Source of the DNA: Bacilli bacterium
Lineage (GTDB): Bacteria > Bacillota_I > Bacilli_A > RF39 > UBA660
DNA: 64,000 nucleotides
Assembly: GCA_017541325.1 (NCBI GenBank)
Contig: JAFXZI010000002.1
Location: 1 to 64,000 of the forward strand
Reading direction: 5' to 3'
The translations under genes and the position numbers were made by a program. Shown here one piece after another: positions 1-64,000 of the stretch (position 1 is its first letter; the number at the start of each line of letters is the position of its first letter). The notes beneath the pieces are model-generated. The model worked only from the letters and a program-made list of their open reading frames with translations, was not told the DNA's origin and made no database searches.

Positions 1-168
1 ATTGATACATTAAAAAATGTTATCAATAAAATGGCTAATTTTGTATATCATTTAGTAGCTGATGGATTAATACCTAGACATAAAGAAGATGAATTTAATG
101 ATGAATTTGAAGAGTTTATTAGTGGTAAAAAGAAGAATAAGGACAAAGACGACAGTCTTGTTCTTTAG
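1..168 (+). CDS. C-terminal end of an unrecognised protein (partial)
   Basis: An open frame enters from outside the window and stops at TAG 166-168, giving 55 residues. The tail is hydrophilic and ends in a run rich in Lys and Asp. A segment with the pattern NKMANFVYHLVADGLIP precedes an acidic stretch. The combination of a helical segment and a charged tail loosely recalls the C-terminus of MobV/Pre plasmid-mobilisation proteins, but this is a guess from style, not from motifs. A structured RNA-like stretch and a restriction-modification pair follow, which fits an accessory or mobile region. Confidence 0.55.
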   Translation: MDTLKNVINKMANFVYHLVADGLIPRHKEDEFNDEFEEFISGKKKNKDKDDSLVL

Positions 169-305
169 ACTATCTTTCTGACAAGATAGTAACACACTAT
201 GATATTGGCAGAGCCAATAACAATGTGTGCCAAGGATAAACCCTTTGGAATCCCGTTCAAGCACCAATTCTACAAACTAACGTAAGTAGTAAAGGTGCCT
301 TTTTT
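169..305 (+). ncRNA. putative structured RNA or structured 3' UTR
   Basis: No convincing gene lies here, but the DNA has four consecutive hairpins. The first is an 8-bp perfect stem 169-176/183-190. The second is 193-197/225-229 enclosing a 7-bp stem 203-209/213-219 with a 3-nt loop. The third is an imperfect CCAAGG/CCTTTGG stem at 230-248. The last is a terminator-like stem 261-265/294-298 with inner pairing 270-273/286-289 followed by six Ts. This may be a small RNA or the 3' end of the transcript from the upstream partial gene. I could not match it to a known family. Confidence 0.4.
261..305 (+). terminator. intrinsic terminator of the structured segment
   Basis: GCACC 261-265 pairs with GGTGC 294-298, with inner CTAC/GTAG pairing, and a T-run follows at 300-305. 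Confidence 0.55.
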
Positions 306-391
306 ATTTCAACATTTTGTTTCATAAAAAAGAAAAAATACTATCGCCACTTTCATTACTTCGTAACAAAACGTGCCACGTATTTTTATAT

Positions 392-420
392 GAAAAAGAA
401 GATTAGAAATCCTAATCTTC
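392..420 (-). terminator. terminator of the cytosine methylase gene
   Basis: The 9-bp stem 398-406/412-420 contains the methylase stop codon. On the minus strand it is followed by a run of Ts (392-397). It insulates the methylase from the accessory segment to its left. Confidence 0.75.
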
Positions 421-1656
421 CTTTTCAATTATCTTACTTAATTCATTTCCTATACGTTCAATAATTCCTACAACTAAAGCATTACCCATCATAAAGTTTC
501 TTTTCTTATCTGACATACCTGTATTAGTCCAGTTGTCTGGGAAACAATTTATTCTTTCACATTCAATTGGAGTTAATAATCTAATCTTCTTAGTTTTATA
601 ATCTTCAACTATATGAGTAGTTCTACTTATTCCACCCTCGCTAGTTAACATTGTTCTAGCAGGAGCCTCTAAGTTATCAGGACATGGCATGGCACCTTCA
701 GTATAAAAATATTCTTCTCCATTTGGTTTAACCCTTGGAATTCTTTTATTTCCTTTTAAATATTCAAACTTTTTATAAGCTTCATCACTCAAGAAGAACT
801 TTTGATCAACTTCTTCATGTTGAATAATTTTCTTTAATGGAAAAACTTCATTACAATCGGCTGATACTTTTGAAGTATATACTTTACCATTTATCATAAT
901 TCCAGCATTATAAAATTGTGCCTTAAACTTATCACTTACTTCAACTAAATCTTTAAACGAATCTTTTGATAAATTAGTTGTATTAAACTCTAATTCAATA
1001 TCTTTAATTGGAAATTGTTTAACAAACATTCCCTCTTTAAAAATTATATCTTTAGGATTACTTTTTGATAATGATTTATAATACTCTGTAGATTTATGAT
1101 ATGCAAAGATAAATACTCTTCTTCGTTTTTGTGGTAATCCATATTCTCCGGCATTTATAACTCTCCATTGAACAGCATAACCATTATCCATAAAGCTTCT
1201 TAAAATAATACCAAAATCTCGTCCTCGTTGTTTAGCAGGAGATAATAATAATCTATCAACATTTTCTAAAAGTACAAATGGTGGTTTCTTAGCTTTTAAT
1301 ATATCATTGATTGCCCACCATAAAACTCCTTTTTTTCCTTCAATACCTTTACTATTTGAAAGAGTTTGTGCAACAGAATAATCTTGACATGGAAATCCAC
1401 CAACTAAAAGTGTATGGTTTGGAATCTTCTTTTTATCAACTTGGAATATATCAACATTACTAGCATCTTTATCTCCAAATCTTTTAACATAACAATCAAA
1501 TGCTTCTTGAGTTTTTGTAGCAGGTTCCCATTGATTAGCCCATACAAATTTCCAATTACCATTTTCTTTTACTTTATCTTTAATAAGTTCTACTTTGTTT
1601 AAGCCGCATCTAAATCCACCAACACCAGCAAATAACTCTACTACAGTTTTTTCCAT
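412..1656 (-). CDS. DNA (cytosine-5) methyltransferase, Sau3AI type (probable GATC specificity)
   Basis: It transfers a methyl group from S-adenosylmethionine to C5 of cytosine and protects DNA from the divergent nuclease. Residues near 5-14 carry the SAM-binding ELFAGVGGF motif. GGFPCQDYS near 87-95 holds the catalytic Cys of PCQ, ENVDRLL follows near 131, and the QKRRRVF motif comes later. The C-terminal GNALVV motif is present. I chose ATG 1656 over the upstream in-frame ATG 1677 because AGGAGGT sits just upstream of it. The length of 414 is close to M.Sau3AI (about 412). Specificity is inferred from the Sau3AI/MutH-like partner. Confidence 0.92.
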   Translation of the reverse strand: MEKTVVELFAGVGGFRCGLNKVELIKDKVKENGNWKFVWANQWEPATKTQEAFDCYVKRFGDKDASNVDIFQVDKKKIPNHTLLVGGFPCQDYSVAQTLSNSKGIEGKKGVLWWAINDILKAKKPPFVLLENVDRLLLSPAKQRGRDFGIILRSFMDNGYAVQWRVINAGEYGLPQKRRRVFIFAYHKSTEYYKSLSKSNPKDIIFKEGMFVKQFPIKDIELEFNTTNLSKDSFKDLVEVSDKFKAQFYNAGIMINGKVYTSKVSADCNEVFPLKKIIQHEEVDQKFFLSDEAYKKFEYLKGNKRIPRVKPNGEEYFYTEGAMPCPDNLEAPARTMLTSEGGISRTTHIVEDYKTKKIRLLTPIECERINCFPDNWTNTGMSDKKRNFMMGNALVVGIIERIGNELSKIIEKED

Positions 1657-1697
1657 GATTTTTCTACCTCCTGACATTGTCTAAATCCCCTAAATAT

Positions 1698-1726
1698 ATT
1701 ATAATATATTTGATTGAAAAGATCAA
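1698..1726 (-). promoter_or_regulatory. methylase promoter P1 with GATC inside the -35 box
   Basis: On the minus strand TTGATC (1726-1721), a 17-bp spacer and TATAAT (1703-1698) form a near-consensus promoter about 40 bp upstream of the methylase start. The predicted recognition site of the encoded methylase lies in the -35 hexamer. Confidence 0.75.
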
Positions 1727-1729
1727 CTT

Positions 1730-1758
1730 TTGACCTATATTATTATATAATATTAAAT
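1730..1758 (+). promoter_or_regulatory. possible promoter of the restriction gene
   Basis: TTGACC 1730-1735, a 17-bp spacer and TTAAAT 1753-1758 point towards the nuclease gene. This promoter overlaps methylase promoter P2, so the two could compete. The -10 is weak. Confidence 0.4.
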
Positions 1759-1770
1759 TAAAAAGATCAA
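1742..1770 (-). promoter_or_regulatory. methylase promoter P2, a 44-bp repeat of P1
   Basis: TTGATC (1770-1765), a 17-bp spacer and TATAAT (1747-1742) repeat the P1 architecture exactly 44 bp away. The flanks also match (AAAAGATCAAC in both), so this looks like an imperfect tandem duplication of the promoter. Confidence 0.7.
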
Positions 1771-1829
1771 CCTTATACTTATATTTTAAACTAATTTTTA
1801 AATTAAAACAAGATCGAAAGGAGAATTTT

Positions 1830-3218
1830 ATGAAAAAAGGTAGATTATACAACAGACAAGAAATAGAAATTATTTCTAAATCAGCAATTGGTAAATCAAT
1901 AAATGATATTTTAAATGAAGAAGTAATTACGATAGAAGATAAAAGTTTTCCAAATAAAGGTGGATTAGGACAAATGGTTGAACAATTTCTATTTGGTATT
2001 CAAACAAATAGTGATTCAGAACCAGACTTTATGCCAGCAGGTATAGAACTAAAAGTTACACCTTATAAAAAGATTAAAGGCGGTAAATTATCAGCTAAAG
2101 AAAGATTAGTTTTAAATATTATTGATTTTATGACTGAATATAAAAATGAATTTAAATCTAGTCACTTCTGGTTTAAAAATAATACTATTCAACTATTATG
2201 GTATTTATGGGAACCAAATAAAGATAGCAAAGATTTAAAAATAACTCATGAAAAATTGTTAGAGTTAGCAAAAAATGAAGATTTAAAACAAATAGAAGAA
2301 GATTGGAACTTCATTATTAATAAAATTAAAGAAGGAAAAGCTCATGAAATATCAGAAGCTGATACAATGTATTTAGGAGCTTGTTCTAAAGGAGCAAATG
2401 CTAGTTCAGTAAGACAACAGCCTTTTAGTGATATTCCTGCTATGCAAAGAGCATTTTGCTTTAAAAATTCATATATGACTCAATTAGTTAGAAAATATAT
2501 TGGGGATTATTCTGATGTAGAAAAGGTATTAAAGAATACAACTGATTCATTTAATGAATATATTAATGATGTTATTAACAAATATAAAGGTAAAACTCAA
2601 AAAGAGTTAATGAAAGAATTTGATATAGATTCTAAAGCTAAAAATATTAATAGTATGCTTATTAGTAGAATGTTTAATGTTAAAAGTAAATTAGCAGATA
2701 CTGAAGAATTTCAAAAAGCTAATATCATTCCTAAAACAATTAGGATTGAGGAAAATGGAAGAATTAAAGAATCTATTTCATTCCCAGCATTTAAGTTTAA
2801 TGAAATAATCGAACAAGATTGGGAAAACTGTGATTTAAGAGAAGAATTAGAAACAACTAAATATATGTTCTTTGTATTTAAAATGGAAAAAGGAGAATAT
2901 GTATTTAAAGGTATTAAATTATGGAATATGCCAGAAATTGATATTGAAACATCAGTAATGGAAATGTGGAAGAAAACATATAATACTATCAAATCAGGTA
3001 ATATTGTTAGATATATCAAAGATGGTAAAAGAAAAACTAACTTTGTTGGAATGAGTGAGAATGAAGTTTGCCATGTTAGGCCTCATGGAAGAGATTCTAG
3101 AGATACATTTGAATTACCAGTAGCTGATAAATTAACAGGTGCTACTGAATATACTAAACAATGTTTCTGGATTAATAATAGCTACATAATTGAAATTTTT
3201 AAAGAATTTATAAACTAG
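1830..3218 (+). CDS. type II restriction endonuclease, Sau3AI/MutH family
   Basis: It cleaves unmethylated DNA, by family analogy at GATC. The MutH/Sau3AI catalytic pattern D-x6-E-x-K is present as Asp66, Glu73 and Lys75 (around GIELKVT), with spacing identical to the MutH D70-E77-K79 triad. The length of 462 resembles Sau3AI (about 489), which has a catalytic N-terminal and a regulatory C-terminal half of the same fold. The start is ATG 1830 behind AAAGGAG. A GATC site at 1812-1815 touches the ribosome site, and another spans the stop codon (3218-3221). The gene is divergent from the methylase, so expression of the two can be timed separately. Confidence 0.9.
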   Translation: MKKGRLYNRQEIEIISKSAIGKSINDILNEEVITIEDKSFPNKGGLGQMVEQFLFGIQTNSDSEPDFMPAGIELKVTPYKKIKGGKLSAKERLVLNIIDFMTEYKNEFKSSHFWFKNNTIQLLWYLWEPNKDSKDLKITHEKLLELAKNEDLKQIEEDWNFIINKIKEGKAHEISEADTMYLGACSKGANASSVRQQPFSDIPAMQRAFCFKNSYMTQLVRKYIGDYSDVEKVLKNTTDSFNEYINDVINKYKGKTQKELMKEFDIDSKAKNINSMLISRMFNVKSKLADTEEFQKANIIPKTIRIEENGRIKESISFPAFKFNEIIEQDWENCDLREELETTKYMFFVFKMEKGEYVFKGIKLWNMPEIDIETSVMEMWKKTYNTIKSGNIVRYIKDGKRKTNFVGMSENEVCHVRPHGRDSRDTFELPVADKLTGATEYTKQCFWINNSYIIEIFKEFIN

Positions 3219-3375
3219 ATCTTGTCTAAATAATCAATATGTTATATAATGATTACGGAGACAAAAAGTGTTGTGAAATGATGACTTTGTCCACATTTTG
3301 TCCACATTGAACAAATTATTAGTAATATTTATAATACAAATAATACTGATAATAATATGTACTAAATGCCCATAA

Positions 3376-3483
3376 AATAAGGCAAAAAGCCATAATACTA
3401 TATGTACCAAATATAGTGAAAATATGCTCAAAAAGGGAGCATGTGGAAGTGGTAAAAAATATAAAAACTGTTGTGGAAAGTAA
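3376..3483 (+). pseudogene. fragment of a SEC-C zinc-motif protein
   Basis: A frame without a start codon runs from after the stop at 3373-3375 to TAA 3481-3483. Its last 15 residues read GACGSGKKYKNCCGK, almost the full SEC-C consensus (CxCGSGKKYKxCC) with the first Cys replaced by Ala. SEC-C motifs end SecA and many accessory proteins. The rest of the gene is missing, so this is probably the tail of a gene lost by rearrangement. Confidence 0.55.
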
Positions 3484-3560
3484 GTAATATCAACGGTTTG
3501 CGAAAATCTGAAAGTGAAGAAAAGTGAAAAATCGTGAATTAGATACCTTTTAGATACCCT

Positions 3561-3587
3561 AAAAAAGACCAACTAAGGTCTTTTTTT
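3561..3587 (+). terminator. intrinsic terminator
   Basis: AAAAAAGACC 3561-3570 pairs with GGTCTTTTTT from 3577. The stem is symmetrical enough to work in both directions. Confidence 0.65.
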
Positions 3588-3607
3588 GATGTGATTAATA
3601 AAATGCA

Positions 3608-3616
3608 TGTTATAAT
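3608..3616 (+). promoter_or_regulatory. extended -10 promoter
   Basis: TGTTATAAT lies about 30 bp upstream of the start of the SHOCT protein gene. No good -35 lies at the right distance, as is usual for extended -10 sites in this window. Confidence 0.55.
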
Positions 3617-3645
3617 TGTCTTATAAAATAGTAAGAGGTGGATAT

Positions 3646-4182
3646 ATGAAAAAAAGTGTAAAAGTTATATATTATATTATTGTAATAATAATTATAATTA
3701 TGGGTTTTGTTTTTGGCTTAAAAACAGAAAAATATAGTGGAGGATATACAGTTTATGACTATACTCAACGACCAAGATCTAATGGTTCATATCCAAGTAA
3801 AGACTTAGGAGATAGTAATGTAAACAAATATATTGGTTGGTATGGCTTTCATTATGTAAGAAATACAGATTATTATCAAGGTAATATTAAAATCCCAAAA
3901 GAAACAATTAAAAAAGCAACATCAGCTCAACAATTATATGCTGGAGGAGATCCAGAATTTGATTTTCATCAAGTATATATCCCAGAAATTATAGTTAGTA
4001 TAATATTAATAATAATACTATTAGTAATTCCTTTTATTATAGATTTTGTATTAAAAGGAAAGAAAAAAGTTAATAGTAATAAACAATTTAAGAAATTAAA
4101 AATATTAAAAGAAAAGTTAGATTTAGGAATGATTTCTAAAGAAGAATATGAGATAGAAAAAAATAGAGTTTTAAATAAGTAA
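3646..4182 (+). CDS. membrane protein with C-terminal SHOCT domain
   Basis: About 178 residues. A membrane segment lies near residues 5-25. An extracytoplasmic loop rich in Tyr and Gly follows, then a second membrane segment near 117-137. The cytoplasmic tail (LKILKEKLDLGMISKEEYE) matches the SHOCT domain, a short helical module usually found at protein termini. ATG 3646 is preferred over the in-frame TTG at 3616 because of AGAGGTGG just upstream. The function is unknown. The GNAT gene begins 12 bp downstream, so the two are probably cotranscribed. Confidence 0.75.
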   Translation: MKKSVKVIYYIIVIIIIIMGFVFGLKTEKYSGGYTVYDYTQRPRSNGSYPSKDLGDSNVNKYIGWYGFHYVRNTDYYQGNIKIPKETIKKATSAQQLYAGGDPEFDFHQVYIPEIIVSIILIIILLVIPFIIDFVLKGKKKVNSNKQFKKLKILKEKLDLGMISKEEYEIEKNRVLNK

Positions 4183-4194
4183 GGAGGAATAAAA

Positions 4195-4938
4195 ATGAAT
4201 GAATATATTAATCTAGATGAAAAGAATATTGATGAAGAACATATTTGTTGTGCGATTGGAGACCCAAAGCATCAAAATGGTGTAGATAAAAAGAAAGAAT
4301 GGATCAAAAGCAAATTAAAAGATGGACATGTATTTAGAAAATTAAATGCTAGAGGTAAAATCTTTATTGAATATGAACCAATAGAAACAGCTTGGGTTCC
4401 GGTTAATGGAAAAAACTATATGTATATCTATTGTTTGTGGGTTGCTGGTAGTTTTAAAGGAAAAGGTATTGGTAAAGAATTATTAGAATATGCTATAGAA
4501 GATGCTAAAAGTAAAAAGATGAGTGGAATTTGTACAATAGTTACCAAAAAGAAAAAACCATTTATTGGTGATAAGAATTTTTTTGAACATTTTGGATTTA
4601 AAGTAGTAGATACTATTAATGATTATGAGCTTATGGTACTTTCTTTTGATACATCCGAAAAACCAAGATTTAATGATAATGCTAGAACTATGAAAATAGA
4701 AGATAAAGATTTCACAATCTATTATTCTAATGAATGTCCTTATGTAGAATATGAAGTAAAAGAATTATCTGATTATGCTAAAGATAAAGGTATCAAATTA
4801 AACTTTATTAAAATAGATTCATTAGATAAAGCTAAAAATGCACCATGTATTATAAATAACTGGGCTAACTTCTATAAAGGAGAATTTATTTCTAATACAA
4901 TATTAAATGCAAATGCATTTGAAAAATTGTTAAAATAG
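4195..4938 (+). CDS. YoaP-like GNAT N-acetyltransferase
   Basis: It probably transfers an acetyl group from acetyl-CoA to an unidentified acceptor. The GNAT core spans about residues 15-150, with the acetyl-CoA loop in a GSFKGKGIGKELL segment near 86-98. The C-terminal 90 residues resemble the extra domain of Bacillus YoaP, with SNECPY and a CIINNWANFYKGEF segment. The length of 247 matches YoaP. The start has a full AGGAGG site. The acceptor substrate cannot be told from sequence. Confidence 0.82.
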   Translation: MNEYINLDEKNIDEEHICCAIGDPKHQNGVDKKKEWIKSKLKDGHVFRKLNARGKIFIEYEPIETAWVPVNGKNYMYIYCLWVAGSFKGKGIGKELLEYAIEDAKSKKMSGICTIVTKKKKPFIGDKNFFEHFGFKVVDTINDYELMVLSFDTSEKPRFNDNARTMKIEDKDFTIYYSNECPYVEYEVKELSDYAKDKGIKLNFIKIDSLDKAKNAPCIINNWANFYKGEFISNTILNANAFEKLLK

Positions 4939-4968
4939 TTATAGATGCATTGAAAAAGCGAATGAAAT

Positions 4969-4997
4969 GACCAGATATGGTCTTTTTTTGATATAAT
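4969..4997 (+). promoter_or_regulatory. terminator merged with extended -10 promoter
   Basis: A short GACC/GGTC hairpin (4969-4972/4979-4982) runs into a T-run, whose last T begins TGATATAAT 4989-4997, the extended -10 for the S51 peptidase gene. The promoter call is stronger than the terminator call. Confidence 0.55.
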
Positions 4998-5018
4998 GAA
5001 TTTAGAGGAGAAGTAATT

Positions 5019-5780
5019 ATGACAAGATATTATTGTAGTGGATTTGATACTAATAATGCTTTTGGTCATGGACTAGGAGACATGTTTTTAAATGAGTTAA
5101 AAGATACTAAGAGTATAGTATATATTCCTGGTGGTGTAGATAAATTACAAAAAGTAAGAGAGAGATATTTACCTACTTTTACTGAACATTTTAAAAATGT
5201 TGGAATAGAATTTGAAACAAGTATCATAGTTAATCCTGACATGACACAAGATGAAGCGAAAAAAGCTATTAGAGAAGCAAGTTTTGTTATGCTAATGGGA
5301 GGAGATCCATTTAAGCAAAAAGAACTATGTGAAAAACTTGATATATTAGAAGAACTAAAAAAATATGACGGTGTAATGCTAGGTTTTAGCGCTGGTGCAA
5401 TGCTTATGTCTAGGCATATTATAATTACACCATGCAGTGAAGAGTATCCTAATTTCCATATTGAAAATGGTTTAGATTTAGATGGGATTTCAATTTATCC
5501 ACATAACAATACAAGTTTAGAAGAATATCCAGATACTTTAGTAGTAGGAGATGAAACTTATCATAAAGCAGACTTAATTAAAGTTGCTGGTGAGTATGGT
5601 GAATATTACTTACTACAAGATAATTTTAGAGAAGCTGGTCTAACAGATATTAGTATAATTAAATCTACAAATGGTAATTTAGAATTATACACTGAAAATG
5701 AAGGAAAAATTTGGATTGTTAAAAGTGATGATATTATACTTTCAAATAAAGTTGAATTAAATAATCAACGAAAAATTTAA
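5019..5780 (+). CDS. S51-family serine peptidase (peptidase E / cyanophycinase-like)
   Basis: Peptidases of this family cleave Asp-X or related peptides in the cytoplasm using a Ser-His-Glu type triad on a class-I glutamine amidotransferase-like fold. The nucleophile elbow GFSAGAMLM lies near residues 121-129, with its Ser at about 123. An LMGGDPFKQ segment precedes it and IYPHNNTS near 160 may supply the histidine. The length of 253 is normal. No signal peptide is seen. It is a single-gene unit with its own promoter. Confidence 0.82.
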   Translation: MTRYYCSGFDTNNAFGHGLGDMFLNELKDTKSIVYIPGGVDKLQKVRERYLPTFTEHFKNVGIEFETSIIVNPDMTQDEAKKAIREASFVMLMGGDPFKQKELCEKLDILEELKKYDGVMLGFSAGAMLMSRHIIITPCSEEYPNFHIENGLDLDGISIYPHNNTSLEEYPDTLVVGDETYHKADLIKVAGEYGEYYLLQDNFREAGLTDISIIKSTNGNLELYTENEGKIWIVKSDDIILSNKVELNNQRKI

Positions 5781-5843
5781 TTACTAAAAAGTTGTAAAAT
5801 ATTGCAATAACTCGATTTCAGATACAGTTTTAGATATTATTCG

Positions 5844-5852
5844 TGATATAAT
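5844..5852 (+). promoter_or_regulatory. extended -10 promoter
   Basis: TGATATAAT lies 25 bp upstream of the start of the duplicated-domain membrane protein gene. Confidence 0.55.
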
Positions 5853-5877
5853 AAAAATAATAGATAGGAGTAATTAT

Positions 5878-6630
5878 ATGGAAGAAAAAAGCAAGAATAA
5901 GGGATTGATTATCGCCTTAATTATATTTATCGTAATTTCATTGGGATTAGCAGGATACATTTGCTTTGATAAATTTATAAAAAGCAATGAGAAAAACACA
6001 AATCTAGATAATTCAAATGTTGAAAACAATTCAAACAAAAAAAATGTAAATAAAGATTCTAAAAATGTTCAAGTTAATTTAACAAGCGAACAAGCATTTA
6101 AACTAATTGAATCAAAGAGAAAAGAATTAAAAGAAGATACTTGGAGTACATTAAATGCCAATGTCATAAAAAAAGGAGATAATAACTATTATTGGGTAGC
6201 TTATACAGAGATAAATCAATATGGTTATTCACCATTGGCTGTGATATTCCATTATGAAAACGGTGAATGGGAATTTAGTTTGCCAGGTTTTTCTGGAATA
6301 ACAGAAGATGACATAAAAAAATACAATTTTGTAGATGTTAATAGTTCAGAATATTTTGAATTAAATAACGATCTTGCTTATACACTAATTGAAGGAAAAA
6401 GGAAAGCATTAGGATATAATACTTGGGTTACAGGAAGTACAAAAGTTATTAAAAAAGGAGACAACAATTACTATTTGGTTTCATATACAGAAAAAAATAA
6501 TGATGGTTATGATTCGTCATTGAGTGTAATATTCCATTATGTAAAAGGTGAATGGGAGTTTAGTATACCAGGTTTTTCTGGAATAACAGAAGATGACTTA
6601 AAAAAATACAATTTTGTAGATATTGAATAA
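5878..6630 (+). CDS. membrane-anchored protein with two tandem copies of an unknown domain
   Basis: About 250 residues. A charged N-terminus, one membrane segment (about 9-31) and an Asn-rich linker (about 38-65) are followed by two copies of an 80-residue unit at about 68-155 and 163-250. Each unit contains KKGDNNYY, VIFHY, GEWEFS and PGFSGITEDD blocks in the same order. The units are presumably outside the cell. The close similarity of the copies indicates a recent internal duplication. I do not recognise the domain, though it resembles small secreted beta-rich modules. Confidence 0.72.
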   Translation: MEEKSKNKGLIIALIIFIVISLGLAGYICFDKFIKSNEKNTNLDNSNVENNSNKKNVNKDSKNVQVNLTSEQAFKLIESKRKELKEDTWSTLNANVIKKGDNNYYWVAYTEINQYGYSPLAVIFHYENGEWEFSLPGFSGITEDDIKKYNFVDVNSSEYFELNNDLAYTLIEGKRKALGYNTWVTGSTKVIKKGDNNYYLVSYTEKNNDGYDSSLSVIFHYVKGEWEFSIPGFSGITEDDLKKYNFVDIE

Positions 6631-6643
6631 TTAGTACATAATC

Positions 6644-6669
6644 AAGTTCTTTTTATAAAGAACTTTTTT
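6644..6669 (+). terminator. intrinsic terminator
   Basis: The 9-bp stem 6644-6652/6657-6665 is followed by a T-run. The extended -10 TGATATAAT of the next gene begins just after it. Confidence 0.75.
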
Positions 6670-6671
6670 AG

Positions 6672-6680
6672 TGATATAAT
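6672..6680 (+). promoter_or_regulatory. extended -10 promoter
   Basis: TGATATAAT directly follows the terminator T-run, 38 bp upstream of the next start codon. Confidence 0.55.
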
Positions 6681-6717
6681 ATTTTTAATAAATATTGTAG
6701 ATAAGAGGAGAGTATTT

Positions 6718-7092
6718 ATGGAAAAAGTAATAACTATATTATGTAATATTGTTTTATTTATATTAATGATATTTTGTGTTAATGATTATGCTGATTTAGT
6801 TTTAGGTCTAAGTGCTTTAGTTTTAGTTTGTTTATTATTTTTCTTTTTGATTAGATATAAGAAAAAAATAATAGATAAGAAATTAATTGTTTTATATATA
6901 ATATGTTTATTACTACAATATATAATAATGATTGGTTTAGAAAAATTTGATGTATGGAAAATATCATCTGGTTTTATGGGACTTGGTGGAGGCCCTTTAG
7001 GAGTGCTTTTCTGTTATGCTTTTCAAGTTATATTTATTGCTTTAATTATAATTATAAATATTATAAAAACCTTTACTATTAAAAAGAAATAA
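6718..7092 (+). CDS. small membrane protein of unknown function
   Basis: 124 residues, almost entirely hydrophobic, with four predicted membrane segments near 5-22, 26-45, 57-75 and 95-118. A glycine-rich GLGGGPLG loop precedes the last segment. It has a good AGAGGAG ribosome site. I do not recognise the family. The kinase-fusion gene starts 30 bp later and may share its transcript. Confidence 0.65.
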   Translation: MEKVITILCNIVLFILMIFCVNDYADLVLGLSALVLVCLLFFFLIRYKKKIIDKKLIVLYIICLLLQYIIMIGLEKFDVWKISSGFMGLGGGPLGVLFCYAFQVIFIALIIIINIIKTFTIKKK

Positions 7093-7122
7093 AAATATAT
7101 TAAATTAGTTTGGAGCATAAAA

Positions 7123-8211
7123 ATGAATAAATATGTAAGAGTAATGGATGGATTAAAGTCTAATGCTGGTGGTTTTGAATATAAATTAGATGAAATAAAT
7201 ATTGCAAGCAAATGGAATCCTAAAAGTCTAGATCCTGTCGAAATGGGTGGATTTAATTTCGGTACAGAAGATAAAATATTAAGATGGTTACATAGAGGAG
7301 ATACAATCTATGATGTTATTATTCCAGAGGGAACTGAAGTAATAAGAGTAGATGATGAAAAAGGAATATATAGATCTAATAAAATAATTGTAACTAATCC
7401 AAGAAAAATAACAGATGAATTAGTACTTGATTTATATAAAAAGAATACATTATCAAATAAGATAATTGCACAATGTTTATTAACATTAATATGGAAAAAT
7501 AGATTAGAAATATCTAAATATATAATTAAAGATAGAGTTAATTTGGATAATGTTAATGAAATACTTACAGAATTTGTAAATTATGCAGGAGATAAAAATT
7601 TATCTTATGAAAGTACGCAAGAAATATATAGTATATTAAAAGAAATTGAAAGTCCTGTAGATATAAGTTTGTATGTAGATAAAGAACCATATATAAAAGA
7701 TTTAACAAATGATAGAATTATTAATTTAACTGGACAAAGTGGATCTGGTAAATCAACTTATGCTAGTAAACATTTTAATAGTGATGAATATTTAGTAGTT
7801 GATACTGATGAAATATTATCTGATCAAAGATTTGAAAAGAGTATGGGCATTAATAAAGAAATAGGAGAATATTTTAGAAAAAAATATAAGGAATTACCTA
7901 ATTGTGGAGATGATTTTGATTTAATATATTCTGAAATATTAGATTATTGTAAAAAGTATGATAAAACATTAGTAATTGACTGTGCACAATTTCATTGCAT
8001 TAAGGATATAAGTCTTTTAAAGGGAAAAATAATTATAATTAGAACTTGTATAGATACTTGTTATAATAGGACTATAAGTAGGTTTAAAGACAATAATCCA
8101 AATTATAAGGATGATGAATTAGAAAAATTTATGGAGAAAAAGAAAGCATTATTCAAATGGTATAAGTTTTCAAATGAGTTTATAGAAAAAATAGATAAAA
8201 TACAAGAATAG
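7123..8211 (+). CDS. two-domain protein: DUF7666-like N-terminus and P-loop kinase
   Basis: About 362 residues. Residues 1-125 (VMDGLKSNAGGFEYKLDE, GGFNFGTEDKILRWLHRGD) resemble the DUF7666-type domain found in phage and bacterial proteins. A P-loop GQSGSGKST lies at about 203-211. It is followed by VVDTDEIL, which resembles the acidic motif of zeta-toxin or polynucleotide-kinase-like proteins, and by a VIDCAQFH Walker-B-like strand and an arginine-rich lid. It is probably a small-molecule or nucleotide kinase, but no substrate can be assigned. The terminator overlaps its stop codon. Confidence 0.65.
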   Translation: MNKYVRVMDGLKSNAGGFEYKLDEINIASKWNPKSLDPVEMGGFNFGTEDKILRWLHRGDTIYDVIIPEGTEVIRVDDEKGIYRSNKIIVTNPRKITDELVLDLYKKNTLSNKIIAQCLLTLIWKNRLEISKYIIKDRVNLDNVNEILTEFVNYAGDKNLSYESTQEIYSILKEIESPVDISLYVDKEPYIKDLTNDRIINLTGQSGSGKSTYASKHFNSDEYLVVDTDEILSDQRFEKSMGINKEIGEYFRKKYKELPNCGDDFDLIYSEILDYCKKYDKTLVIDCAQFHCIKDISLLKGKIIIIRTCIDTCYNRTISRFKDNNPNYKDDELEKFMEKKKALFKWYKFSNEFIEKIDKIQE

Positions 8212-8230
8212 ATAAAAATCTATTTTTTTT
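8207..8230 (+). terminator. intrinsic terminator overlapping a stop codon
   Basis: The stem 8207-8213/8218-8224 contains the TAG stop and is followed by a long T-run. Confidence 0.7.
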
Positions 8231-8234
8231 AAGT

Positions 8235-8262
8235 TTGCACTATAAAGTAGTTATGTTATAAT
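8235..8262 (+). promoter_or_regulatory. promoter of the nucleotidyltransferase gene
   Basis: TTGCAC 8235-8240, a 16-bp spacer and TATAAT 8257-8262 with the extended TG. Confidence 0.6.
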
Positions 8263-8290
8263 AAACAGCAATTCGAAAAGGAGGTACTCT

Positions 8291-9097
8291 ATGGGAACTC
8301 TTGATCCTGAAAAAATAATATTAGAGTTTATTTCGGATATGCATTATCTTGAAAACAAACACGTTTTAGGATGTTATTTTTATGGAAGTTATTTAACTGG
8401 ATTAAATCATAAAGGATCAGATATTGATTTGCACATAGTTTTTGATGATAGTGATAAAGATCATTTAATTCGTGGTACTAAGTATTCATCTGGTATAAAA
8501 ATAGAATACTTTGAAAAACCAATTTCCGATTTGTATTTATCAATAGATAATGGATTTTATTTTAGAAACGCTGCTTGGCTTTCAATAATTGGTACATCAA
8601 GAATTCTTTTTGATAAAACAGGTGCTTTAGCAAGATTACAAGAATATGCTAGAGATGTCTATAATAAACCTCTACCAAGATTAGATGATGAATCAATAAA
8701 AGAACGTGTATCAATTATTAATAATAGAATGGAAAAACTAGAAGAATTTGCAAATAATGGTGCCCCTAATTTTGTTCATCTATATCATTTAACTATTGAT
8801 AAGATTCGTAGGTTTTACCATGATAGAAAAGGTCTGGCTCAAGTACAAACATCAAAAGTATATCGAGTTTATACTGATAACAGATATAGAGAATCTTATT
8901 CAGGATATGAAATACCAGAACCAGAATTTGTCGAAATGTACTTGGATGCTATTTCAGATGATAGTAGTTCATATCCACAAAGATTTGAAAAACTTAAACA
9001 ACTATATGAATATGCAACAAGAGATTTAGATCTAGGTGATGAGTACCGAATTTTAATAAAAAGTAGAAACACTCCTTTTGGTCAAACAAAAGTATAA
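8291..9097 (+). CDS. nucleotidyltransferase-domain protein
   Basis: 268 residues. The pol-beta nucleotidyltransferase signature YGSYLTGLNHKGSDIDL lies near 30-46, with the metal-binding Asp pair in SDID. A third carboxylate is likely in the KIEYFE strand. The C-terminal half is helical and may help in nucleotide or substrate binding, as in MNT/HEPN or aminoglycoside-type enzymes. No partner antitoxin is adjacent, so this is unlikely to be a classical toxin-antitoxin pair. The substrate is unknown. Confidence 0.7.
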   Translation: MGTLDPEKIILEFISDMHYLENKHVLGCYFYGSYLTGLNHKGSDIDLHIVFDDSDKDHLIRGTKYSSGIKIEYFEKPISDLYLSIDNGFYFRNAAWLSIIGTSRILFDKTGALARLQEYARDVYNKPLPRLDDESIKERVSIINNRMEKLEEFANNGAPNFVHLYHLTIDKIRRFYHDRKGLAQVQTSKVYRVYTDNRYRESYSGYEIPEPEFVEMYLDAISDDSSSYPQRFEKLKQLYEYATRDLDLGDEYRILIKSRNTPFGQTKV

Positions 9098-9108
9098 ATT
9101 AGATTAAT

Positions 9109-9133
9109 CAAGCAGTTAATGCTTGTTTTTTTT
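9109..9133 (+). terminator. intrinsic terminator
   Basis: CAAGCA 9109-9114 pairs with TGCTTG 9120-9125 and an 8-T run follows. The last two Ts are also the start of the next promoter's -35. Confidence 0.8.
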
Positions 9134-9160
9134 GACAAAAAACATCTAATATGATATAAT
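9132..9160 (+). promoter_or_regulatory. consensus sigma-A promoter overlapping the terminator
   Basis: TTGACA 9132-9137, a 17-bp spacer and TATAAT 9155-9160 with the extended TG make a perfect consensus promoter. Confidence 0.85.
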
Positions 9161-9193
9161 TTAAAAGCATTTTAAAGGGGGATATTATTATAT

Positions 9194-10015
9194 ATGGATA
9201 AAATGCCAAAAACGATAATTTCGGGATTACCTGAAGTTAAAACATTATCAGTAAATAGATCATTAAGTGATAAAGATGGATACCGAGAATATATTGTTAA
9301 TAGTAGTACAAGTGAACAAACAGTAATTACTACTGGATTATATAATTCTTATGTTGGTAGTGATGATGATGTAATTGAAAGTGAAGAAGAATTTACAAAC
9401 GGATTTAAAGTTGTAATGTTAAATAGTGGTCAATTTGGATATGTTAGAGAAAGTGATAATAGATTGTTACCAAATAGATATGATATTGCTTTAAATTTTA
9501 ATGAATATGGTTTTGCTATGGTAGGCCGCGATGGAAGAGTATCTTGGGTAAATAGTGAATTAAAATATCAAAGTATTCTTTCTGAAGAAATGATAGAAGA
9601 TGATCCAGAAGATAGATTTACTGGATGGGAAGTAATTCATAGTTTTAGCGAAGGAGAGGAACCATTATCTCTTATGTCTAAGACTGGAAGAAGAGAATAT
9701 CGTGAAGAAATTGGAGGATATTACGATACAAGTACTTGTTCTTATTTAACTATAGATGGTTCTAAAAAGAAATTCCGTAAATTTGATGAAAATGGTATAA
9801 ATAGAGAATACTATTCTACAAGATTTTCATATGGAGAACCATTTAATAATCGTGGTACTTCAAAAGTTTTATTAACTATGTATGGAGAAAATAAAGAATA
9901 TTTAATTCTTGCAAGCGGATACTATATGAATATAGAAACGTTTGTAAATCTTGCAGATGTAGTTACAACTCCTGATACTGACAGTGTTAGTGTAGTTTTA
10001 AAAATTAAATTATAA
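9194..10015 (+). CDS. conserved hypothetical protein, weakly WG-repeat-like
   Basis: 273 residues, acidic, with no signal peptide or membrane segment. The segment near 75-120 (SGQFGYVRES, NRYDIALNFNEYGFAMVGRDG) resembles WG-repeat beta units, where a residue of self-description alternates with Y-D and FAMV strands. Beyond that I do not recognise it. The GGGG ribosome site is about 12 bp from the start, which is longer than usual, yet no better in-frame start exists. It has the strongest consensus promoter in the region, so it is probably well expressed. Confidence 0.6.
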   Translation: MDKMPKTIISGLPEVKTLSVNRSLSDKDGYREYIVNSSTSEQTVITTGLYNSYVGSDDDVIESEEEFTNGFKVVMLNSGQFGYVRESDNRLLPNRYDIALNFNEYGFAMVGRDGRVSWVNSELKYQSILSEEMIEDDPEDRFTGWEVIHSFSEGEEPLSLMSKTGRREYREEIGGYYDTSTCSYLTIDGSKKKFRKFDENGINREYYSTRFSYGEPFNNRGTSKVLLTMYGENKEYLILASGYYMNIETFVNLADVVTTPDTDSVSVVLKIKL

Positions 10016-10020
10016 TTATT

Positions 10021-10051
10021 AGAACAGATATAAAAATCTGTTCTTTTTTTT
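10021..10051 (+). terminator. strong intrinsic terminator
   Basis: The 9-bp perfect stem 10021-10029/10036-10044 is followed by eight Ts. Confidence 0.85.
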
Positions 10052-10133
10052 GTCTTTTAATGTCAAAGATTGTCTTAACGATATTATTTAATTGAAAAAG
10101 AGTGTTATTATAAAAGTGGGAAGGTAGGTAAAT

Positions 10134-11162
10134 ATGATAAAATTTATTCAATATGGTTGTGGAAAGATGAGTAAGTACACAATTAAATTTGCAGTAGAAT
10201 GTGGAATGAAACTAGTAGGTGCAGTTGATGTTAATCCTAAAGTAATTGGTACTACTATAGAAGGAGTTACAGTTTCTCCTAAAGAAGATTTTGTAAATCT
10301 TTTAAAAGAAAAAAATCCTGATATAGTAATAGTAACTACTATGTCATTAATGTCTGATATTGAAGAAGTCTTTACAATTTGTGCTGAGAATGGAGTAAAT
10401 GCAATTACTACATGTGAAGAAGCATTCTACCCAATGGTTTCTAATCCAAAAATTACTGAAAAATTAGATAGACTAGCTAAAGAGCATAACTGTACTTTAA
10501 CAGGATCTGGATATCAAGATGCTTTTTGGGGTAATTTAATTACTACTCTTGCTGGAGCAACTCATGATATTACAAAAATAAAAGGATCTTCTTCATATAA
10601 TGTTGAAGATTATGGAATTGCTTTAGCAGAAGTACATGGTGCTGGTATGTCTTTAGAAGAATTTGATGAGAAAATAGCAGCAGCTGATAAGATTTCTAAG
10701 GAAGAGAGACAAGCTCTTATTGATGGTGGTACTTATACTCCATCTTATATGTGGAATGTTGTACCTTGGATTGCTGAAAAACTAGGACTTCATTTGAGTG
10801 ATATGACTCAAGTATGTGTACCAATTACACATGATGAAGATATTGAATCATCTACTCTTGGTATGACTGTTAAAAAAGGTATGGCTACTGGTATGAGTGC
10901 TGTAGTAACAGGAGAAACTAAAGAGGGAGTAGTAATTGAAGCAGAATGTATTGGTAAAGTATATCCAAAAGGAGAAGTAGATAAAAATGATTGGACAGTA
11001 TATGGTAGTCCAAATACAAGACTTCTTATTACTGAACCAGATACAGTTCAACTTACTTGTGCAACAATAGTAAATAGAATACCAGATGTTATTAATTCTG
11101 AAGCAGGATATGTACCAACATGTCGTATGGGGGAATTAAAAAATTTAAGAAAAACAATTTAA
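10134..11162 (+). CDS. 2,4-diaminopentanoate dehydrogenase-like oxidoreductase
   Basis: An NAD(P)-dependent enzyme of the dihydrodipicolinate-reductase-like group. Its best known member oxidises 2,4-diaminopentanoate in clostridial ornithine fermentation. The N-terminus reads IQYGCGKMSKY in place of the GxGxxG Rossmann loop, followed by GAVDVNPKVIG. The central segment GSGYQDAFWGNL and C-terminal VNRIPDVINSEAGYVP are typical of the family. The length of 342 fits. None of the other ornithine-fermentation genes are in this window, so the substrate here may differ. Confidence 0.78.
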   Translation: MIKFIQYGCGKMSKYTIKFAVECGMKLVGAVDVNPKVIGTTIEGVTVSPKEDFVNLLKEKNPDIVIVTTMSLMSDIEEVFTICAENGVNAITTCEEAFYPMVSNPKITEKLDRLAKEHNCTLTGSGYQDAFWGNLITTLAGATHDITKIKGSSSYNVEDYGIALAEVHGAGMSLEEFDEKIAAADKISKEERQALIDGGTYTPSYMWNVVPWIAEKLGLHLSDMTQVCVPITHDEDIESSTLGMTVKKGMATGMSAVVTGETKEGVVIEAECIGKVYPKGEVDKNDWTVYGSPNTRLLITEPDTVQLTCATIVNRIPDVINSEAGYVPTCRMGELKNLRKTI

Positions 11163-11247
11163 AGAAGAAAAAAATATTAAATAAATAAAAAGATCATCAT
11201 TGCTCTTTTTATATTGTATAATAATTTATCTTGAACTATATTTTATA

Positions 11248-11256
11248 TGTTATAAT
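11248..11256 (+). promoter_or_regulatory. extended -10 promoter of the dlt-like operon
   Basis: TGTTATAAT lies about 24 bp upstream of the DltA start. TTGAAC at 11231-11236 is only 14 bp from the -10, too close for a good -35. Confidence 0.55.
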
Positions 11257-11279
11257 AATTATTAGTAATGAGGGATAAT

Positions 11280-12791
11280 ATGTATAATGTAATTGATTAT
11301 TTAGAAAATTCAACAAAAAAACACAAAAATAAAATAGCAGTAATAGAAGAAGATAAAAAATTAACTTATAGTGAGTTAGCATCATTTAGTAAAAGTGTTG
11401 GTACTTTTATTGCTTCAAAGGGACTATTTAATGAACCAATAATGATTTTTATGGAAAAAGGAATTGATACTTTAATAGCGTTCTTTGGTTCTGTTTATGC
11501 TGGATGTTGTTATTCACTTATTAATCCGGATTTTCCAGAGACTAGAATTACTCAAATTAAAGATGTCCTAAATTCTAGATTTATTATTACTGATGAAGAT
11601 CATTATGAACTTGCTAAAGAATATTTTAGTGCTAAAAATGTATATGTAATTACTGATTTAAAAAATACTAAAATAGATAATAAACTATTAGATTCCGTAA
11701 AAAATAAACATATAGATTATGATCCTTTATATATAAACTTTACTTCAGGATCTACTGGAGTTCCTAAAGGAGTTGCTATATGTCATAGATCAGTTATAGA
11801 TTTTATTGATAAATTTACTGAGATATTTAATTTTAATGATAAAGATATTATAGCTAATCAAGCACCTTTTGATTTTGATGTTTCAGTAAAAGATATATAT
11901 TCATCTATTAAAGTTGGAGCTACTTTATTAATAGTACCAACAAGATATTTTTCTAATCCATCTATCTTACTTGATTACTTATGCGATAATAATACTACAA
12001 CTATGACTTGGGCAGTATCTGCATTATGTCTAATTACAACATTCCATGGATTAGATTATAAAGTTCCAACTAAAGTTAATAAGATATTATTTAGTGGAGA
12101 AGTAATGCCTATTAAACATTTAAATATTTGGATGGATCATTTACCTAAAACAATGTTTGTTAATTTATATGGTCCAACTGAAATAACTTGTAATTGTACT
12201 TATCATATAATTGATAGAAAAAGAGATTATAATGATAAGATTCCTATGGGATATGCATTTCCAAATGAAAGAGTATTCTTATTAGATGAAAATAATAAAG
12301 AAGTAACAGAAAAAAATGTTACCGCAGAAGTATGTGTATCTGGTAGTTGTAATGCTCTTGGATACTATAATAATAAAGAACAAACTGCAAAAGCATTTAC
12401 TTTAAATCCAAGTATTAATGCTTATAATGAAGTAATATATCATACAGGAGATTTAGCATATTATAATGAATTAGGTGAATTTGTATTTAATGGTAGAAAA
12501 GATTTCCAAATTAAATATTTAGGTCATAGAATTGAGCTTGAAGAAGTAGATAAATCTATTATGAAATGTGAAAAAGTAATTAGATGTGCAACTTTCTTTG
12601 ATGAAGAAAAGTCTAAATTATATGCATATTATTCTGGAGATATAGATAAAAAAGAATTAGTTATCAAATTAAAAGAATTAATACCTGCATATATGATACC
12701 TACAAAGTTAATTCAAATAGATAATTTTCCATTAACTAAAAATGGAAAAATTGATAGAAAAAAACTTATGAGTATGTATAAGGAGAAATAA
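11280..12791 (+). CDS. dltA: DltA-like amino acid adenylating enzyme (carrier protein ligase)
   Basis: It activates an amino acid with ATP and loads it on the small carrier protein encoded two genes downstream. AMP-binding signatures are seen: TSGSTGVPKGV near 157-167, NLYGPTEIT near 293-301, the YHTGDLAY core and the C-terminal PLTKNGKIDRKKL with its catalytic Lys. The length of 503 fits DltA. ATG 11280 is preferred over 11268 because GAGGG lies in front of it. In Bacillus DltA the motif FCGEVLP holds a cysteine linked to D-alanine selectivity. Here it is LFSGEVMP, so the substrate may not be D-alanine. Confidence 0.85.
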   Translation: MYNVIDYLENSTKKHKNKIAVIEEDKKLTYSELASFSKSVGTFIASKGLFNEPIMIFMEKGIDTLIAFFGSVYAGCCYSLINPDFPETRITQIKDVLNSRFIITDEDHYELAKEYFSAKNVYVITDLKNTKIDNKLLDSVKNKHIDYDPLYINFTSGSTGVPKGVAICHRSVIDFIDKFTEIFNFNDKDIIANQAPFDFDVSVKDIYSSIKVGATLLIVPTRYFSNPSILLDYLCDNNTTTMTWAVSALCLITTFHGLDYKVPTKVNKILFSGEVMPIKHLNIWMDHLPKTMFVNLYGPTEITCNCTYHIIDRKRDYNDKIPMGYAFPNERVFLLDENNKEVTEKNVTAEVCVSGSCNALGYYNNKEQTAKAFTLNPSINAYNEVIYHTGDLAYYNELGEFVFNGRKDFQIKYLGHRIELEEVDKSIMKCEKVIRCATFFDEEKSKLYAYYSGDIDKKELVIKLKELIPAYMIPTKLIQIDNFPLTKNGKIDRKKLMSMYKEK

Positions 12792-12792
12792 T

Positions 12793-13956
12793 ATGAATTA
12801 TGATGAGATAATAAAAAAATATAAAACACCTTTATATATTTATAATGTAGATAAATTATTAAAGAGAATTGAGTATTTAAAATCTATATTTAGTACATCT
12901 AAACTTGTATATGCTATTAAAGCTAATTCTTTTATTGTAAAAGAAATAGAAGATAGTATAGATAAGTACGAAATATGTTCAATAGGTGAATTTGATATAT
13001 GTAATAAATTAAATATTGATTATAATAAAATGGTAATTTCCGGAGTTAATAAAGATAAAGACTTTATTGAAAGATTAATTTCTAATTATGAAATAAATAG
13101 ATATACTATTGAATCATTAGAACAATACAAAATATTAGATGATTTAAGTAAAAAGTATAATAAAAAGATAAATGTAATAGTAAGACTTACATCATTAAAT
13201 CAATTTGGTGTGAGTGAAGAAGATTTTAAATATATTATTAATAATCATAATAAAGAATTAATGAATATAGAAGGCCTTGAATACTTTTCTGGTACTCAAA
13301 AACATTCTATTAAAAGAATAAATAAAGAAGTAGATTATATAAATGAATTTATAGATGTTTTATTAAATGAATGTAATTTTAAAATAAAAGAAGTAGAATA
13401 TGGACCAGGACTTCCTATAATGTACTATCAAACAGATGAATTTGATGAAGAATTATTCTTAAAAGAAGTTAATAATAGTCTAAGTAGACTAAATTGTGAA
13501 GAGGTGCTTATTGAATCAGGAAGAAGTATAGTAGCTGATTGTGGTGAATACTTAACTACTGTCGTTGATTTAAAAAGTAATAAGACTGGAAATTATGCTA
13601 TTGTAGATGGTGGAATTCATCAATTAGTTTATTATGGTTCAACACTTGCTATGAAAATTCCACATTTTAGATTATTAAATAATAAAGAAAAAAAGACTGA
13701 TAATTATAATATATATGGATCGTTATGTACAATTAACGACGTACTTATGAAAAATGTAGATTTGCCAAAATTATCAATTGGAGATGTTTTTGTTTTTGAA
13801 AAAGTTGGAGCATATTCTTCAACTGAAGGTATTTCATTATTTTTAAGTAGAGATTTACCTAAAATTGTTTTATATAAGAATTGTAATTGTATATTAGTTC
13901 GTGATAGAATAGAAACGAGCAATGTAAATTATCCTGATTATGGGTGTGAGGAGTGA
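12793..13956 (+). CDS. BtrK-like fold-III PLP decarboxylase in the dlt-like operon
   Basis: An alanine-racemase-fold PLP enzyme of the ornithine/diaminopimelate decarboxylase group. Lys43 in YAIKANS is the cofactor lysine. ESGRS, VDGGIH, a GTQ segment, GSLCTINDVL (Cys and Asp of the decarboxylase active site) and GAYS follow in family order. ESGR in place of EPGR, and VDGGxH followed by GxLCTxxD, match what I recall of BtrK, which decarboxylates glutamate bound to carrier protein BtrI in butirosin synthesis. It lies between the ligase and carrier genes, 1 bp after the first, which suggests action on the carrier-bound amino acid. A free amino acid substrate is the alternative. Confidence 0.8.
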   Translation: MNYDEIIKKYKTPLYIYNVDKLLKRIEYLKSIFSTSKLVYAIKANSFIVKEIEDSIDKYEICSIGEFDICNKLNIDYNKMVISGVNKDKDFIERLISNYEINRYTIESLEQYKILDDLSKKYNKKINVIVRLTSLNQFGVSEEDFKYIINNHNKELMNIEGLEYFSGTQKHSIKRINKEVDYINEFIDVLLNECNFKIKEVEYGPGLPIMYYQTDEFDEELFLKEVNNSLSRLNCEEVLIESGRSIVADCGEYLTTVVDLKSNKTGNYAIVDGGIHQLVYYGSTLAMKIPHFRLLNNKEKKTDNYNIYGSLCTINDVLMKNVDLPKLSIGDVFVFEKVGAYSSTEGISLFLSRDLPKIVLYKNCNCILVRDRIETSNVNYPDYGCEE

Positions 13957-13961
13957 GTGAG

Positions 13962-14189
13962 ATGGACGATTTAATTGAAATATTAGAAAATTTAGAACCT
14001 GATGTAGATTATAAGAAAACAGAGAACCTAATTGATGGTAGATATTTGGATTCTTTAAAAATTTTATCATTAGTAAGCGAAATAGAAGATACTTTTGATG
14101 TAGAAATACCAACTGTTGAAATTATTCCTGATAATTTTAATTCTGCAAAAAAAATGTGGGCATTAATAGAAAAATTAAAAGAGGAATAA
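13962..14189 (+). CDS. dltC: DltC-like carrier protein
   Basis: A 75-residue acidic helical carrier protein. It carries the aminoacyl group on a phosphopantetheine arm attached to Ser in GRYLDSLKIL (near residue 33). ATG 13962 is chosen over the in-frame GTG 13953, because GAGGAG (13948-13953) lies eight bases before the ATG. The gene starts 5 bp after the stop of the decarboxylase gene, indicating coupled translation. Arming would be done by the AcpS encoded opposite the end of the operon. Confidence 0.88.
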   Translation: MDDLIEILENLEPDVDYKKTENLIDGRYLDSLKILSLVSEIEDTFDVEIPTVEIIPDNFNSAKKMWALIEKLKEE

Positions 14190-14192
14190 TTA

Positions 14193-15767
14193 ATGTCATA
14201 TTTTAAAAATGCTTATATATTAGGCCTTTTACCTATTGTTTGCCTAATATATAATCTTATACCTAAAAAAAGGTATCTTTTTTTATTGCTCGTAAACTTC
14301 GCTATATATTTTTATCTAGTTAATTTTAGAGTAGTCTTTCTTTTAGTGTCAATTTTATCTATTTATTTTTGTGGCTTATCGCTAAATAAAATTGATAGTA
14401 AAAAAGAGAAACTATTAAAGAAATCTAAAGAAGATAAAAAACTAATTGAGAAAAAAATAAAAAATGATAAAAAACTTATATTACTATTCTGTATTTTATT
14501 AAATGTTTCATTTTTAATAGTATTTAAATATTTAAGTTTCTTTACTATTAATATTAACCATTTATTAGATTTCCTACATATAAATTATAGTGTTGGTACA
14601 GCTAAGTTTTTAGGACCACTTGGAATATCATTTTATACTTTATCAGCGTTGTCTTATATTTTAGATGTATATAATGGCAAGATAGTTGCGGATAAATCTT
14701 TTGTTAAAGTAGCACTATTCTTATCATTCTTCCCTCAAATTACTGAAGGACCAATTGCTAGATTTAGTGATACTGCTGATAGTTTATATGAAGGAAAGAA
14801 AATAACTAATCAAAGTTTTGTATTAGGATATCAAAGAATATTATTTGGTTTATTTAAATATAAATTATTTGTTCCTAGATTAAACTTAATTGTTAGCAAA
14901 GTATTTTTAGACTATACAAATTATAGTGGATTTGGAATATTCTTAGGTGCTTTAGCATATACAGTTATGCTTTATATGGAATTCTCTGGAACTATGGATA
15001 TAGTTATAGGTAGTGGACAAATATTTGGAGTTAAAATACCTGAAAACTTTCGACAACCATTCTTTTCTAAAAATATATCTGAGTTTTGGACAAGATGGCA
15101 CATTAGTTTAGGTTTATGGTTTAAAGATTATATTTACTATCCAATTTGTTTATCTAAACCATTGAAGAAATTAACTAAAAAAACAAGAAAACTATTAGGT
15201 AATCAATATGGACCTTTAATTAGTGGGTCAATAGCGTTATTTGTAGTTTGGTTCTTAAATGGTTTATGGCATGGTGCAGGATATACCTTCTTGTTCTTTG
15301 GACTATATCATTTTGTTATGATAGCTGGAGGAAATTTTATAACTCCACTTGTAGTATTTATTTGTAAGAAGTTACATATTAATAGAGAAAATATTATATA
15401 TAGAATTTTACAAACTTTAAAAATGTGTTTATTCGTAATTATAGGAGAACTATTCTTTAGAGTAGATACTTTATCTAATGGATTTGCGATGGTCCATAAA
15501 ATCTTTACTAATTTCGTAATTAGTGGTTCTGAAATGTTAAGATTTGGATTAAGTATTCAAGATTATGTTGTAATGATTATTTCATTAATATTTATATTTA
15601 TAATGAGTATACTAAGAGAGAAAAATATAGATGTAAGAGAAAAACTATCTACAAAGAAAACTTATGTTAGATGGATAATTATGTATGTATTTATATTAAT
15701 TATTATTATATTTGGGGCATATGGTACTGGTTATGAACCAATAGATCCAATATATGCAGATTTTTAG
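14193..15767 (+). CDS. dltB: MBOAT acyltransferase, DltB-like
   Basis: A multi-pass membrane O-acyltransferase that moves the carrier-bound group across the membrane. FWTRWHISLGLWFKDYIYYP near 303-322 and NGLWHGAGYTFLFFGLYH near 350-367 carry the MBOAT signature, including the catalytic His of WHG. At 524 residues it is about 100 longer than typical DltB. The excess is mostly near the N-terminus, where a Lys-rich cytoplasmic loop (about 66-95) separates membrane segments. It could equally be compared with AlgI/PatA-type MBOATs. It starts 3 bp after dltC. Confidence 0.85.
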   Translation: MSYFKNAYILGLLPIVCLIYNLIPKKRYLFLLLVNFAIYFYLVNFRVVFLLVSILSIYFCGLSLNKIDSKKEKLLKKSKEDKKLIEKKIKNDKKLILLFCILLNVSFLIVFKYLSFFTININHLLDFLHINYSVGTAKFLGPLGISFYTLSALSYILDVYNGKIVADKSFVKVALFLSFFPQITEGPIARFSDTADSLYEGKKITNQSFVLGYQRILFGLFKYKLFVPRLNLIVSKVFLDYTNYSGFGIFLGALAYTVMLYMEFSGTMDIVIGSGQIFGVKIPENFRQPFFSKNISEFWTRWHISLGLWFKDYIYYPICLSKPLKKLTKKTRKLLGNQYGPLISGSIALFVVWFLNGLWHGAGYTFLFFGLYHFVMIAGGNFITPLVVFICKKLHINRENIIYRILQTLKMCLFVIIGELFFRVDTLSNGFAMVHKIFTNFVISGSEMLRFGLSIQDYVVMIISLIFIFIMSILREKNIDVREKLSTKKTYVRWIIMYVFILIIIIFGAYGTGYEPIDPIYADF

Positions 15768-15779
15768 GAGGCAGAGATT

Positions 15780-16727
15780 ATGAAAAAAATAATTGGACCA
15801 TTTGCATTTCTTATAATTTTAGGTCTCTTAGTAGAATTATCAATATTTATATTTATTCCAAACAAAAAAAATCTATTTGATTTTGGAATGTATAATATAA
15901 GTAAATATGATATTTTAAATGAAAAAAATGATTCTATAGATGTAATATTTTTAGGAGATAGTTTAATCTATAATAGTATTTCTCCAATGTATCTTTGGAA
16001 TAAATATGGATTTACTAGTTATGATTGTGCTAGTCCTGCTACAACTATTGAAGAAATGTATAAATATTCTGAAGTAATTGTAAAAAGTCAAAAACCAAAA
16101 TTAGTTATGTTAGAAGCTGATGTATTATTTAGAGTTGCTCCTAAAACTGAAGGTTTTTTTGAAAAAACTAAAGAAGATATTTCTAATAAAGTATATTATG
16201 TAAAAAAATTATTTCCTTTAGCTAAATATCATAATAATTGGAAACAAATTGGTAAAAAAGAAATGACAGAAGGGCTTAAAGGGTTTAGATATACTGTTAG
16301 AGTAGAAAAGTCAGACAAAGGAATTAATCAAAAAGAAACTAAAGCAGTAGCATCTATTAATAAAGAGAACTATGATTACTTTATAAAACTTTTAAATTTA
16401 TATAGAAAAAATGATATTGAATTTATGTTTATAGAAAATCCAACAGTAAGATTTAGATACGATAGACATAATAGGATAAAAGATATTGCAACTAAAAATA
16501 ATATAGAAGTATTGAACCTAAATCTTATTGATTTGGGTATAGATTGGGCACATGATACCAAAGATGGTGGAGTTCATATGAATTATTATGGTTCTAAAAA
16601 AGTATCAAATTATGTTGGAAAATACATAATGGATAAAAAAATAGTTAAAGATCATAGAAAAGATCCTAACTATTCATCTTGGCATGATGCATATAAACAA
16701 TATCAAACTTTAACACTATATGAATAG
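15780..16727 (+). CDS. dltD: DltD-like SGNH-type protein
   Basis: 315 residues with an N-terminal membrane anchor (about 5-25) and an extracytoplasmic hydrolase-like domain. The nucleophile block VIFLGDSLIYNS lies near 58-69. The C-terminal DGGVHMNYYGSKKV near 262-275 offers the His. Canonical DltD is about 390-420 residues, so this is a short form, similar in size to SGNH partners of AlgI-type MBOATs. It probably completes transfer of the group to a teichoic acid or another surface polymer. It overlaps the end of acpS on the opposite strand by 12 bp. Confidence 0.78.
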   Translation: MKKIIGPFAFLIILGLLVELSIFIFIPNKKNLFDFGMYNISKYDILNEKNDSIDVIFLGDSLIYNSISPMYLWNKYGFTSYDCASPATTIEEMYKYSEVIVKSQKPKLVMLEADVLFRVAPKTEGFFEKTKEDISNKVYYVKKLFPLAKYHNNWKQIGKKEMTEGLKGFRYTVRVEKSDKGINQKETKAVASINKENYDYFIKLLNLYRKNDIEFMFIENPTVRFRYDRHNRIKDIATKNNIEVLNLNLIDLGIDWAHDTKDGGVHMNYYGSKKVSNYVGKYIMDKKIVKDHRKDPNYSSWHDAYKQYQTLTLYE

Positions 16728-17078
16728 AGTACATATTGCGATAGCATATTCTCCATCGTGAGATATTGATAAAGACATATTTTCATGAATATTGGGATAT
16801 GTCTTTTTTAATTCATTGTGAAGAATAATAAAAGGAGCTCTATCATTGTTATGTGATATTTCTATATCAAGTAAGGAATAATCATTTATTCCTTTTTTTA
16901 ATGCTTTTAAAAATGCCTCTTTTGCAGCATAAAGACCAGCGATTGTTTCGCTACAATTATTTGCTTTTTTTATATACTCTAATTCGCTCTCATTAAATAT
17001 TTTTTTCATTAGATTTAAATCATTTTTATATTTATCAAATCTATCAATTTTTACAATATCAATTCCATTACTAATCAT
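16716..17078 (-). CDS. acpS: holo-[acyl-carrier-protein] synthase
   Basis: It attaches 4'-phosphopantetheine from CoA to carrier proteins, here plausibly both fatty-acid ACP and the neighbouring DltC. NGIDIVKIDRF at the N-terminus and AGLYAAKEAFLKAL near 45-58 are the two AcpS signatures, with the metal-binding Asp and Glu. About 120 residues, the normal length. An in-frame GTG at 17087 is a possible alternative start, but neither start has a strong ribosome site. Its 3' end overlaps that of the DltD gene. Confidence 0.92.
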   Translation of the reverse strand: MISNGIDIVKIDRFDKYKNDLNLMKKIFNESELEYIKKANNCSETIAGLYAAKEAFLKALKKGINDYSLLDIEISHNNDRAPFIILHNELKKTYPNIHENMSLSISHDGEYAIAICTLFI

Positions 17079-17094
17079 ATAAATCACTGTAATT

Positions 17095-17103
17095 ATTATA
17101 ACA
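17095..17103 (-). promoter_or_regulatory. extended -10 promoter of acpS
   Basis: On the minus strand TGTTATAAT lies about 17 bp before the chosen start, so the leader would be very short. Confidence 0.55.
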
Positions 17104-17147
17104 CGATAATATAGATATAAAAAAATAAATAAATATTAGTAAATCGC

Positions 17148-17176
17148 TTGTAATTTTTATTTAAAATTTTTATAGT
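17148..17176 (+). promoter_or_regulatory. promoter of the phosphofructokinase gene
   Basis: TTGTAA 17148-17153, a 17-bp spacer and TATAGT 17171-17176. Confidence 0.6.
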
Positions 17177-17213
17177 TATTTTATATGCAAAAACAATTAA
17201 AAAAGGAGATTTT

Positions 17214-18455
17214 ATGAAAAAATTAGTAGTAGGACAATCAGGTGGACCCACATCTGTAATTAATGGCACCCTTGCTGGTGTATATTATGAAGCAAAAAAG
17301 CAAGGATTTGATAAAGTATATGGAATGTTAAATGGAATAGAAGGATTCCTAGAAGAACGTTTTGTAGATTTAGATGATTATTTTCTTGATAATAATAATT
17401 TAGAATTATTAAAGAGAACACCTTCTAGTTTTCTTGGAACTTGTCGTTTTAAATTAGGAAGTATAGAAGATCATAAAGATACATATGAAAAAATATTTAG
17501 TATTCTTGATAAACACGGAATAACTTCTTTTATTTATATTGGTGGTAACGATTCAATGGATACAGTACAAAATCTTTGTGATTATGCAGAACTAAATAAT
17601 AAGAGACAAAATTTTATAGGTGTTCCTAAAACAATAGACAATGATTTACCAATTACTGATCATTGTCCTGGATTTGGTAGTGCATGTAAGTATATTGCAA
17701 CTACAATGAGAGAAATAATACAAGATAATAACTGTTATGGTAATACTAAGCCAACTATAGCAATTGTTGAAATTATGGGAAGACATGCTGGTTGGTTAAC
17801 AGCATCTAGTGCTCTTGCAAAAGATGAATCTTGTTCTGGAGTTGATGCTATATATTTACCAGAAATTCCGTTTGATATGGATACTTTTATTGAAGAAACA
17901 AGACAATTATTAAAAAGAAAATCTTCTATAGTAATTGCCGTTTCAGAAGGACTTAAAACTGAAGATGGTCAATTCGTTTGTGAGGCTAATGACAATAACT
18001 TGCTAATAGATTCTTTTGGTCATAAACAATTATCAGGATGTGCTGATATATTAAGTAAAAAAATTAAAGATGAATTAGATATAAAGACAAGACCAATTAT
18101 TCTTTCTACTCTTCAAAGAGCGGCTGCTCATTTAGCATCTAAAACAGATTTAGATGAAGCATATAATTGTGGTAAGTTAGGTGCTAAATTAGCATACAAA
18201 GGTGAATCTGGAAAGATGGTATATATGGAACGTGTTTCTAATCATCCTTATAAAATTAAATATGATATGTTTGATGATATTCATAAAATAGCTAATGTTG
18301 AAAAAATGATACCATTAGAGTGGATAGATGTAGAAAACAATTATGTAAAAGAAGAGTTAATTGATTATTTAAGACCATTAATTCAAGGTGAAGTAAAACA
18401 AATATATAAAGATGGAATACCTCAACATATTACTTTAGATAAAGGGACTAAATAA
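17214..18455 (+). CDS. pfp: pyrophosphate-dependent 6-phosphofructokinase
   Basis: It phosphorylates fructose 6-phosphate using pyrophosphate, probably reversibly. GQSGGPTSVING at the N-terminus, GGNDSMDT near 105-112, PKTIDNDLPITDHCPGFGSA near 141-160 and MGRHAGWL near 188 are the PFK signatures. PKTIDND, where ATP enzymes have PGTIDND, and Asn-Asp in place of Asp-Gly in the GGDG loop, both point to the PPi-dependent type. The length of 413 fits. It uses its own promoter and ends in a terminator whose stem overlaps the stop. Confidence 0.88.
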   Translation: MKKLVVGQSGGPTSVINGTLAGVYYEAKKQGFDKVYGMLNGIEGFLEERFVDLDDYFLDNNNLELLKRTPSSFLGTCRFKLGSIEDHKDTYEKIFSILDKHGITSFIYIGGNDSMDTVQNLCDYAELNNKRQNFIGVPKTIDNDLPITDHCPGFGSACKYIATTMREIIQDNNCYGNTKPTIAIVEIMGRHAGWLTASSALAKDESCSGVDAIYLPEIPFDMDTFIEETRQLLKRKSSIVIAVSEGLKTEDGQFVCEANDNNLLIDSFGHKQLSGCADILSKKIKDELDIKTRPIILSTLQRAAAHLASKTDLDEAYNCGKLGAKLAYKGESGKMVYMERVSNHPYKIKYDMFDDIHKIANVEKMIPLEWIDVENNYVKEELIDYLRPLIQGEVKQIYKDGIPQHITLDKGTK

Positions 18456-18476
18456 AAGTCCTTTTTATGTTATAAT
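18445..18476 (+). promoter_or_regulatory. terminator merged with extended -10 promoter
   Basis: GGACT/AGTCC (18445-18449/18457-18461) with five Ts ends pfp. TGTTATAAT at 18468-18476 starts the next transcript only two bases later. Confidence 0.6.
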
Positions 18477-18502
18477 AATATTGATATTTAAGGAGGGTTA
18501 CT

Positions 18503-19840
18503 ATGGAACAAGCATCATTATTTGAAGTATCTTTACAAGAACCTCTTGCTTCTCGTATGCGCCCTAGAACATTAGATGAATTTGTTGGACAAAAACATTT
18601 AGTTGGAGAAGGAAAATTACTTAGGAGAATTATTGAAAGTGATAATGTATCATCTATGATTTTTTGGGGACCTCCTGGGGTAGGAAAAACAACACTTGCT
18701 AAAATTATTGCATCTAAAACAGAATCAGAATTTATTACATTTTCTGCAGTAACATCTGGTATAAAAGAAATAAAAAAAGTAATGGAAGATGCAGATAAGA
18801 ATAGAAGTCTTGGTATTAAGACAATTGTATTTGTAGATGAAATACATAGATTTAATAAAGCTCAACAAGATGCGTTTCTTCCATATGTAGAAAAAGGATC
18901 TATTGTCCTTATTGGTGCAACAACAGAAAATCCTTCTTTTGAAGTAAATAATGCCCTTTTATCTAGATGCAGAGTATTTGTATTAAAAGAATTAACTACA
19001 GAAGATATTATGGAGTTATTAAAAAGAACTCTTACTGATGAAAGAGGATTTGGAAAAGAAAAAGTTAAAATTAGTGATGATGATCTACATATAATTGCAG
19101 AGTTTTCTAATGGAGATGCTAGAACTGCTTTAACTACATTAGATATGATTGTTATAAATGGAAATGTAGATAAAAAAGGAAATATTACTGTATCTAAAGA
19201 TATTATAGAAGAATGTATATCTAAAAAATCTTTATTATATGATAAGAATGGAGAAGAACATTATAACATTATTTCAGCACTTCATAAATCTATGAGAAAT
19301 AGTGATCCTGATGCAGCAGTATATTGGTTATCTAGAATGTTAGAAGCTGGAGAAGATCCTATCTACTTAGCCAGAAGAATATGTCGCTTTGCATCAGAAG
19401 ATATAGGTCTTGCTGATACAAATGCATTAAATGTTGCTATTAACGTTTATCATGCATGTCATTTTATAGGAGTTCCAGAATGTAATGTTCATTTAGCTGA
19501 GGCTGTTATATATATGTCTTTAGCACCTAAATCTAATTCTTGTTATATGGCTTATAATTATGCTGCAAGTGATGCTAGAAACATGTTATCTGAACCAGTT
19601 CCTTTAGTAATTAGAAATGGAGAAACAAAATTAATGAAAGATTTAGGTTATGGCAAAGGATATCAATATGCACATGATACTAAAGAGAAACTAACTAATA
19701 TGGAATGCATGCCTCCTTCATTAAAGGGAAAAGTTTATTATAATCCTGGAACTTTAGGTAATGAAATTAAATTTAAAGAAAGATTAGAAGCTATAAAGAA
19801 GTGGAAAAAAGAACACGAAGAAAAAAAAAGACTAATTTAG
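18503..19840 (+). CDS. rarA: replication-associated recombination protein RarA (MgsA)
   Basis: An AAA+ ATPase that acts at stalled replication forks. The N-terminal SRMRPRTLDEFVGQKHLVG is characteristic. Walker A is WGPPGVGKTTLAK near 54-66, Walker B is FVDEIHRFNK near 111-120, and an arginine finger lies in LLSRCRVF. The C-terminal helical domain includes RMLEAGEDPIYLARRI and CHFIGVPE. The length of 445 is standard. The start has AGGAGG. Confidence 0.95.
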   Translation: MEQASLFEVSLQEPLASRMRPRTLDEFVGQKHLVGEGKLLRRIIESDNVSSMIFWGPPGVGKTTLAKIIASKTESEFITFSAVTSGIKEIKKVMEDADKNRSLGIKTIVFVDEIHRFNKAQQDAFLPYVEKGSIVLIGATTENPSFEVNNALLSRCRVFVLKELTTEDIMELLKRTLTDERGFGKEKVKISDDDLHIIAEFSNGDARTALTTLDMIVINGNVDKKGNITVSKDIIEECISKKSLLYDKNGEEHYNIISALHKSMRNSDPDAAVYWLSRMLEAGEDPIYLARRICRFASEDIGLADTNALNVAINVYHACHFIGVPECNVHLAEAVIYMSLAPKSNSCYMAYNYAASDARNMLSEPVPLVIRNGETKLMKDLGYGKGYQYAHDTKEKLTNMECMPPSLKGKVYYNPGTLGNEIKFKERLEAIKKWKKEHEEKKRLI

Positions 19841-19848
19841 TCTTTTTT
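19824..19848 (+). terminator. terminator of rarA
   Basis: The AAAAAGACTAA/TTAGTCTTTTT inverted repeat contains the stop codon and ends in Ts. Confidence 0.7.
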
Positions 19849-19894
19849 ATTTTGACCTAATGATTTAAAATAATAAGTTATTAAAGGAGTATCT

Positions 19895-20581
19895 ATGGGT
19901 AAAGTAGAAAATGTAATTAGATTTTATTATTTAGCAACTGATTTAAAATATAAAATAAGATCTGCTTGGGATGATGTACATTGGGGTATATTAGGAGATA
20001 GAAGAGAAAGTGTTGCTGAACATAGTTTTGGCACATGTATTCTAGCCATTGGAATAGCATCAGAATTTGATTTAGATATAGATATGAACAAAGTTATAAA
20101 AATGTTATCTATACATGAAATTGGAGAAGTTTTAATTCCAGACTATACTCCGTTTGATAATATTACACCAGAAGAAAAGGCAAGAATTGAACATATTGCG
20201 ATGAGAGAAGTACTAGGTAAGTTAGATGATAGTGAAGAATTATATGCATTACTATTAGAGTTTGATGAGAAAAAAACGGATGAAGCTAAATTTGCCTTTT
20301 TATGTGATAAACTTGAACTTGTTTTACAGGCGAAAGCATATCAAGATAAAGGGTTACAAAGAGATTTATCAGATCAAGAAGGAAATATAGTAATGGGATT
20401 TACATCTATTATAAAAATGATAGAAAATGGTGCTAGAACAGCTTTTGAAGTATTTTATGAAAACGATGAATCTAAATTCGAACATGATCCAGTATTTCAA
20501 GAATTATTTAGTTATATTAAAGATCACAGCGTAGATGTTGAAGGAATAAAAGAAGATTTTAAGAAAAGAATGTCACAATAA
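19895..20581 (+). CDS. HD-domain hydrolase, YfbR-like (putative 5'-deoxynucleotidase)
   Basis: 228 residues. Metal ligands of the HD fold are seen: SVAEHSFGTC near 39-48, IHEIGEVLIPDYTPFD near 72-87 and CDKLELVLQAKAYQ near 132-145. The HE in place of HD in the second block is common in YfbR-like proteins, which dephosphorylate deoxynucleoside 5'-monophosphates. The substrate is inferred from family only. It is a single gene bounded by terminators. Confidence 0.82.
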   Translation: MGKVENVIRFYYLATDLKYKIRSAWDDVHWGILGDRRESVAEHSFGTCILAIGIASEFDLDIDMNKVIKMLSIHEIGEVLIPDYTPFDNITPEEKARIEHIAMREVLGKLDDSEELYALLLEFDEKKTDEAKFAFLCDKLELVLQAKAYQDKGLQRDLSDQEGNIVMGFTSIIKMIENGARTAFEVFYENDESKFEHDPVFQELFSYIKDHSVDVEGIKEDFKKRMSQ

Positions 20582-20582
20582 G

Positions 20583-20608
20583 GAAGAAGATGTGTTCTTC
20601 TTTTTTTT
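20583..20608 (+). terminator. terminator of the HD hydrolase gene
   Basis: GAAGAA 20583-20588 pairs with TTCTTC 20595-20600 and eight Ts follow. Confidence 0.75.
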
Positions 20609-20647
20609 ATTATGGTATTATAAAGATGATAATAAAGGAGGGATAAT

Positions 20648-21667
20648 ATGGCTTGTGATACATCTGAAATGCTTACAGTTTTTTATTATGCCAAAATATC
20701 AATAAACATATTATTTGTCCTAGTTCCTATTCTTTTAATTGTTTTAGGATCAATTGATTTTTTTAAAGTAGTTACTTCTGGAGATAGTTATGACTTAGGA
20801 ATAGCTACTTATAATTTTTTTAAAAGAATAATATTATCTGGTATTTTAATGATGATTCCTTTTGCTGTTAATTTATTACTTATGATAGCAGGATTTAATA
20901 TATATGAAGATTGTTATAAAGCAGCAACCGAAGAAAATATAGATGCTTTAAGAAAAAAAGAACTTGAAGAATGGGAAAAAGAAAAAGCAGAACGAGAAAA
21001 AGAAGAAGAGGAAGAAGAACCTAGTAGACTTAATGTAAAAAAAGGTACAAGAAAGAAAAGTTATGGAGGAATGGAATACTTTGAAGTAATTCCGTCCAAT
21101 CCAAAAGAAAATATGGCATTAGTTGTTTTCCTTCATGGAGATGGAGAGTATAGTAATTTTGACAGTACTAAAAGTTTAGGTTGTTTTAGATTCGTTGAAT
21201 CTGGAAGTGCATATGTTGGAGAACAATTTATTTTCATAGCGCCGCATGGAGGTAGACAAGATTGGTCATCATCAGGAATAGTTAGTAAATTAATGGGAGT
21301 TATTGATCATGTTGTAAAAGAATACAAAATAGATAAAAAAAGAATATATATTACAGGACATAGTAGAGGTGCGATGGGTGTATGGACTGTTGTTAATAGG
21401 TATCCAAGTAAATTTGCAGCGGCTGTTCCAATAAGTGGTACAGGATCTATTACTCCAAGTAATTGGAGAAATGTTCCAACAAGAGCTTATGCAGGGACAT
21501 ATTCAGATGATAGTTGGGCCTATGGACCTTCACGAAGTAACTGTAATTCTATTAATTCTGCAGGTGGAAACTGTTCTTTTCATACAGTAAATGTAGGACA
21601 TGGTGGAACTGCAACTAAAGCATATACAAAAGAATTATTTAAATGGATGTTAAAACAAAAGAGATAG
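20648..21667 (+). CDS. VirB2/TrbC-like two-helix membrane domain fused to an alpha/beta esterase
   Basis: 339 residues. Residues 1-90 contain two membrane segments (about 14-36 and 58-82) separated by a GSIDFFKVVTSGDSYDL loop, the layout of VirB2/TrbC pilin-like proteins of Firmicutes. An acidic, Lys/Glu-rich linker (about 98-125) follows. Residues 135-339 form a phospholipase/carboxylesterase or PHB-depolymerase-like domain: FLHGDGEYS, then GHSRGAMG with the nucleophile Ser near 239. A His near the end in VGHGGTATKAY may complete the triad. The esterase is probably outside the cell, held by the membrane domain. Confidence 0.78.
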   Translation: MACDTSEMLTVFYYAKISINILFVLVPILLIVLGSIDFFKVVTSGDSYDLGIATYNFFKRIILSGILMMIPFAVNLLLMIAGFNIYEDCYKAATEENIDALRKKELEEWEKEKAEREKEEEEEEPSRLNVKKGTRKKSYGGMEYFEVIPSNPKENMALVVFLHGDGEYSNFDSTKSLGCFRFVESGSAYVGEQFIFIAPHGGRQDWSSSGIVSKLMGVIDHVVKEYKIDKKRIYITGHSRGAMGVWTVVNRYPSKFAAAVPISGTGSITPSNWRNVPTRAYAGTYSDDSWAYGPSRSNCNSINSAGGNCSFHTVNVGHGGTATKAYTKELFKWMLKQKR

Positions 21668-21690
21668 AAGTTATCTTAACTTCTTTTTTT
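21667..21690 (+). terminator. terminator, part of the first 49-bp repeat
   Basis: GAAGTTA 21667-21673 pairs with TAACTTC 21677-21683 and seven Ts follow. Confidence 0.8.
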
Positions 21691-21718
21691 ATGATATACT
21701 TTATATGGTGATAATATG
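21670..21718 (+). repeat. 49-bp direct repeat, copy 1 (terminator, promoter, ribosome site, start codon)
   Basis: It differs from 24560-24608 at only two of 49 positions. It contains the terminator arm, the extended -10 TGATATACT, GGTGATAAT and the ATG of the next gene. Confidence 0.9.
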
Positions 21719-22006
21719 TTTGAACTCCAAAATACAATATATTATGAATTTATTAAAAATATACATTCTCTAAATTCATTTTTATATTTTTTTAATGCTT
21801 CTATAAATTCATCTAAAATTGTAATTACAAACAACTTAATAGAGGAAAAAAATTATGAAGATTTTATTAGTAATAATATCTTTAGAGCAGCTTTTAATAC
21901 AGACACCAATATTAAGATAGGTGATGATATAGTGAAAAGTGTTATTTTAGATTATATAAACACAATCTTATCTAAAAATAATATAAAAGAATTAAAGGGG
22001 ATATAA
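21716..22006 (+). CDS. hypothetical protein, first gene of a repeat-bounded module
   Basis: 96 residues, mostly helical, rich in Asn, Ile and Phe, with no membrane segment strong enough to call. I do not recognise it. Transcription from the TGATATACT promoter would begin only about ten bases before the ATG, and GGTGAT serves as the ribosome site. It ends 2 bp before the next gene, so the two are almost certainly cotranscribed and may work together. Confidence 0.6.
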   Translation: MFELQNTIYYEFIKNIHSLNSFLYFFNASINSSKIVITNNLIEEKNYEDFISNNIFRAAFNTDTNIKIGDDIVKSVILDYINTILSKNNIKELKGI

Positions 22007-22008
22007 TT

Positions 22009-24306
22009 ATGTTTGAAACGGATTTTTTGTTAAAAGTATTAGATGATAATGGTATATATTATTATGATGAAGATGAAAGTCCTTGTTTATACCATGGTTT
22101 AGAATGTTTATTTAGAGAGTTAAAAACTAGGGTAGCTATTGCACAACTTGTAAAAAAAGACCCAAAAGCTTTATTGCAATATATATATGATAAAAGAGAA
22201 TTAACATCGGCTATTGATTGGCTTAATTCTAGGATTTTAGCAAGAGAAGTGTTTAATAATCCAAAAATATTTAAAATTTTAATAAAAAAAGTTGAGCCTG
22301 AGTTTATGGGGAAAACACTATCTATACTATTTGAACGTGGTGATGATGTGTATCAAGAGTCAGCAAAAATATTGTATAAAACTATTTGTGATGACAGGGT
22401 GTTTGGGAAAGCCTTTTGCAAAGGAATAATGCTTGAATTTATAGATAAATATAGACATGATGGAGATTTTTTTGGTGCTTCTCTGCTTATGAAAATAGTA
22501 ATTGATAAAATGGAAACTTCAAATGAAAAAAATATAGATTATGTTGAACTATTTAATAATATAAAAAATTCTGATTTTTTTTATTTAATATATGATTCTA
22601 TTATGAAAATATGTATTGATGACGAAGAAAAAAAAGAGATAGCGTTGAAGTTTTGTGAAGAATTTGTTGCAAAAGGAGATAAAAATTTTTCAATATTGAA
22701 AAAGAGAATAGATAAAGGCTTTTTAAAACCGGAAGACTTATATAGAGCTTTTACAAAAGATATGATTCCAGATGCTAAAGCAATTAATTCGTTCCTAATA
22801 TCAAATACTTTTGCTTTATCAGAAGTTCCTGTTGGAAAACAAAAAGAAATTAATTTGAAAGAGCTTAATAAGCTCCTTGAAATTAGTCGTAGTCATTATC
22901 CTTCTGGGCCTACTGAATTAGACGATAAAATAGTACTTAAAATGTTACTTTCTTTAGGTTTTAAACATACTAAGGAGATTCTAGAAGGTAAATATGGATA
23001 TTTAAATGCTGGAGTATTAAGTGGAGCTTTTAGAGATCTAAATCCTAGTGATTATGAAGTAGCTGATAAACAAGTAAAACATACAAGATGTCAAGCGGCA
23101 ATGGTAAGGTTCTTGTTTGGAAATGGTGTTGACGATGAAAATTCTAATATTAGAAGATTACTAAGAGGGGAAGTAGATACAAAACTTTGGGTAGTTATTA
23201 GAAACTGGAGATTAATATATGCTTTATCTCAGGGAAAAGTTAAATTAAGTGAAATAAGTGGATTGCTAGATGACTCTGTTTTGTTGTTACAAGAATATCA
23301 ACAATCATTAAGAGGCATTATTAAAGAAGCGGGGCCTGACTATTTAGAGCAAATTCTAGAAACTTATGATAGGATGCTTCAAAGAAGTGAATCAACTATT
23401 CCGAAAGTAAAAGGACAAGTTGATGACTTAGAGTATGAGGTATTAGATTTAGATTCTGTTGAACAAATGAGTGTTGGATATATTACCAAGTGTTGTTTTA
23501 CTTTTGAAGGAGAAAGTAGTAGTTCCCTTGATCATGCTTTAACTTCCGATAGTGGTAGAATACTTGTAATAAGAAAAAACGGAAAATTAGTAGCTCAATC
23601 ATGGTTGTGGCGAGATGGCAATGTACTGTGTTTTGATGATATTGAAACAACCGGTTTGTCTAGAAAATCAGATGAAGCTTATTTAAAAGTATGCGTAGAT
23701 GCAGCAGGAAAATTATTAGAAGCCTCTGCTGAAGCAGAACCGGAAAAAGAAAGAATTGAAATTGTTACTGTTGGTATTAGCCCTAATCCTAATGGAGTAC
23801 AAAAAAAGACAGCACAAAAAATACTAACTAAGTTAGATGAAAAAGATGTAATACTTCCGCTAGCTGACTTATATACAGATGCTGGAACACAATTTATCCT
23901 AGGAAAAAGTCCAACTTATGAACATACAAAAAGATTTATTCCTAAAGCTAGATATCAGGACGAGAGAACAAAAATAATTATTTGTGATCCACAACAATGT
24001 ACCGAAGAAGAATTGAAAAAAACTGGTCAAACTATAGCAAAAATAGAGACAATATCTAAATCAGAACGCGAAATAGAAGTATCAGATTTTACTTTTGTTA
24101 TATGTGGCAAGGATTGGTTTATAGGAATATATCCTGATGGAAGTTTGGCTGAAGGTGTATTTGGTAGCGATAAACGACAAAACAAAGAAATGCTTGAAGC
24201 TTATAAATTAATAAGTGAAAAATCAAAATCAGGAGAATTGAAAGAATTCTTAGATGATGCTGAATTGAGTAAAAGAATGGAGGCAAAAACAAATGGAACA
24301 AAATAG
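22009..24306 (+). CDS. large cytoplasmic protein: helical N-terminus and CC-x-F/SWLW C-terminal domain
   Basis: 765 residues, no signal peptide or membrane segment. Residues 20-430 look like helical repeats (ALLQYIYDKRELTSAIDW and similar). Residues about 490-600 hold a conserved-looking block, KCCFTFEGESSSSLDHAL, then GKLVAQSWLWRDGN and FDDIETTG. I recall a similar block in helical-repeat proteins of phages and accessory regions, but I cannot name the family. Codon use is less extremely AT-rich than in the neighbours (more GGG, CGC, ACC, GGC), which hints at transfer. It overlaps the next gene by 14 bp. Confidence 0.7.
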   Translation: MFETDFLLKVLDDNGIYYYDEDESPCLYHGLECLFRELKTRVAIAQLVKKDPKALLQYIYDKRELTSAIDWLNSRILAREVFNNPKIFKILIKKVEPEFMGKTLSILFERGDDVYQESAKILYKTICDDRVFGKAFCKGIMLEFIDKYRHDGDFFGASLLMKIVIDKMETSNEKNIDYVELFNNIKNSDFFYLIYDSIMKICIDDEEKKEIALKFCEEFVAKGDKNFSILKKRIDKGFLKPEDLYRAFTKDMIPDAKAINSFLISNTFALSEVPVGKQKEINLKELNKLLEISRSHYPSGPTELDDKIVLKMLLSLGFKHTKEILEGKYGYLNAGVLSGAFRDLNPSDYEVADKQVKHTRCQAAMVRFLFGNGVDDENSNIRRLLRGEVDTKLWVVIRNWRLIYALSQGKVKLSEISGLLDDSVLLLQEYQQSLRGIIKEAGPDYLEQILETYDRMLQRSESTIPKVKGQVDDLEYEVLDLDSVEQMSVGYITKCCFTFEGESSSSLDHALTSDSGRILVIRKNGKLVAQSWLWRDGNVLCFDDIETTGLSRKSDEAYLKVCVDAAGKLLEASAEAEPEKERIEIVTVGISPNPNGVQKKTAQKILTKLDEKDVILPLADLYTDAGTQFILGKSPTYEHTKRFIPKARYQDERTKIIICDPQQCTEEELKKTGQTIAKIETISKSEREIEVSDFTFVICGKDWFIGIYPDGSLAEGVFGSDKRQNKEMLEAYKLISEKSKSGELKEFLDDAELSKRMEAKTNGTK

Positions 24307-24529
24307 AGTAGAAGGAACTGTTGAATGGTTTGATGAAGAAAAAGGATATGGAATAGGTAGAGATAATGATAATACAACTCTATTTATTAGAAAATCATAT
24401 TTCACTAATTGTGATAATATAGATGTAAATGATGAATTTGTTTGTACCGTTGTTAAACAAGGTAAAGTTAATCATGCAACACAATTAGAGAAAGTGTTGA
24501 TTAAAGAAACAGAAGGAATAACTAGATAG
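24293..24529 (+). CDS. divergent cold-shock-like (CSD fold) protein
   Basis: 78 residues. VEGTVEWFDEEKGYGIGR near 7-24 parallels the GTVKWFNxxKGFGFI first strands of cold-shock proteins, and TTLFIRKSYF matches the position of DVFVHFS. DEFVCTVVKQGKVNHATQLEKV matches the later strands. The aromatic RNA-binding set is only partly kept, so RNA or DNA binding is likely but altered. It is translationally coupled to the 765-residue protein by the 14-bp overlap. Confidence 0.72.
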   Translation: MEQNRVEGTVEWFDEEKGYGIGRDNDNTTLFIRKSYFTNCDNIDVNDEFVCTVVKQGKVNHATQLEKVLIKETEGITR

Positions 24530-24556
24530 TTTAAGATAGAATGTACTTAAGAAAAA

Positions 24557-24580
24557 GGAGTTATTTTAACTTCTTTTTTT
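24557..24580 (+). terminator. terminator, part of the second 49-bp repeat
   Basis: GGAGTTA 24557-24563 pairs with TAACTTC 24567-24573 through one G-U pair and seven Ts follow. Confidence 0.75.
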
Positions 24581-24608
24581 GTGATATACTTTATATGGTG
24601 ATAATATG
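24560..24608 (+). repeat. 49-bp direct repeat, copy 2
   Basis: A near copy of 21670-21718, 2,890 bp away. It ends at the ATG of the lipoprotein gene. Confidence 0.9.
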
Positions 24609-25112
24609 AAAAAAATATTAATTTGTTTAACGCTTCTATTATTATTAACTGGATGTAGTAATAAAAAGGTAGAAAGTTTCTTAACAGAAGGCTTAATTAC
24701 ATTATCAAGTGGAATAGACGAAGGATATCCTGCTGGATATGTTTTTAATAAAGATGGTACTTTTTCATATTTTGTTGGTGAATTTGTATCTCTTCCTAAA
24801 GATTCTTTAGTAAGTTGTAGAGGTACATGGAAAATAAAAAATAATACTTTAATTCTTACAGTAGTGGAAGATGAACATAATATAAATCCTGATGATATAT
24901 GGGATGAACTTGATAAAAATGATGAGAAATATGAAATTAAATATGAAAATATTAAATTAGAAAAGAAAAAAGGAGTAGAGTATTTAAAAACTGATCAAGG
25001 TAAATTATACTCTCTAAATATTAATAAAGATTATATGCAAATATTATATTCTTTAAGTAAGAGTTATGAAGAGTTTTATAAAGAAAAAAATAAGTATTAT
25101 GAATCAATATAA
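24606..25112 (+). CDS. lipoprotein of unknown function
   Basis: 168 residues. A lipoprotein signal peptide ends in the lipobox LLTGCS, with Cys near residue 17. The mature part contains a segment like NKDGTFSYF followed by SCRGTWKIKNNTLILTV, a pattern seen in small secreted beta-barrel (lipocalin-like) domains that describe a dose-response strand order. No catalytic residues are evident. The promoter and ribosome site come from repeat copy 2. Confidence 0.75.
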   Translation: MKKILICLTLLLLLTGCSNKKVESFLTEGLITLSSGIDEGYPAGYVFNKDGTFSYFVGEFVSLPKDSLVSCRGTWKIKNNTLILTVVEDEHNINPDDIWDELDKNDEKYEIKYENIKLEKKKGVEYLKTDQGKLYSLNINKDYMQILYSLSKSYEEFYKEKNKYYESI

Positions 25113-25175
25113 AGATAACTAAAGTTATCTTTTTTAATTATTATAAAAATGATATTATTATTATAGGTGATATAT

Positions 25176-26882
25176 ATGAATGAAGAAGTTAAAGCTGCTT
25201 TAGAAGAGTATCCATACTTAAAGGGTTTAAATGTACTTTTTGTATCTAGAGAAGAGTTTGATGCTTTTGAATCTGGTGAAAAAGTTAAAGTAGATTATGA
25301 TTTAAAATTTAGTAAAGACTTATTAAGAAAAATATTATCAAATGACTATTATTATTCATATGTAGAAGATTTACTAGCAAATAGAGAGTCTGAGTTTATA
25401 TTAACCTATCCAATATTTGGAGATACTGGAACAACTGTAAGATATAGTAAGAAAGATTTAATTTTTGGACTTATTGACTATGTTGATTCTAATCAAGTGT
25501 CACAGGAAGAAAGAGAAAGATTTGATCATTTAAAATCATTAGTATCTCTTCGAAGTATGAAAGAAAAATATAAAGATTATGTGTTTCCAATTGTAATAGA
25601 TGGTTCTTTATATGAAATAAAAGGAGAAGATTTAATCGCAGTTCTTGAACTAGACGTAGATGATTTTGATAATTTATGTTTTAACGATGATATTAGAGAA
25701 TTTAGAGGAATGCCTAAAGAACAAATAATATATGCAGCTGGTCAATTTGTTAAAAGGACTAAAATTAATGATTCATATATTTTGCCAGAAGAAATAAACG
25801 ATAGAATAGATGATATTCTATCTAATCAGATAATAGATTTGGAATCTGTCAATTTTCAAGCTGATAGAATAGATGAACAATATGAACAAATACATGTAGA
25901 TGATGGGTTAAAAAAAAGAATACTTGAAGGTATGGATCCTAATTTTACTGATTTAGAAAAAGCAATATATATATATATCATGATGTGTAAGACACTAACA
26001 TATGATGAAGAATACTATGCAGTTGGACAAAAAGGACCAGCTACTGAAAAACACAAGCAAAGAGAATATATTGAAGAAATAAATATTGATCATAATGAAG
26101 TAGTATGTTTTGAATTTGATTTGATTTATTCTAAATTATTGCATGAACTTGGAATTACTTTTCATTTAGATAGTAAATCTTTTGATGGAGAATATGGAGA
26201 AGCACATGCAGATATAACATTTAGATGTGGGAAATATATGTGTTTAGCTGACTCTGTAACATCTATATTAAAAGGTGATATGTATAATGCTAAGACCGGT
26301 AAGAAATTGGTTGGACTTAAATGTTTAAATAAAAACTTTACAACTCAAGAAGAATTTAACAATCAATTAAGAAAAGTATATTCATATATTCGAGAAAGAG
26401 ATACAAAGAGAAGACCACTTGATGAAATTGTAGCTGAATATAGAGAAACAACTGATAGTATCACTCCTATACCATTTGTGGAAAGATTAGAAATTCTTTT
26501 AGAAAAAGCAAGAGAAGCAGATTTTGCTACTATGGATGATTATTCATATATAATGGACTTAAGAAAGATAATGTTTACAGAGGCCGAAAGAGATAATAAT
26601 GTTGGGCTTACTATATTAAGAGATCCTAATCCAAGAAAAGGTGATAAAGTAGCAGTGCCAGTTATATTATTTACAATTAATGAAAAGAGTTTTTATGACG
26701 AAGATGTAGAAGATCAATACTTTTTATATAGGCCTCATGAATCATTAAGAAAAGTTAGTGCAGTTGAGGTATTAGATATGCTAGCTTATGGTAAATTAGA
26801 TTTTATTCGAGAAGAAGATTCGGATAAAATAGAAATTCCAGGAATTACAGATACTCGCGGAAATCGTGGTGGGAGAAGATAA
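25176..26882 (+). CDS. large protein with a transglutaminase-like core
   Basis: 568 residues, no signal peptide. The segment about 250-380 has the transglutaminase-like order Cys, His, Asp: EVVCFEFDLIYSKLLHELGI (Cys near 309), GEAHADITF (His near 344) and CLADS (Asp near 358). It is preceded by LEKAIYIYIMM, like the helix before the core in these proteases. The flanking halves are unrecognised. ATG 25176 is preferred over GTG 25167 because AGGTGA precedes it. It could be a cytoplasmic protease or a pseudo-enzyme. Confidence 0.65.
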   Translation: MNEEVKAALEEYPYLKGLNVLFVSREEFDAFESGEKVKVDYDLKFSKDLLRKILSNDYYYSYVEDLLANRESEFILTYPIFGDTGTTVRYSKKDLIFGLIDYVDSNQVSQEERERFDHLKSLVSLRSMKEKYKDYVFPIVIDGSLYEIKGEDLIAVLELDVDDFDNLCFNDDIREFRGMPKEQIIYAAGQFVKRTKINDSYILPEEINDRIDDILSNQIIDLESVNFQADRIDEQYEQIHVDDGLKKRILEGMDPNFTDLEKAIYIYIMMCKTLTYDEEYYAVGQKGPATEKHKQREYIEEINIDHNEVVCFEFDLIYSKLLHELGITFHLDSKSFDGEYGEAHADITFRCGKYMCLADSVTSILKGDMYNAKTGKKLVGLKCLNKNFTTQEEFNNQLRKVYSYIRERDTKRRPLDEIVAEYRETTDSITPIPFVERLEILLEKAREADFATMDDYSYIMDLRKIMFTEAERDNNVGLTILRDPNPRKGDKVAVPVILFTINEKSFYDEDVEDQYFLYRPHESLRKVSAVEVLDMLAYGKLDFIREEDSDKIEIPGITDTRGNRGGRR

Positions 26883-26883
26883 T

Positions 26884-27108
26884 ATGATTGAGAAGTTAAG
26901 AAAAATAAATGATGAATTAATTGAAAAGAATAAGGATAATCAAGAATTATTAAAAAAGCAAAATTTAATTCATGAAATGTTAGACTTTGATGATTTATTC
27001 TTTAGAATAAATGTAGAAGATGCTTATGGTATATTAAGAGATCTTGGTTTTGAAGAAAATCAATTAAAAGAGGTTTATTTGAAGTTAATAGATAAGAAAA
27101 ATTACTAA
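26884..27108 (+). CDS. small helical hypothetical protein
   Basis: 74 residues, charged and helical. The C-terminal part (VEDAYGILRDLGFEENQLKEVYLKLI) looks like a short helix-turn-helix-like or UBA-like bundle, but I cannot assign it. ATG 26884 follows GGGAGAAG, and the gene begins 1 bp after the stop of the transglutaminase-like gene, so they are coupled. Confidence 0.6.
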   Translation: MIEKLRKINDELIEKNKDNQELLKKQNLIHEMLDFDDLFFRINVEDAYGILRDLGFEENQLKEVYLKLIDKKNY

Positions 27109-27184
27109 ACAACACAAATTAATGTTTAAAAAAGTGTAGACAACATACACAAAAATAAACAAAACTACAAAATAAGGAGAAATT

Positions 27185-27814
27185 ATGACAGAATTATACT
27201 TAATAAGACATTCAGAACCAATTAGAGATGGAGTTGAATTCATTAATACAAGTGATTTTCAACAAGAAAGAAATGAAAAAGGAATTCTTAGTGTTCGTGG
27301 AGAAGAAAAAGCTAAGTATTTATCTGAACAAGATGATTTTAAAAATATAGACTATGTATTTTCATCTGGTTTTTCTAGAGCGATGTCTACTGCAAAATAT
27401 ATAGCATTTAATAATAATAAAAAAGTTCTTATTGATGATAGACTTGGCGAAAGATTATTTGGAGTTAAAGAATTTAGTGAACTTCCGGAAAGATTTGAAT
27501 GGAAACAACTAGAAAATCATAATTATAAAATGCCAGATGGTGAAAGTTTTAACGAAGTTAAAATTCGTATGAAAAATGTTATTGAAGAAATAGTTGATAA
27601 ATATAAAAATACTAGAATTGTAGCATTGTCACATGCAACCGCGATAACTTGTTTTCTTCTTAATTATGTTGATTTTGATATAGAAAAAAAAGAGATGTAT
27701 TTTAAAGGAAATAAAGTATTTGATTTTAGTTGGGACGCTCCTGAAGTATTTAAGCTTACTTTTGATAATAATGAATTGATAGATATTAAAAATATAAAGA
27801 TAGATTATGTATAA
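27185..27814 (+). CDS. histidine phosphatase family protein
   Basis: 209 residues. YLIRHSEPIR at the N-terminus has the phosphohistidine (RHG-type motif as RHS), SGFSRAMSTA near 60-69 supplies the second Arg, and LSHATAITCF near 148-157 supplies the second His. Members include phosphoglycerate mutases and broad phosphatases. With a cofactor-independent gpmI elsewhere in the window, this is more probably a phosphatase. Its last 8 bp overlap the next gene. Confidence 0.85.
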   Translation: MTELYLIRHSEPIRDGVEFINTSDFQQERNEKGILSVRGEEKAKYLSEQDDFKNIDYVFSSGFSRAMSTAKYIAFNNNKKVLIDDRLGERLFGVKEFSELPERFEWKQLENHNYKMPDGESFNEVKIRMKNVIEEIVDKYKNTRIVALSHATAITCFLLNYVDFDIEKKEMYFKGNKVFDFSWDAPEVFKLTFDNNELIDIKNIKIDYV

Positions 27815-28727
27815 AGAATATTTAAAAGAATTAGGTAGAATTCCTTCTTTTTTAAAAAAATATTTAGAACTAGATTCATTAATTAGATTAAAAAAAGTAA
27901 GTTATTTGTGTGGAATGGATTATGCATCAGATGATATATATGATTTTAGAGAATATATATCTAGATTTGATCATTCCTTAGATGTTGCCTTAATAACATA
28001 TAAATTAACTAAAGATAAAAAAGCTACTTTAGCTGGACTTTTTCATGATATATCTACTCCTTGTTTTTCACATGTAATTGATTATATGAACAAGGATTAT
28101 TCTAAACAAGAAAGTACTGAAGAATATACAGAAAGAGTATTAAAAAGTGACAAGAAACTTCTAAAATACTTAGATGAAGATAATATAGATATAAATGATA
28201 TTATTAATTTTAAAAAATATACTGTAGTTGATAATGATAGACCTAAATTATGTGCAGATAGACTTGATGGAGTTATTTTATCTGCAATAAGTTGGACTAA
28301 AGATATAGAAATAGATGAAATAAAAAGAATAATTAATAATATAAAAGTATTTGATAATGAAAAAGATGAAAAAGAAATAGGTTTCTGCAATTTAGAGATT
28401 GCAAAGTTAGTTCTTGAAAAAAGTAATAATATAGATATTGCCTGTCATTCTGATTATGATAACTATATGATGGAGTTATTAGCAGAAATAACAAGATTCT
28501 CTATAAAAAATAAATATATTTCTTATGAAGACTTATATATTTTTGACGAAGAAACATTATATAATAAATTAAAGAAAACAAATGATATTCATCTTGAAAA
28601 ATTAATTTATAAATTTGAAAATATTACAATGGAAGAGATTATTAGGATTAAACTTCCTGATATTAAAAAAAGAGATTTAAATCCTCTTGTAAATGGTATA
28701 AGATTAAAAACTATAATTGATGATTAA
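27807..28727 (+). CDS. HD-domain phosphohydrolase
   Basis: 306 residues. RFDHSLDVALITYKL near 51-65 and AGLFHDISTPCFSH near 73-86 show the H...HD metal-site pattern of HD phosphohydrolases, and a CADRLDGVI segment near 149-157 provides a further Asp. The substrate (nucleotide or phosphorylated metabolite) is unknown. The overlap with the histidine phosphatase suggests that two phosphatases are made together. Confidence 0.78.
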   Translation: MYKEYLKELGRIPSFLKKYLELDSLIRLKKVSYLCGMDYASDDIYDFREYISRFDHSLDVALITYKLTKDKKATLAGLFHDISTPCFSHVIDYMNKDYSKQESTEEYTERVLKSDKKLLKYLDEDNIDINDIINFKKYTVVDNDRPKLCADRLDGVILSAISWTKDIEIDEIKRIINNIKVFDNEKDEKEIGFCNLEIAKLVLEKSNNIDIACHSDYDNYMMELLAEITRFSIKNKYISYEDLYIFDEETLYNKLKKTNDIHLEKLIYKFENITMEEIIRIKLPDIKKRDLNPLVNGIRLKTIIDD

Positions 28728-28777
28728 TATTATAGTTTTTATTATTTTATGGTAAAATAACGATGAAGGGTGATTTT

Positions 28778-30202
28778 ATGAAAGAAGTTAGAACAAGATT
28801 TGCTCCATCTCCAACTGGATTTATGCATATAGGTAATTTAAGAAGTGCCTTATATGAATATTTGGTAGCAAAATCACAAAATGGTAAATTTATTTTAAGA
28901 ATTGAAGATACTGATCAAAAAAGAGAAGTAGAAGGAGCAGTACAAGTTATATATGATACTTTAAAAGTATGTAATATGCATATAGATGAAGGACCTCAAG
29001 AAGGAGGTAATTTCGGACCATATACTCAAAGTGAAAGAGTTGATTTATATAAAAAATATGCACAAGAACTTGTTGATAAAGGAGAAGCATATTATTGTTT
29101 TTGTACTGAAGAAAGACTTGAAAAATTAAGAGAAGAAGCAGATATTAGAAAAGTTGCTTTTATGTATGATGGACATTGTCTAAAACTATCTAAAGAAGAG
29201 ATAGAAGAAAAGTTAAAAAATGGTGAACCATATGTAATAAGACAAAAAATGCCAAAAGAAGGATCAACTTCTTATGAAGACTTGGTATATGGAAAAATAA
29301 CTGTTGAGAATAAATTATTAGAAGATCAAATACTTCTTAAATCAGATGGATATCCAACATATAACTTTGCTAATGTAATAGATGACCATTTAATGGAAAT
29401 AACACATGTAGTAAGAGGTAATGAATATCTTTCATCTACACCTAAATATTTATTATTATATAAAGCATTTGGATGGGAGTCTCCTGAATATATTCATCTT
29501 CCACATATAATTAAAGAAGGTGGAAAGAAAATATCTAAAAGAGATGGAGATTCTACATTTATGGATCTTTATAATTTAGGATATTTACCAGAAGCGATTA
29601 TTAACTATTTAGCTTTACTTGGATGGAGTCCTGCTGATAATCAAGAAATATTTAGTATGGATGAACTTATTGAAAAATTTGATGTTAAAAGAATTAATAA
29701 TTCACCAGCAGTATATGATATTAAAAAATTAGATTGGATTAATGCACATTATATTAAAGAATTATCTAAAGAAGATTTCAAAAAATTAGTACTTCCATTT
29801 TTAGAAAAAGAATATGATTTAAGTACTAAAAGCACTGAATGGTTAGATGAATTACTAAGTATATATCAAAATCATATATCTAACGGTTCTGAAATAGTAG
29901 AAGAAGTAAAATTATTCTTTAATAATGAATATAATCCTAATGAAGAAGCACAAGAATTTATGAAGCAAGATGGAATTGATAAAACAATAGATGCTTTTAG
30001 AGAGGAAATTAATAATATTACTGAATGGACTATCGATAATATTAGTAATGCCATTAATAATACAAAAGAAAAATCTGGTAATAAAGGAAAGATGTTATTT
30101 ATGCCTATAAGAATTAAAACATCTGGACAAATGCATGGACCAGAACTTGCAAATACAATTTATTTATTAGGAGAAGAGTTAGTCAAAGAAAGACTAAAAT
30201 AA
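28778..30202 (+). CDS. gltX: glutamate--tRNA ligase
   Basis: It charges tRNA-Glu. The class-I HIGH motif appears as PSPTGFMHIGNLR near 10-22 and the KMSKS-type loop as KKISKRDGD near 249-257. The anticodon-binding helical C-terminus follows. About 474 residues, normal. ATG 28778 is chosen over 28763 because GAAGGGTG lies before it and the family begins here. It lies 14 bp before cysS, the same gene order as in Bacilli (gltX, cysS), though cysE is absent. Confidence 0.95.
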   Translation: MKEVRTRFAPSPTGFMHIGNLRSALYEYLVAKSQNGKFILRIEDTDQKREVEGAVQVIYDTLKVCNMHIDEGPQEGGNFGPYTQSERVDLYKKYAQELVDKGEAYYCFCTEERLEKLREEADIRKVAFMYDGHCLKLSKEEIEEKLKNGEPYVIRQKMPKEGSTSYEDLVYGKITVENKLLEDQILLKSDGYPTYNFANVIDDHLMEITHVVRGNEYLSSTPKYLLLYKAFGWESPEYIHLPHIIKEGGKKISKRDGDSTFMDLYNLGYLPEAIINYLALLGWSPADNQEIFSMDELIEKFDVKRINNSPAVYDIKKLDWINAHYIKELSKEDFKKLVLPFLEKEYDLSTKSTEWLDELLSIYQNHISNGSEIVEEVKLFFNNEYNPNEEAQEFMKQDGIDKTIDAFREEINNITEWTIDNISNAINNTKEKSGNKGKMLFMPIRIKTSGQMHGPELANTIYLLGEELVKERLK

Positions 30203-30216
30203 TACTAGGAGGATTT

Positions 30217-31611
30217 ATGAGAGTATATAATACATTAACTAAAAAAGTTGAAGATTTTATTCCTTTTGAAGAAGGAATAGTTAGGATGTATACTTGTGGA
30301 CCTACTGTTTATAACTATGCTCATATAGGAAATTTAAGAACATATATATTTGAAGATGTTTTAGAAAAATCATTAAATTATATTGGATATAAAGTATTTA
30401 GAGTTATGAATATAACTGATGTTGGACATTTAACTAGTGATGGTGATACTGGTGAAGATAAAATGGCTAAAGGTGCTTTAAGAGAAGGAAAGACAGTTAG
30501 AGAAACTGCAAAATTTTATACTGATGCTTTCTTTGAAGATTGTGCTAAGTTAAATATTGATAAGCCAGCTGTTGTAGCTCCTGCTAGTGAACATATAGAT
30601 CAATATATAAAGATGATTAAAAAATTATTAGATGATGGTTATGCTTACGAATCTAATGGAAATATTTATTTTGATATTAGTAAGGCCAAGGATTACTATC
30701 GCTTGTCAGGAAAAAATCCAGAAGATCTAATAGTAGGAGCAAGAGATTCTGTAGAAGAAGATAAATCTAAAAGAAATCCAGCAGATTTTGCCTTATGGTT
30801 TACAATATCTAAATTCCAAAATCAAGAAATGAAATGGGATTCTCCATGGGGAGTTGGTTATCCAGGATGGCATATAGAGTGTTCTGGAATATCTGCAGAA
30901 TTTTTAGGAGAACACTTAGATATTCACTGCGGTGGAGTTGATAATATTTTCCCTCATCACACTAATGAAATAGCGCAAAGTGAAGCTTATTTTGGACATA
31001 AATGGTGTAATTATTGGATGCATGGAGAACATTTAAATGATGCCGAAGGAAAGATGTCAAAATCAAAAGGAGAATTCTTAACAGTTTCTCTTTTAGAAGA
31101 AAAAGGATATAATCCACTTTCTTATAGATATTTTTGCTTAAATAGTCACTATCGTAACCAATTAGTATTTTCTTGGGAAGCTCTTGATGGTGCAGAACAA
31201 GCATATAAAAAATTGAAGTCCAGAATTAGACAATTAAATAAGAATCCAGATTTAAATGAAAATAAAACAGATGCTTATCAAGTAAGATTTAAACAAGCAA
31301 TTGAAAATGATTTAAATACTTCTTCAATGATGACACTTGTATATGATGTTTTAAAAGATGAAGAATTATCTGATTTTTCAAAACTATTCTTAATTGATGA
31401 TTTTGATAAAGTGTTAGGACTTGATTTAATTGATGAAGAAAAAGAAATAGATGAAGATTTTGAGAAAGAAATTCTTTCTAAAATTGAAGAAAGAGCTGAA
31501 GCAAAGAAAAATAAAGACTTTCAAAAAGCTGATCAAATTAGAGAAGAACTTTTATCTAGAGGAATTAAACTTAATGATACAAGAGAAGGAACAACTTACG
31601 AGGTATTATAA
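30217..31611 (+). CDS. cysS: cysteine--tRNA ligase
   Basis: Class-I synthetase. CGPTVYNYAHIGNLR near 26-40 has the zinc-binding Cys and HIGH motif, HIECSGISAEFLG near 220-232 has the catalytic zinc ligands, and KMSKSKGEF near 273-281 is the KMSKS loop. 464 residues, normal. No T-box leader is visible before gltX or cysS. The stop and the next ATG overlap (TAATG). Confidence 0.96.
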   Translation: MRVYNTLTKKVEDFIPFEEGIVRMYTCGPTVYNYAHIGNLRTYIFEDVLEKSLNYIGYKVFRVMNITDVGHLTSDGDTGEDKMAKGALREGKTVRETAKFYTDAFFEDCAKLNIDKPAVVAPASEHIDQYIKMIKKLLDDGYAYESNGNIYFDISKAKDYYRLSGKNPEDLIVGARDSVEEDKSKRNPADFALWFTISKFQNQEMKWDSPWGVGYPGWHIECSGISAEFLGEHLDIHCGGVDNIFPHHTNEIAQSEAYFGHKWCNYWMHGEHLNDAEGKMSKSKGEFLTVSLLEEKGYNPLSYRYFCLNSHYRNQLVFSWEALDGAEQAYKKLKSRIRQLNKNPDLNENKTDAYQVRFKQAIENDLNTSSMMTLVYDVLKDEELSDFSKLFLIDDFDKVLGLDLIDEEKEIDEDFEKEILSKIEERAEAKKNKDFQKADQIREELLSRGIKLNDTREGTTYEVL

Positions 31612-32216
31612 TGTTGTTTGTAATTCTAATATTAATATTTTTGTTAGCATTTCTATATTCTGTTATTTATCAAATTAGATGTTTTATAATTCGTCAAAAA
31701 AAGGACGAACTAGGTAAAAAAGTTAATTCTATTATAGTTGGACAATATGTTTTAAAAAATAATAATACAAATATATACTTAGTTAAAACAAATAATAATA
31801 AAAGAAGTCATTATGATGTTAAAAGAAACGCTATTAGATTAGATGATATAGATTATGATAGTAATACTTTTTCTAGTGTTGCAAGTTCAATAGCGTTAGC
31901 AATCAATGCAGTATCTATAAATAAAGGAAATAGGTTTTATTTTCTACTAGTTAATTATATTAATAAAATTGCTATAGTAATATGTATTGTATGTATTTAT
32001 TTGCATGATTTAACTTTCTTAATGCTTGGTATGATTTTCTTTTTAGGTTGTTTATTCTTTAAGTATAATAATTTAAAAAAAGAAATGGATATATTAAATA
32101 CAGAAATAGATAATATAAAAAAAGAATATAAAATAAATGATAAAGATATTGAAAAAATATATAATTATACATCTGTAATATTGTATAACGAGTTATCATT
32201 TAACATATTTAAATAA
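31611..32216 (+). CDS. membrane protein of unknown function
   Basis: 201 residues with an N-terminal membrane segment (about 2-23) and two more near 118-135 and 137-153. The loop between carries a Ser/Asn-rich stretch around LDDIDYDSNTF. The C-terminus is a Lys-rich coiled coil. It is inserted between cysS and mrnC, which are adjacent in most Bacilli. No family recognised. Confidence 0.65.
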   Translation: MLFVILILIFLLAFLYSVIYQIRCFIIRQKKDELGKKVNSIIVGQYVLKNNNTNIYLVKTNNNKRSHYDVKRNAIRLDDIDYDSNTFSSVASSIALAINAVSINKGNRFYFLLVNYINKIAIVICIVCIYLHDLTFLMLGMIFFLGCLFFKYNNLKKEMDILNTEIDNIKKEYKINDKDIEKIYNYTSVILYNELSFNIFK

Positions 32217-32303
32217 GAATATTATTGTTAAATAGTATTCTTTTTTATTGTTAAAAAAGTAATAATATAGTATTATTTAAATTAGAATAAAGGAGGATGT
32301 TTT

Positions 32304-34160
32304 ATGAGTAAATTATGTCCTAATTGTGGAAAGGTTGTAGAGGAAAATCTAACTAAGTGTAGTAATTGTGGTACTGATTTACCATTAGAACAAAAGAAAG
32401 ATTCTCCAGTAGAAGAAGTAGTTGATATTAATCCTATTCCTGTAATTCAGTTTAATGAAAATACTAATTCAGCAGCAGGAAATTCTGCCGTAAATGATGT
32501 TTTAGAAGCAGTTACTGTACCAACCATAGAAGAAAGTACTGATGCTGTAGTAGAAGATATAAAACCAGAGGTAGGAGGATTAGAAAGTGCAATTAACGAG
32601 GTTCCTGTAGTTGCAGTTGAAGAATCAGTAACAGATGTAGTAACAGAAGAATCTAAAGAAGAATCTAACGAAACAAAAATAGAAGAGATTCCAGTTGAAG
32701 AAAAAACTGATGAAGTTGTAAAAGAAGTAACAACAGAAGAAAAGAAAGAAACTCCAGTTGAAGAAGCTAAAGAAGTGGTAGAAACTGTTGCAGAAGTAGA
32801 ACCATTACTTGAAGATAAAAAGGAAAAAGTAATAGAAGAAGTAAAAGAAGAGATTACTGAAACAAAAGATGCTAAAGAAGAAGTTGCTGAAGTAATTGAA
32901 ACTCAAACTGGTGCTGAAGTAGCTGATGTAGCTCCAGAAGTTGAAGAAATAGCAGAAGCTCATCCAGAAGTTGAATCTCTAGCTAGTGCAATAGAAGAGA
33001 TTCAAGTTGAAGAAAAAGTAGAGGAAACTCCAGTTGAAGAAGTTAAAGAGGTAGTAGAAACTGTATCAGAAACAGAACCAGTTTCTGAAGTAGAACCACT
33101 ACTTGATGATAAAAAGGAACAAATCGTTGAAGAAACAAAAGATATTCAACCAGAAGAAGGATCCTTAGAAAGTGCAATTAATGATGTTCCTGTTGTAACA
33201 GAAGTTAAAGAATCAAACGATGTAATTGAAGCAGTTAGTCAACCAATTGAAGAAAAAGACAAACCAAAAGCAGTAATTGATGCTAATACTGTTATTGACG
33301 TTCCTGAGGGAATAGAAGAAATTTCTGTTGATGATATAGTTAATAATGAATTAGAAAGTGTATCTGTTAAAGTTGAAGAAGAAAATAAAAATACTGAAGA
33401 AACAGTTCAAAAAGTTGAATTACCTGAAGCAACTGTTGGAGAAATAGATTCAAGTATTTTAGTTAATATGTATGAACAAGAAGAAAAGGAAAATGAACAT
33501 AATAAAATGCTTCTTGCAAAAGAAGAAGAAGACAGAAGAAAAAGAGAAGAAGAAGCAAGACTTGCTAAGCAAAGAATGGAACCTAAACCAGATTTAATGG
33601 CAAGAGTTGATTATGTTGTATCAAATGAACAAGGTCCAACATCTAATGTTAGAAAAAAGAAGAAAGGTTCATTTTTGCCTAAATTCTTTATTATTCTATT
33701 TGTAATGTTATTAGGTGCAGGATTATATTGGTTCTTCTTTGTTAAAGATAGTAAACCTAAAGAAGAAACATATGAAACACCAATAAATACTTATTACAAG
33801 TCTATAGAAAAGAAAGATAAAAAAGGAATAGTATCTGCATATGTTCCTTGTGCTAGAAAAGATGAAAACTTAATGAATGAAATAGAAGTTGCACTAGCAT
33901 CTTTCCAAGATAAATTTAGTGTAGAGTATAAAATTAAAAATGTTGAAGTAGTAAATGAAGATGATCAAAATAATTTAAAAACAACAGCATTAGGTACTTA
34001 TTGTGGAGTAGAAAATATACCAAATATAACTGATTATAAGCATGTATATGTTTCTCAAACAATTGTAACAGATGAAAGAACTACTACTGAGATCGATTTT
34101 TGGGTAGTTCAAATAGATAAAAAATGGTATATTATACCAATAACAGAAAACGTTACATAA
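32304..34160 (+). CDS. zinc-ribbon membrane protein with a long acidic repetitive cytoplasmic region
   Basis: 618 residues. A CPNCGKVVEENLTKCSNCGT zinc ribbon (residues 4-23) is followed by about 380 residues very rich in Glu and Val, with recurrent blocks of the type LESAINEVPVV, LASAIEEIQVE and PVEEAKEVVETV. A charged coiled coil (about 395-420) leads to one membrane segment (about 452-475). An extracytoplasmic domain of about 140 residues follows (TPINTYYKSIEKKDKKGIV), similar to zinc-ribbon/TcaA-like proteins of Firmicutes. It is probably an envelope-associated sensor or scaffold. Confidence 0.75.
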   Translation: MSKLCPNCGKVVEENLTKCSNCGTDLPLEQKKDSPVEEVVDINPIPVIQFNENTNSAAGNSAVNDVLEAVTVPTIEESTDAVVEDIKPEVGGLESAINEVPVVAVEESVTDVVTEESKEESNETKIEEIPVEEKTDEVVKEVTTEEKKETPVEEAKEVVETVAEVEPLLEDKKEKVIEEVKEEITETKDAKEEVAEVIETQTGAEVADVAPEVEEIAEAHPEVESLASAIEEIQVEEKVEETPVEEVKEVVETVSETEPVSEVEPLLDDKKEQIVEETKDIQPEEGSLESAINDVPVVTEVKESNDVIEAVSQPIEEKDKPKAVIDANTVIDVPEGIEEISVDDIVNNELESVSVKVEEENKNTEETVQKVELPEATVGEIDSSILVNMYEQEEKENEHNKMLLAKEEEDRRKREEEARLAKQRMEPKPDLMARVDYVVSNEQGPTSNVRKKKKGSFLPKFFIILFVMLLGAGLYWFFFVKDSKPKEETYETPINTYYKSIEKKDKKGIVSAYVPCARKDENLMNEIEVALASFQDKFSVEYKIKNVEVVNEDDQNNLKTTALGTYCGVENIPNITDYKHVYVSQTIVTDERTTTEIDFWVVQIDKKWYIIPITENVT

Positions 34161-34180
34161 GAGCTTTATGCTCTTTTTTT
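34160..34180 (+). terminator. intrinsic terminator
   Basis: AGAGC 34160-34164 pairs with GCTCT 34170-34174 and a T-run follows. Confidence 0.75.
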
Positions 34181-34224
34181 ATTATAATTCTTATGATAAA
34201 GTATATGTGATTGAAGAGGTATGT

Positions 34225-34599
34225 ATGAATATAAAAGAAATAAATGTACTTGTATTAGCTTATTTAGGAGATACTATTTATGAAGACTATATTAGAAAAT
34301 ATTTAATTAATAAAGGTATTGGAAATGTTAATGATTTACAAAAAGAAGCTTTAAATTATGTGTCTGCGAAAGGACAAGCTAAATATATAAATGAAATGTT
34401 AGATAATAACTTCTTTAGTGAAGAAGAATTATCTATTATTAAACGTGCTCGAAATAATAGTAGTAAAAGTCATCCTAAGAATTGTGATGTAGTAACTTAT
34501 AGATATGCTACTGCATTAGAAGCATTAATTGGATATTTAGAATTATCTCAAAATAAAGAGAGAATAGATGAAATAATGAATTATATATTAGGAGAATAG
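34225..34599 (+). CDS. mrnC: mini-ribonuclease III
   Basis: It processes 23S rRNA ends. It has the RNase III catalytic domain without a dsRNA-binding domain. NVLVLAYLGDTIYEDYIR near 7-24 holds the signature acidic residues, and TALEALIGYLEL near 98-109 is the second signature with the catalytic Glu. 124 residues, normal for MrnC. ATG 34225 is chosen because GAGGT precedes it. Upstream in-frame codons lack a ribosome site. It lies 2 bp before rlmB. Confidence 0.92.
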   Translation: MNIKEINVLVLAYLGDTIYEDYIRKYLINKGIGNVNDLQKEALNYVSAKGQAKYINEMLDNNFFSEEELSIIKRARNNSSKSHPKNCDVVTYRYATALEALIGYLELSQNKERIDEIMNYILGE

Positions 34600-34601
34600 G
34601 T

Positions 34602-35300
34602 ATGTTAGTATATGGAAGAAATGTTGCTAAAGAAGTATTAAAAAATAATAAAAAAGTATATAAAATAATTATTAGAGAAGATTTTGATGATAAAAGTATT
34701 ATTTCTCTAATAGAAAAAGGAGATTATAATATAGAATCTTTATCTAAAAAAGAGTTTTCTAAATTTGATAAATATTCTCATCAAGGTATAATTCTTGACA
34801 TAGAGGATTTTAAGTATGCTGAACTTGAAGATTTTATTTATGAAGATGATGCTAAAGTAGTTATACTTGATCATTTAGAAGATACTCACAATTTAGGTGC
34901 AATAATAAGAACTTGTGAAGCAGCTGGAATAAGTGGAATTATTATTCCTAAAGATAGAAGTGTATCAGTAAATTCTACTGTTATGAAAACAAGTGCAGGT
35001 GCTTTAGAAAATGTTCGTATTGCTATGGTAACTAATCTTAGTCAAACTGTAGATAAACTTAAAAAAGAAGGATTCTGGGTAGTTGGTACTGCTATGGAAA
35101 ATAGTACTGATTATCGTGAAATAGACTATAGTGGAAAAATAGCACTTGTAATAGGAAATGAAGGTTCAGGAATGTCTAAGTCTATGTTTAATGCATGTGA
35201 CTTTATAGCTAAAATCCCTATGTATGGAAAGATTAATAGTTTGAATGCATCTGTTGCTGCAGGAATTATGATCTATGAGGTGATGCGTTCTAAAAAATAG
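34602..35300 (+). CDS. rlmB: 23S rRNA (guanosine-2'-O-)-methyltransferase RlmB
   Basis: SpoU-family SAM-dependent methylase with a knotted fold. The N-terminal substrate-binding domain (YGRNVAKEVL) is followed by the three SpoU motifs: HNLGAIIRTCEAAG near 96-109, ALVIGNEGSGMS near 182-193 and SLNASVAAGIMIYE near 214-227. 232 residues, typical. Its stop codon overlaps the AGGAGG site of the sigma-factor gene. Confidence 0.93.
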   Translation: MLVYGRNVAKEVLKNNKKVYKIIIREDFDDKSIISLIEKGDYNIESLSKKEFSKFDKYSHQGIILDIEDFKYAELEDFIYEDDAKVVILDHLEDTHNLGAIIRTCEAAGISGIIIPKDRSVSVNSTVMKTSAGALENVRIAMVTNLSQTVDKLKKEGFWVVGTAMENSTDYREIDYSGKIALVIGNEGSGMSKSMFNACDFIAKIPMYGKINSLNASVAAGIMIYEVMRSKK

Positions 35301-35314
35301 GAGGGATTACTATT
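35299..35314 (+). promoter_or_regulatory. ribosome binding site in front of a non-canonical ATT start
   Basis: AGGAGGG, six bases, then ATT. No ATG, GTG or TTG lies in the correct frame and at a suitable distance. Confidence 0.7.
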
Positions 35315-35920
35315 TATAAAGACCTTAATGATTATGAACTTTTATATATGATTGGAGAAAAAAACGAGGATGCATATTCCTTAATGATAGAAAAATACAG
35401 TCCAATTATAAAAAAACAAGCAGATATGTTTATCAAAAAATATCCAAACTTAAATATGGATAAAGATGAACTAATACAAGAAGGTATATTAGGATTAATT
35501 AATGCAATTGATTCTTTTACAGAAAGAAGAAATTGTATTTTTTATACTTATGCAGTTCTTTTAATAAAAAGAGAAATGCTAAAACATATAAAGAAATGTT
35601 CTTGTTCTAAAAACTTAGTACTTACTTTATCTAAATCTATATCTGAAAGTGTATATGAGAATGAATTGTTTTTAGAAGATACAATATATAGTAAAAAAGA
35701 TTTAGTAGAAGAAGTTGTTTTATCTAATTACTATGAAAGATTACTTAATAATTTTAAATATGAATTATCTATAAAAGAGTCACCAATTTATGAACTTAGA
35801 ATTAATAATTTTAGTAATAAAGAGATATCTATTCTTTTAGATTTACCTTATAAATCGGTTGACAATAATTGGCGTTCAATAAAGAAAAAATTACTTGATT
35901 ATATCCAACAAACATCTTAA
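35312..35920 (+). CDS. sigma-70 family (SigH-like) RNA polymerase sigma factor with probable ATT start
   Basis: About 202 residues. Region 2 is clear (DELIQEGILGLINAIDSFTERRNC, then FYTYAVLLIKREMLKHI). A region-4-like helix-turn-helix lies at the end (FSNKEISILLDLPYKSVDNNWRSIKKKL). The position after rlmB matches sigH of Bacilli. AGGAGGG 35299-35305 lies six bases before ATT 35312. The frame from there begins IYKDLNDYELLYMIGE, and DYELLYMI is the expected sigma N-terminus. The first ATG (35348) would delete it and has no ribosome site. Confidence 0.8.
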   Translation: MYKDLNDYELLYMIGEKNEDAYSLMIEKYSPIIKKQADMFIKKYPNLNMDKDELIQEGILGLINAIDSFTERRNCIFYTYAVLLIKREMLKHIKKCSCSKNLVLTLSKSISESVYENELFLEDTIYSKKDLVEEVVLSNYYERLLNNFKYELSIKESPIYELRINNFSNKEISILLDLPYKSVDNNWRSIKKKLLDYIQQTS

Positions 35921-35933
35921 TTTTGATATAATT

Positions 35934-35942
35934 TTTTTAAGA
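35934..35942 (+). promoter_or_regulatory. extended -10 promoter
   Basis: TGATATAAT starts 14 bp after the sigma-factor stop, 21 bp before the next ATG. Confidence 0.5.
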
Positions 35943-35962
35943 TAGGATTATTAGGTGATAGT

Positions 35963-36622
35963 ATGGAAACATTAGAACAATATCTTTCATATGAAAAAAA
36001 TCCAGAAAATATTAGAACTCGTTTTATAGAGATAGACGATGTTTTAGAAACGTTTCATAAAAAAGGATATAAAGTTGATGTAAGACCGTCTAAAATTGTA
36101 TATTCTGACGGGGTGTTTGTTTTTTCAAACTTTTATGAAGGAATAGATGATGCGGAAAGAAGAAAAGAAATAACAGATTTAGCTAAGCTTGCAGTAGGGA
36201 CTTATTATTCCCTTCCATCAGGACAATTTATAGATTATACAAAGGTATCAACTGAATATTTAAGACAAAATTATGATGCGTTACAAATGGATGATTCTAT
36301 ATTGAAAGCATCAGATGATGATACTTATTATCATGATGTTATTGTCGATGGAAAAGATGGTGTTTATTATAATAATTACCTAATTGCTTTAAGAGAGTCT
36401 CAAAGTCGTAATAGAACTAATACTAAGACTGTTGTTAAAAGTTTAGGAACTCTTGAAAAACCTAATTCAACTAAAGAAGCGCCAGAAGTTGCTATACCTA
36501 AGAGTGTATTAGATAGTAATAAAAAGCAAGCAGCATTTATAGATATTGTATTTTATCCTATTTTACTGGCAATTTTTGCTATGGTAGGATATGCTATTTC
36601 AGTAATAATAAGGGTTCTTTGA
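35963..36622 (+). CDS. tail-anchored membrane protein of unknown function
   Basis: 219 residues. The first 190 are soluble and mixed alpha/beta, with VEYLRQNYDALQ-like and DAERRKEITDLAKLA segments. One membrane segment (about 193-217) closes the protein. I do not recognise it. It occupies the place upstream of yvcK where rapZ (yvcJ) lies in most Firmicutes, but it has no P-loop and is not RapZ. Confidence 0.62.
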   Translation: METLEQYLSYEKNPENIRTRFIEIDDVLETFHKKGYKVDVRPSKIVYSDGVFVFSNFYEGIDDAERRKEITDLAKLAVGTYYSLPSGQFIDYTKVSTEYLRQNYDALQMDDSILKASDDDTYYHDVIVDGKDGVYYNNYLIALRESQSRNRTNTKTVVKSLGTLEKPNSTKEAPEVAIPKSVLDSNKKQAAFIDIVFYPILLAIFAMVGYAISVIIRVL

Positions 36623-36670
36623 ATCCTTTCTTTTATTTGGATAATTTGATAAAATGGAGATGGTGATGGT

Positions 36671-37639
36671 ATGAATAAAAAAGTAGTAGTTTTCGGAGGA
36701 GGAACAGGGATATCATATATCCTTCGAGGACTTAAAGATTTTCCTGTAGATATAACTGCGGTAATAACAGTATCTGATAATGGACGTTCTACAGGAAGAC
36801 TTAGAACAGAATTTAATATCCCAGCAGTAGGAGATATTAGACAAGTTATAACTAACTTATCTGGTGCTAGTAAAGATATTAGAAAACTAATGAATTATAG
36901 ATTTGATACTTCTAGTGATTTAAATGGACATGCACTTGGAAATCTCTTTTTAGTTGCAGATATGCAAATGACTGGAAGTTTATGTGTTGCAATAAAACAT
37001 TTAAGTGAACTATTAGATGTTCGTCATAAAGTTTATCCAATTTCAGAAGATTATTTAACTTTAATGGCTGAAACTGAAAAAGGAGAAATAATTGAGGGAG
37101 AAGAAGCAATTACAGAAAATAATGATGTTAAAACAAACCTATTTTATAAGAAAGAACCTCATATAACAAAAGAAGCAATTGAAGCAGTAGAAGAAGCTGA
37201 TTTAATTGTACTTAGTGTTGGAAGTTTATATACAAGTGTCTTACCTAATGTAATAGGAAAAGATATGAAAAAGGCAATAAAGAAGAGTAAAGCCAAAATA
37301 ATGTATGTTTGTAATGCTATGACTCAACCTGGAGAGACAGATAAATTTAATGTTAGTGATCACTTAAAAGTACTTAATAAATATTTAAGTCGTCCTGTTG
37401 ATGTAGTAATTGCAAGTAATACAAAAATATCAGAAGAGATGCTTGAGAAATATCATCGTAAAGAAGAGAAAGATAAAGTTAATATAGATAGAGACGAAGT
37501 TAAGAAAATGGGAATTAAATTAATAGAAGGAGATTTAATTATTTTAGATGAAGATGGTACTTTAAAACATAATAGTATCCTTTTAGCTAGTTTAATATTC
37601 TCGTATATGATGAGGAATGATCATGTCGTTCGCTACTGA
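36671..37639 (+). CDS. yvcK: YvcK/CofD-like gluconeogenesis factor
   Basis: A UDP-sugar-binding protein needed for cell shape and growth on gluconeogenic carbon in Bacillus. VVVFGGGTGISYILRGLK near 4-21, VSDNGRSTGRLR near 38-49 and GDIRQVITNLS near 57-67 are the CofD-like signatures. GHALGNLFL near 86-94 follows. 322 residues, normal. Its last 17 bp overlap whiA. Confidence 0.94.
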   Translation: MNKKVVVFGGGTGISYILRGLKDFPVDITAVITVSDNGRSTGRLRTEFNIPAVGDIRQVITNLSGASKDIRKLMNYRFDTSSDLNGHALGNLFLVADMQMTGSLCVAIKHLSELLDVRHKVYPISEDYLTLMAETEKGEIIEGEEAITENNDVKTNLFYKKEPHITKEAIEAVEEADLIVLSVGSLYTSVLPNVIGKDMKKAIKKSKAKIMYVCNAMTQPGETDKFNVSDHLKVLNKYLSRPVDVVIASNTKISEEMLEKYHRKEEKDKVNIDRDEVKKMGIKLIEGDLIILDEDGTLKHNSILLASLIFSYMMRNDHVVRY

Positions 37640-38546
37640 TGTTAAAGATGAAATAAGTAATATTACTTTGTCTAATTCTGAGTACATTGCAGAATTATCA
37701 GCTTTTATTAGAAACAATGAACATATGATAGATGGACATATTCTTCTGTATACAGAAAATATGTATACTGCCAAAAGAATATATGCTCTTTTAAAAAGAC
37801 TGTATGGAATACATGCGAAAATGGAAACAAAACAAAATACAACTTTTAATAAGAACAATGTTTATTATATGGAAATAGACGATAAAGTAGATTATATATT
37901 AAAAGATTTATCAGTTATTGATGAAGAGGGTAATTATTTAGATTCACCTAAAGAATATATAATTGACTCAGATGATGAAATAAAAGCTTATATAAGAGGG
38001 GCTTTTTTGGCTAAAGGAAGTATAAATGATCCAAAGACAAGTCAGTATCATCTTGAATTTTTATTTGATAAAAAATATGAATCTGTATTAGTTCAAAGAC
38101 TATTAAATGGATTTGATCTTAATTGTAAAATATTATTACGTGATAATAAGTATATGGTCTATTTAAAAGATTCGGAAAAAATAGCTGATTTCTTAAAGTT
38201 GATAAAGGCATATAAATCAGTTCTTTATTATGAAAATATAAGAGCTTATAGAGAAGAAAAAAATGTTATTAATCGTCTAAATAATTGTGAACAGGCTAAC
38301 ACTGAAAAGATTATTCAAACAGGATTAAATCAGTTAAGAGATATAGAAAAAATAGAAAAAGAATTAGGACTAGATATATTAGATGAGAAACTACTTGTTG
38401 CAGCTACTTATCGTAAAAAGTATCCTGAAAGTTCATTAACTGAATTAAGTGAAATAATCTCTTTAGAAACTGATTCACATATTACTAAGTCTGGTCTTAA
38501 TCATAGATTTCGTAAAATAAAAGAAATTGCTGACAAAATAAAGTAA
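37623..38546 (+). CDS. whiA: WhiA-type DNA-binding protein
   Basis: An LAGLIDADG-like N-terminal domain without nuclease residues plus a C-terminal helix-turn-helix. FATDVKDEISNI at the start is typical, AYIRGAFLAKGSINDP near 121-136 corresponds to the first LAGLIDADG motif, and the C-terminus has SSLTELSEII and SGLNHRFRKI. The start at 37623 (MSFATDVK) is chosen because GAGGA lies six bases before it. 307 residues, normal. It influences cell division or chromosome segregation in Firmicutes. Confidence 0.94.
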   Translation: MSFATDVKDEISNITLSNSEYIAELSAFIRNNEHMIDGHILLYTENMYTAKRIYALLKRLYGIHAKMETKQNTTFNKNNVYYMEIDDKVDYILKDLSVIDEEGNYLDSPKEYIIDSDDEIKAYIRGAFLAKGSINDPKTSQYHLEFLFDKKYESVLVQRLLNGFDLNCKILLRDNKYMVYLKDSEKIADFLKLIKAYKSVLYYENIRAYREEKNVINRLNNCEQANTEKIIQTGLNQLRDIEKIEKELGLDILDEKLLVAATYRKKYPESSLTELSEIISLETDSHITKSGLNHRFRKIKEIADKIK

Positions 38547-38611
38547 AGTGTGTTTATCTTTTTTATAAATGTGATAGAATTATTTTAGATAATAAGAATA
38601 GGAGGGAAATA

Positions 38612-40273
38612 ATGATTGAAAAAGATCTTAAAGTTACTGTTTTAGGTGAAGAAAAACAAATAGCTTATGGAACCCCTTATATAGAATTAGTAAAAGAGTA
38701 TCAAGATCAATTTAAATTTCCTATTATAGCTGTTAAACATAATGGAGCATTTAAAGAACTTAATGATCCAATCATTGATGGTGGAGAAGTAGAATTACAT
38801 GATTTAATGACATCTGCTGGTAATAGGATTTATTTAAATGGTTTAACTTATGTAGTAATATATGCTATTAAAGAATTGTATGGAAAAAGTACTAAAGTAT
38901 ATGTTAGATTTTCAATTGATAAAGGTTTATATATAGAAACTAATCTAACTTTAACTAAGGAAATTGTTAAAGAAATTAAGAAAAAAATGCAAACTTTAAT
39001 AGATCAAGATTTAAGCATAGCATCAAAAAATGTATCTAGAGTGGAAGCTATGGACTATTTTGAAAAATTAGGTGATTCTGATAAAGTAGATATGCTTAAA
39101 TATAATACTAATAGTTATATTACATTATATAAACTTGGAAGCATGTATGATTTCTTCTTTAGTATCATGCCTGTTTCAACAGGAGTATTAAAATATTTTG
39201 ATTTAGTATTTATTAATGAAAAAGGGTTCGTATTAATGTACCCGGATAGATATAATGAAGGTGAGATTGGAAAATACAAACATCATCCACAAAGATTTGA
39301 AATATTTAGAATGTATCAAGAGTGGGTAAAACTTATGAATATTCCAAACGCATCTGCATTAAATAAAAAAGTAAGTCAAGGTAATATAGGTGATTTGATT
39401 AGAATAGATGAATCAGTTAGGACGTATAGACTTATTGAAATTGCTAAAGATATATTTGAACATAGAGATCGAGTAAAAATAATTTTATTAGCAGGACCAT
39501 CGTCTGCTGGTAAAACTACTACATCTTTAAAATTAACAAACTATCTAAAAATATTTGGATTTAATCCAATACAAATATCAATGGATGATTATTTTGTTCC
39601 AAGAGCAAAGAATCCTAAGAAGCCAGATGGATCATATGATTATGAATGTTTGGAAGCGTTAGATTTAGATTTATTAGATAGTAACGTTGATAAATTATTA
39701 AATGGAGAAGAAATAACAGCTCCTGTTTATAATTTTTTAAAAGGAGAACCTGAGTTTACAAAAAAACTTAAATTAAATAAAAATGATATTCTAGTTATGG
39801 AAGGTATTCATGGACTTAATCCGGCTATTTTAAAAAGCATACCTAGAAGTAAGAAATATAAGATTTATATATCTCCATTAACTGCTTTAACAATCGATAA
39901 TCATAACCGTATTTCTACATCTGATAATAGGTTGTTAAGAAGAATAATTAGAGATAATAGAACTAGAGGATATAAAGTTGAAGATACTCTTAAATCATGG
40001 CAAAACGTAAGAGAGGGAGAAGAAAAATATATATTCCCACATCAAGATGAAGCTAACGTAATATTTAATACTTCGTTAAACTATGAATTAGGTGTATTAA
40101 AAACTTTTGTTGAGCCTTTGTTATATTCAGTAGATTATAATAGTGAATATTATACAGAAGCAAAAAGATTATTAAACTTGTTAAAAACATTTTTACCAAT
40201 ATCATCTGAAGATATACCAGATGACTCTATATTAAGAGAATTTATTGGGGGAAGTTGTTTTAATGTAAATTAG
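38612..40273 (+). CDS. nucleoside kinase with N-terminal TGS/ThrRS-like domains
   Basis: 553 residues. Residues 1-70 are a TGS domain and about 70-200 resemble the editing-associated (SAD-like) region of threonyl-tRNA synthetase. From about 285 a uridine-kinase-like domain begins: LLAGPSSAGKTTTSLKL (P-loop, about 291-307), SMDDYFVPR and VMEGIHGLNP. No synthetase core is present, so this is the widespread ThrRS-like/uridine-kinase fusion of Firmicutes, presumably phosphorylating a nucleoside. The gene lies 10 bp before gapA. Confidence 0.85.
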   Translation: MIEKDLKVTVLGEEKQIAYGTPYIELVKEYQDQFKFPIIAVKHNGAFKELNDPIIDGGEVELHDLMTSAGNRIYLNGLTYVVIYAIKELYGKSTKVYVRFSIDKGLYIETNLTLTKEIVKEIKKKMQTLIDQDLSIASKNVSRVEAMDYFEKLGDSDKVDMLKYNTNSYITLYKLGSMYDFFFSIMPVSTGVLKYFDLVFINEKGFVLMYPDRYNEGEIGKYKHHPQRFEIFRMYQEWVKLMNIPNASALNKKVSQGNIGDLIRIDESVRTYRLIEIAKDIFEHRDRVKIILLAGPSSAGKTTTSLKLTNYLKIFGFNPIQISMDDYFVPRAKNPKKPDGSYDYECLEALDLDLLDSNVDKLLNGEEITAPVYNFLKGEPEFTKKLKLNKNDILVMEGIHGLNPAILKSIPRSKKYKIYISPLTALTIDNHNRISTSDNRLLRRIIRDNRTRGYKVEDTLKSWQNVREGEEKYIFPHQDEANVIFNTSLNYELGVLKTFVEPLLYSVDYNSEYYTEAKRLLNLLKTFLPISSEDIPDDSILREFIGGSCFNVN

Positions 40274-40283
40274 GAGGAGAAAA

Positions 40284-41288
40284 ATGAAAAAAGTTGCCAT
40301 TAATGGTTTTGGTAGAATTGGAAGATTAGTATTTAGAATTATGGAGGAAGAACCTGATCTAGAAGTAGTTGCAATTAACGACTTAACAGATGCAGAACAA
40401 TTAGCATATTTACTAAAATATGATACAAGTCATAGAAGATATCGTGCTAATGAAATTAGTCATGATGAAGATGAAATAATCATTGGTAATCAAAGAATTA
40501 AAGTATATGCTGAAACAGATCCTACAAATTTACCTTGGAAAGAATTAGGAGTAGATGTTGTTTTTGAATGTACTGGACATTTTACAGATAAAGATAAAGC
40601 AATGGCTCACATCACTGCTGGAGCTAAAAAAGTTATTATTTCAGCACCTGCTAAAGGAGATTTAAAGACAATTGTTTATAATGTTAATGATGATACTTTA
40701 GATGGTACAGAAGAAGTTATCTCTGCTGCAAGTTGTACAACTAACTGCTTAGCACCAGTACTTGCTGTAATAAATGATAATTTTGGAATTGAAAAAGGAT
40801 TTATGACTACAGTTCATGCTTATACAAATGATCAAGCAACACTAGATGTTCCTCATAAAAAAGGAATTATGACTCGTCGTGGAAGAGCAGCAGCTGCAAA
40901 TATTGTTCCAACTTCAACTGGAGCAGCATCAGCAATCGGAGCAGTTATTCCTGATTTAAAAGGAAAACTTGATGGAATTGCAATGCGTGTACCTACAACT
41001 ACTGGTTCTGTAGTAGACTTAGTTCTAGAACTTAAGAAGAATACAACTATTGAAGAAATAAATGCTGTTCTAAAGAATAATACAAATGAAACTTTAAATT
41101 ATACTGATGATCCTGTAGTATCAAGTGATATTATTGGTGAAACTTGTGGTGCTTTAGTAGATGGACTTTCAACTTCAATTGTTGAAGTAGATGGACGCCA
41201 ATTAGTAAAAGTAGTAGCATGGTATGATAATGAAATGGGATACTCTGCTCAAATGGTTAGAACTGCAAAAGCATTGACAGAAAAATAG
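40284..41288 (+). CDS. gapA: glyceraldehyde-3-phosphate dehydrogenase
   Basis: It oxidises glyceraldehyde 3-phosphate with NAD and phosphate. The NAD loop INGFGRIGRL is at the N-terminus, the catalytic Cys is in SAASCTTNCLAP near 149-160, and RRGRAAAANIVPTSTGAA follows. 334 residues. It opens the glycolytic block. A strong terminator lies after it, and pgk then restarts downstream with its own ribosome site. Confidence 0.97.
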   Translation: MKKVAINGFGRIGRLVFRIMEEEPDLEVVAINDLTDAEQLAYLLKYDTSHRRYRANEISHDEDEIIIGNQRIKVYAETDPTNLPWKELGVDVVFECTGHFTDKDKAMAHITAGAKKVIISAPAKGDLKTIVYNVNDDTLDGTEEVISAASCTTNCLAPVLAVINDNFGIEKGFMTTVHAYTNDQATLDVPHKKGIMTRRGRAAAANIVPTSTGAASAIGAVIPDLKGKLDGIAMRVPTTTGSVVDLVLELKKNTTIEEINAVLKNNTNETLNYTDDPVVSSDIIGETCGALVDGLSTSIVEVDGRQLVKVVAWYDNEMGYSAQMVRTAKALTEK

Positions 41289-41292
41289 AATA

Positions 41293-41320
41293 AAGTAACA
41301 CTCAAGTGTTACTTTTTTTT
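41293..41320 (+). terminator. intrinsic terminator of gapA
   Basis: AAGTAACACT 41293-41302 pairs with AGTGTTACTT 41305-41314 and eight Ts overlap the end. Confidence 0.85.
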
Positions 41321-41384
41321 GCGTATATATATTAATTTGTTGTAATTTATGATAAAATTAAAGTTGGAGGAATAAGGTGAATTT

Positions 41385-42569
41385 ATGAAAAAAAATATAA
41401 GAGATTTTAATTTAAATAATAAAAAAGTATTAATAAGATGTGATTTTAATGTACCTATAAAAGATGGAAAAATAGTAGATGATAATAGAATTGTAATGAG
41501 TCTACCTACTATTAAATATGCTTTAGGTAACAATGCTAAAGTAATTCTTTTTTCTCATTTAGGTAGAGTTAAAGAAGAAGCAGATCTAGCTAAGAATGAT
41601 TTAGCACCAGTTGCTGCAAGACTTAGTGAATTACTTGATAAAGAAGTTGTTTTTGTTCCTGTAACTCGTGGAGAAGAATTAGAAAATGCTATTAAAAATA
41701 TGAATCCAAGAGATGTTATTCTTGTACAAAATACTAGATATGAAGATCTTGATGGAAAGAAAGAAAGTAGTAATGATCCAGAACTAGCTAAATATTGGGC
41801 AAGTCTTGGTGATGTATTTATTAATGATGCATTTGGTACTGTACATAGAGCCCATGCTTCTAATGTTGGTATTGCATCTAATCTTGAAGAAGTAGGTGTA
41901 GGATTCTTAGTTGAAAAAGAATTAACAGAACTTGAAAAACTAGATAATCCAGAAAGACCATTTACTTTAATATTAGGTGGAAGTAAAGTATCAGATAAAA
42001 TTGGAGTTATTGAAAATTTAATTAAAAAGTGTGATTATTTATTAATTGGTGGAGGAATGGCCTTTACTTTCTTAAAAGCAAAAGGTACAAATATAGGAAC
42101 TTCCGTATTAGATGAAGAAAACTTAGAATTTGCAAAGAAGATGATTAATGAATATGGAAATAAAATAATTCTTCCTGGTGATGTTAATGCTTTTAAAGAA
42201 TTTAATAATGAAAGTTCTAATAGAATTGTTAATTTAAATGAATTAGAAGAAGATGAAATGGGATTAGATATTGGCCCTGAAACTGTTAAAACATTCTCTT
42301 ATATTATAAGTACTTCTAAAACTGTATTTTGGAATGGTCCATTAGGAGTATATGAATTCTCTAAATGTACTAAAGGAACTGAAGATGTATTAAAAGCCTT
42401 AGTTGATAGTCATGCAACTACTATTTTAGGTGGAGGAGATATAGTTGCAGCTGCTGCTAATTTAGGATATAAAGATAAAGTTACTCATGCATCTACTGGT
42501 GGAGGAGCAACTTTAGAATATATGGAAGGAAAAGAATTACCTGGAATAAGTTGTATTCCTGAAGCTTAG
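41385..42569 (+). CDS. pgk: phosphoglycerate kinase
   Basis: It makes ATP from 1,3-bisphosphoglycerate. RCDFNVPIKDGKI near 18-30 is the signature. SHLGR, GTVHRAHASN near 161-170 and the C-terminal GGGDIVAAAANLG and HASTGGGATLEYMEG motifs are present. 394 residues, normal. Four bases separate it from the next membrane protein gene. Confidence 0.97.
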   Translation: MKKNIRDFNLNNKKVLIRCDFNVPIKDGKIVDDNRIVMSLPTIKYALGNNAKVILFSHLGRVKEEADLAKNDLAPVAARLSELLDKEVVFVPVTRGEELENAIKNMNPRDVILVQNTRYEDLDGKKESSNDPELAKYWASLGDVFINDAFGTVHRAHASNVGIASNLEEVGVGFLVEKELTELEKLDNPERPFTLILGGSKVSDKIGVIENLIKKCDYLLIGGGMAFTFLKAKGTNIGTSVLDEENLEFAKKMINEYGNKIILPGDVNAFKEFNNESSNRIVNLNELEEDEMGLDIGPETVKTFSYIISTSKTVFWNGPLGVYEFSKCTKGTEDVLKALVDSHATTILGGGDIVAAAANLGYKDKVTHASTGGGATLEYMEGKELPGISCIPEA

Positions 42570-42573
42570 GATA

Positions 42574-43569
42574 ATGAAAAATCTTAGAAAGGCTTTATTA
42601 TTATTAGCAATTACTCTAGTTGTATTATATTTCGTTATTAAAGATGATATACCTAATATACTAGATAGTTTAAGAAGTGCTAATCCATTATTCCTACTTA
42701 TGGGAATGGGATTTGCTTTTCTTTATTGGTTGTTTAAAGCTTTATCTCTTCACGGTATAGTTTATAATTATAAGAAGCTAAAACGTAGATTTGTTTTAAA
42801 ACAAATAATAATAGAACAATTCTTTAATGGGGTTACTCCTTTTGCAACAGGAGGTCAACCTATGCAAGTATATATGCTAAAGAAAAGTGGTATTAAAATA
42901 GCACATAGTACTAATATAATTGTTCAACATTTTTTACTATACCAAATGGCTTTAATAACACATGGAGTAATTGCCGTTCTATTAAATTTTAAATACAATT
43001 ACATAGTAAATAATATAATACTTAGAGATTTAACTATAATAGGTTTTACTATTAATGCTCTGGTAGGAATAGGTTTATTAATAGTTAGTTTCTCTGAGAA
43101 ATTTAATACTATTGTTTTAAATGGTTTAATTTGGTTATTTACTAAGTTTAAGATATTTAAAAATAAAGAAAAAACTATAGAAAAACTTCGTAATAAATTA
43201 GGAGAATTCCATGAAAGTGCTTTAATCCTTAGACAACATAAGGGAACTATATTTAAAGGATATTTATTTAATTTCATTGGACTATTTTGCTATTATATAA
43301 CTCCATTGTTTGTAATTTATTCATTAGGATTAAGTATTAATCCTGTAATAGTATATGTATGTTGTTCATATGTTAGTATAATTGGATCTTTTGTACCTAT
43401 TCCTGGAGGAAGCGGAGGAATTGAATATAGTTTCTTACAATTTTTTGGAGGATTTATTACAGGAGCTGCTTTATCTGCAACAGTTATTTTATGGAGAAGT
43501 ATTACATATTATTTTGCAATGATATTAGGTGGAATTTTGTTTACTACATTTAAGGGAGTGAAAAAATAG
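42574..43569 (+). CDS. YbhN/UPF0104-family membrane protein (lysylphosphatidylglycerol synthetase TM-like)
   Basis: 331 residues with about seven to eight membrane segments. The pattern EQFFNGVTPFATGGQPMQVYML near 86-107 and the C-terminal PIPGGSGGIEYSFLQFFG near 270-287 are typical of this family, which includes the flippase domain of MprF and polyprenyl-glycan related transporters. The next gene is a glycolipid-type glycosyltransferase, so a role in glycolipid synthesis or flipping is likely. Confidence 0.82.
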   Translation: MKNLRKALLLLAITLVVLYFVIKDDIPNILDSLRSANPLFLLMGMGFAFLYWLFKALSLHGIVYNYKKLKRRFVLKQIIIEQFFNGVTPFATGGQPMQVYMLKKSGIKIAHSTNIIVQHFLLYQMALITHGVIAVLLNFKYNYIVNNIILRDLTIIGFTINALVGIGLLIVSFSEKFNTIVLNGLIWLFTKFKIFKNKEKTIEKLRNKLGEFHESALILRQHKGTIFKGYLFNFIGLFCYYITPLFVIYSLGLSINPVIVYVCCSYVSIIGSFVPIPGGSGGIEYSFLQFFGGFITGAALSATVILWRSITYYFAMILGGILFTTFKGVKK

Positions 43570-44799
43570 ATGAGAATTGGTTTATTTACTGATACATATC
43601 CTCCATTTATAAATGGAGTATCAACTAGTGTTTTGATGTTAAAAAAAGCTTTAGAAAAACAAGGGCATCAAGTATATGTAGTAACAGTTAATAATGAAGA
43701 TTTAAAATATAGAAGAGAAGAAAATGGAACAGTATTAAGAATTCCTGGAATACCTATAGGTATATATGATTATAGATTAACAGGTATTTATCCAGTTAGA
43801 GCAATTAATACTATTCGTAAATGGAAACTAGATGTAATTCATTCTCATACTGAATTTGGTATTGGAACATTTGCGCGTGTTTTTGCTAAGCAATTTAATA
43901 TACCATTAGTGCATACATATCATACAATGTATGAAGATTATGTTCATTATATTACTAAGGGATATTTTAATAAGTCTAGTAAGAAAATAGTTGAATATTT
44001 AACTATGTTCTACTGTAATACAACAGCAAACGCTTTAATTGTTCCAACTAAGAAAACTTATGATTTATTTAAAGAAAAATATGATTATAATAAAGCGATT
44101 CATATTATTCCAACAGGAATTGAATTAGATCGATTCTATTTGGAAAATATGAATGAAGAAATGATTAAAAAAATAAATAAACAATATGGGTTTAAAAAGA
44201 ATGATTTTATTATTATTTTTGTTGGTAGAATAGCTCAAGAAAAGAATATAGAATTTTTGTTAGATGCTCATCTTGATTTAGTAAAGAAACATAAAAATAT
44301 TAAACTTGTTATTGTTGGAGATGGGCCAGATGCTTCTAGATATAAAGAGTTTATAAAAGAGCATTCCATGGAAAACAATATTATTATGACTGGTAAAGTA
44401 CCATATGATGAAATGCCAAGTTATTATCATTTGGCTGATGTATTTACAACAGCATCTCTTTCTGAAACACAAGGTTTAACTGTAATTGAAGCGATGGCTG
44501 CATCTCTTGCACCAATTTGCATAAATGACGAATGTTTTAGAAATGTTATTACAAATGATTTAGATGGAAAAATATTTGATGATAAACAAGGATATATAGA
44601 TAGTATTTTAGATTTATATGAAGACCATAAAAAATTAGAAGATTTATCATATAATGCAAGACTTCATTCTGAAGTTCATAGTTCTAAATACTATGCAGAA
44701 AGAGTAGTAGAAGTTTATAAAATGACAAAAAGAGATCCTGGTACTTTAAGACGAATTATAAGTAAAATAAAATATAAAGGAGATAAAACTGATGACTAA
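43570..44799 (+). CDS. GT4 glycosyltransferase, probable diacylglycerol glucosyltransferase
   Basis: 409 residues. The N-terminus (RIGLFTDTYPPFINGVSTSV) and HSHTEFGIG followed by HTYHTMYEDYVHY are typical of processive GT4 enzymes that glucosylate diacylglycerol. The donor-binding E-x7-E motif appears around SETQGLTVIEAMAA near 298-311. FVGRIAQEKN starts the C-terminal Rossmann domain. The product would be a glucosyl-diacylglycerol membrane lipid or lipoteichoic anchor. It starts directly after the membrane protein gene and overlaps tpiA by 8 bp. Confidence 0.85.
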   Translation: MRIGLFTDTYPPFINGVSTSVLMLKKALEKQGHQVYVVTVNNEDLKYRREENGTVLRIPGIPIGIYDYRLTGIYPVRAINTIRKWKLDVIHSHTEFGIGTFARVFAKQFNIPLVHTYHTMYEDYVHYITKGYFNKSSKKIVEYLTMFYCNTTANALIVPTKKTYDLFKEKYDYNKAIHIIPTGIELDRFYLENMNEEMIKKINKQYGFKKNDFIIIFVGRIAQEKNIEFLLDAHLDLVKKHKNIKLVIVGDGPDASRYKEFIKEHSMENNIIMTGKVPYDEMPSYYHLADVFTTASLSETQGLTVIEAMAASLAPICINDECFRNVITNDLDGKIFDDKQGYIDSILDLYEDHKKLEDLSYNARLHSEVHSSKYYAERVVEVYKMTKRDPGTLRRIISKIKYKGDKTDD

Positions 44800-45502
44800 A
44801 CTAGTATTTGGTAATCAAAAAATGTATATAAATAAAGAAGAAGTTCTTGGCATTGTAGAAATGTTAAAAACAATAGAAAATAGAGATAATATTGTTATGT
44901 TTCCAAGCTATCCTTTTTTAGAATATTATAAAGATGTTGTAAGATTTGGTTCACAAGATGTGTCTGCTTATCTAAAAGGTGCTTATACTGGAGAAGTATC
45001 AGTATCTCAAATTAAATCATTAGGAGCATCTTGTTCAATTGTTGGACACTCTGAATGTAGAAAGAATCATAATGAAACTATAGAAACTTTAAGAAATAAG
45101 ATCACTTTATTGCTTGAAAATGATATTACCCCAGTATTTTGTATTGGAGAAAGTCTTGAAGAATATGAAAAAAATACTACATTAGAGGTTATTTATAATC
45201 AAATTAGTTCAGTATTTGATGGACTAAATAATTTAGATAATGTAATCATTGCTTACGAACCTGTTTGGGCAATTGGAACAGGAAAAACTCCTACTAACGA
45301 AGAAATAGATAGTACTATTGGAAATATTAAAAATTATGTTAAAGATAAGTACGGAGTTAATGATATAGTTTTATATGGAGGAAGTGTAAGTCCTAAAAAC
45401 ATTGAAGAATTAAATAAAATAGATAATGTAGATGGATATTTAATTGGTGGTTCGTCAAGTATAAAAGATGAATTAAAATATATAATTGAAAAGTGTATAT
45501 AG
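44792..45502 (+). CDS. tpiA: triosephosphate isomerase
   Basis: TIM-barrel isomerase. The N-terminal Asn and Lys lie in GNQKMY (in place of NWKMN), the catalytic His in VGHSECR near 88-94 and the catalytic Glu in AYEPVWAIGTGKT near 152-164. GGSVSPKN and GGSSSIKDE close the phosphate site. 236 residues, slightly shorter than the usual 250. The overlap with the glycosyltransferase gene shows that both are in one transcript. Confidence 0.95.
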   Translation: MTKLVFGNQKMYINKEEVLGIVEMLKTIENRDNIVMFPSYPFLEYYKDVVRFGSQDVSAYLKGAYTGEVSVSQIKSLGASCSIVGHSECRKNHNETIETLRNKITLLLENDITPVFCIGESLEEYEKNTTLEVIYNQISSVFDGLNNLDNVIIAYEPVWAIGTGKTPTNEEIDSTIGNIKNYVKDKYGVNDIVLYGGSVSPKNIEELNKIDNVDGYLIGGSSSIKDELKYIIEKCI

Positions 45503-45505
45503 TAA

Positions 45506-45979
45506 ATGAAAGAGAGTGAAGATAAATATATAACACTCTTTTTATGTTCAAAAGAAGAAGATATTAATCTAGAATTATTAGTATTAAAATCTAGTATTAA
45601 AGAGTTTGTTTCTAAATTTAATAAAAAGTTAGAGATAAATTCTTTTTTTCATGTTAATGAGGTAATGATTAGAGAAATAATTCATGAACTTGGAGTTCCT
45701 TCAAATTTAAAAGGATATAAGTATTTAATTGATTCAATTAAGATAACTATTAACAAAAATATAATTAATACAAACGACATTTATAAGGAAATATCTATTA
45801 AATATAAGGTCAGTATTAATTCAGTAGAACATGCTATTAAAAGAGCGATTGATATTAGTTTTGAGATAGGTAACATTTCTCTTATTCATAAAATATTTGG
45901 ATATAGTATTAAGGATATTCCAACTAATACACAGTATATATTAATGGTTTCTGAATATATTAGTTTACAATTAAATTGA
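45506..45979 (+). CDS. receiver-less Spo0A-type DNA-binding protein
   Basis: 157 residues. Residues about 48-157 align along their full length with the Spo0A effector domain: REIIHELGVPSNLKGYKYL, then ISIKYKVSINSVEHAIKRAID, then IHKIFGYSIKDIPTNTQYILMVS. The N-terminal receiver (about 125 residues with the phosphorylated Asp) is replaced by 45 unrelated residues. In Spo0A the recognition helix reads SRVERAIRHAIE and here NSVEHAIKRAID, so its DNA target may differ. The ribosome site is weak. It follows tpiA by 3 bp. Confidence 0.82.
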   Translation: MKESEDKYITLFLCSKEEDINLELLVLKSSIKEFVSKFNKKLEINSFFHVNEVMIREIIHELGVPSNLKGYKYLIDSIKITINKNIINTNDIYKEISIKYKVSINSVEHAIKRAIDISFEIGNISLIHKIFGYSIKDIPTNTQYILMVSEYISLQLN

Positions 45980-46004
45980 CTGTTGTGTTGTTTGGTAATA
46001 TAAT
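45976..46004 (+). promoter_or_regulatory. consensus sigma-A promoter
   Basis: TTGACT 45976-45981, a 17-bp spacer and TATAAT 45999-46004. It overlaps the stop codon of the Spo0A-like gene and drives the ATPase gene. Confidence 0.8.
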
Positions 46005-46037
46005 ATAGTTAGAATAAGTGAGATTGGAGGCCATTTT

Positions 46038-47321
46038 ATGGAAAGAAAAATTTATACTTACTTAAATCGTTGGAAAAGAGATCCGGAAAAGAAAATATTG
46101 GTTTTATATGGAAATAAACAAATTGGAAAAACATATGCAGCTTTAAAATTTGGAGAAAAAGAATATAAAAATACAGTTTACCTAGATTCTGAAAACAATA
46201 AAGAATTATTAGATTTGTTTAAGACTGAAAAGAATCCTGAAAAAATTGTAAGACATTTATCTTTAATTGCTAATGAAACAATTATTGAAAGTGATACTTT
46301 AATAATCATTGATAATGTTAAAGATATGGAAATTATTAATGCATGTAAAAATTTTAAAAAAGGAAATGAAGAATTAAAATATCATATAATTCTAATTAGT
46401 TCTTTAAGAGAAAATATTAATAATTTTAAATGTGAAGAACTTCAATTTAAAGCAATGCATGCAGTTGATTTTGAAGAATATTTAGTTGCAATTGATAATA
46501 GACAATTAATTGATTTTATTAAAACTTCATATAAAAACGATAAACCAATGCCTTTCCATAGTGTTGCGCTAGATTATTATAATGATTATCTTATGACTGG
46601 GGGATTTCCTGAAGCAGTAGAAATGAGCCTTAATAATAAAAACAAATTATTGCTTAATACAGTATTTAATAAAATAAATAATGCTAATAAAAAAGAATTT
46701 ATTAACTTTGATAATTTAATTGATAATATTCGTACTAATGAAGCATATGATAGTATTCCATATCAATTAAATAAGAGTAATAAAAAATTCCAATATGGAA
46801 TTATAAAAAATGGTAGTAGATCAAAAGATTATGATAAACCTATTAATTTCTTACATAATAATGGATTTGCTTATAAATGTTATAAAATAAGTGATGCTAA
46901 GTCACCACTTGCTAATTGTAAAGATCCTGAAAGTTTCAAATTATATTTAAATGATACAGGATTACTATATAATAAATTAAATTTAAATCAAATAAGGTTC
47001 TTATCTGATATTAATTATAGAAATATTATATATGAAAATAGTATTGCAATTAATCTAGTTAACTTGGGATATAATATATATTACTATCAATCAGAAGGAA
47101 AAGCAGAAGTTAGCTTTGTTATTCAAACAAGAGATGGTAAGATACTTCCAATTGAATTAGTTAATAAAAATATGTCTAAATCTAAATCTTTAACTTTATT
47201 TATGAATAAGACAGGAATAAAAGAAGCAATTAGAGTAACTGATGAAAACTTCTCTAAGAAAAAAGGCATAAAATATATACCTATATATGCATTATTTTGT
47301 TTAAATGAAGGTATAAAATAA
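46038..47321 (+). CDS. AAA+ ATPase with DUF4143 domain
   Basis: 427 residues. Walker A is YGNKQIGKTYAA near 23-34 and a Walker-B-like strand is LIIIDNV near 92-98. FEEYLVAID and DYYNDYLMTGGFPEAV are hallmark segments of the AAA/DUF4143 family, and the C-terminus has a nuclease-like SEGKAEVSFVIQTRDG strand arrangement. Functions of this family are poorly defined. The gene overlaps the rhomboid gene by one base. Confidence 0.85.
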   Translation: MERKIYTYLNRWKRDPEKKILVLYGNKQIGKTYAALKFGEKEYKNTVYLDSENNKELLDLFKTEKNPEKIVRHLSLIANETIIESDTLIIIDNVKDMEIINACKNFKKGNEELKYHIILISSLRENINNFKCEELQFKAMHAVDFEEYLVAIDNRQLIDFIKTSYKNDKPMPFHSVALDYYNDYLMTGGFPEAVEMSLNNKNKLLLNTVFNKINNANKKEFINFDNLIDNIRTNEAYDSIPYQLNKSNKKFQYGIIKNGSRSKDYDKPINFLHNNGFAYKCYKISDAKSPLANCKDPESFKLYLNDTGLLYNKLNLNQIRFLSDINYRNIIYENSIAINLVNLGYNIYYYQSEGKAEVSFVIQTRDGKILPIELVNKNMSKSKSLTLFMNKTGIKEAIRVTDENFSKKKGIKYIPIYALFCLNEGIK

Positions 47322-47869
47322 TGGAACATTTATATTATAATTCACCTGTTGTTTTAACCTTCTTTTTTATTTCTCTAGGGGTACTTATATTTAATGCAAT
47401 ATCTAAAAATACTTTAAATATATTATTATTTTCTACTTATAGAGCGTCAATTCTATCTCCATTAATGTATGTAAGACTTGTTGCGCATATTTTTGGACAT
47501 CAAGGATGGAGTCATTTTATGAATAATTTTCTTACTATTCTATTAATTGGACCAATGATAGAAGAAAAATATGGAAGTATTAATTTGCTTTATATGATAG
47601 GAATTACTGCATTAGTTACTGGAGTAATCCATAATTTATTTAGTAGGAATAGATTATTAGGTGCTAGTGGAATTGTTTATATGATGATTGCATTAAGTTC
47701 TTTTGTAAATATTGAAGCAGGAAAGATTCCTATTACACTTATTTTAATATTTATTTTTTATATAGTTAATGAAGTTATTTCTTCATTTTTGAAATTAGAT
47801 AATGTTTCACATATCGGACATTTAATTGGTGCAGTATGTGGAATTGCCTTTGGTTTTTATTTAAGTTGA
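47321..47869 (+). CDS. rhomboid-family intramembrane serine protease
   Basis: 182 residues with about five to six membrane segments. HQGWSHFMNNF near 60-70 resembles the HxxxN motif of rhomboids. The catalytic Ser is in LLGASGIVYMM near 110-120 and the catalytic His in VSHIGHLIGAVCG near 163-175. It lacks the extra cytoplasmic domains of larger rhomboids. It may cleave membrane-bound surface proteins. Confidence 0.85.
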   Translation: MEHLYYNSPVVLTFFFISLGVLIFNAISKNTLNILLFSTYRASILSPLMYVRLVAHIFGHQGWSHFMNNFLTILLIGPMIEEKYGSINLLYMIGITALVTGVIHNLFSRNRLLGASGIVYMMIALSSFVNIEAGKIPITLILIFIFYIVNEVISSFLKLDNVSHIGHLIGAVCGIAFGFYLS

Positions 47870-47886
47870 TGTTAGGAGATGAAGTT

Positions 47887-49401
47887 ATGAATAAACCTTT
47901 GGTTTTATGTATTTTAGATGGATGTGGTGTTAGAGAAAGTACAGATGGTAATGCTTTTAAAAACGCTAATACGCCAACCTTAGATATGTTGATGGATAAA
48001 TATCCACATTCTATATTAGAAGCTAGTGGACCAGCTGTAGGTCTTCCAGAAGGACAAATGGGTACTAGTGAAGTAGGACATATGAATTTAGGAGCAGGAC
48101 GTGTTGCGCTTCAACCACTTGAAGCAATTAGTGGATCTATTAAAGATGGAACATTCTTTAAAAATGAAAAGATCTTAGAAGTACTTAATTTTGTAAAAGA
48201 TAATAATTCTAATCTACATGTATTTGGATTATTATCTGATGGAGGAGTACATTCTCATATAGATCATTTATTATCTTTAATAGATATGTGTCATGATAAT
48301 AATCTTGAAAATGTTTATATTGATGTATGTTTAGATGGAAGAGATACATATGAAAAAAGTGCTTTAAAGTATTTAGATCAATTACAAAGCAAATTAGATA
48401 AATATAATTATAAAATTGCTACTATATCTGGTAGATATTATGCAATGGATAGAGATAATAATTTTGATCGTTTAAAACTTGCATATGATGCTATATGTTA
48501 TGGTAATGCTAAAGAATATTCTTCTTATAAAGAATTAATAGATGAAAGTTATAACAAAGGAGTATTTGATGAATTTGTTATTCCTGGAATTATTAATAAG
48601 ATGCCTATAAAAGAGAATGATGGAGTTATTGCTTTCAATTTTAGAAAAGATCGTTTAAGAGAAATGTTTACTCTTTTATCTAATCCTAGTGAATATGAAG
48701 AAAAAGCAAACGAAAAGGGATTAGAAGTAATTCATTATTCAAATATTAAGACTCTTACTATGTATCCAGTGACAGAAACTGTTTTATCTCCTCATGCTTT
48801 TAATGATCTAGATCTTAAAAATATTATGGTAGATTTCTTACATAATAATGGACTTAGTCAATTAAGAATTGCTGAGACGGAAAAATATCCACATGTTACA
48901 TTTTTCTTTGATGGAGGTAGAGAAGTAGAATATCCTGATATGAAAAAAATACTTATTCCATCTCCTAAAGTAGCAACATATGATTTAAAACCAGAAATGA
49001 GTGTTTATGAAGTTACAGATAACTTTTTAAAAGAAGTAGGTAATTTTGATGTAACAATAATGAATTTAGCGAATGGAGATATGGTAGGGCATACAGGAGT
49101 TTATGAAGCGGCAGTACAGGCTGTTGAAGATATGGATAAATGCTTAGACAAAATATATTCAAAAGTTATGTCTTTAGGTGGAATTTTAATAATTATTGCC
49201 GATCATGGTAACTGCGATATGATGTGGGATGAAAATCATAATCCAGTAACTAGTCATACAACTAATCCAGTACCTTGCATTATAACTAAAGAGGGTATTT
49301 CTATTCATAATGGAAAACTAGCTGATATCGCTCCAACTATGATTCAATTATTAGGATTAGAAATTCCTGTAGAGATGACAGGAAAAACATTAATAGATTA
49401 A
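47887..49401 (+). CDS. gpmI: 2,3-bisphosphoglycerate-independent phosphoglycerate mutase
   Basis: It converts 3- to 2-phosphoglycerate using two metal ions. CILDGCGVRE at the start, GTSEVGHMNLGAGR near 61-74 (nucleophilic Ser, usually GNSEVGH) and ADHGNCDMMWD near 440-450 are signatures. 504 residues, normal. ATG 47887 is used because TAGGAG precedes it by eight bases. A longer frame from 47836 would overlap the rhomboid gene. Confidence 0.96.
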   Translation: MNKPLVLCILDGCGVRESTDGNAFKNANTPTLDMLMDKYPHSILEASGPAVGLPEGQMGTSEVGHMNLGAGRVALQPLEAISGSIKDGTFFKNEKILEVLNFVKDNNSNLHVFGLLSDGGVHSHIDHLLSLIDMCHDNNLENVYIDVCLDGRDTYEKSALKYLDQLQSKLDKYNYKIATISGRYYAMDRDNNFDRLKLAYDAICYGNAKEYSSYKELIDESYNKGVFDEFVIPGIINKMPIKENDGVIAFNFRKDRLREMFTLLSNPSEYEEKANEKGLEVIHYSNIKTLTMYPVTETVLSPHAFNDLDLKNIMVDFLHNNGLSQLRIAETEKYPHVTFFFDGGREVEYPDMKKILIPSPKVATYDLKPEMSVYEVTDNFLKEVGNFDVTIMNLANGDMVGHTGVYEAAVQAVEDMDKCLDKIYSKVMSLGGILIIIADHGNCDMMWDENHNPVTSHTTNPVPCIITKEGISIHNGKLADIAPTMIQLLGLEIPVEMTGKTLID

Positions 49402-49427
49402 AAAAACGAGATTTAATCTCGTTTTTT
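49401..49427. terminator. bidirectional terminator between gpmI and the convergent gene
   Basis: A perfect 12-bp inverted repeat with a 3-nt loop, A-rich on the left and T-rich on the right. Confidence 0.9.
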
Positions 49428-49929
49428 AATTATCTAATGACCATTGGAAATCATATTTCCCAGAGGTATTAAACATTTCTTTTACGTATCTAACTCTTAT
49501 ATCGGTAGCATCTTTTTTTATAAACCAGGAAATAGCACCTTCTACTTCCTCTCCTGGTTCAAGATCGCCACTTTTTAAGTATGTGCCATCGTCTGTAACC
49601 ATTCCTGCTTTAGTAATCTCTTCCTCTTTTTTGTTAGTTACACCAAAATTCCATGAGGAATAACTCTTTGTTTCTTTGGATTTGTTTTTTATTTTAATTG
49701 TAACCTTTAGTTCAACATAGTCTTCATACAAATCTACTGGGTTTCTTTCAACTTTAGTGATGCTATATTCTACCCCTTCAAATTTAACTGTTTCGTTTTG
49801 TTTGTGATTAAATCTTTCTCCTCCAAGCGATGCTAGTCCAATAAGTACACCGGCTATTAATGCGGTTACTAAAACATAGGCTTTTTTGAAAAACCAAAAT
49901 TTAATATCATCTTTTTTATTTTTATCCAT
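49426..49929 (-). CDS. membrane-anchored protein with a DUF4352-like Ig-fold domain
   Basis: 167 residues. An N-terminal membrane segment lies near 15-34. The outer domain (VKFEGVEYSITKVERNPVD, ELKVTIKIKNKSKET, DLEPGEEVEGAISW) has the strand pattern of DUF4352, an immunoglobulin-like domain common in Firmicutes lipoproteins. No lipobox is seen. The start has AAGGAGG. Function unknown. Confidence 0.75.
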   Translation of the reverse strand: MDKNKKDDIKFWFFKKAYVLVTALIAGVLIGLASLGGERFNHKQNETVKFEGVEYSITKVERNPVDLYEDYVELKVTIKIKNKSKETKSYSSWNFGVTNKKEEEITKAGMVTDDGTYLKSGDLEPGEEVEGAISWFIKKDATDIRVRYVKEMFNTSGKYDFQWSLDN

Positions 49930-49948
49930 AGCATTTCCTCCTTATTAA

Positions 49949-49957
49949 ATTATAACA
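49949..49957 (-). promoter_or_regulatory. extended -10 promoter of the DUF4352-like gene
   Basis: TGTTATAAT on the minus strand, about 20 bp from the start. Confidence 0.55.
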
Positions 49958-49981
49958 TAAAAAAACTATATTACATTTTTG

Positions 49982-49990
49982 TGTTATAAT
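49982..49990 (+). promoter_or_regulatory. extended -10 promoter of the macrodomain gene
   Basis: TGTTATAAT on the plus strand lies only 15 bp before ATG 50006, so the leader would be about nine bases. Confidence 0.55.
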
Positions 49991-50005
49991 TTGGTTAGTG
50001 ATATT

Positions 50006-50527
50006 ATGAGTAAGATTGAGTTAATAAATGGATCGAGTATAGAACAAAAAGTAGATGCAATTGTCAACGCAGCTAACAAGCACTTATATCCTGGTGGAGG
50101 AGTATGTGGTGCAATATTTAATAAAGCAGGATATAATGAATTAACTGACGCTTGTAGTAAAATAAAAACCCCTTTAAATGATGGAGATGCAGTTATTACT
50201 CCAGCTTTTAATATTAGTAATGCCAAATATATCATTCATGCAGTTGGGTCTAATTTTAGTATTACTCCAAATGCCTTTGATAGTTTATTTAATGCTTATT
50301 ACAATTCTTTAGTTTTATTACGTAATAATAATATTCATTCTATATCATTTCCTTTAATAAGTTCTGGAATATATGGAGGATCTTTAGATAATCCTGTAAG
50401 AGTATCTACAGAACAATGTATAAAAGCATATGAAGAATTTACTAAAAAATATGATTATGAAATAAAGGTTTTATTATGTGCGTTTACTAAAGATGAAATG
50501 TTTTTTGCAAAAGAGGTGTTTAAATGA
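50006..50527 (+). CDS. macrodomain protein (ADP-ribose or O-acetyl-ADP-ribose binding/hydrolase)
   Basis: 173 residues. VDAIVNAANKHLYPGGGVCGAI near 17-38 is the ADP-ribose-binding loop of MacroD-type hydrolases, and FPLISSGIYGG near 111-121 is the second loop. These proteins remove acetyl or ADP-ribosyl groups. ATG 50006 (MSKIEL) is chosen because the frame upstream lacks homology. The stop overlaps the next start (ATGA), so the next gene is coupled. Confidence 0.9.
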   Translation: MSKIELINGSSIEQKVDAIVNAANKHLYPGGGVCGAIFNKAGYNELTDACSKIKTPLNDGDAVITPAFNISNAKYIIHAVGSNFSITPNAFDSLFNAYYNSLVLLRNNNIHSISFPLISSGIYGGSLDNPVRVSTEQCIKAYEEFTKKYDYEIKVLLCAFTKDEMFFAKEVFK

Positions 50528-51459
50528 TAAATGAAAATAATATAAATAGTTTTTTAAATAAATATATAGATTTTGTAAATAATATTAGTAACAACAATAA
50601 TTATCAAGAAAATATAAAACATGTATTATATTTAATAATACCTGCTTTTGTGGTTAAATATGGTTTTAAATATGAAAATCTTATTTTAAAAGCATTTAAT
50701 GAGACTCCGATTGTACTTAATAATCATGAAATGGGTAATTGTACTGCTTTCTTTTCAAGAATAATTAAAGAGAATAAAGAAGGACTTCCAAAATATTACA
50801 CTCAAAAATTAATAGTTTTAAACAATTATAATAATTACTCTTTAATTGATTTACTAGATAATATAGCTCATGAATTTAATCATGTTATAAATTCTTTAAT
50901 AAATGAAATAAAATATGATGATGAAAGTGTTAGTATGCGTACTGGATTAAGTTATATTACTTATAATATTAATGATTTAAGTAAACCAAGCGGAAAATCA
51001 GAAGATGTTATTTTAGAAGAAATAATTAATACTAAACAAACTGAAGATGTTTTAAAAATTATTAAATCTTTTTCTAACTATAAAATAGAAAATGTTGAAT
51101 TTGAAAATGCTTTATATGCAGTTAATAGTTTAATTAAAGATGATTATTCATCAAATGCTTATTTCTTACAATCATATATATGTAAAGAATTAATGCGTAA
51201 TAAAACTTTTATTCCAACGATTGAAAATCTCAGATTAAATGGAAACACTGACGATATAGAGCACTGGTTTGATGATATTACCAATATAAAAAAGAGTTAT
51301 CAGAAATTGATTGCTCTCTTAAATGAAATAGTTAGTCTCGAAGAAAAAACTGGTAAAAACTCTATTTTTAAGAAATATTACATTAATAAAATTAGACAAA
51401 AGATGAGAGATGTTCAAGAAATAGTTAATGAATTTGAAAATAATTGCATATTCAAATAA
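50524..51459 (+). CDS. hypothetical protein with a zincin-like HExxH motif
   Basis: 311 residues, no signal peptide. LDNIAHEFNHVINSLI near 117-132 holds an HEFNH (HExxH) zinc-binding motif. A downstream Glu that might be the third ligand lies in DVILEEIINTKQTE near 161-174. The protein is otherwise helical and unrecognised. It is coupled to the macrodomain gene and converges with the next gene, with one stop directly beside the other. Confidence 0.65.
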   Translation: MINENNINSFLNKYIDFVNNISNNNNYQENIKHVLYLIIPAFVVKYGFKYENLILKAFNETPIVLNNHEMGNCTAFFSRIIKENKEGLPKYYTQKLIVLNNYNNYSLIDLLDNIAHEFNHVINSLINEIKYDDESVSMRTGLSYITYNINDLSKPSGKSEDVILEEIINTKQTEDVLKIIKSFSNYKIENVEFENALYAVNSLIKDDYSSNAYFLQSYICKELMRNKTFIPTIENLRLNGNTDDIEHWFDDITNIKKSYQKLIALLNEIVSLEEKTGKNSIFKKYYINKIRQKMRDVQEIVNEFENNCIFK

Positions 51460-52734
51460 CTATTTTTTTTCTTGAGTAAAAATACTACCATTTGTAATAA
51501 TTTGTTTTCTTATAACATTACTATTTTGATTTTTAAATTTTTCGTCTAAGAAGTAATAGTATGTACCAGGAGTAATAACTCCATTTAAACGTAATAATTC
51601 ACTACCAGTAACTCCTAGTATTTGATCAATTAATTTAACACAATTAGTCCACATAGCATAATATAATCTATAATCACTATTTTGATTAAACTTATAAAAT
51701 TTTGCTTTAGTAGCATAATATAATTCACTTCCATAGTCTTCATAATGAGTAGATTTATCAACTTCAGCAGGACCTTTCCATCTATATGTTTCACTCATTA
51801 TTCTTTCTAATTCTTTCTCAACTTTTTCTTTTTGTTTATCAGTTAAGCTTATTCCAAAAGCAAAGAATGTTTTGTTAGAGTGTTCAGTACAGAATTTTAA
51901 ATATTTATCTCTATTATCAAGAGTGAATAATACTCCATCTCCAACTGTATCAAAGAATCTTTTAGAATTTTCATCATATGAACCATATGAATAAACTCTT
52001 CCATTATAAACTAAATCTGTATGTCCAAATTTACCAATATTGCTATCTTTAACTGCAACTAGTATTTCTAAATCAATATTTTCGTTAGTATTCTTTTTGT
52101 TGTAAGATTGATTTTTTTCATTTAAATTCTTGTTTATTCTTTCAGAAACACTAAAAGGAATAAATAAAGAAATTATTGTTGGAATTGTCCATCTAAATTT
52201 TCTTCCTTTATTTCCTCGAGTATGATATTCATAAAAGAACTCTCCTATATAATGGATAGAAATAATAATAAAGTATATTCCAAGAACATATGTAAGAACA
52301 GATAAACTATCAACAGGATTGTTGATAATTATAAATGAAAAAATAAAATCTAAGATGGCACTAATAAAAAGACGAACAAAACCTTTATATTTTTCTTGTT
52401 TGTAAACAACTACTGTGGATAATTTTACTATTCCTATAAGTAGCAAATATAAGCTTAAGAGAATTGGAAATATGGCTAGCAATCTAAATTTATCCATTAA
52501 AAAGAAATAACCAGCAATAATAAGAAAAACTGATCTTAAAATATTTTGTATTCCTTTTCTTCTTAAGATATTAAATGCAGTAATAATAAAACCAATTATA
52601 ATTATTGATAGTGAAACAATTAGATGAAATAAATCCATTGTAACGTTTGGTAAAAAGAACACTAATAGACCAAGTATTAAGAAACTAAAAATATAAAAAA
52701 TATAGGTTAGATTTGCAGTAGAACTTTTTTTCAT
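51460..52734 (-). CDS. membrane protein: DUF308-like helices plus permuted NlpC/P60-like domain
   Basis: 424 residues. Residues about 8-185 form five or six membrane helices like HdeD/DUF308 proteins. Residues about 225-424 look like a circularly permuted papain-like (NlpC/P60-type) domain: GHTDLVYNGRVYSYG near 242-256 supplies the His, and WTNCVKLIDQIL near 366-377 supplies the Cys. Start ATG 52734 (MKKSS) follows GGGGTG. The enzyme domain may cut peptides or lipids, but the substrate is unknown. Confidence 0.7.
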   Translation of the reverse strand: MKKSSTANLTYIFYIFSFLILGLLVFFLPNVTMDLFHLIVSLSIIIIGFIITAFNILRRKGIQNILRSVFLIIAGYFFLMDKFRLLAIFPILLSLYLLLIGIVKLSTVVVYKQEKYKGFVRLFISAILDFIFSFIIINNPVDSLSVLTYVLGIYFIIISIHYIGEFFYEYHTRGNKGRKFRWTIPTIISLFIPFSVSERINKNLNEKNQSYNKKNTNENIDLEILVAVKDSNIGKFGHTDLVYNGRVYSYGSYDENSKRFFDTVGDGVLFTLDNRDKYLKFCTEHSNKTFFAFGISLTDKQKEKVEKELERIMSETYRWKGPAEVDKSTHYEDYGSELYYATKAKFYKFNQNSDYRLYYAMWTNCVKLIDQILGVTGSELLRLNGVITPGTYYYFLDEKFKNQNSNVIRKQIITNGSIFTQEKK

Positions 52735-52850
52735 AAAGCACCCCATTTATCAACACTATTCTACCATATTTTCGGAAAATAATAAAAAAATCATTTACTT
52801 GAATAGAGACATTGAAAATGCTATTATAATTATAGAAAAAAGGTGATTTA

Positions 52851-55800
52851 ATGAGAGGTAAATATATAGAGTTTTTAAAAAATTGTAAGATAATAACAGA
52901 ACATTATGAATATCTTGTAAATCTTACAAAAAACCATATATTTGTTGGAGCTACTAATGAATGGATAATCGATAACTTTTATCTTATAGTAGAAACAAAA
53001 AATAATTTAAAGAGAAATTATAAGACTAATAAAAACCTCAAACATTCAATGACTAATGTTAATATGTTCGAAATAATGACTGAAATATTTGAAAAGAACA
53101 ACTATGATATGTCATATAAGTCATTGGTAAGAGAACTTAATGCATATCAACTTAAAAACGGTGTTTATTTAACTTATAGAAACTTAGAAACAATACCTAG
53201 TGTTATAGGTATGATTGTAATAGATAGAATTAAAAAATTATGTGTTGCTAAAAGAGATGAACAAGACGAAAAACAAAAAGTAAGAGATTTAATTAAAGAA
53301 ATAAATGAACGTCGTGAAAATGGAGAAAAAATAGATTTAAAAGATTATATTCAGATAGATGAATCTATAATTAGTAATAGATATTATTTAGGTCAATTAA
53401 ATTCTGAACTTCAAGAATATGGTGATTTAGCTAATGAAGTATTTAAAGATTTAAATGAATTATTAGAGAAAAATAATATTAATATTAAAGAAGTTGCAAA
53501 AAGAGAGAGCCAAGAAAGTATTGAAAACAATATTTTAATATCTAATCTTTTTAATGACTTAAAACTAATAGCAAGAATTGATTCTTTAACTTTAATTAAT
53601 AAAGTAAGTAGAACTGAAAAACTATTAGAAGAGGATTCTATTTATGAAAATATGACTGCTGAGACTAAGCAATTATATAGAGAAGAAATAATCCGAAAGA
53701 GTAAAAAATCTAATGAACTTTCTTATACTGAAAGTTTAATGAAAAGAAGTAAAGAATTAAATAAGCATGTTGGTGAATTATTAATAGAAAGACCTAATTA
53801 TGAATTAAGAAGTAGAGTCTATGTTGCTAGTATTGCTTTATTTACAATTCTAATATCTCTTTTATTATCTTTTTTAATCTTTAAACATATAATATTAGGA
53901 TTTATTTTATTCTTAGTGCCAGTTAGTGAAGTTGTAATTCAAGTTACAAATAAAGTTTTTTTAAGAATATATAGATGTAAGCCACTTCCTAAAATGGATT
54001 ATAGCAAAGGAATACCTAAAGAAAATGCTACTATGATAGTTATTCCTACTATAACTAAAAACACTAAAAAAATTGATGAAATGTTTGAAAATTTAGAAAT
54101 ATATTATTTAGCTAATAAAACAAATAATTTGTACTTCTCACTTTTAGGAGATTGTTTCCAAAATGATGAGGCGTATCATAAAGATGATGAAGTTATTGCA
54201 GAATACGGATTAAATAAATGTAAGGAATTAAACAAGAAATATGGAAAAGACTTATTCTATTTTGTTTATCGTAAGAGAATATATAACAAAAGTGAAGATA
54301 GTTATCTTGGATATGAAAGAAAAAGAGGTGGATTATTACACTTCAATAAACTATTACTTCATACTATGGATGAAGCAGAAAAAGAAAAATACATTTATTG
54401 TGAAAACATATCTAATTTAAAAGCTAATATAAAATATGTAATAACATTAGATGCAGATACAGAATTAATTTTAGGTGCAGCTCAAAAACTAGTTGGATTA
54501 ATGGCACATCCATTAAATAAACCTATTTTAAATAAAAATAAGAATAAAGTTATTGATGGATATGCTATAGTACAACCTAAAATTGGAATAGATATTGAAT
54601 CTACTAATGCTTCTGCTTATTCTCAATTAATCGCAGGAATAGGAGGACTAGATGTTTATTCAAATATAGTTCCTAATCTTTACCAAGATGCTTTTGGTGA
54701 AGGTAGTTTCTGGGGTAAAGGTATATATGATCTAGAAATATATAATAAGGTACTAGAAAATGCATTTCCTGATTTATTAATTTTAAGTCATGACTTAATA
54801 GAATGTGCTTATTTAAGATGTGGATATGCATCAGATATTGAAGTAGTAGACGGTTTCCCTGCTGAGTTCTTAGTTGATACAAATCGTCAACACCGTTGGA
54901 CTAGGGGAGATATTCAAATAATTGGATGGTTAAAGAAAAAGATTCGTAATAAACAAAATAGAGTCATTAAAAACCCTATCTCTTTAATATCTAAATTTAA
55001 AATATTTGATAATGTACGTAGGGTTTTACTTAATCCATCATTATTACTGTTAATCATTTTATCTTTTTATTCAACAAAAGTTTATCCAATGTATACATTA
55101 CTAGTAGTACTTGTAGTTATTACTCTACCAATTATTATTCATATTAGAGAATTCTTAAGCATACAAGCAAAAAGAAGAGGTGGAGTAAAATATTATGAAG
55201 ATCTACTATTTGGTAATTTTGCAGTAATAGCAAGAGTAGTTATTTCATTTATTACTATTCCATATTATGCTTATCTATATTTAGATGCAGCAATTAGAAG
55301 TTTATATCGTATGTTTATTTCTCATAAGAAATTATTAAATTGGACTACTTCTGAAGATGCAGCTAAGATGATGAAAAATGATATTTTAACTTATATTAAG
55401 GCATTTAAATTTAATTATTTAGTTGTATTAGTTTTATTCATTACAACACTATTATTTAAATTTAAATATAAAACTGCAATAATGCTACTTTCTTTATTAT
55501 TTATAGTTGCTCCATATGTAATGTGGTTAGTAAGTAGAAAAAATAAAAAAGAAGAAATTGCATTAAGTGCAAACGATAAGAAAGAACTTGAAAATATTGC
55601 ATATCATACTTGGACTTTCTTTGATGATTTATTAAAACCTGATACTAATTATTTAATACCTGATAATTATCAAGAAAATAGAGAAGAAAAAGTAGATAAT
55701 AAAACTTCTCCTACAGATATTTCTATGTCTATAACTGCAGTTATTTCTGCATATGCTCTTGAATTTATTAATAAGAAAACTGCTTTAGAAAAATTAAATG

Positions 55801-58800
55801 GAATAATTAAGACATTAGAAAAACTAGAAAAATGGAATGGTCATTTATATAACTGGTATCGTATTGATACGCTTGAAAAAATGTATCCAAGTTTTGTCTC
55901 ATCAGTAGATAGTGCTAATCTTGCAATTTCACTTCTTACTCTTGAACAATTTTTAAAAGAGTTAAAAGAAGATGAACTATCTGATAGATGTGAAACATTG
56001 TTTAAAGCTATGGATTATTCTGTATTCTATACTGATGAAGATGTATTTAGTATCGGATATGATACTCAAGAAGATAGATTAACTCCGTTTAATTATAATA
56101 AGTTTGCAAGCGAAAGTAGAATTTTGAGTTTTATTGCAATCGCTAAAGGAGACGTAAAAAGTAAACACTGGTTATGCCTAGATAAAACATTGACTAAATA
56201 TAAAAATCGTAAAGGACTTGTTTCATGGTCTGGAACATCTTTTGAATATTTCATGCCTATGCTTTATATGAAGAGATATAGTAATACTCTTCTTGATGAA
56301 TCATATAATTTTGCATATTTCTGCCAAAAAGAATATATGAAAGAAGTAAATCCAGATTATCCTTGGGGAATATCAGAATCTGCATATGCAGAACTTGATG
56401 ATGCATTAAATTACAAGTATAAAGCTTTTTCAACTCCATACTTAAAAATGATTGAAGATAAAGAACAAAGAGTTGTTTTATCTCCATATTCTAGTGCTCT
56501 TGCTATAGATATTAATCCTAAAGAAGTAACTAAAAACTTAGAACATTTCAAAAAGCTTGATATGTTTGGACAATATGGATTCTATGAATCATATGACTAT
56601 GATAAAGGAGAAAAAGTATTATCATACTTCTCCCACCATCAAGGAATGATTCTTGCATCTATTGCTAATAATTTAAAAAATGAATTATTAAGAAATTATT
56701 TCCATAAAGATGTAAGAGTACAAGCATTTAATATTTTACTTAAAGAAAAAGCTCAAATTAATACAATTATTGATCTTAAGATGTTCGGATATAAGAAATT
56801 TGATTACGAACGTGAAAAAGTTGAAAATGATATTAGAGAATTTTTTGGAATTAATGAAGAACCAGAAATATCAATTTTATCTAATTCTAAATACTCTATA
56901 CTAATTAATGATCGTGGTAATGGATTTAGTAGATATAAAACTATTCAATTAAATAGATATCGTAAAGTAACTAAACAAGATTATGGTAATTTTATCTATA
57001 TTAAAGATTTATCTAATAATAAAGTTTGGTCTAATACATATGCTCCAACTAATGTAGAACCAGATAAATACAATGTTGTATTTGCAACAGACCGTATTAA
57101 ATTTATAAGACGTGATGGAGATATTAGTACTAAAACTGAAATGATTGTAACTGGAGATAAGAATGCTGAAATTAGAAAAGTTTCATTTAAAAATGCTAGT
57201 AATGTAGATAAGACTTTAGAAATTACTTCTTATATGGAACCAATTATTGAAGAAAATGCAGCAGATGTAGCTCATCGTACATTTAACAACTTATTTGTAA
57301 GTAGTTCTTTTGATGAGAATACTAATTCACTTATTATGTGCCGTAAGAATAATACTAGAGGAACAAGACATTATGTAATTGGAAAACTATTTACAACTGG
57401 TGAAGAAAGAGAAGTTACTTATGAAACAGAAAGATCTAATTTCATAGGAAGAAACTTAAATGTTGATCAACCTCTTGCTTTAACTAAGAAAAAATTAACT
57501 AATACAGTTGGATCTAATATTGACCCAGTTATGAGTTTAAGAACAAATATAGTAGTTCCTGCTAATGGATCTAAAACAATATATTATATTTGTGGTTTTG
57601 CTAAATCTAAGAAACAAGTACTTGAGATAGTAAATGAATATAGTTCAAAACTTAGAATTGATGAAGCATTTAAATATGCTACTTTAGCTAATAATATAAG
57701 TACTAGACGTCTTAATATTACTGGACCTAATATGAGAACTTATAATATTATGCTTAATTATCTATATCAAACAAGTAAGAGATTCGTAAAAGATGAAAGA
57801 AAAGCTCTTCTAGGTCTTAATAGTATGAATCAAACTAATTTATGGAAGTTTGGTATTACTGGAGATTTACCTATAATTCTTTTAGATATTAATGAAAGTG
57901 AACATATTTCTTTCCTTGAAGATGTATTAAAAGCATATGAATATTTCAAAACTAAATCTATATTTGTAGATGTAGTAATTATTAATAGAGAAATTGATAA
58001 ATATAAAGGAATTATTAATCATAAAGTAGAACAAGAATTATATCGTATGAATACTTTATATAACTTTAATTCTACTCCTGGTACAGTATATGTACTTGAT
58101 TCTAATGATGTTAATCATGATGAATTAATATTACTAAACATGGTAGCTAGATTAAGATTTAATACTAAAACTGATATTAGTCTTGATGAAAGTATTAAAG
58201 AGTTACAAACAGAAAACAGATTAGCAAATTATCAACCTCAAAAGATTGATCATGGAAAAGAAACAAAAGACTATGAGTCAAAATTAGAATTCTTTAATGG
58301 GTATGGTGGATTCAGCAAAGATGGACGTGAATATGTGATAACTAATCCTAATACACCAACACCATGGTTTAATGTAATTGCTAATAAGAATTTTGGTACT
58401 TTAGTTTCTAATAATGAATGTGGATTTACATATGCATATAATAGCCAAATGTTTAAAATAACTTCTTGGACAAACGATATTGTTCTTAATGATAAAACAG
58501 AAGGAATTAATATAGATGATGTAGTGGTAGACCCATCTCTAGCTCGTCATGGATTTGGTTATTCTGTATTTAATCATAACGGAAGTACATATGAACTAGA
58601 AACTACGCAATTTGTTGCGAAAGAAGATACTATTAAATTCTATCGTTCTAAATTAAAAAATATTACAAAGTCAAAGAAAAAATACAATTTGACTTTCTGG
58701 ATTAATCCGACATTTGGTGCTAATGAAGAAAAATCAAGTCGTTATCTATTAAGTGATTATTATGAAAATTTAAATGCTATTACTATTAGAAATGTTTATA

Positions 58801-60539
58801 GTCCTGATTTTTCACATATAACAGCATTCTTAACTTCTACTTTGCCTATAAAGAGCTATTCAGTAGAAAGAATAGTATATAAGAGTATTAATGTAGAAAT
58901 TGAACTAGAACCAGATGAAGAAAAAGATTTTGCTTTTATGTTGGGTACAGAAATAGGTACTGATAAAGTAAAAGAATTAATTGAAAAATATAGTGGATTA
59001 AAAGAAATAGATAAAGAGTTAAAGTCTGTTAAAGATTATTGGAATAAAGAATTATCAACAGTTATTGTTAAAACTGATGATAAGACTTTTGATAACGTTT
59101 TAAATGGATGGTATAAATATCAAACTTTAGCTTCAAGAATTTATGCACGAGCTGGATTCTATCAAGTAGGTGGAGCTTTTGGTTTCCGTGATCAATTACA
59201 AGATTCAATTAATTTAGTAACAGTTGATCCAGAACTTGCTAAGAATCAAATTCTAAATAATGCAAGACATCAATTTATGGAAGGTGACGTTCTACATTGG
59301 TGGCATGAAAATAACCGCTTAGGTTTAAGAAGTAGATATAAAGATGATTATTTATGGTTAATATATGCTGTTTCAGAATATTGTCGTGTAACAGAAGACT
59401 ATAAAATTCTCGAGGAAAAAGTACCTTTTGTTGCTGGTCAACTATTAGCTGATTTCGAAGCAGAAAGAGGAATGAATTACAGTTATACAAAAGAAGAAGC
59501 AACATTATATGATCACTGTTTAATTGCCTTAAATCTTTCTATGTATAAAATGGGACATAATGGTCTACCTCTAATGGGTGGGGGAGACTGGAATGATGGA
59601 ATGAACAAGATCGGTATTAAAGGAATTGGTACTAGTGTTTGGTTAGGTTTCTTCCAATATGCCATTGTGGAAAGATTTGTTGAACTAACTAAAAAATATG
59701 ATAGTAAAATCGATATTTCTAAATATAAAAAATTTAATGAAAAATTAAAAGAAACACTAAATACAGTTGCTTGGGATGGAGATTATTACTTAAGAGCTTT
59801 CTATGATAATGGAAAGAAATTAGGTTCATTAGAAAACTCTGAATGTAGAATCGATTTAATATCTCAAAGCTTCTCAATTCTTACCGATATTATTCCAAAA
59901 AACAGAATAGATAGTGTTATTGAATCTGTTGAATCTAATTTAGTAGATAGAAAAATAGGTATTATAAAACTTCTAGATCCGCCTTTTGGTAAAACAAAAG
60001 ATATTCCAGGATATATTATGGATTATCCAAAAGGAATAAGAGAAAACGGAGGACAATATACACATGCTGCGTCATGGTATATCATGTCTTTGTTAAAACT
60101 TGGTATGAATGATAGAGCGTTTGATTACTATCAAATGATCAATCCGGTTAATAGAACAATTGCTAAGGAATTTGTAGATGTATATAAGATTGAACCATAT
60201 GTTATCGCAGGAGATATTTATAGCAACTACAATCATCCAGGTAGAGGTGGATGGAGTTGGTATTCTGGAAGTAGTGGATGGTTCTATAATATAGGATTAA
60301 CTAAAATACTTGGATTTACAAAAAGAGGTAATAAGATATCTATTAATCCAGCTACTCCAAAAAGATGGAAGAAATTTGAGTTAGAATATCATTATTTAGA
60401 TACTACTTATAAAATAAAAGTAAATCTAAATTCTGTAAAAGAAAGTATTACTCTAGATGGAGAATTATTAGATAAAAACTTCTTTACTATAAAAAATGAT
60501 AAACGAGTTCATGCAGTAATTATCAATAAGAAAGGATGA
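52851..60539 (+). CDS. NdvB-type cyclic beta-glucan synthase (GT84 + GH94 domains)
   Basis: 2,562 residues, one of the largest genes here. An N-terminal helical region (1-320) and membrane segments near 320-365 lead to a GT84-like glycosyltransferase (about 390-720) with LDADTELILG near 533 and RQHRWTRGD near 681. More membrane segments follow (about 730-900). A glucoamylase-like region covers about 930-1380. GH94 phosphorylase-like parts cover about 1400-2562, with GFRDQLQDS near 2110 and GGDWNDGMN near 2245 holding the catalytic Asp. NdvB/Cgs makes cyclic beta-1,2-glucan. The pgi gene follows by 4 bp. Confidence 0.88.
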   Translation: MRGKYIEFLKNCKIITEHYEYLVNLTKNHIFVGATNEWIIDNFYLIVETKNNLKRNYKTNKNLKHSMTNVNMFEIMTEIFEKNNYDMSYKSLVRELNAYQLKNGVYLTYRNLETIPSVIGMIVIDRIKKLCVAKRDEQDEKQKVRDLIKEINERRENGEKIDLKDYIQIDESIISNRYYLGQLNSELQEYGDLANEVFKDLNELLEKNNINIKEVAKRESQESIENNILISNLFNDLKLIARIDSLTLINKVSRTEKLLEEDSIYENMTAETKQLYREEIIRKSKKSNELSYTESLMKRSKELNKHVGELLIERPNYELRSRVYVASIALFTILISLLLSFLIFKHIILGFILFLVPVSEVVIQVTNKVFLRIYRCKPLPKMDYSKGIPKENATMIVIPTITKNTKKIDEMFENLEIYYLANKTNNLYFSLLGDCFQNDEAYHKDDEVIAEYGLNKCKELNKKYGKDLFYFVYRKRIYNKSEDSYLGYERKRGGLLHFNKLLLHTMDEAEKEKYIYCENISNLKANIKYVITLDADTELILGAAQKLVGLMAHPLNKPILNKNKNKVIDGYAIVQPKIGIDIESTNASAYSQLIAGIGGLDVYSNIVPNLYQDAFGEGSFWGKGIYDLEIYNKVLENAFPDLLILSHDLIECAYLRCGYASDIEVVDGFPAEFLVDTNRQHRWTRGDIQIIGWLKKKIRNKQNRVIKNPISLISKFKIFDNVRRVLLNPSLLLLIILSFYSTKVYPMYTLLVVLVVITLPIIIHIREFLSIQAKRRGGVKYYEDLLFGNFAVIARVVISFITIPYYAYLYLDAAIRSLYRMFISHKKLLNWTTSEDAAKMMKNDILTYIKAFKFNYLVVLVLFITTLLFKFKYKTAIMLLSLLFIVAPYVMWLVSRKNKKEEIALSANDKKELENIAYHTWTFFDDLLKPDTNYLIPDNYQENREEKVDNKTSPTDISMSITAVISAYALEFINKKTALEKLNGIIKTLEKLEKWNGHLYNWYRIDTLEKMYPSFVSSVDSANLAISLLTLEQFLKELKEDELSDRCETLFKAMDYSVFYTDEDVFSIGYDTQEDRLTPFNYNKFASESRILSFIAIAKGDVKSKHWLCLDKTLTKYKNRKGLVSWSGTSFEYFMPMLYMKRYSNTLLDESYNFAYFCQKEYMKEVNPDYPWGISESAYAELDDALNYKYKAFSTPYLKMIEDKEQRVVLSPYSSALAIDINPKEVTKNLEHFKKLDMFGQYGFYESYDYDKGEKVLSYFSHHQGMILASIANNLKNELLRNYFHKDVRVQAFNILLKEKAQINTIIDLKMFGYKKFDYEREKVENDIREFFGINEEPEISILSNSKYSILINDRGNGFSRYKTIQLNRYRKVTKQDYGNFIYIKDLSNNKVWSNTYAPTNVEPDKYNVVFATDRIKFIRRDGDISTKTEMIVTGDKNAEIRKVSFKNASNVDKTLEITSYMEPIIEENAADVAHRTFNNLFVSSSFDENTNSLIMCRKNNTRGTRHYVIGKLFTTGEEREVTYETERSNFIGRNLNVDQPLALTKKKLTNTVGSNIDPVMSLRTNIVVPANGSKTIYYICGFAKSKKQVLEIVNEYSSKLRIDEAFKYATLANNISTRRLNITGPNMRTYNIMLNYLYQTSKRFVKDERKALLGLNSMNQTNLWKFGITGDLPIILLDINESEHISFLEDVLKAYEYFKTKSIFVDVVIINREIDKYKGIINHKVEQELYRMNTLYNFNSTPGTVYVLDSNDVNHDELILLNMVARLRFNTKTDISLDESIKELQTENRLANYQPQKIDHGKETKDYESKLEFFNGYGGFSKDGREYVITNPNTPTPWFNVIANKNFGTLVSNNECGFTYAYNSQMFKITSWTNDIVLNDKTEGINIDDVVVDPSLARHGFGYSVFNHNGSTYELETTQFVAKEDTIKFYRSKLKNITKSKKKYNLTFWINPTFGANEEKSSRYLLSDYYENLNAITIRNVYSPDFSHITAFLTSTLPIKSYSVERIVYKSINVEIELEPDEEKDFAFMLGTEIGTDKVKELIEKYSGLKEIDKELKSVKDYWNKELSTVIVKTDDKTFDNVLNGWYKYQTLASRIYARAGFYQVGGAFGFRDQLQDSINLVTVDPELAKNQILNNARHQFMEGDVLHWWHENNRLGLRSRYKDDYLWLIYAVSEYCRVTEDYKILEEKVPFVAGQLLADFEAERGMNYSYTKEEATLYDHCLIALNLSMYKMGHNGLPLMGGGDWNDGMNKIGIKGIGTSVWLGFFQYAIVERFVELTKKYDSKIDISKYKKFNEKLKETLNTVAWDGDYYLRAFYDNGKKLGSLENSECRIDLISQSFSILTDIIPKNRIDSVIESVESNLVDRKIGIIKLLDPPFGKTKDIPGYIMDYPKGIRENGGQYTHAASWYIMSLLKLGMNDRAFDYYQMINPVNRTIAKEFVDVYKIEPYVIAGDIYSNYNHPGRGGWSWYSGSSGWFYNIGLTKILGFTKRGNKISINPATPKRWKKFELEYHYLDTTYKIKVNLNSVKESITLDGELLDKNFFTIKNDKRVHAVIINKKG

Positions 60540-60543
60540 TTAT

Positions 60544-61743
60544 ATGTTAAAATTTGATTTTGAAACTTATAATGAAAACTTTATCAAAAAAAGTGATTTA
60601 TCTTCATATAAGGATAAACAAAAAAAGATTAAATTAGATTTTTTAAGTGGTGACTTATCTCAATGGTTAAGTACAAAAACATATATTTCTGAAAAAGAAT
60701 TAAAAGATATTAAATCTACTGCTAAAAAGATAAGAGATATTTGTGATGTATTTGTGGTCATTGGTATAGGTGGTTCTTATATGGGAGCTAAAGCTGTTAT
60801 TTCTGCTCTTGAAAAAAAGAACAGGCCTAGAAAACCAGAAATTATCTTTTTTGGAAACAGTATAAATGCAATGGATTATAGAGAGACACTAGATTACATC
60901 AAAAATAAAGATATTTGTGTTAATGTAATATCTAAATCAGGAACTACATTAGAACCATCTCTAGCATTTGATGCAGTTATGGAACTTATGGAAAAAAAAT
61001 ATAGTGAATCTGAACTTAAAGATAGGGTATTTGTAACAACAGATGCAAATAAAGGAACTCTAAGAGAACTTGTTAACAAAAAAGGATATAAATCATTTGT
61101 TGTTCCAGATAATGTAGGAGGAAGATATTCTGTTTTAACTCCTGTTGGATTACTTCCTATAGCAGTAGCTGGAATTAGAATAGAAGAACTATTAATAGGT
61201 GCTGAAGAAGCTATAAAAAATGAATTAGATGATGCTATTAAATATGCAACTATTAGAGATATTCTAGATAAAAAAGGAAAAAGTATAGAATCATATACTA
61301 TATATAATAAAAGGTTATATTACTTTACTGAGTGGTTAAAACAATTATTTGCTGAGACACAAGGTAAGGATGGAAAAGGAATATTTCCTGTTTCTAATAT
61401 AAATAGTAGAGATTTACACTCTATGGGACAATTCTTACAAGAAGGTAAAAATATCATCTTTGAAACAGTAATTGGAGTAAATGATGAAGATGATTTTACT
61501 GTAGGAAAATATAATCTTAATAGATTAAATGATATTGCTTTAACTAGTGTTGCTCAAGCACATAAGAATGGATATACACCTTCTTCTATAATATGGATAA
61601 ATAGAATAGATGAAAAATATCTAGGAGAATTAATTCAGTTCTTCTTTATGAGTGCTATTGCAGGAGGAAAATTACTTGATATAAATCCTTTTGATCAACC
61701 TGGAGTTGAAGAATATAAAAAATTGATTAAAAGCAATTTATAA
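60544..61743 (+). CDS. pgi: glucose-6-phosphate isomerase
   Basis: It interconverts glucose 6-phosphate and fructose 6-phosphate. VVIGIGGSYMGAKAV near 71-85, ISKSGTTLEPSLAF near 129-142 and ETQGKDGKGIFPVS near 270-283 are signatures. At 399 residues it is about 40 shorter than Bacillus Pgi, mainly through shorter N-terminal and C-terminal parts. It is in one transcript with the glucan synthase. Confidence 0.95.
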   Translation: MLKFDFETYNENFIKKSDLSSYKDKQKKIKLDFLSGDLSQWLSTKTYISEKELKDIKSTAKKIRDICDVFVVIGIGGSYMGAKAVISALEKKNRPRKPEIIFFGNSINAMDYRETLDYIKNKDICVNVISKSGTTLEPSLAFDAVMELMEKKYSESELKDRVFVTTDANKGTLRELVNKKGYKSFVVPDNVGGRYSVLTPVGLLPIAVAGIRIEELLIGAEEAIKNELDDAIKYATIRDILDKKGKSIESYTIYNKRLYYFTEWLKQLFAETQGKDGKGIFPVSNINSRDLHSMGQFLQEGKNIIFETVIGVNDEDDFTVGKYNLNRLNDIALTSVAQAHKNGYTPSSIIWINRIDEKYLGELIQFFFMSAIAGGKLLDINPFDQPGVEEYKKLIKSNL

Positions 61744-61770
61744 GATTTACTTTAACAAGTAAATCTTTTC
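61742..61770 (+). terminator. terminator of the glucan synthase-pgi operon
   Basis: The 11-bp stem 61742-61752/61757-61767 is followed by Ts. Confidence 0.85.
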
Positions 61771-61779
61771 TTTTTGTTT

Positions 61780-61808
61780 TTGACAACTATATAAAGGTAA
61801 CCTATAAT
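61780..61808 (+). promoter_or_regulatory. perfect consensus sigma-A promoter
   Basis: TTGACA 61780-61785, a 17-bp spacer and TATAAT 61803-61808, driving the LysM gene. Confidence 0.88.
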
Positions 61809-61824
61809 TATAATAGGTGGTAAT

Positions 61825-63138
61825 ATGATGGATGATTTAGATACAAATCTTATAAATATAGTTAATAGACATCATGATGAGGTTGTAAGAGCAGAACAAA
61901 GAAGTGCTACTCACTCATCTATTAAAAGACAAGTAGAGTTACGTAATGAACCTAGATATAACAATATGAGAACAAATAACATAAATGTAAGACGTTCTGG
62001 AGCTAATTTTATGCAAAAATTAATAATTGGTGGTGTTTTTGTTACTTTAGTAGGAGGTTCTGTTTTATTCTTGGCTCAACCAAAAGAGACAACACTTCCA
62101 GAAAATGTTCCTGGAATTTCTTCTGTTGCAACTAATCCACAAGAAATTACTACATTAGGTATAGATGATTGTGATTTTGCAAATGTACATATCGTTCTTA
62201 GAGCGGCAAAAAATGAAACATTAGGAGTAGTAGATGTTTGTCGTGATGAGTTTGATTCATTAGGTGTTTCGTGTGAAAGAATAAATAGGGATGATGATAT
62301 TGTAGAAGTAGTTCAAAACGCAAGAGAACTTCATCCTGGATGTGAAATAGTTGTAATGAATATAGAAACTGGTGTTGAAAGAACAGATGATTATAGAACA
62401 ATTCTTATGACTGATGGAATAAATAATAGGGAGAATACTGCTGATACATTAGTAGCTTGTATGAATACATCATTTAGAGAGTATAATCTTGATCCTGATG
62501 TTAGAAGTGGAAAGATGGATTCAACTGGAAGAAGAACAGAAACATCAATTGAAAGAAGCCTAGAAGAAGCGAATCAACTTGCTGGTGTAGTACAGTTTAC
62601 TGTAGATCTTCCAGGAGCAGTAGGAGTTGATGTAACAACCAGAAATGATTCTGCTAGTGCAATAGTAGAAGGAGCAATGCGTTGGGCAGCAATTCCAACA
62701 AGAGATAGACATAATGATGTATATTACATGGTACAATTTGGTGATACATTATCAGAAATAGCTGATAATAATAATGTATCAATTGATAGAATAAGAGCAT
62801 TAAGTGATTTGGAAGGAATTTCTAATTTAGGAGCAGGATGGACAGTAACTTTAAATAACGGACCATCAACTGCTTCATCAAGAACTCAAGTTAACAATCC
62901 AACAGTAACATCAAATCCAAGTGAAATAAGTATCATAACTTATTCATATATTGTTTCTCCTGGTGATACATTATCAGAAATAGCTAGTGATTATGGAGTA
63001 CCAGTTTCAAGTATTCAAACTAGTAGTGATGATCCTAATCAAATTCAAGCTGGGGAAACAATAAATATACACAAACCAAGTCATATATTAACCAGTCCAA
63101 AAAGAGATTTAACAGAGGGATATGGTAATACATATTAA
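61825..63138 (+). CDS. membrane-anchored protein with two C-terminal LysM domains
   Basis: 437 residues. A basic cytoplasmic N-terminus (1-62) and one membrane segment (about 65-86) precede an outer domain (about 110-295) that I do not recognise. Two LysM peptidoglycan-binding modules follow: YYMVQFGDTLSEIADNNNVS near 301-320 and YIVSPGDTLSEIASDYGVP near 375-393. They are separated by a Ser/Thr/Asn-rich linker. The middle domain has no clear catalytic pair. The promoter leaves a leader of only about ten bases. Confidence 0.85.
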   Translation: MMDDLDTNLINIVNRHHDEVVRAEQRSATHSSIKRQVELRNEPRYNNMRTNNINVRRSGANFMQKLIIGGVFVTLVGGSVLFLAQPKETTLPENVPGISSVATNPQEITTLGIDDCDFANVHIVLRAAKNETLGVVDVCRDEFDSLGVSCERINRDDDIVEVVQNARELHPGCEIVVMNIETGVERTDDYRTILMTDGINNRENTADTLVACMNTSFREYNLDPDVRSGKMDSTGRRTETSIERSLEEANQLAGVVQFTVDLPGAVGVDVTTRNDSASAIVEGAMRWAAIPTRDRHNDVYYMVQFGDTLSEIADNNNVSIDRIRALSDLEGISNLGAGWTVTLNNGPSTASSRTQVNNPTVTSNPSEISIITYSYIVSPGDTLSEIASDYGVPVSSIQTSSDDPNQIQAGETINIHKPSHILTSPKRDLTEGYGNTY

Positions 63139-63142
63139 CACG

Positions 63143-63166
63143 AGAACTTGTCTACAAGTTCTTTTT
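63143..63166 (+). terminator. terminator of the LysM gene
   Basis: AGAACTTGT pairs with ACAAGTTCT and five Ts follow. Confidence 0.75.
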
Positions 63167-63169
63167 ATT

Positions 63170-63197
63170 TTGAAAAATGGATATTTAATGGTATAAT
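63170..63197 (+). promoter_or_regulatory. promoter of the DUF402 gene
   Basis: TTGAAA 63170-63175, a 16-bp spacer and TATAAT 63192-63197. It begins within five bases of the preceding terminator. Confidence 0.75.
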
Positions 63198-63216
63198 GAT
63201 AACGAAAGAGGATTTT

Positions 63217-63747
63217 ATGCAAAATTTAAGAAAAGGAGAAAAGCTGATAATACATAGTTATAAACATAATGGATGTATTCATAGAGCTTGGGATGAAGCT
63301 ATCTTTATCGAAGAAACTCCTGATTATTTAGTTTTTGGCAATGATAAAACAAGAGTTACAGAATCCGATGGTAGAAAATGGAAGACTAAAGAACCGGCAA
63401 TTATTTATTTCTTTAAGAATTCCTGGTTTAACATAATAGGTCAACTTAAAAATAATGGAATATATTATTATTGCAATATTGCCTCTCCTTATATAATAGA
63501 GGAAGGAGCAATAAAATATATTGATTACGATTTGGATTTAAGAGTGTTCCCAGATAAAAGTTATAAGATTTTAGACAAAGGGGAATATAAGTATCATAAA
63601 AGTAAGATGAAGTATTCTGATGAATTAGATAAAATCTTAACCTCAGAATTAAACAAACTTATTGAACTTAATAAAAATAATCACGAGATATTCGATCATG
63701 ATAAGCTGTTAGAATATCACAAAATGTATGAAGAATTAACACATTAA
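63217..63747 (+). CDS. DUF402 nucleoside tri-/diphosphate phosphatase (Ntdp-like)
   Basis: 176 residues. The N-terminus KLIIHSYKHNGCIHRAWDEA near 9-28 is typical of the Staphylococcus Ntdp / Bacillus YgaC group, which hydrolyses nucleoside tri- and diphosphates. AIIYFFKNSWFNIIGQL near 60-76 and YIDYDLDLRVFPDKSYKILD near 102-121 carry the conserved acidic residues. ATG 63217 follows AAAGAGG. A longer frame from 63148 would overlap the promoter. Confidence 0.88.
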   Translation: MQNLRKGEKLIIHSYKHNGCIHRAWDEAIFIEETPDYLVFGNDKTRVTESDGRKWKTKEPAIIYFFKNSWFNIIGQLKNNGIYYYCNIASPYIIEEGAIKYIDYDLDLRVFPDKSYKILDKGEYKYHKSKMKYSDELDKILTSELNKLIELNKNNHEIFDHDKLLEYHKMYEELTH

Positions 63748-63801
63748 AATGCTATGAATTATGGTTGATAAAAAAGATTGTAAAAAACTTAAAAAAAGTT
63801 G

Positions 63802-63830
63802 TTGACAATCTTTTTTCTTTCTGATAATTT
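63802..63830 (+). promoter_or_regulatory. tandem promoter 1 at the window end
   Basis: TTGACA 63802-63807, a 17-bp spacer and TAATTT 63825-63830 with the extended TG. Confidence 0.65.
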
Positions 63831-63893
63831 ATTAGAAGTGTCTTTCAAAAAAAGGCATTTGAAAAAATTTTATCAAAAAAATGAAAAAAGTTG

Positions 63894-63922
63894 TTGACTT
63901 TAACATTTGATTTTGATAAATT
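63894..63922 (+). promoter_or_regulatory. tandem promoter 2 at the window end
   Basis: TTGACT 63894-63899, a 17-bp spacer and TAAATT 63917-63922 with the extended TG. It shares an AAAAAAGTTGTTGAC block with promoter 1. Confidence 0.65.
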
Positions 63923-63930
63923 AATAAACG

Positions 63931-63959
63931 TTGACACGAAAAGGACAATTAATTAATGT
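63931..63959 (+). promoter_or_regulatory. tandem promoter 3 at the window end
   Basis: TTGACA 63931-63936, a 17-bp spacer and TAATGT 63954-63959. Nothing coding follows within the window. Confidence 0.5.
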
Positions 63960-64000
63960 AAAAGAAAATTTATTGAAACCTTTATAAAATATGCTTTTAA

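Follow-up and report, generated by a model that had tools for sequence, protein, structure and literature searches.

We analysed a 64,000-nucleotide stretch of DNA (the window) on contig 10 of a 1.25-Mb genome that comprises 15 contigs and is 97% complete. In agreement with the initial annotation, which had described a tightly packed five-gene cluster, all five open reading frames were found on the + strand between positions 11268 and 16727 (Table 1). In order, these encode an adenylation enzyme (A), a PLP protein, a carrier protein (CP), an MBOAT protein and a predicted SGNH protein. The A and PLP genes are separated by 1 bp, the CP and MBOAT genes by 3 bp and the MBOAT and SGNH genes by 12 bp, while the spacing between the PLP and CP genes is either a 4-bp overlap or +5 bp depending on the CP start. 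For both A and CP the probable start is an in-frame ATG at the position where relatives begin, 11280 for A (the start also chosen in the initial annotation) and 13962 for CP. An AcpS-type gene, which like the acyl-shuttle tail of the MBOAT protein had been overlooked, converges on the operon end, and its product is likely to activate CP. An Rfam scan for riboswitches found none, and a promoter scan returned matches no more frequently than in shuffled sequence.

Table 1. Genes of the operon and the convergent AcpS-type gene, in window positions
Feature	Position	Strand	Supporting features
A, stand-alone amino-acid adenylation enzyme	11268..12791	+	DltA-like AMP-binding, TIGR01734 298 bits
PLP fold-III decarboxylase	12793..13956	+	K43, C312-T313 motif, Y280, E345, K170
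CP, small carrier protein	13953..14189	+	PF00550; phosphopantetheine site S34
MBOAT acyltransferase	14193..15767	+	PF03062; WHG histidine; fused C-terminal acyl-shuttle motif PIYADF
SGNH-fold membrane-anchored acyltransferase (predicted)	15780..16727	+	G59-D60-S61, H266, N-terminal helix 2-25
AcpS-type holo-carrier synthase	16716..17087	-	TIGR00516 74 bits, above cut-off; converges on operon end

An alignment-profile scan covering one genome per species turned up 249 proteins related to the PLP protein, of which the best 80 were retrieved. In the genome survey that the initial annotation had proposed, the A-PLP-CP-MBOAT-SGNH order was kept in 75 of 75 uncut loci among these best 80 of 249 relatives, the other five being cut by contig ends. 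Since this synteny holds in every uncut locus despite PLP identities as low as 38%, chance is excluded. Median gaps between the genes of related loci range from -4 to 9 bp, the surroundings of related operons are unrelated to one another, and the distance matrices of the five proteins correlate (r 0.63-0.87; 0.19 or less after shuffling), as shared descent would predict. In distant members the MBOAT and SGNH genes lie upstream, in either order, with A-PLP-CP still adjacent. Hosts include uncultured Bacilli and Clostridia, Lachnospiraceae, Acetobacterium wieringae, Sharpea azabuensis, Traorella massiliensis and one Streptococcus suis, and the operon occurs in many Firmicutes of the gut and rumen. 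The operon was present in 15 of 392 genomes spread across the phylum and is conserved across much of the Firmicutes. Among the neighbours of the 80 related loci, only AcpS (adjoining the operon in 26 of 80), a two-component system at a minority of the loci and lineage-specific genes recurred, with no recurrent glycan genes; in a plasmid collection, the operon PLP protein was found on no plasmid, the best match having 28% identity.

The closest curated model to the PLP protein is TIGR01048 (LysA), at 176 bits against a cut-off of 298, and TIGR03099 scored 141 bits against a cut-off of 478. Profile scores against PDB entries lay within 8 bits of each other (SbnH 144, LysA 138, BtrK 137 bits), and Foldseek returned fold III matches in which SbnH, LysA and BtrK were intermixed. 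The active site retains the PLP lysine K43, the catalytic cysteine C312 and Y341, the tyrosine of the GAY motif; the cysteine and this tyrosine are kept in 80 of 80 PLP copies. The four motifs named in the initial annotation are likewise present (ESGR, VDGGIH, GSLCTIND and GAYS), and the third, GxLCTxxD in general form, is common to BtrK, SbnH and TIGR03099-like enzymes. The residue that follows the catalytic cysteine is Thr (T313) in all 80 operon copies versus Glu in the LysAs compared, and this Thr also occurs in BtrK, SbnH and several plasmid-borne enzymes found beside carriers and ligases; in one distant copy (L209) it is replaced by Ser. An Arg common to the LysAs compared is Tyr (Y280) in 80 of 80 operon copies, E345 is invariant in the operon PLP proteins and absent from 18 comparison sequences, and K170 is present in 76 of 80. 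BtrK and SbnH act on conjugated substrates, and the characterised CT-motif relatives cited here are decarboxylases (PMC7857480). Identity as a LysA was rejected on the basis of T313 and Y280 in 80 of 80 copies, the sub-cut-off score and the separate true LysA encoded elsewhere in 5 of 20 operon genomes.

In a tree that included BtrK and left out VinO, the operon PLP proteins formed a clade of their own (support 100/99) on a long stem, attached weakly at its base (67/36). Neither the profile scores nor the tree firmly joins this clade to BtrK. Because the motif is shared while the clade is only weakly attached, the earlier description of the protein as BtrK-like is right for its CT motif and unproven for descent from the BtrK group.

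CP matched PF00550 and the DltC model (32.6 bits), and its phosphopantetheine serine, S34, is invariant in 20 aligned rows. The MBOAT protein matched PF03062 and scored 134 bits with the DltB model, below the cut-off of 375; it is ∼525 residues long versus ∼400 for DltB. Its C-terminus reads P-[IM]-Y-A-x-F, with the Y..F closing 74 of 75 copies, and the termini of distant members are FVYMQF, FIYAEF and LIYANF. The DltX proteins of three canonical operons end in FIYNEF; compared with the FxYxxF of DltX, the first position of the MBOAT tail is mostly Pro, and Phe in some distant members. In Dlt systems the acyl group travels from DltB to DltD on the tyrosine of the DltX motif; in PatA an acyl-shuttle tyrosine motif is fused to the MBOAT protein, and the function of the motif has been shown for both DltX and PatA (PMC12148441). 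Since the operon also has a DltX-like motif fused to its MBOAT protein, the system appears to be fed by a carrier as Dlt is and built as PatA is. The protein of the last gene matched no Pfam or NCBIfam model. Its AlphaFold model, built with 35 homologues, reached a pLDDT of 90, and Foldseek matched this model to SGNH enzymes including TesA and the O-acetyltransferase PatB. The GDS and H-x-N motifs are conserved among the SGNH proteins of the operons, so that the residues of MBOAT-SGNH acylation are all present: the WHG histidine, the C-terminal shuttle tyrosine and the SGNH catalytic residues.

DltA models are the top-scoring named ligase models for A, although its TIGR01734 (DltA) score of 298 bits is under the cut-off of 560. 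The initial annotation had called A a DltA-like adenylating enzyme; the likeness stands for the AMP-binding domain, but A is not a DltA, and it belongs to a clade outside DltA. In the A tree, the PLP-linked enzymes form a single clade (96/93) that lies apart from DltA and beside two groups of operons with A, CP and MBOAT genes but no PLP gene. One group (Type B) has SM[SLT]V[LM]ALDIK-like pockets without the amine-binding aspartate, and the other (Type C) has DAKV-type pockets (DAK). We located the ten specificity positions of A by alignment, a sequence-only mapping that gives D204, V205, K208, A249, L274, S276, L300, C308, N309 and K494 (DVKALSLCNK). Seven of these (D204, V205, K208, S276, C308, N309 and K494) are identical in 81 of 81 operon copies, and positions 249, 274 and 300 show conservative substitutions only. 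In contrast, the canonical DltA pocket of S. aureus, L. monocytogenes and E. casseliflavus is DLMT[FL]CTVAK, which differs at most positions. In a second set of loci, gathered from whole genomes with an A profile, every PLP-positive locus had the pocket DVKA[LM]SLCNK and all PLP-less relatives had other pockets. In Streptomyces and Rhizobium, the A enzymes encoded beside PLP proteins of the CT type have pockets unrelated to that of the operon, which therefore has no pocket precedent.

The position of K208 bears on the order of the chemistry. Where DltA has Met, A has this lysine, which may bind a carboxylate; its presence suggests a second carboxylate on the loaded substrate, and hence loading before decarboxylation. 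A pocket lysine would be needless for a monocarboxylic cargo, and the PLP active site is of the type that acts on conjugated substrates, which together favour loading followed by decarboxylation. The initial annotation had proposed decarboxylation on the carrier, and this remains the interpretation that best fits the residues of the pocket and the active site, the catalytic step itself being read from them. Precedents are known: BtrK decarboxylates glutamyl-BtrI (PMC7857480), and VinO acts on 3-methylaspartyl-VinL, with FlvN as the example for aspartate (PMC11284099).

We think it probable that the operon encodes a complete pathway of its own, in which a decarboxylated amino acid is joined in ester linkage to a surface polymer, although we infer every catalytic step, the cargo and the acceptor. 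AcpS would arm CP, and A would then activate an amino acid and load it onto CP, the invariant K208 pointing to an acidic substrate. The PLP enzyme would strip the alpha-carboxylate while the amino acid hangs on CP, presumably through its side-chain carboxyl. Activation of the alpha-carboxyl by A would make alpha-decarboxylation on the carrier impossible. The product of the PLP step would be an omega-aminoacyl thioester, beta-alanyl from aspartate or 4-aminobutyryl from glutamate. The MBOAT protein would take this acyl group onto the tyrosine in its own Y..F motif at the C-terminus, from which the SGNH protein, through its catalytic serine, would hand it to polymer hydroxyls outside the membrane, probably those of lipoteichoic acid, so that the polymer would bear a positively charged ester instead of D-alanine. 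Beta-alanine and 4-aminobutyrate are both unproven candidates for the cargo; 4-aminobutyrate, the amine given as an example in the initial annotation, is one of several. We lean slightly towards beta-alanine, given the tendency of 4-aminobutyryl thioesters and esters to cyclise to the lactam. Points against the pathway are the fit of D204 and K208 with conventional alpha-activation, the unrelated pockets beside CT-type PLP proteins elsewhere, the weak attachment of the PLP clade in the tree and, as regards the acceptor, the absence of recurrent glycan genes beside the operon. This model can be tested with few purified proteins.

A more conventional chemistry with a similar surface cargo would have the PLP enzyme act first on the free amino acid, with A then activating what it forms, such as 4-aminobutyrate, beta-alanine or lysine. 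The closest curated model, LysA, is a free-amino-acid enzyme, and the window's own genome encodes no other LysA, yet we consider this order unlikely: the Glu and Arg conserved in the LysAs compared are lost in 80 of 80 copies (to T313 and Y280), a true LysA is additionally present in those 5 of 20 operon genomes, and the invariant K208 is hard to square with a monocarboxylic cargo. Another possibility, which we regard as quite unlikely, keeps the carrier and changes the reaction, such that A activates the alpha-carboxyl of Glu or Asp and the PLP enzyme epimerises or edits the residue on the carrier to give a D- or modified acidic amino acid as cargo. D204 together with K208 is also the usual reading of ordinary alpha-activating glutamate domains, and it is this equal compatibility with conventional alpha-activation that keeps the epimerase reading alive; in addition, racemases are also found among fold type III enzymes, and the Type C relatives with their DAK pocket work without a PLP enzyme. 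However, 80 of 80 copies retain C312, the cysteine typical of the decarboxylases, together with the tyrosine of the GAY motif, and the CT-type relatives characterised in the work cited are decarboxylases (PMC7857480).

It is very improbable that the locus is an ordinary dlt operon with D-alanine as cargo and a stray, incidental lysA-like gene. DltA models do give the best-scoring named ligases for A, and most operon genomes lack another DltA. Against this, the PLP gene is kept in 75 of 75 uncut loci of the best 80 relatives, the A pocket is unlike that of DltA at most of its positions and goes with the PLP gene, A falls in a clade outside DltA, and S. suis SSHP-D carries both the operon and a canonical DltA. 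The view in the initial annotation that this is not a standard D-alanylation operon thus holds, the decarboxylase being integral and conserved across Firmicutes. With a decarboxylase added to a dlt-like set, the hosts probably make another amino compound and attach it to their surface.

The window's own genome encodes two LtaS-like proteins, and it contains no DltA over the cut-off, no other LysA and no other MBOAT. A DltA above the cut-off was found in 0 of 20 operon genomes examined, but since S. suis SSHP-D has both systems, replacement of dlt by the operon is common and not universal. D-alanylation is the textbook mechanism for adjusting surface charge and withstanding cationic peptides in Gram-positive bacteria. 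On balance, we lean towards a widespread pathway whose cargo is produced while on the carrier and then set as a beta-alanine or 4-aminobutyrate ester on lipoteichoic acid or a polymer like it, taking the place of D-alanine in most hosts; PLP-less operons would load other cargoes, and Dlt would be one branch of a surface-aminoacylation family. A second operon that is widespread and brings a decarboxylase along leads one to expect a new kind of surface ester among bacteria of the gut and rumen, and it would explain positive surface charge in species without a recognisable DltA. The operon is apparently undescribed in the literature searched, misannotated by every general model and assembled from known parts. 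In the open-access literature we found no account of the operon or of 4-aminobutyrate or beta-alanine esters on teichoic acids, which is weak evidence as subscription journals and bioRxiv lay largely outside the search.

Comparison with known systems places the operon between two separate fields, carrier-bound decarboxylation in antibiotic making and MBOAT-SGNH acylation of the envelope, which it would unite. With Dlt (DltX-A-B-C-D) it shares an adenylation enzyme, a small carrier, an MBOAT protein, an SGNH protein and an acyl-Tyr shuttle motif, along with the LtaS-like proteins in its own genome. Unlike Dlt, it has no DltX gene, the motif being fused to the MBOAT protein instead; its A has another pocket and clade, its SGNH protein is not recognised by DltD models, and it has the extra PLP decarboxylase. 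BtrJ/BtrI/BtrK (butirosin), VinN/VinL/VinO and FlvN (macrolactams) offer the same combination of adenylation enzyme, stand-alone carrier and PLP decarboxylase, and the BtrK/VinO-type enzymes share fold III, the PLP lysine and the C-T motif with its cysteine. In those systems the decarboxylase works on a carrier-bound acidic amino acid, as the sequence suggests for the operon, but they feed antibiotic assembly where the operon has MBOAT and SGNH genes, and the PLP proteins of the operon fall in a clade of their own. PatA/PatB and other MBOAT-SGNH O-acetylation systems likewise have a shuttle hexapeptide fused to the MBOAT C-terminus and an SGNH partner, though their donor is acyl-CoA, whereas that of the operon would be the carrier protein. 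Finally, the exosortase A-associated TIGR03098/TIGR03099 pair also brings AMP ligase and PLP decarboxylase families together in one system, but the window proteins score far under both cut-offs and the output of the operon is MBOAT-SGNH.

Among the related loci fetched (L numbers), dlt-like operons also occur without the gene for the PLP decarboxylase, in two forms listed in the table. In the adenylation enzyme, the pocket of Type B reads SM[SLT]V..ALD, in which the amine-binding Asp is replaced by Ser; this replacement suggests that the Type B cargo would not be an ordinary amino acid. The Type C pocket reads DAKVAGLGMK, and the cargo of these operons is possibly glutamate or a like acid, loaded but not decarboxylated. 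Types B and C are found together in genomes G705 and G640.

In at least 11 of the 80 loci representing the best of 249 relatives of the PLP protein (L125, L136, L128, L113 and L106 among them), the genes upstream include a response regulator paired with a histidine kinase, which suggests that the operon is under envelope-stress control. One copy of the operon (L213, genome G751) has broken reading frames for both the PLP protein and the MBOAT and looks as though it were decaying.

The operon region of Streptococcus suis SSHP-D looks like an acquired island, since a tyrosine recombinase accompanied by VanR/VanS-like regulators flanks the operon on one side and a P-type ATPase on the other, and the same genome also carries a canonical dltA; guaA lies near the operon. 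On a Streptomyces plasmid, a PLP enzyme with Thr after the catalytic Cys, as in BtrK and SbnH, is clustered with AcpS, an AMP ligase, a carrier, ectoine synthase and EctA, possibly a further pathway of carrier-bound decarboxylation.

Operon types, related loci and other genes in the window
Feature	Location	Strand	Remark
Type B, A-CP-MBOAT without PLP gene	L192, L193, L196, L197, L199, L202, L217, L056, L057, L037		
Type C, dlt-like without PLP gene	L200, L204, L205, L214, L215, L218		
S. suis SSHP-D operon	L119 1761-15087		
Streptomyces plasmid cluster	L147 8962-13874		
2,4-diaminopentanoate dehydrogenase-like oxidoreductase	window 10134-11162	+	128 bits, cut-off 400; just upstream of operon
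C5-cytosine methylase and divergent MutH-domain protein	window 412-3218		
2562-aa protein, GH94 and glucoamylase-like domains	window 52851-60539	+	

No 2,4-diaminopentanoate dehydrogenase-like gene was seen next to the other operons. Elsewhere in the window, the methylase and MutH-domain protein are like a small restriction-modification pair, and the GH94 protein, which is big for a 1.25-Mb genome, resembles cyclic beta-1,2-glucan synthase.
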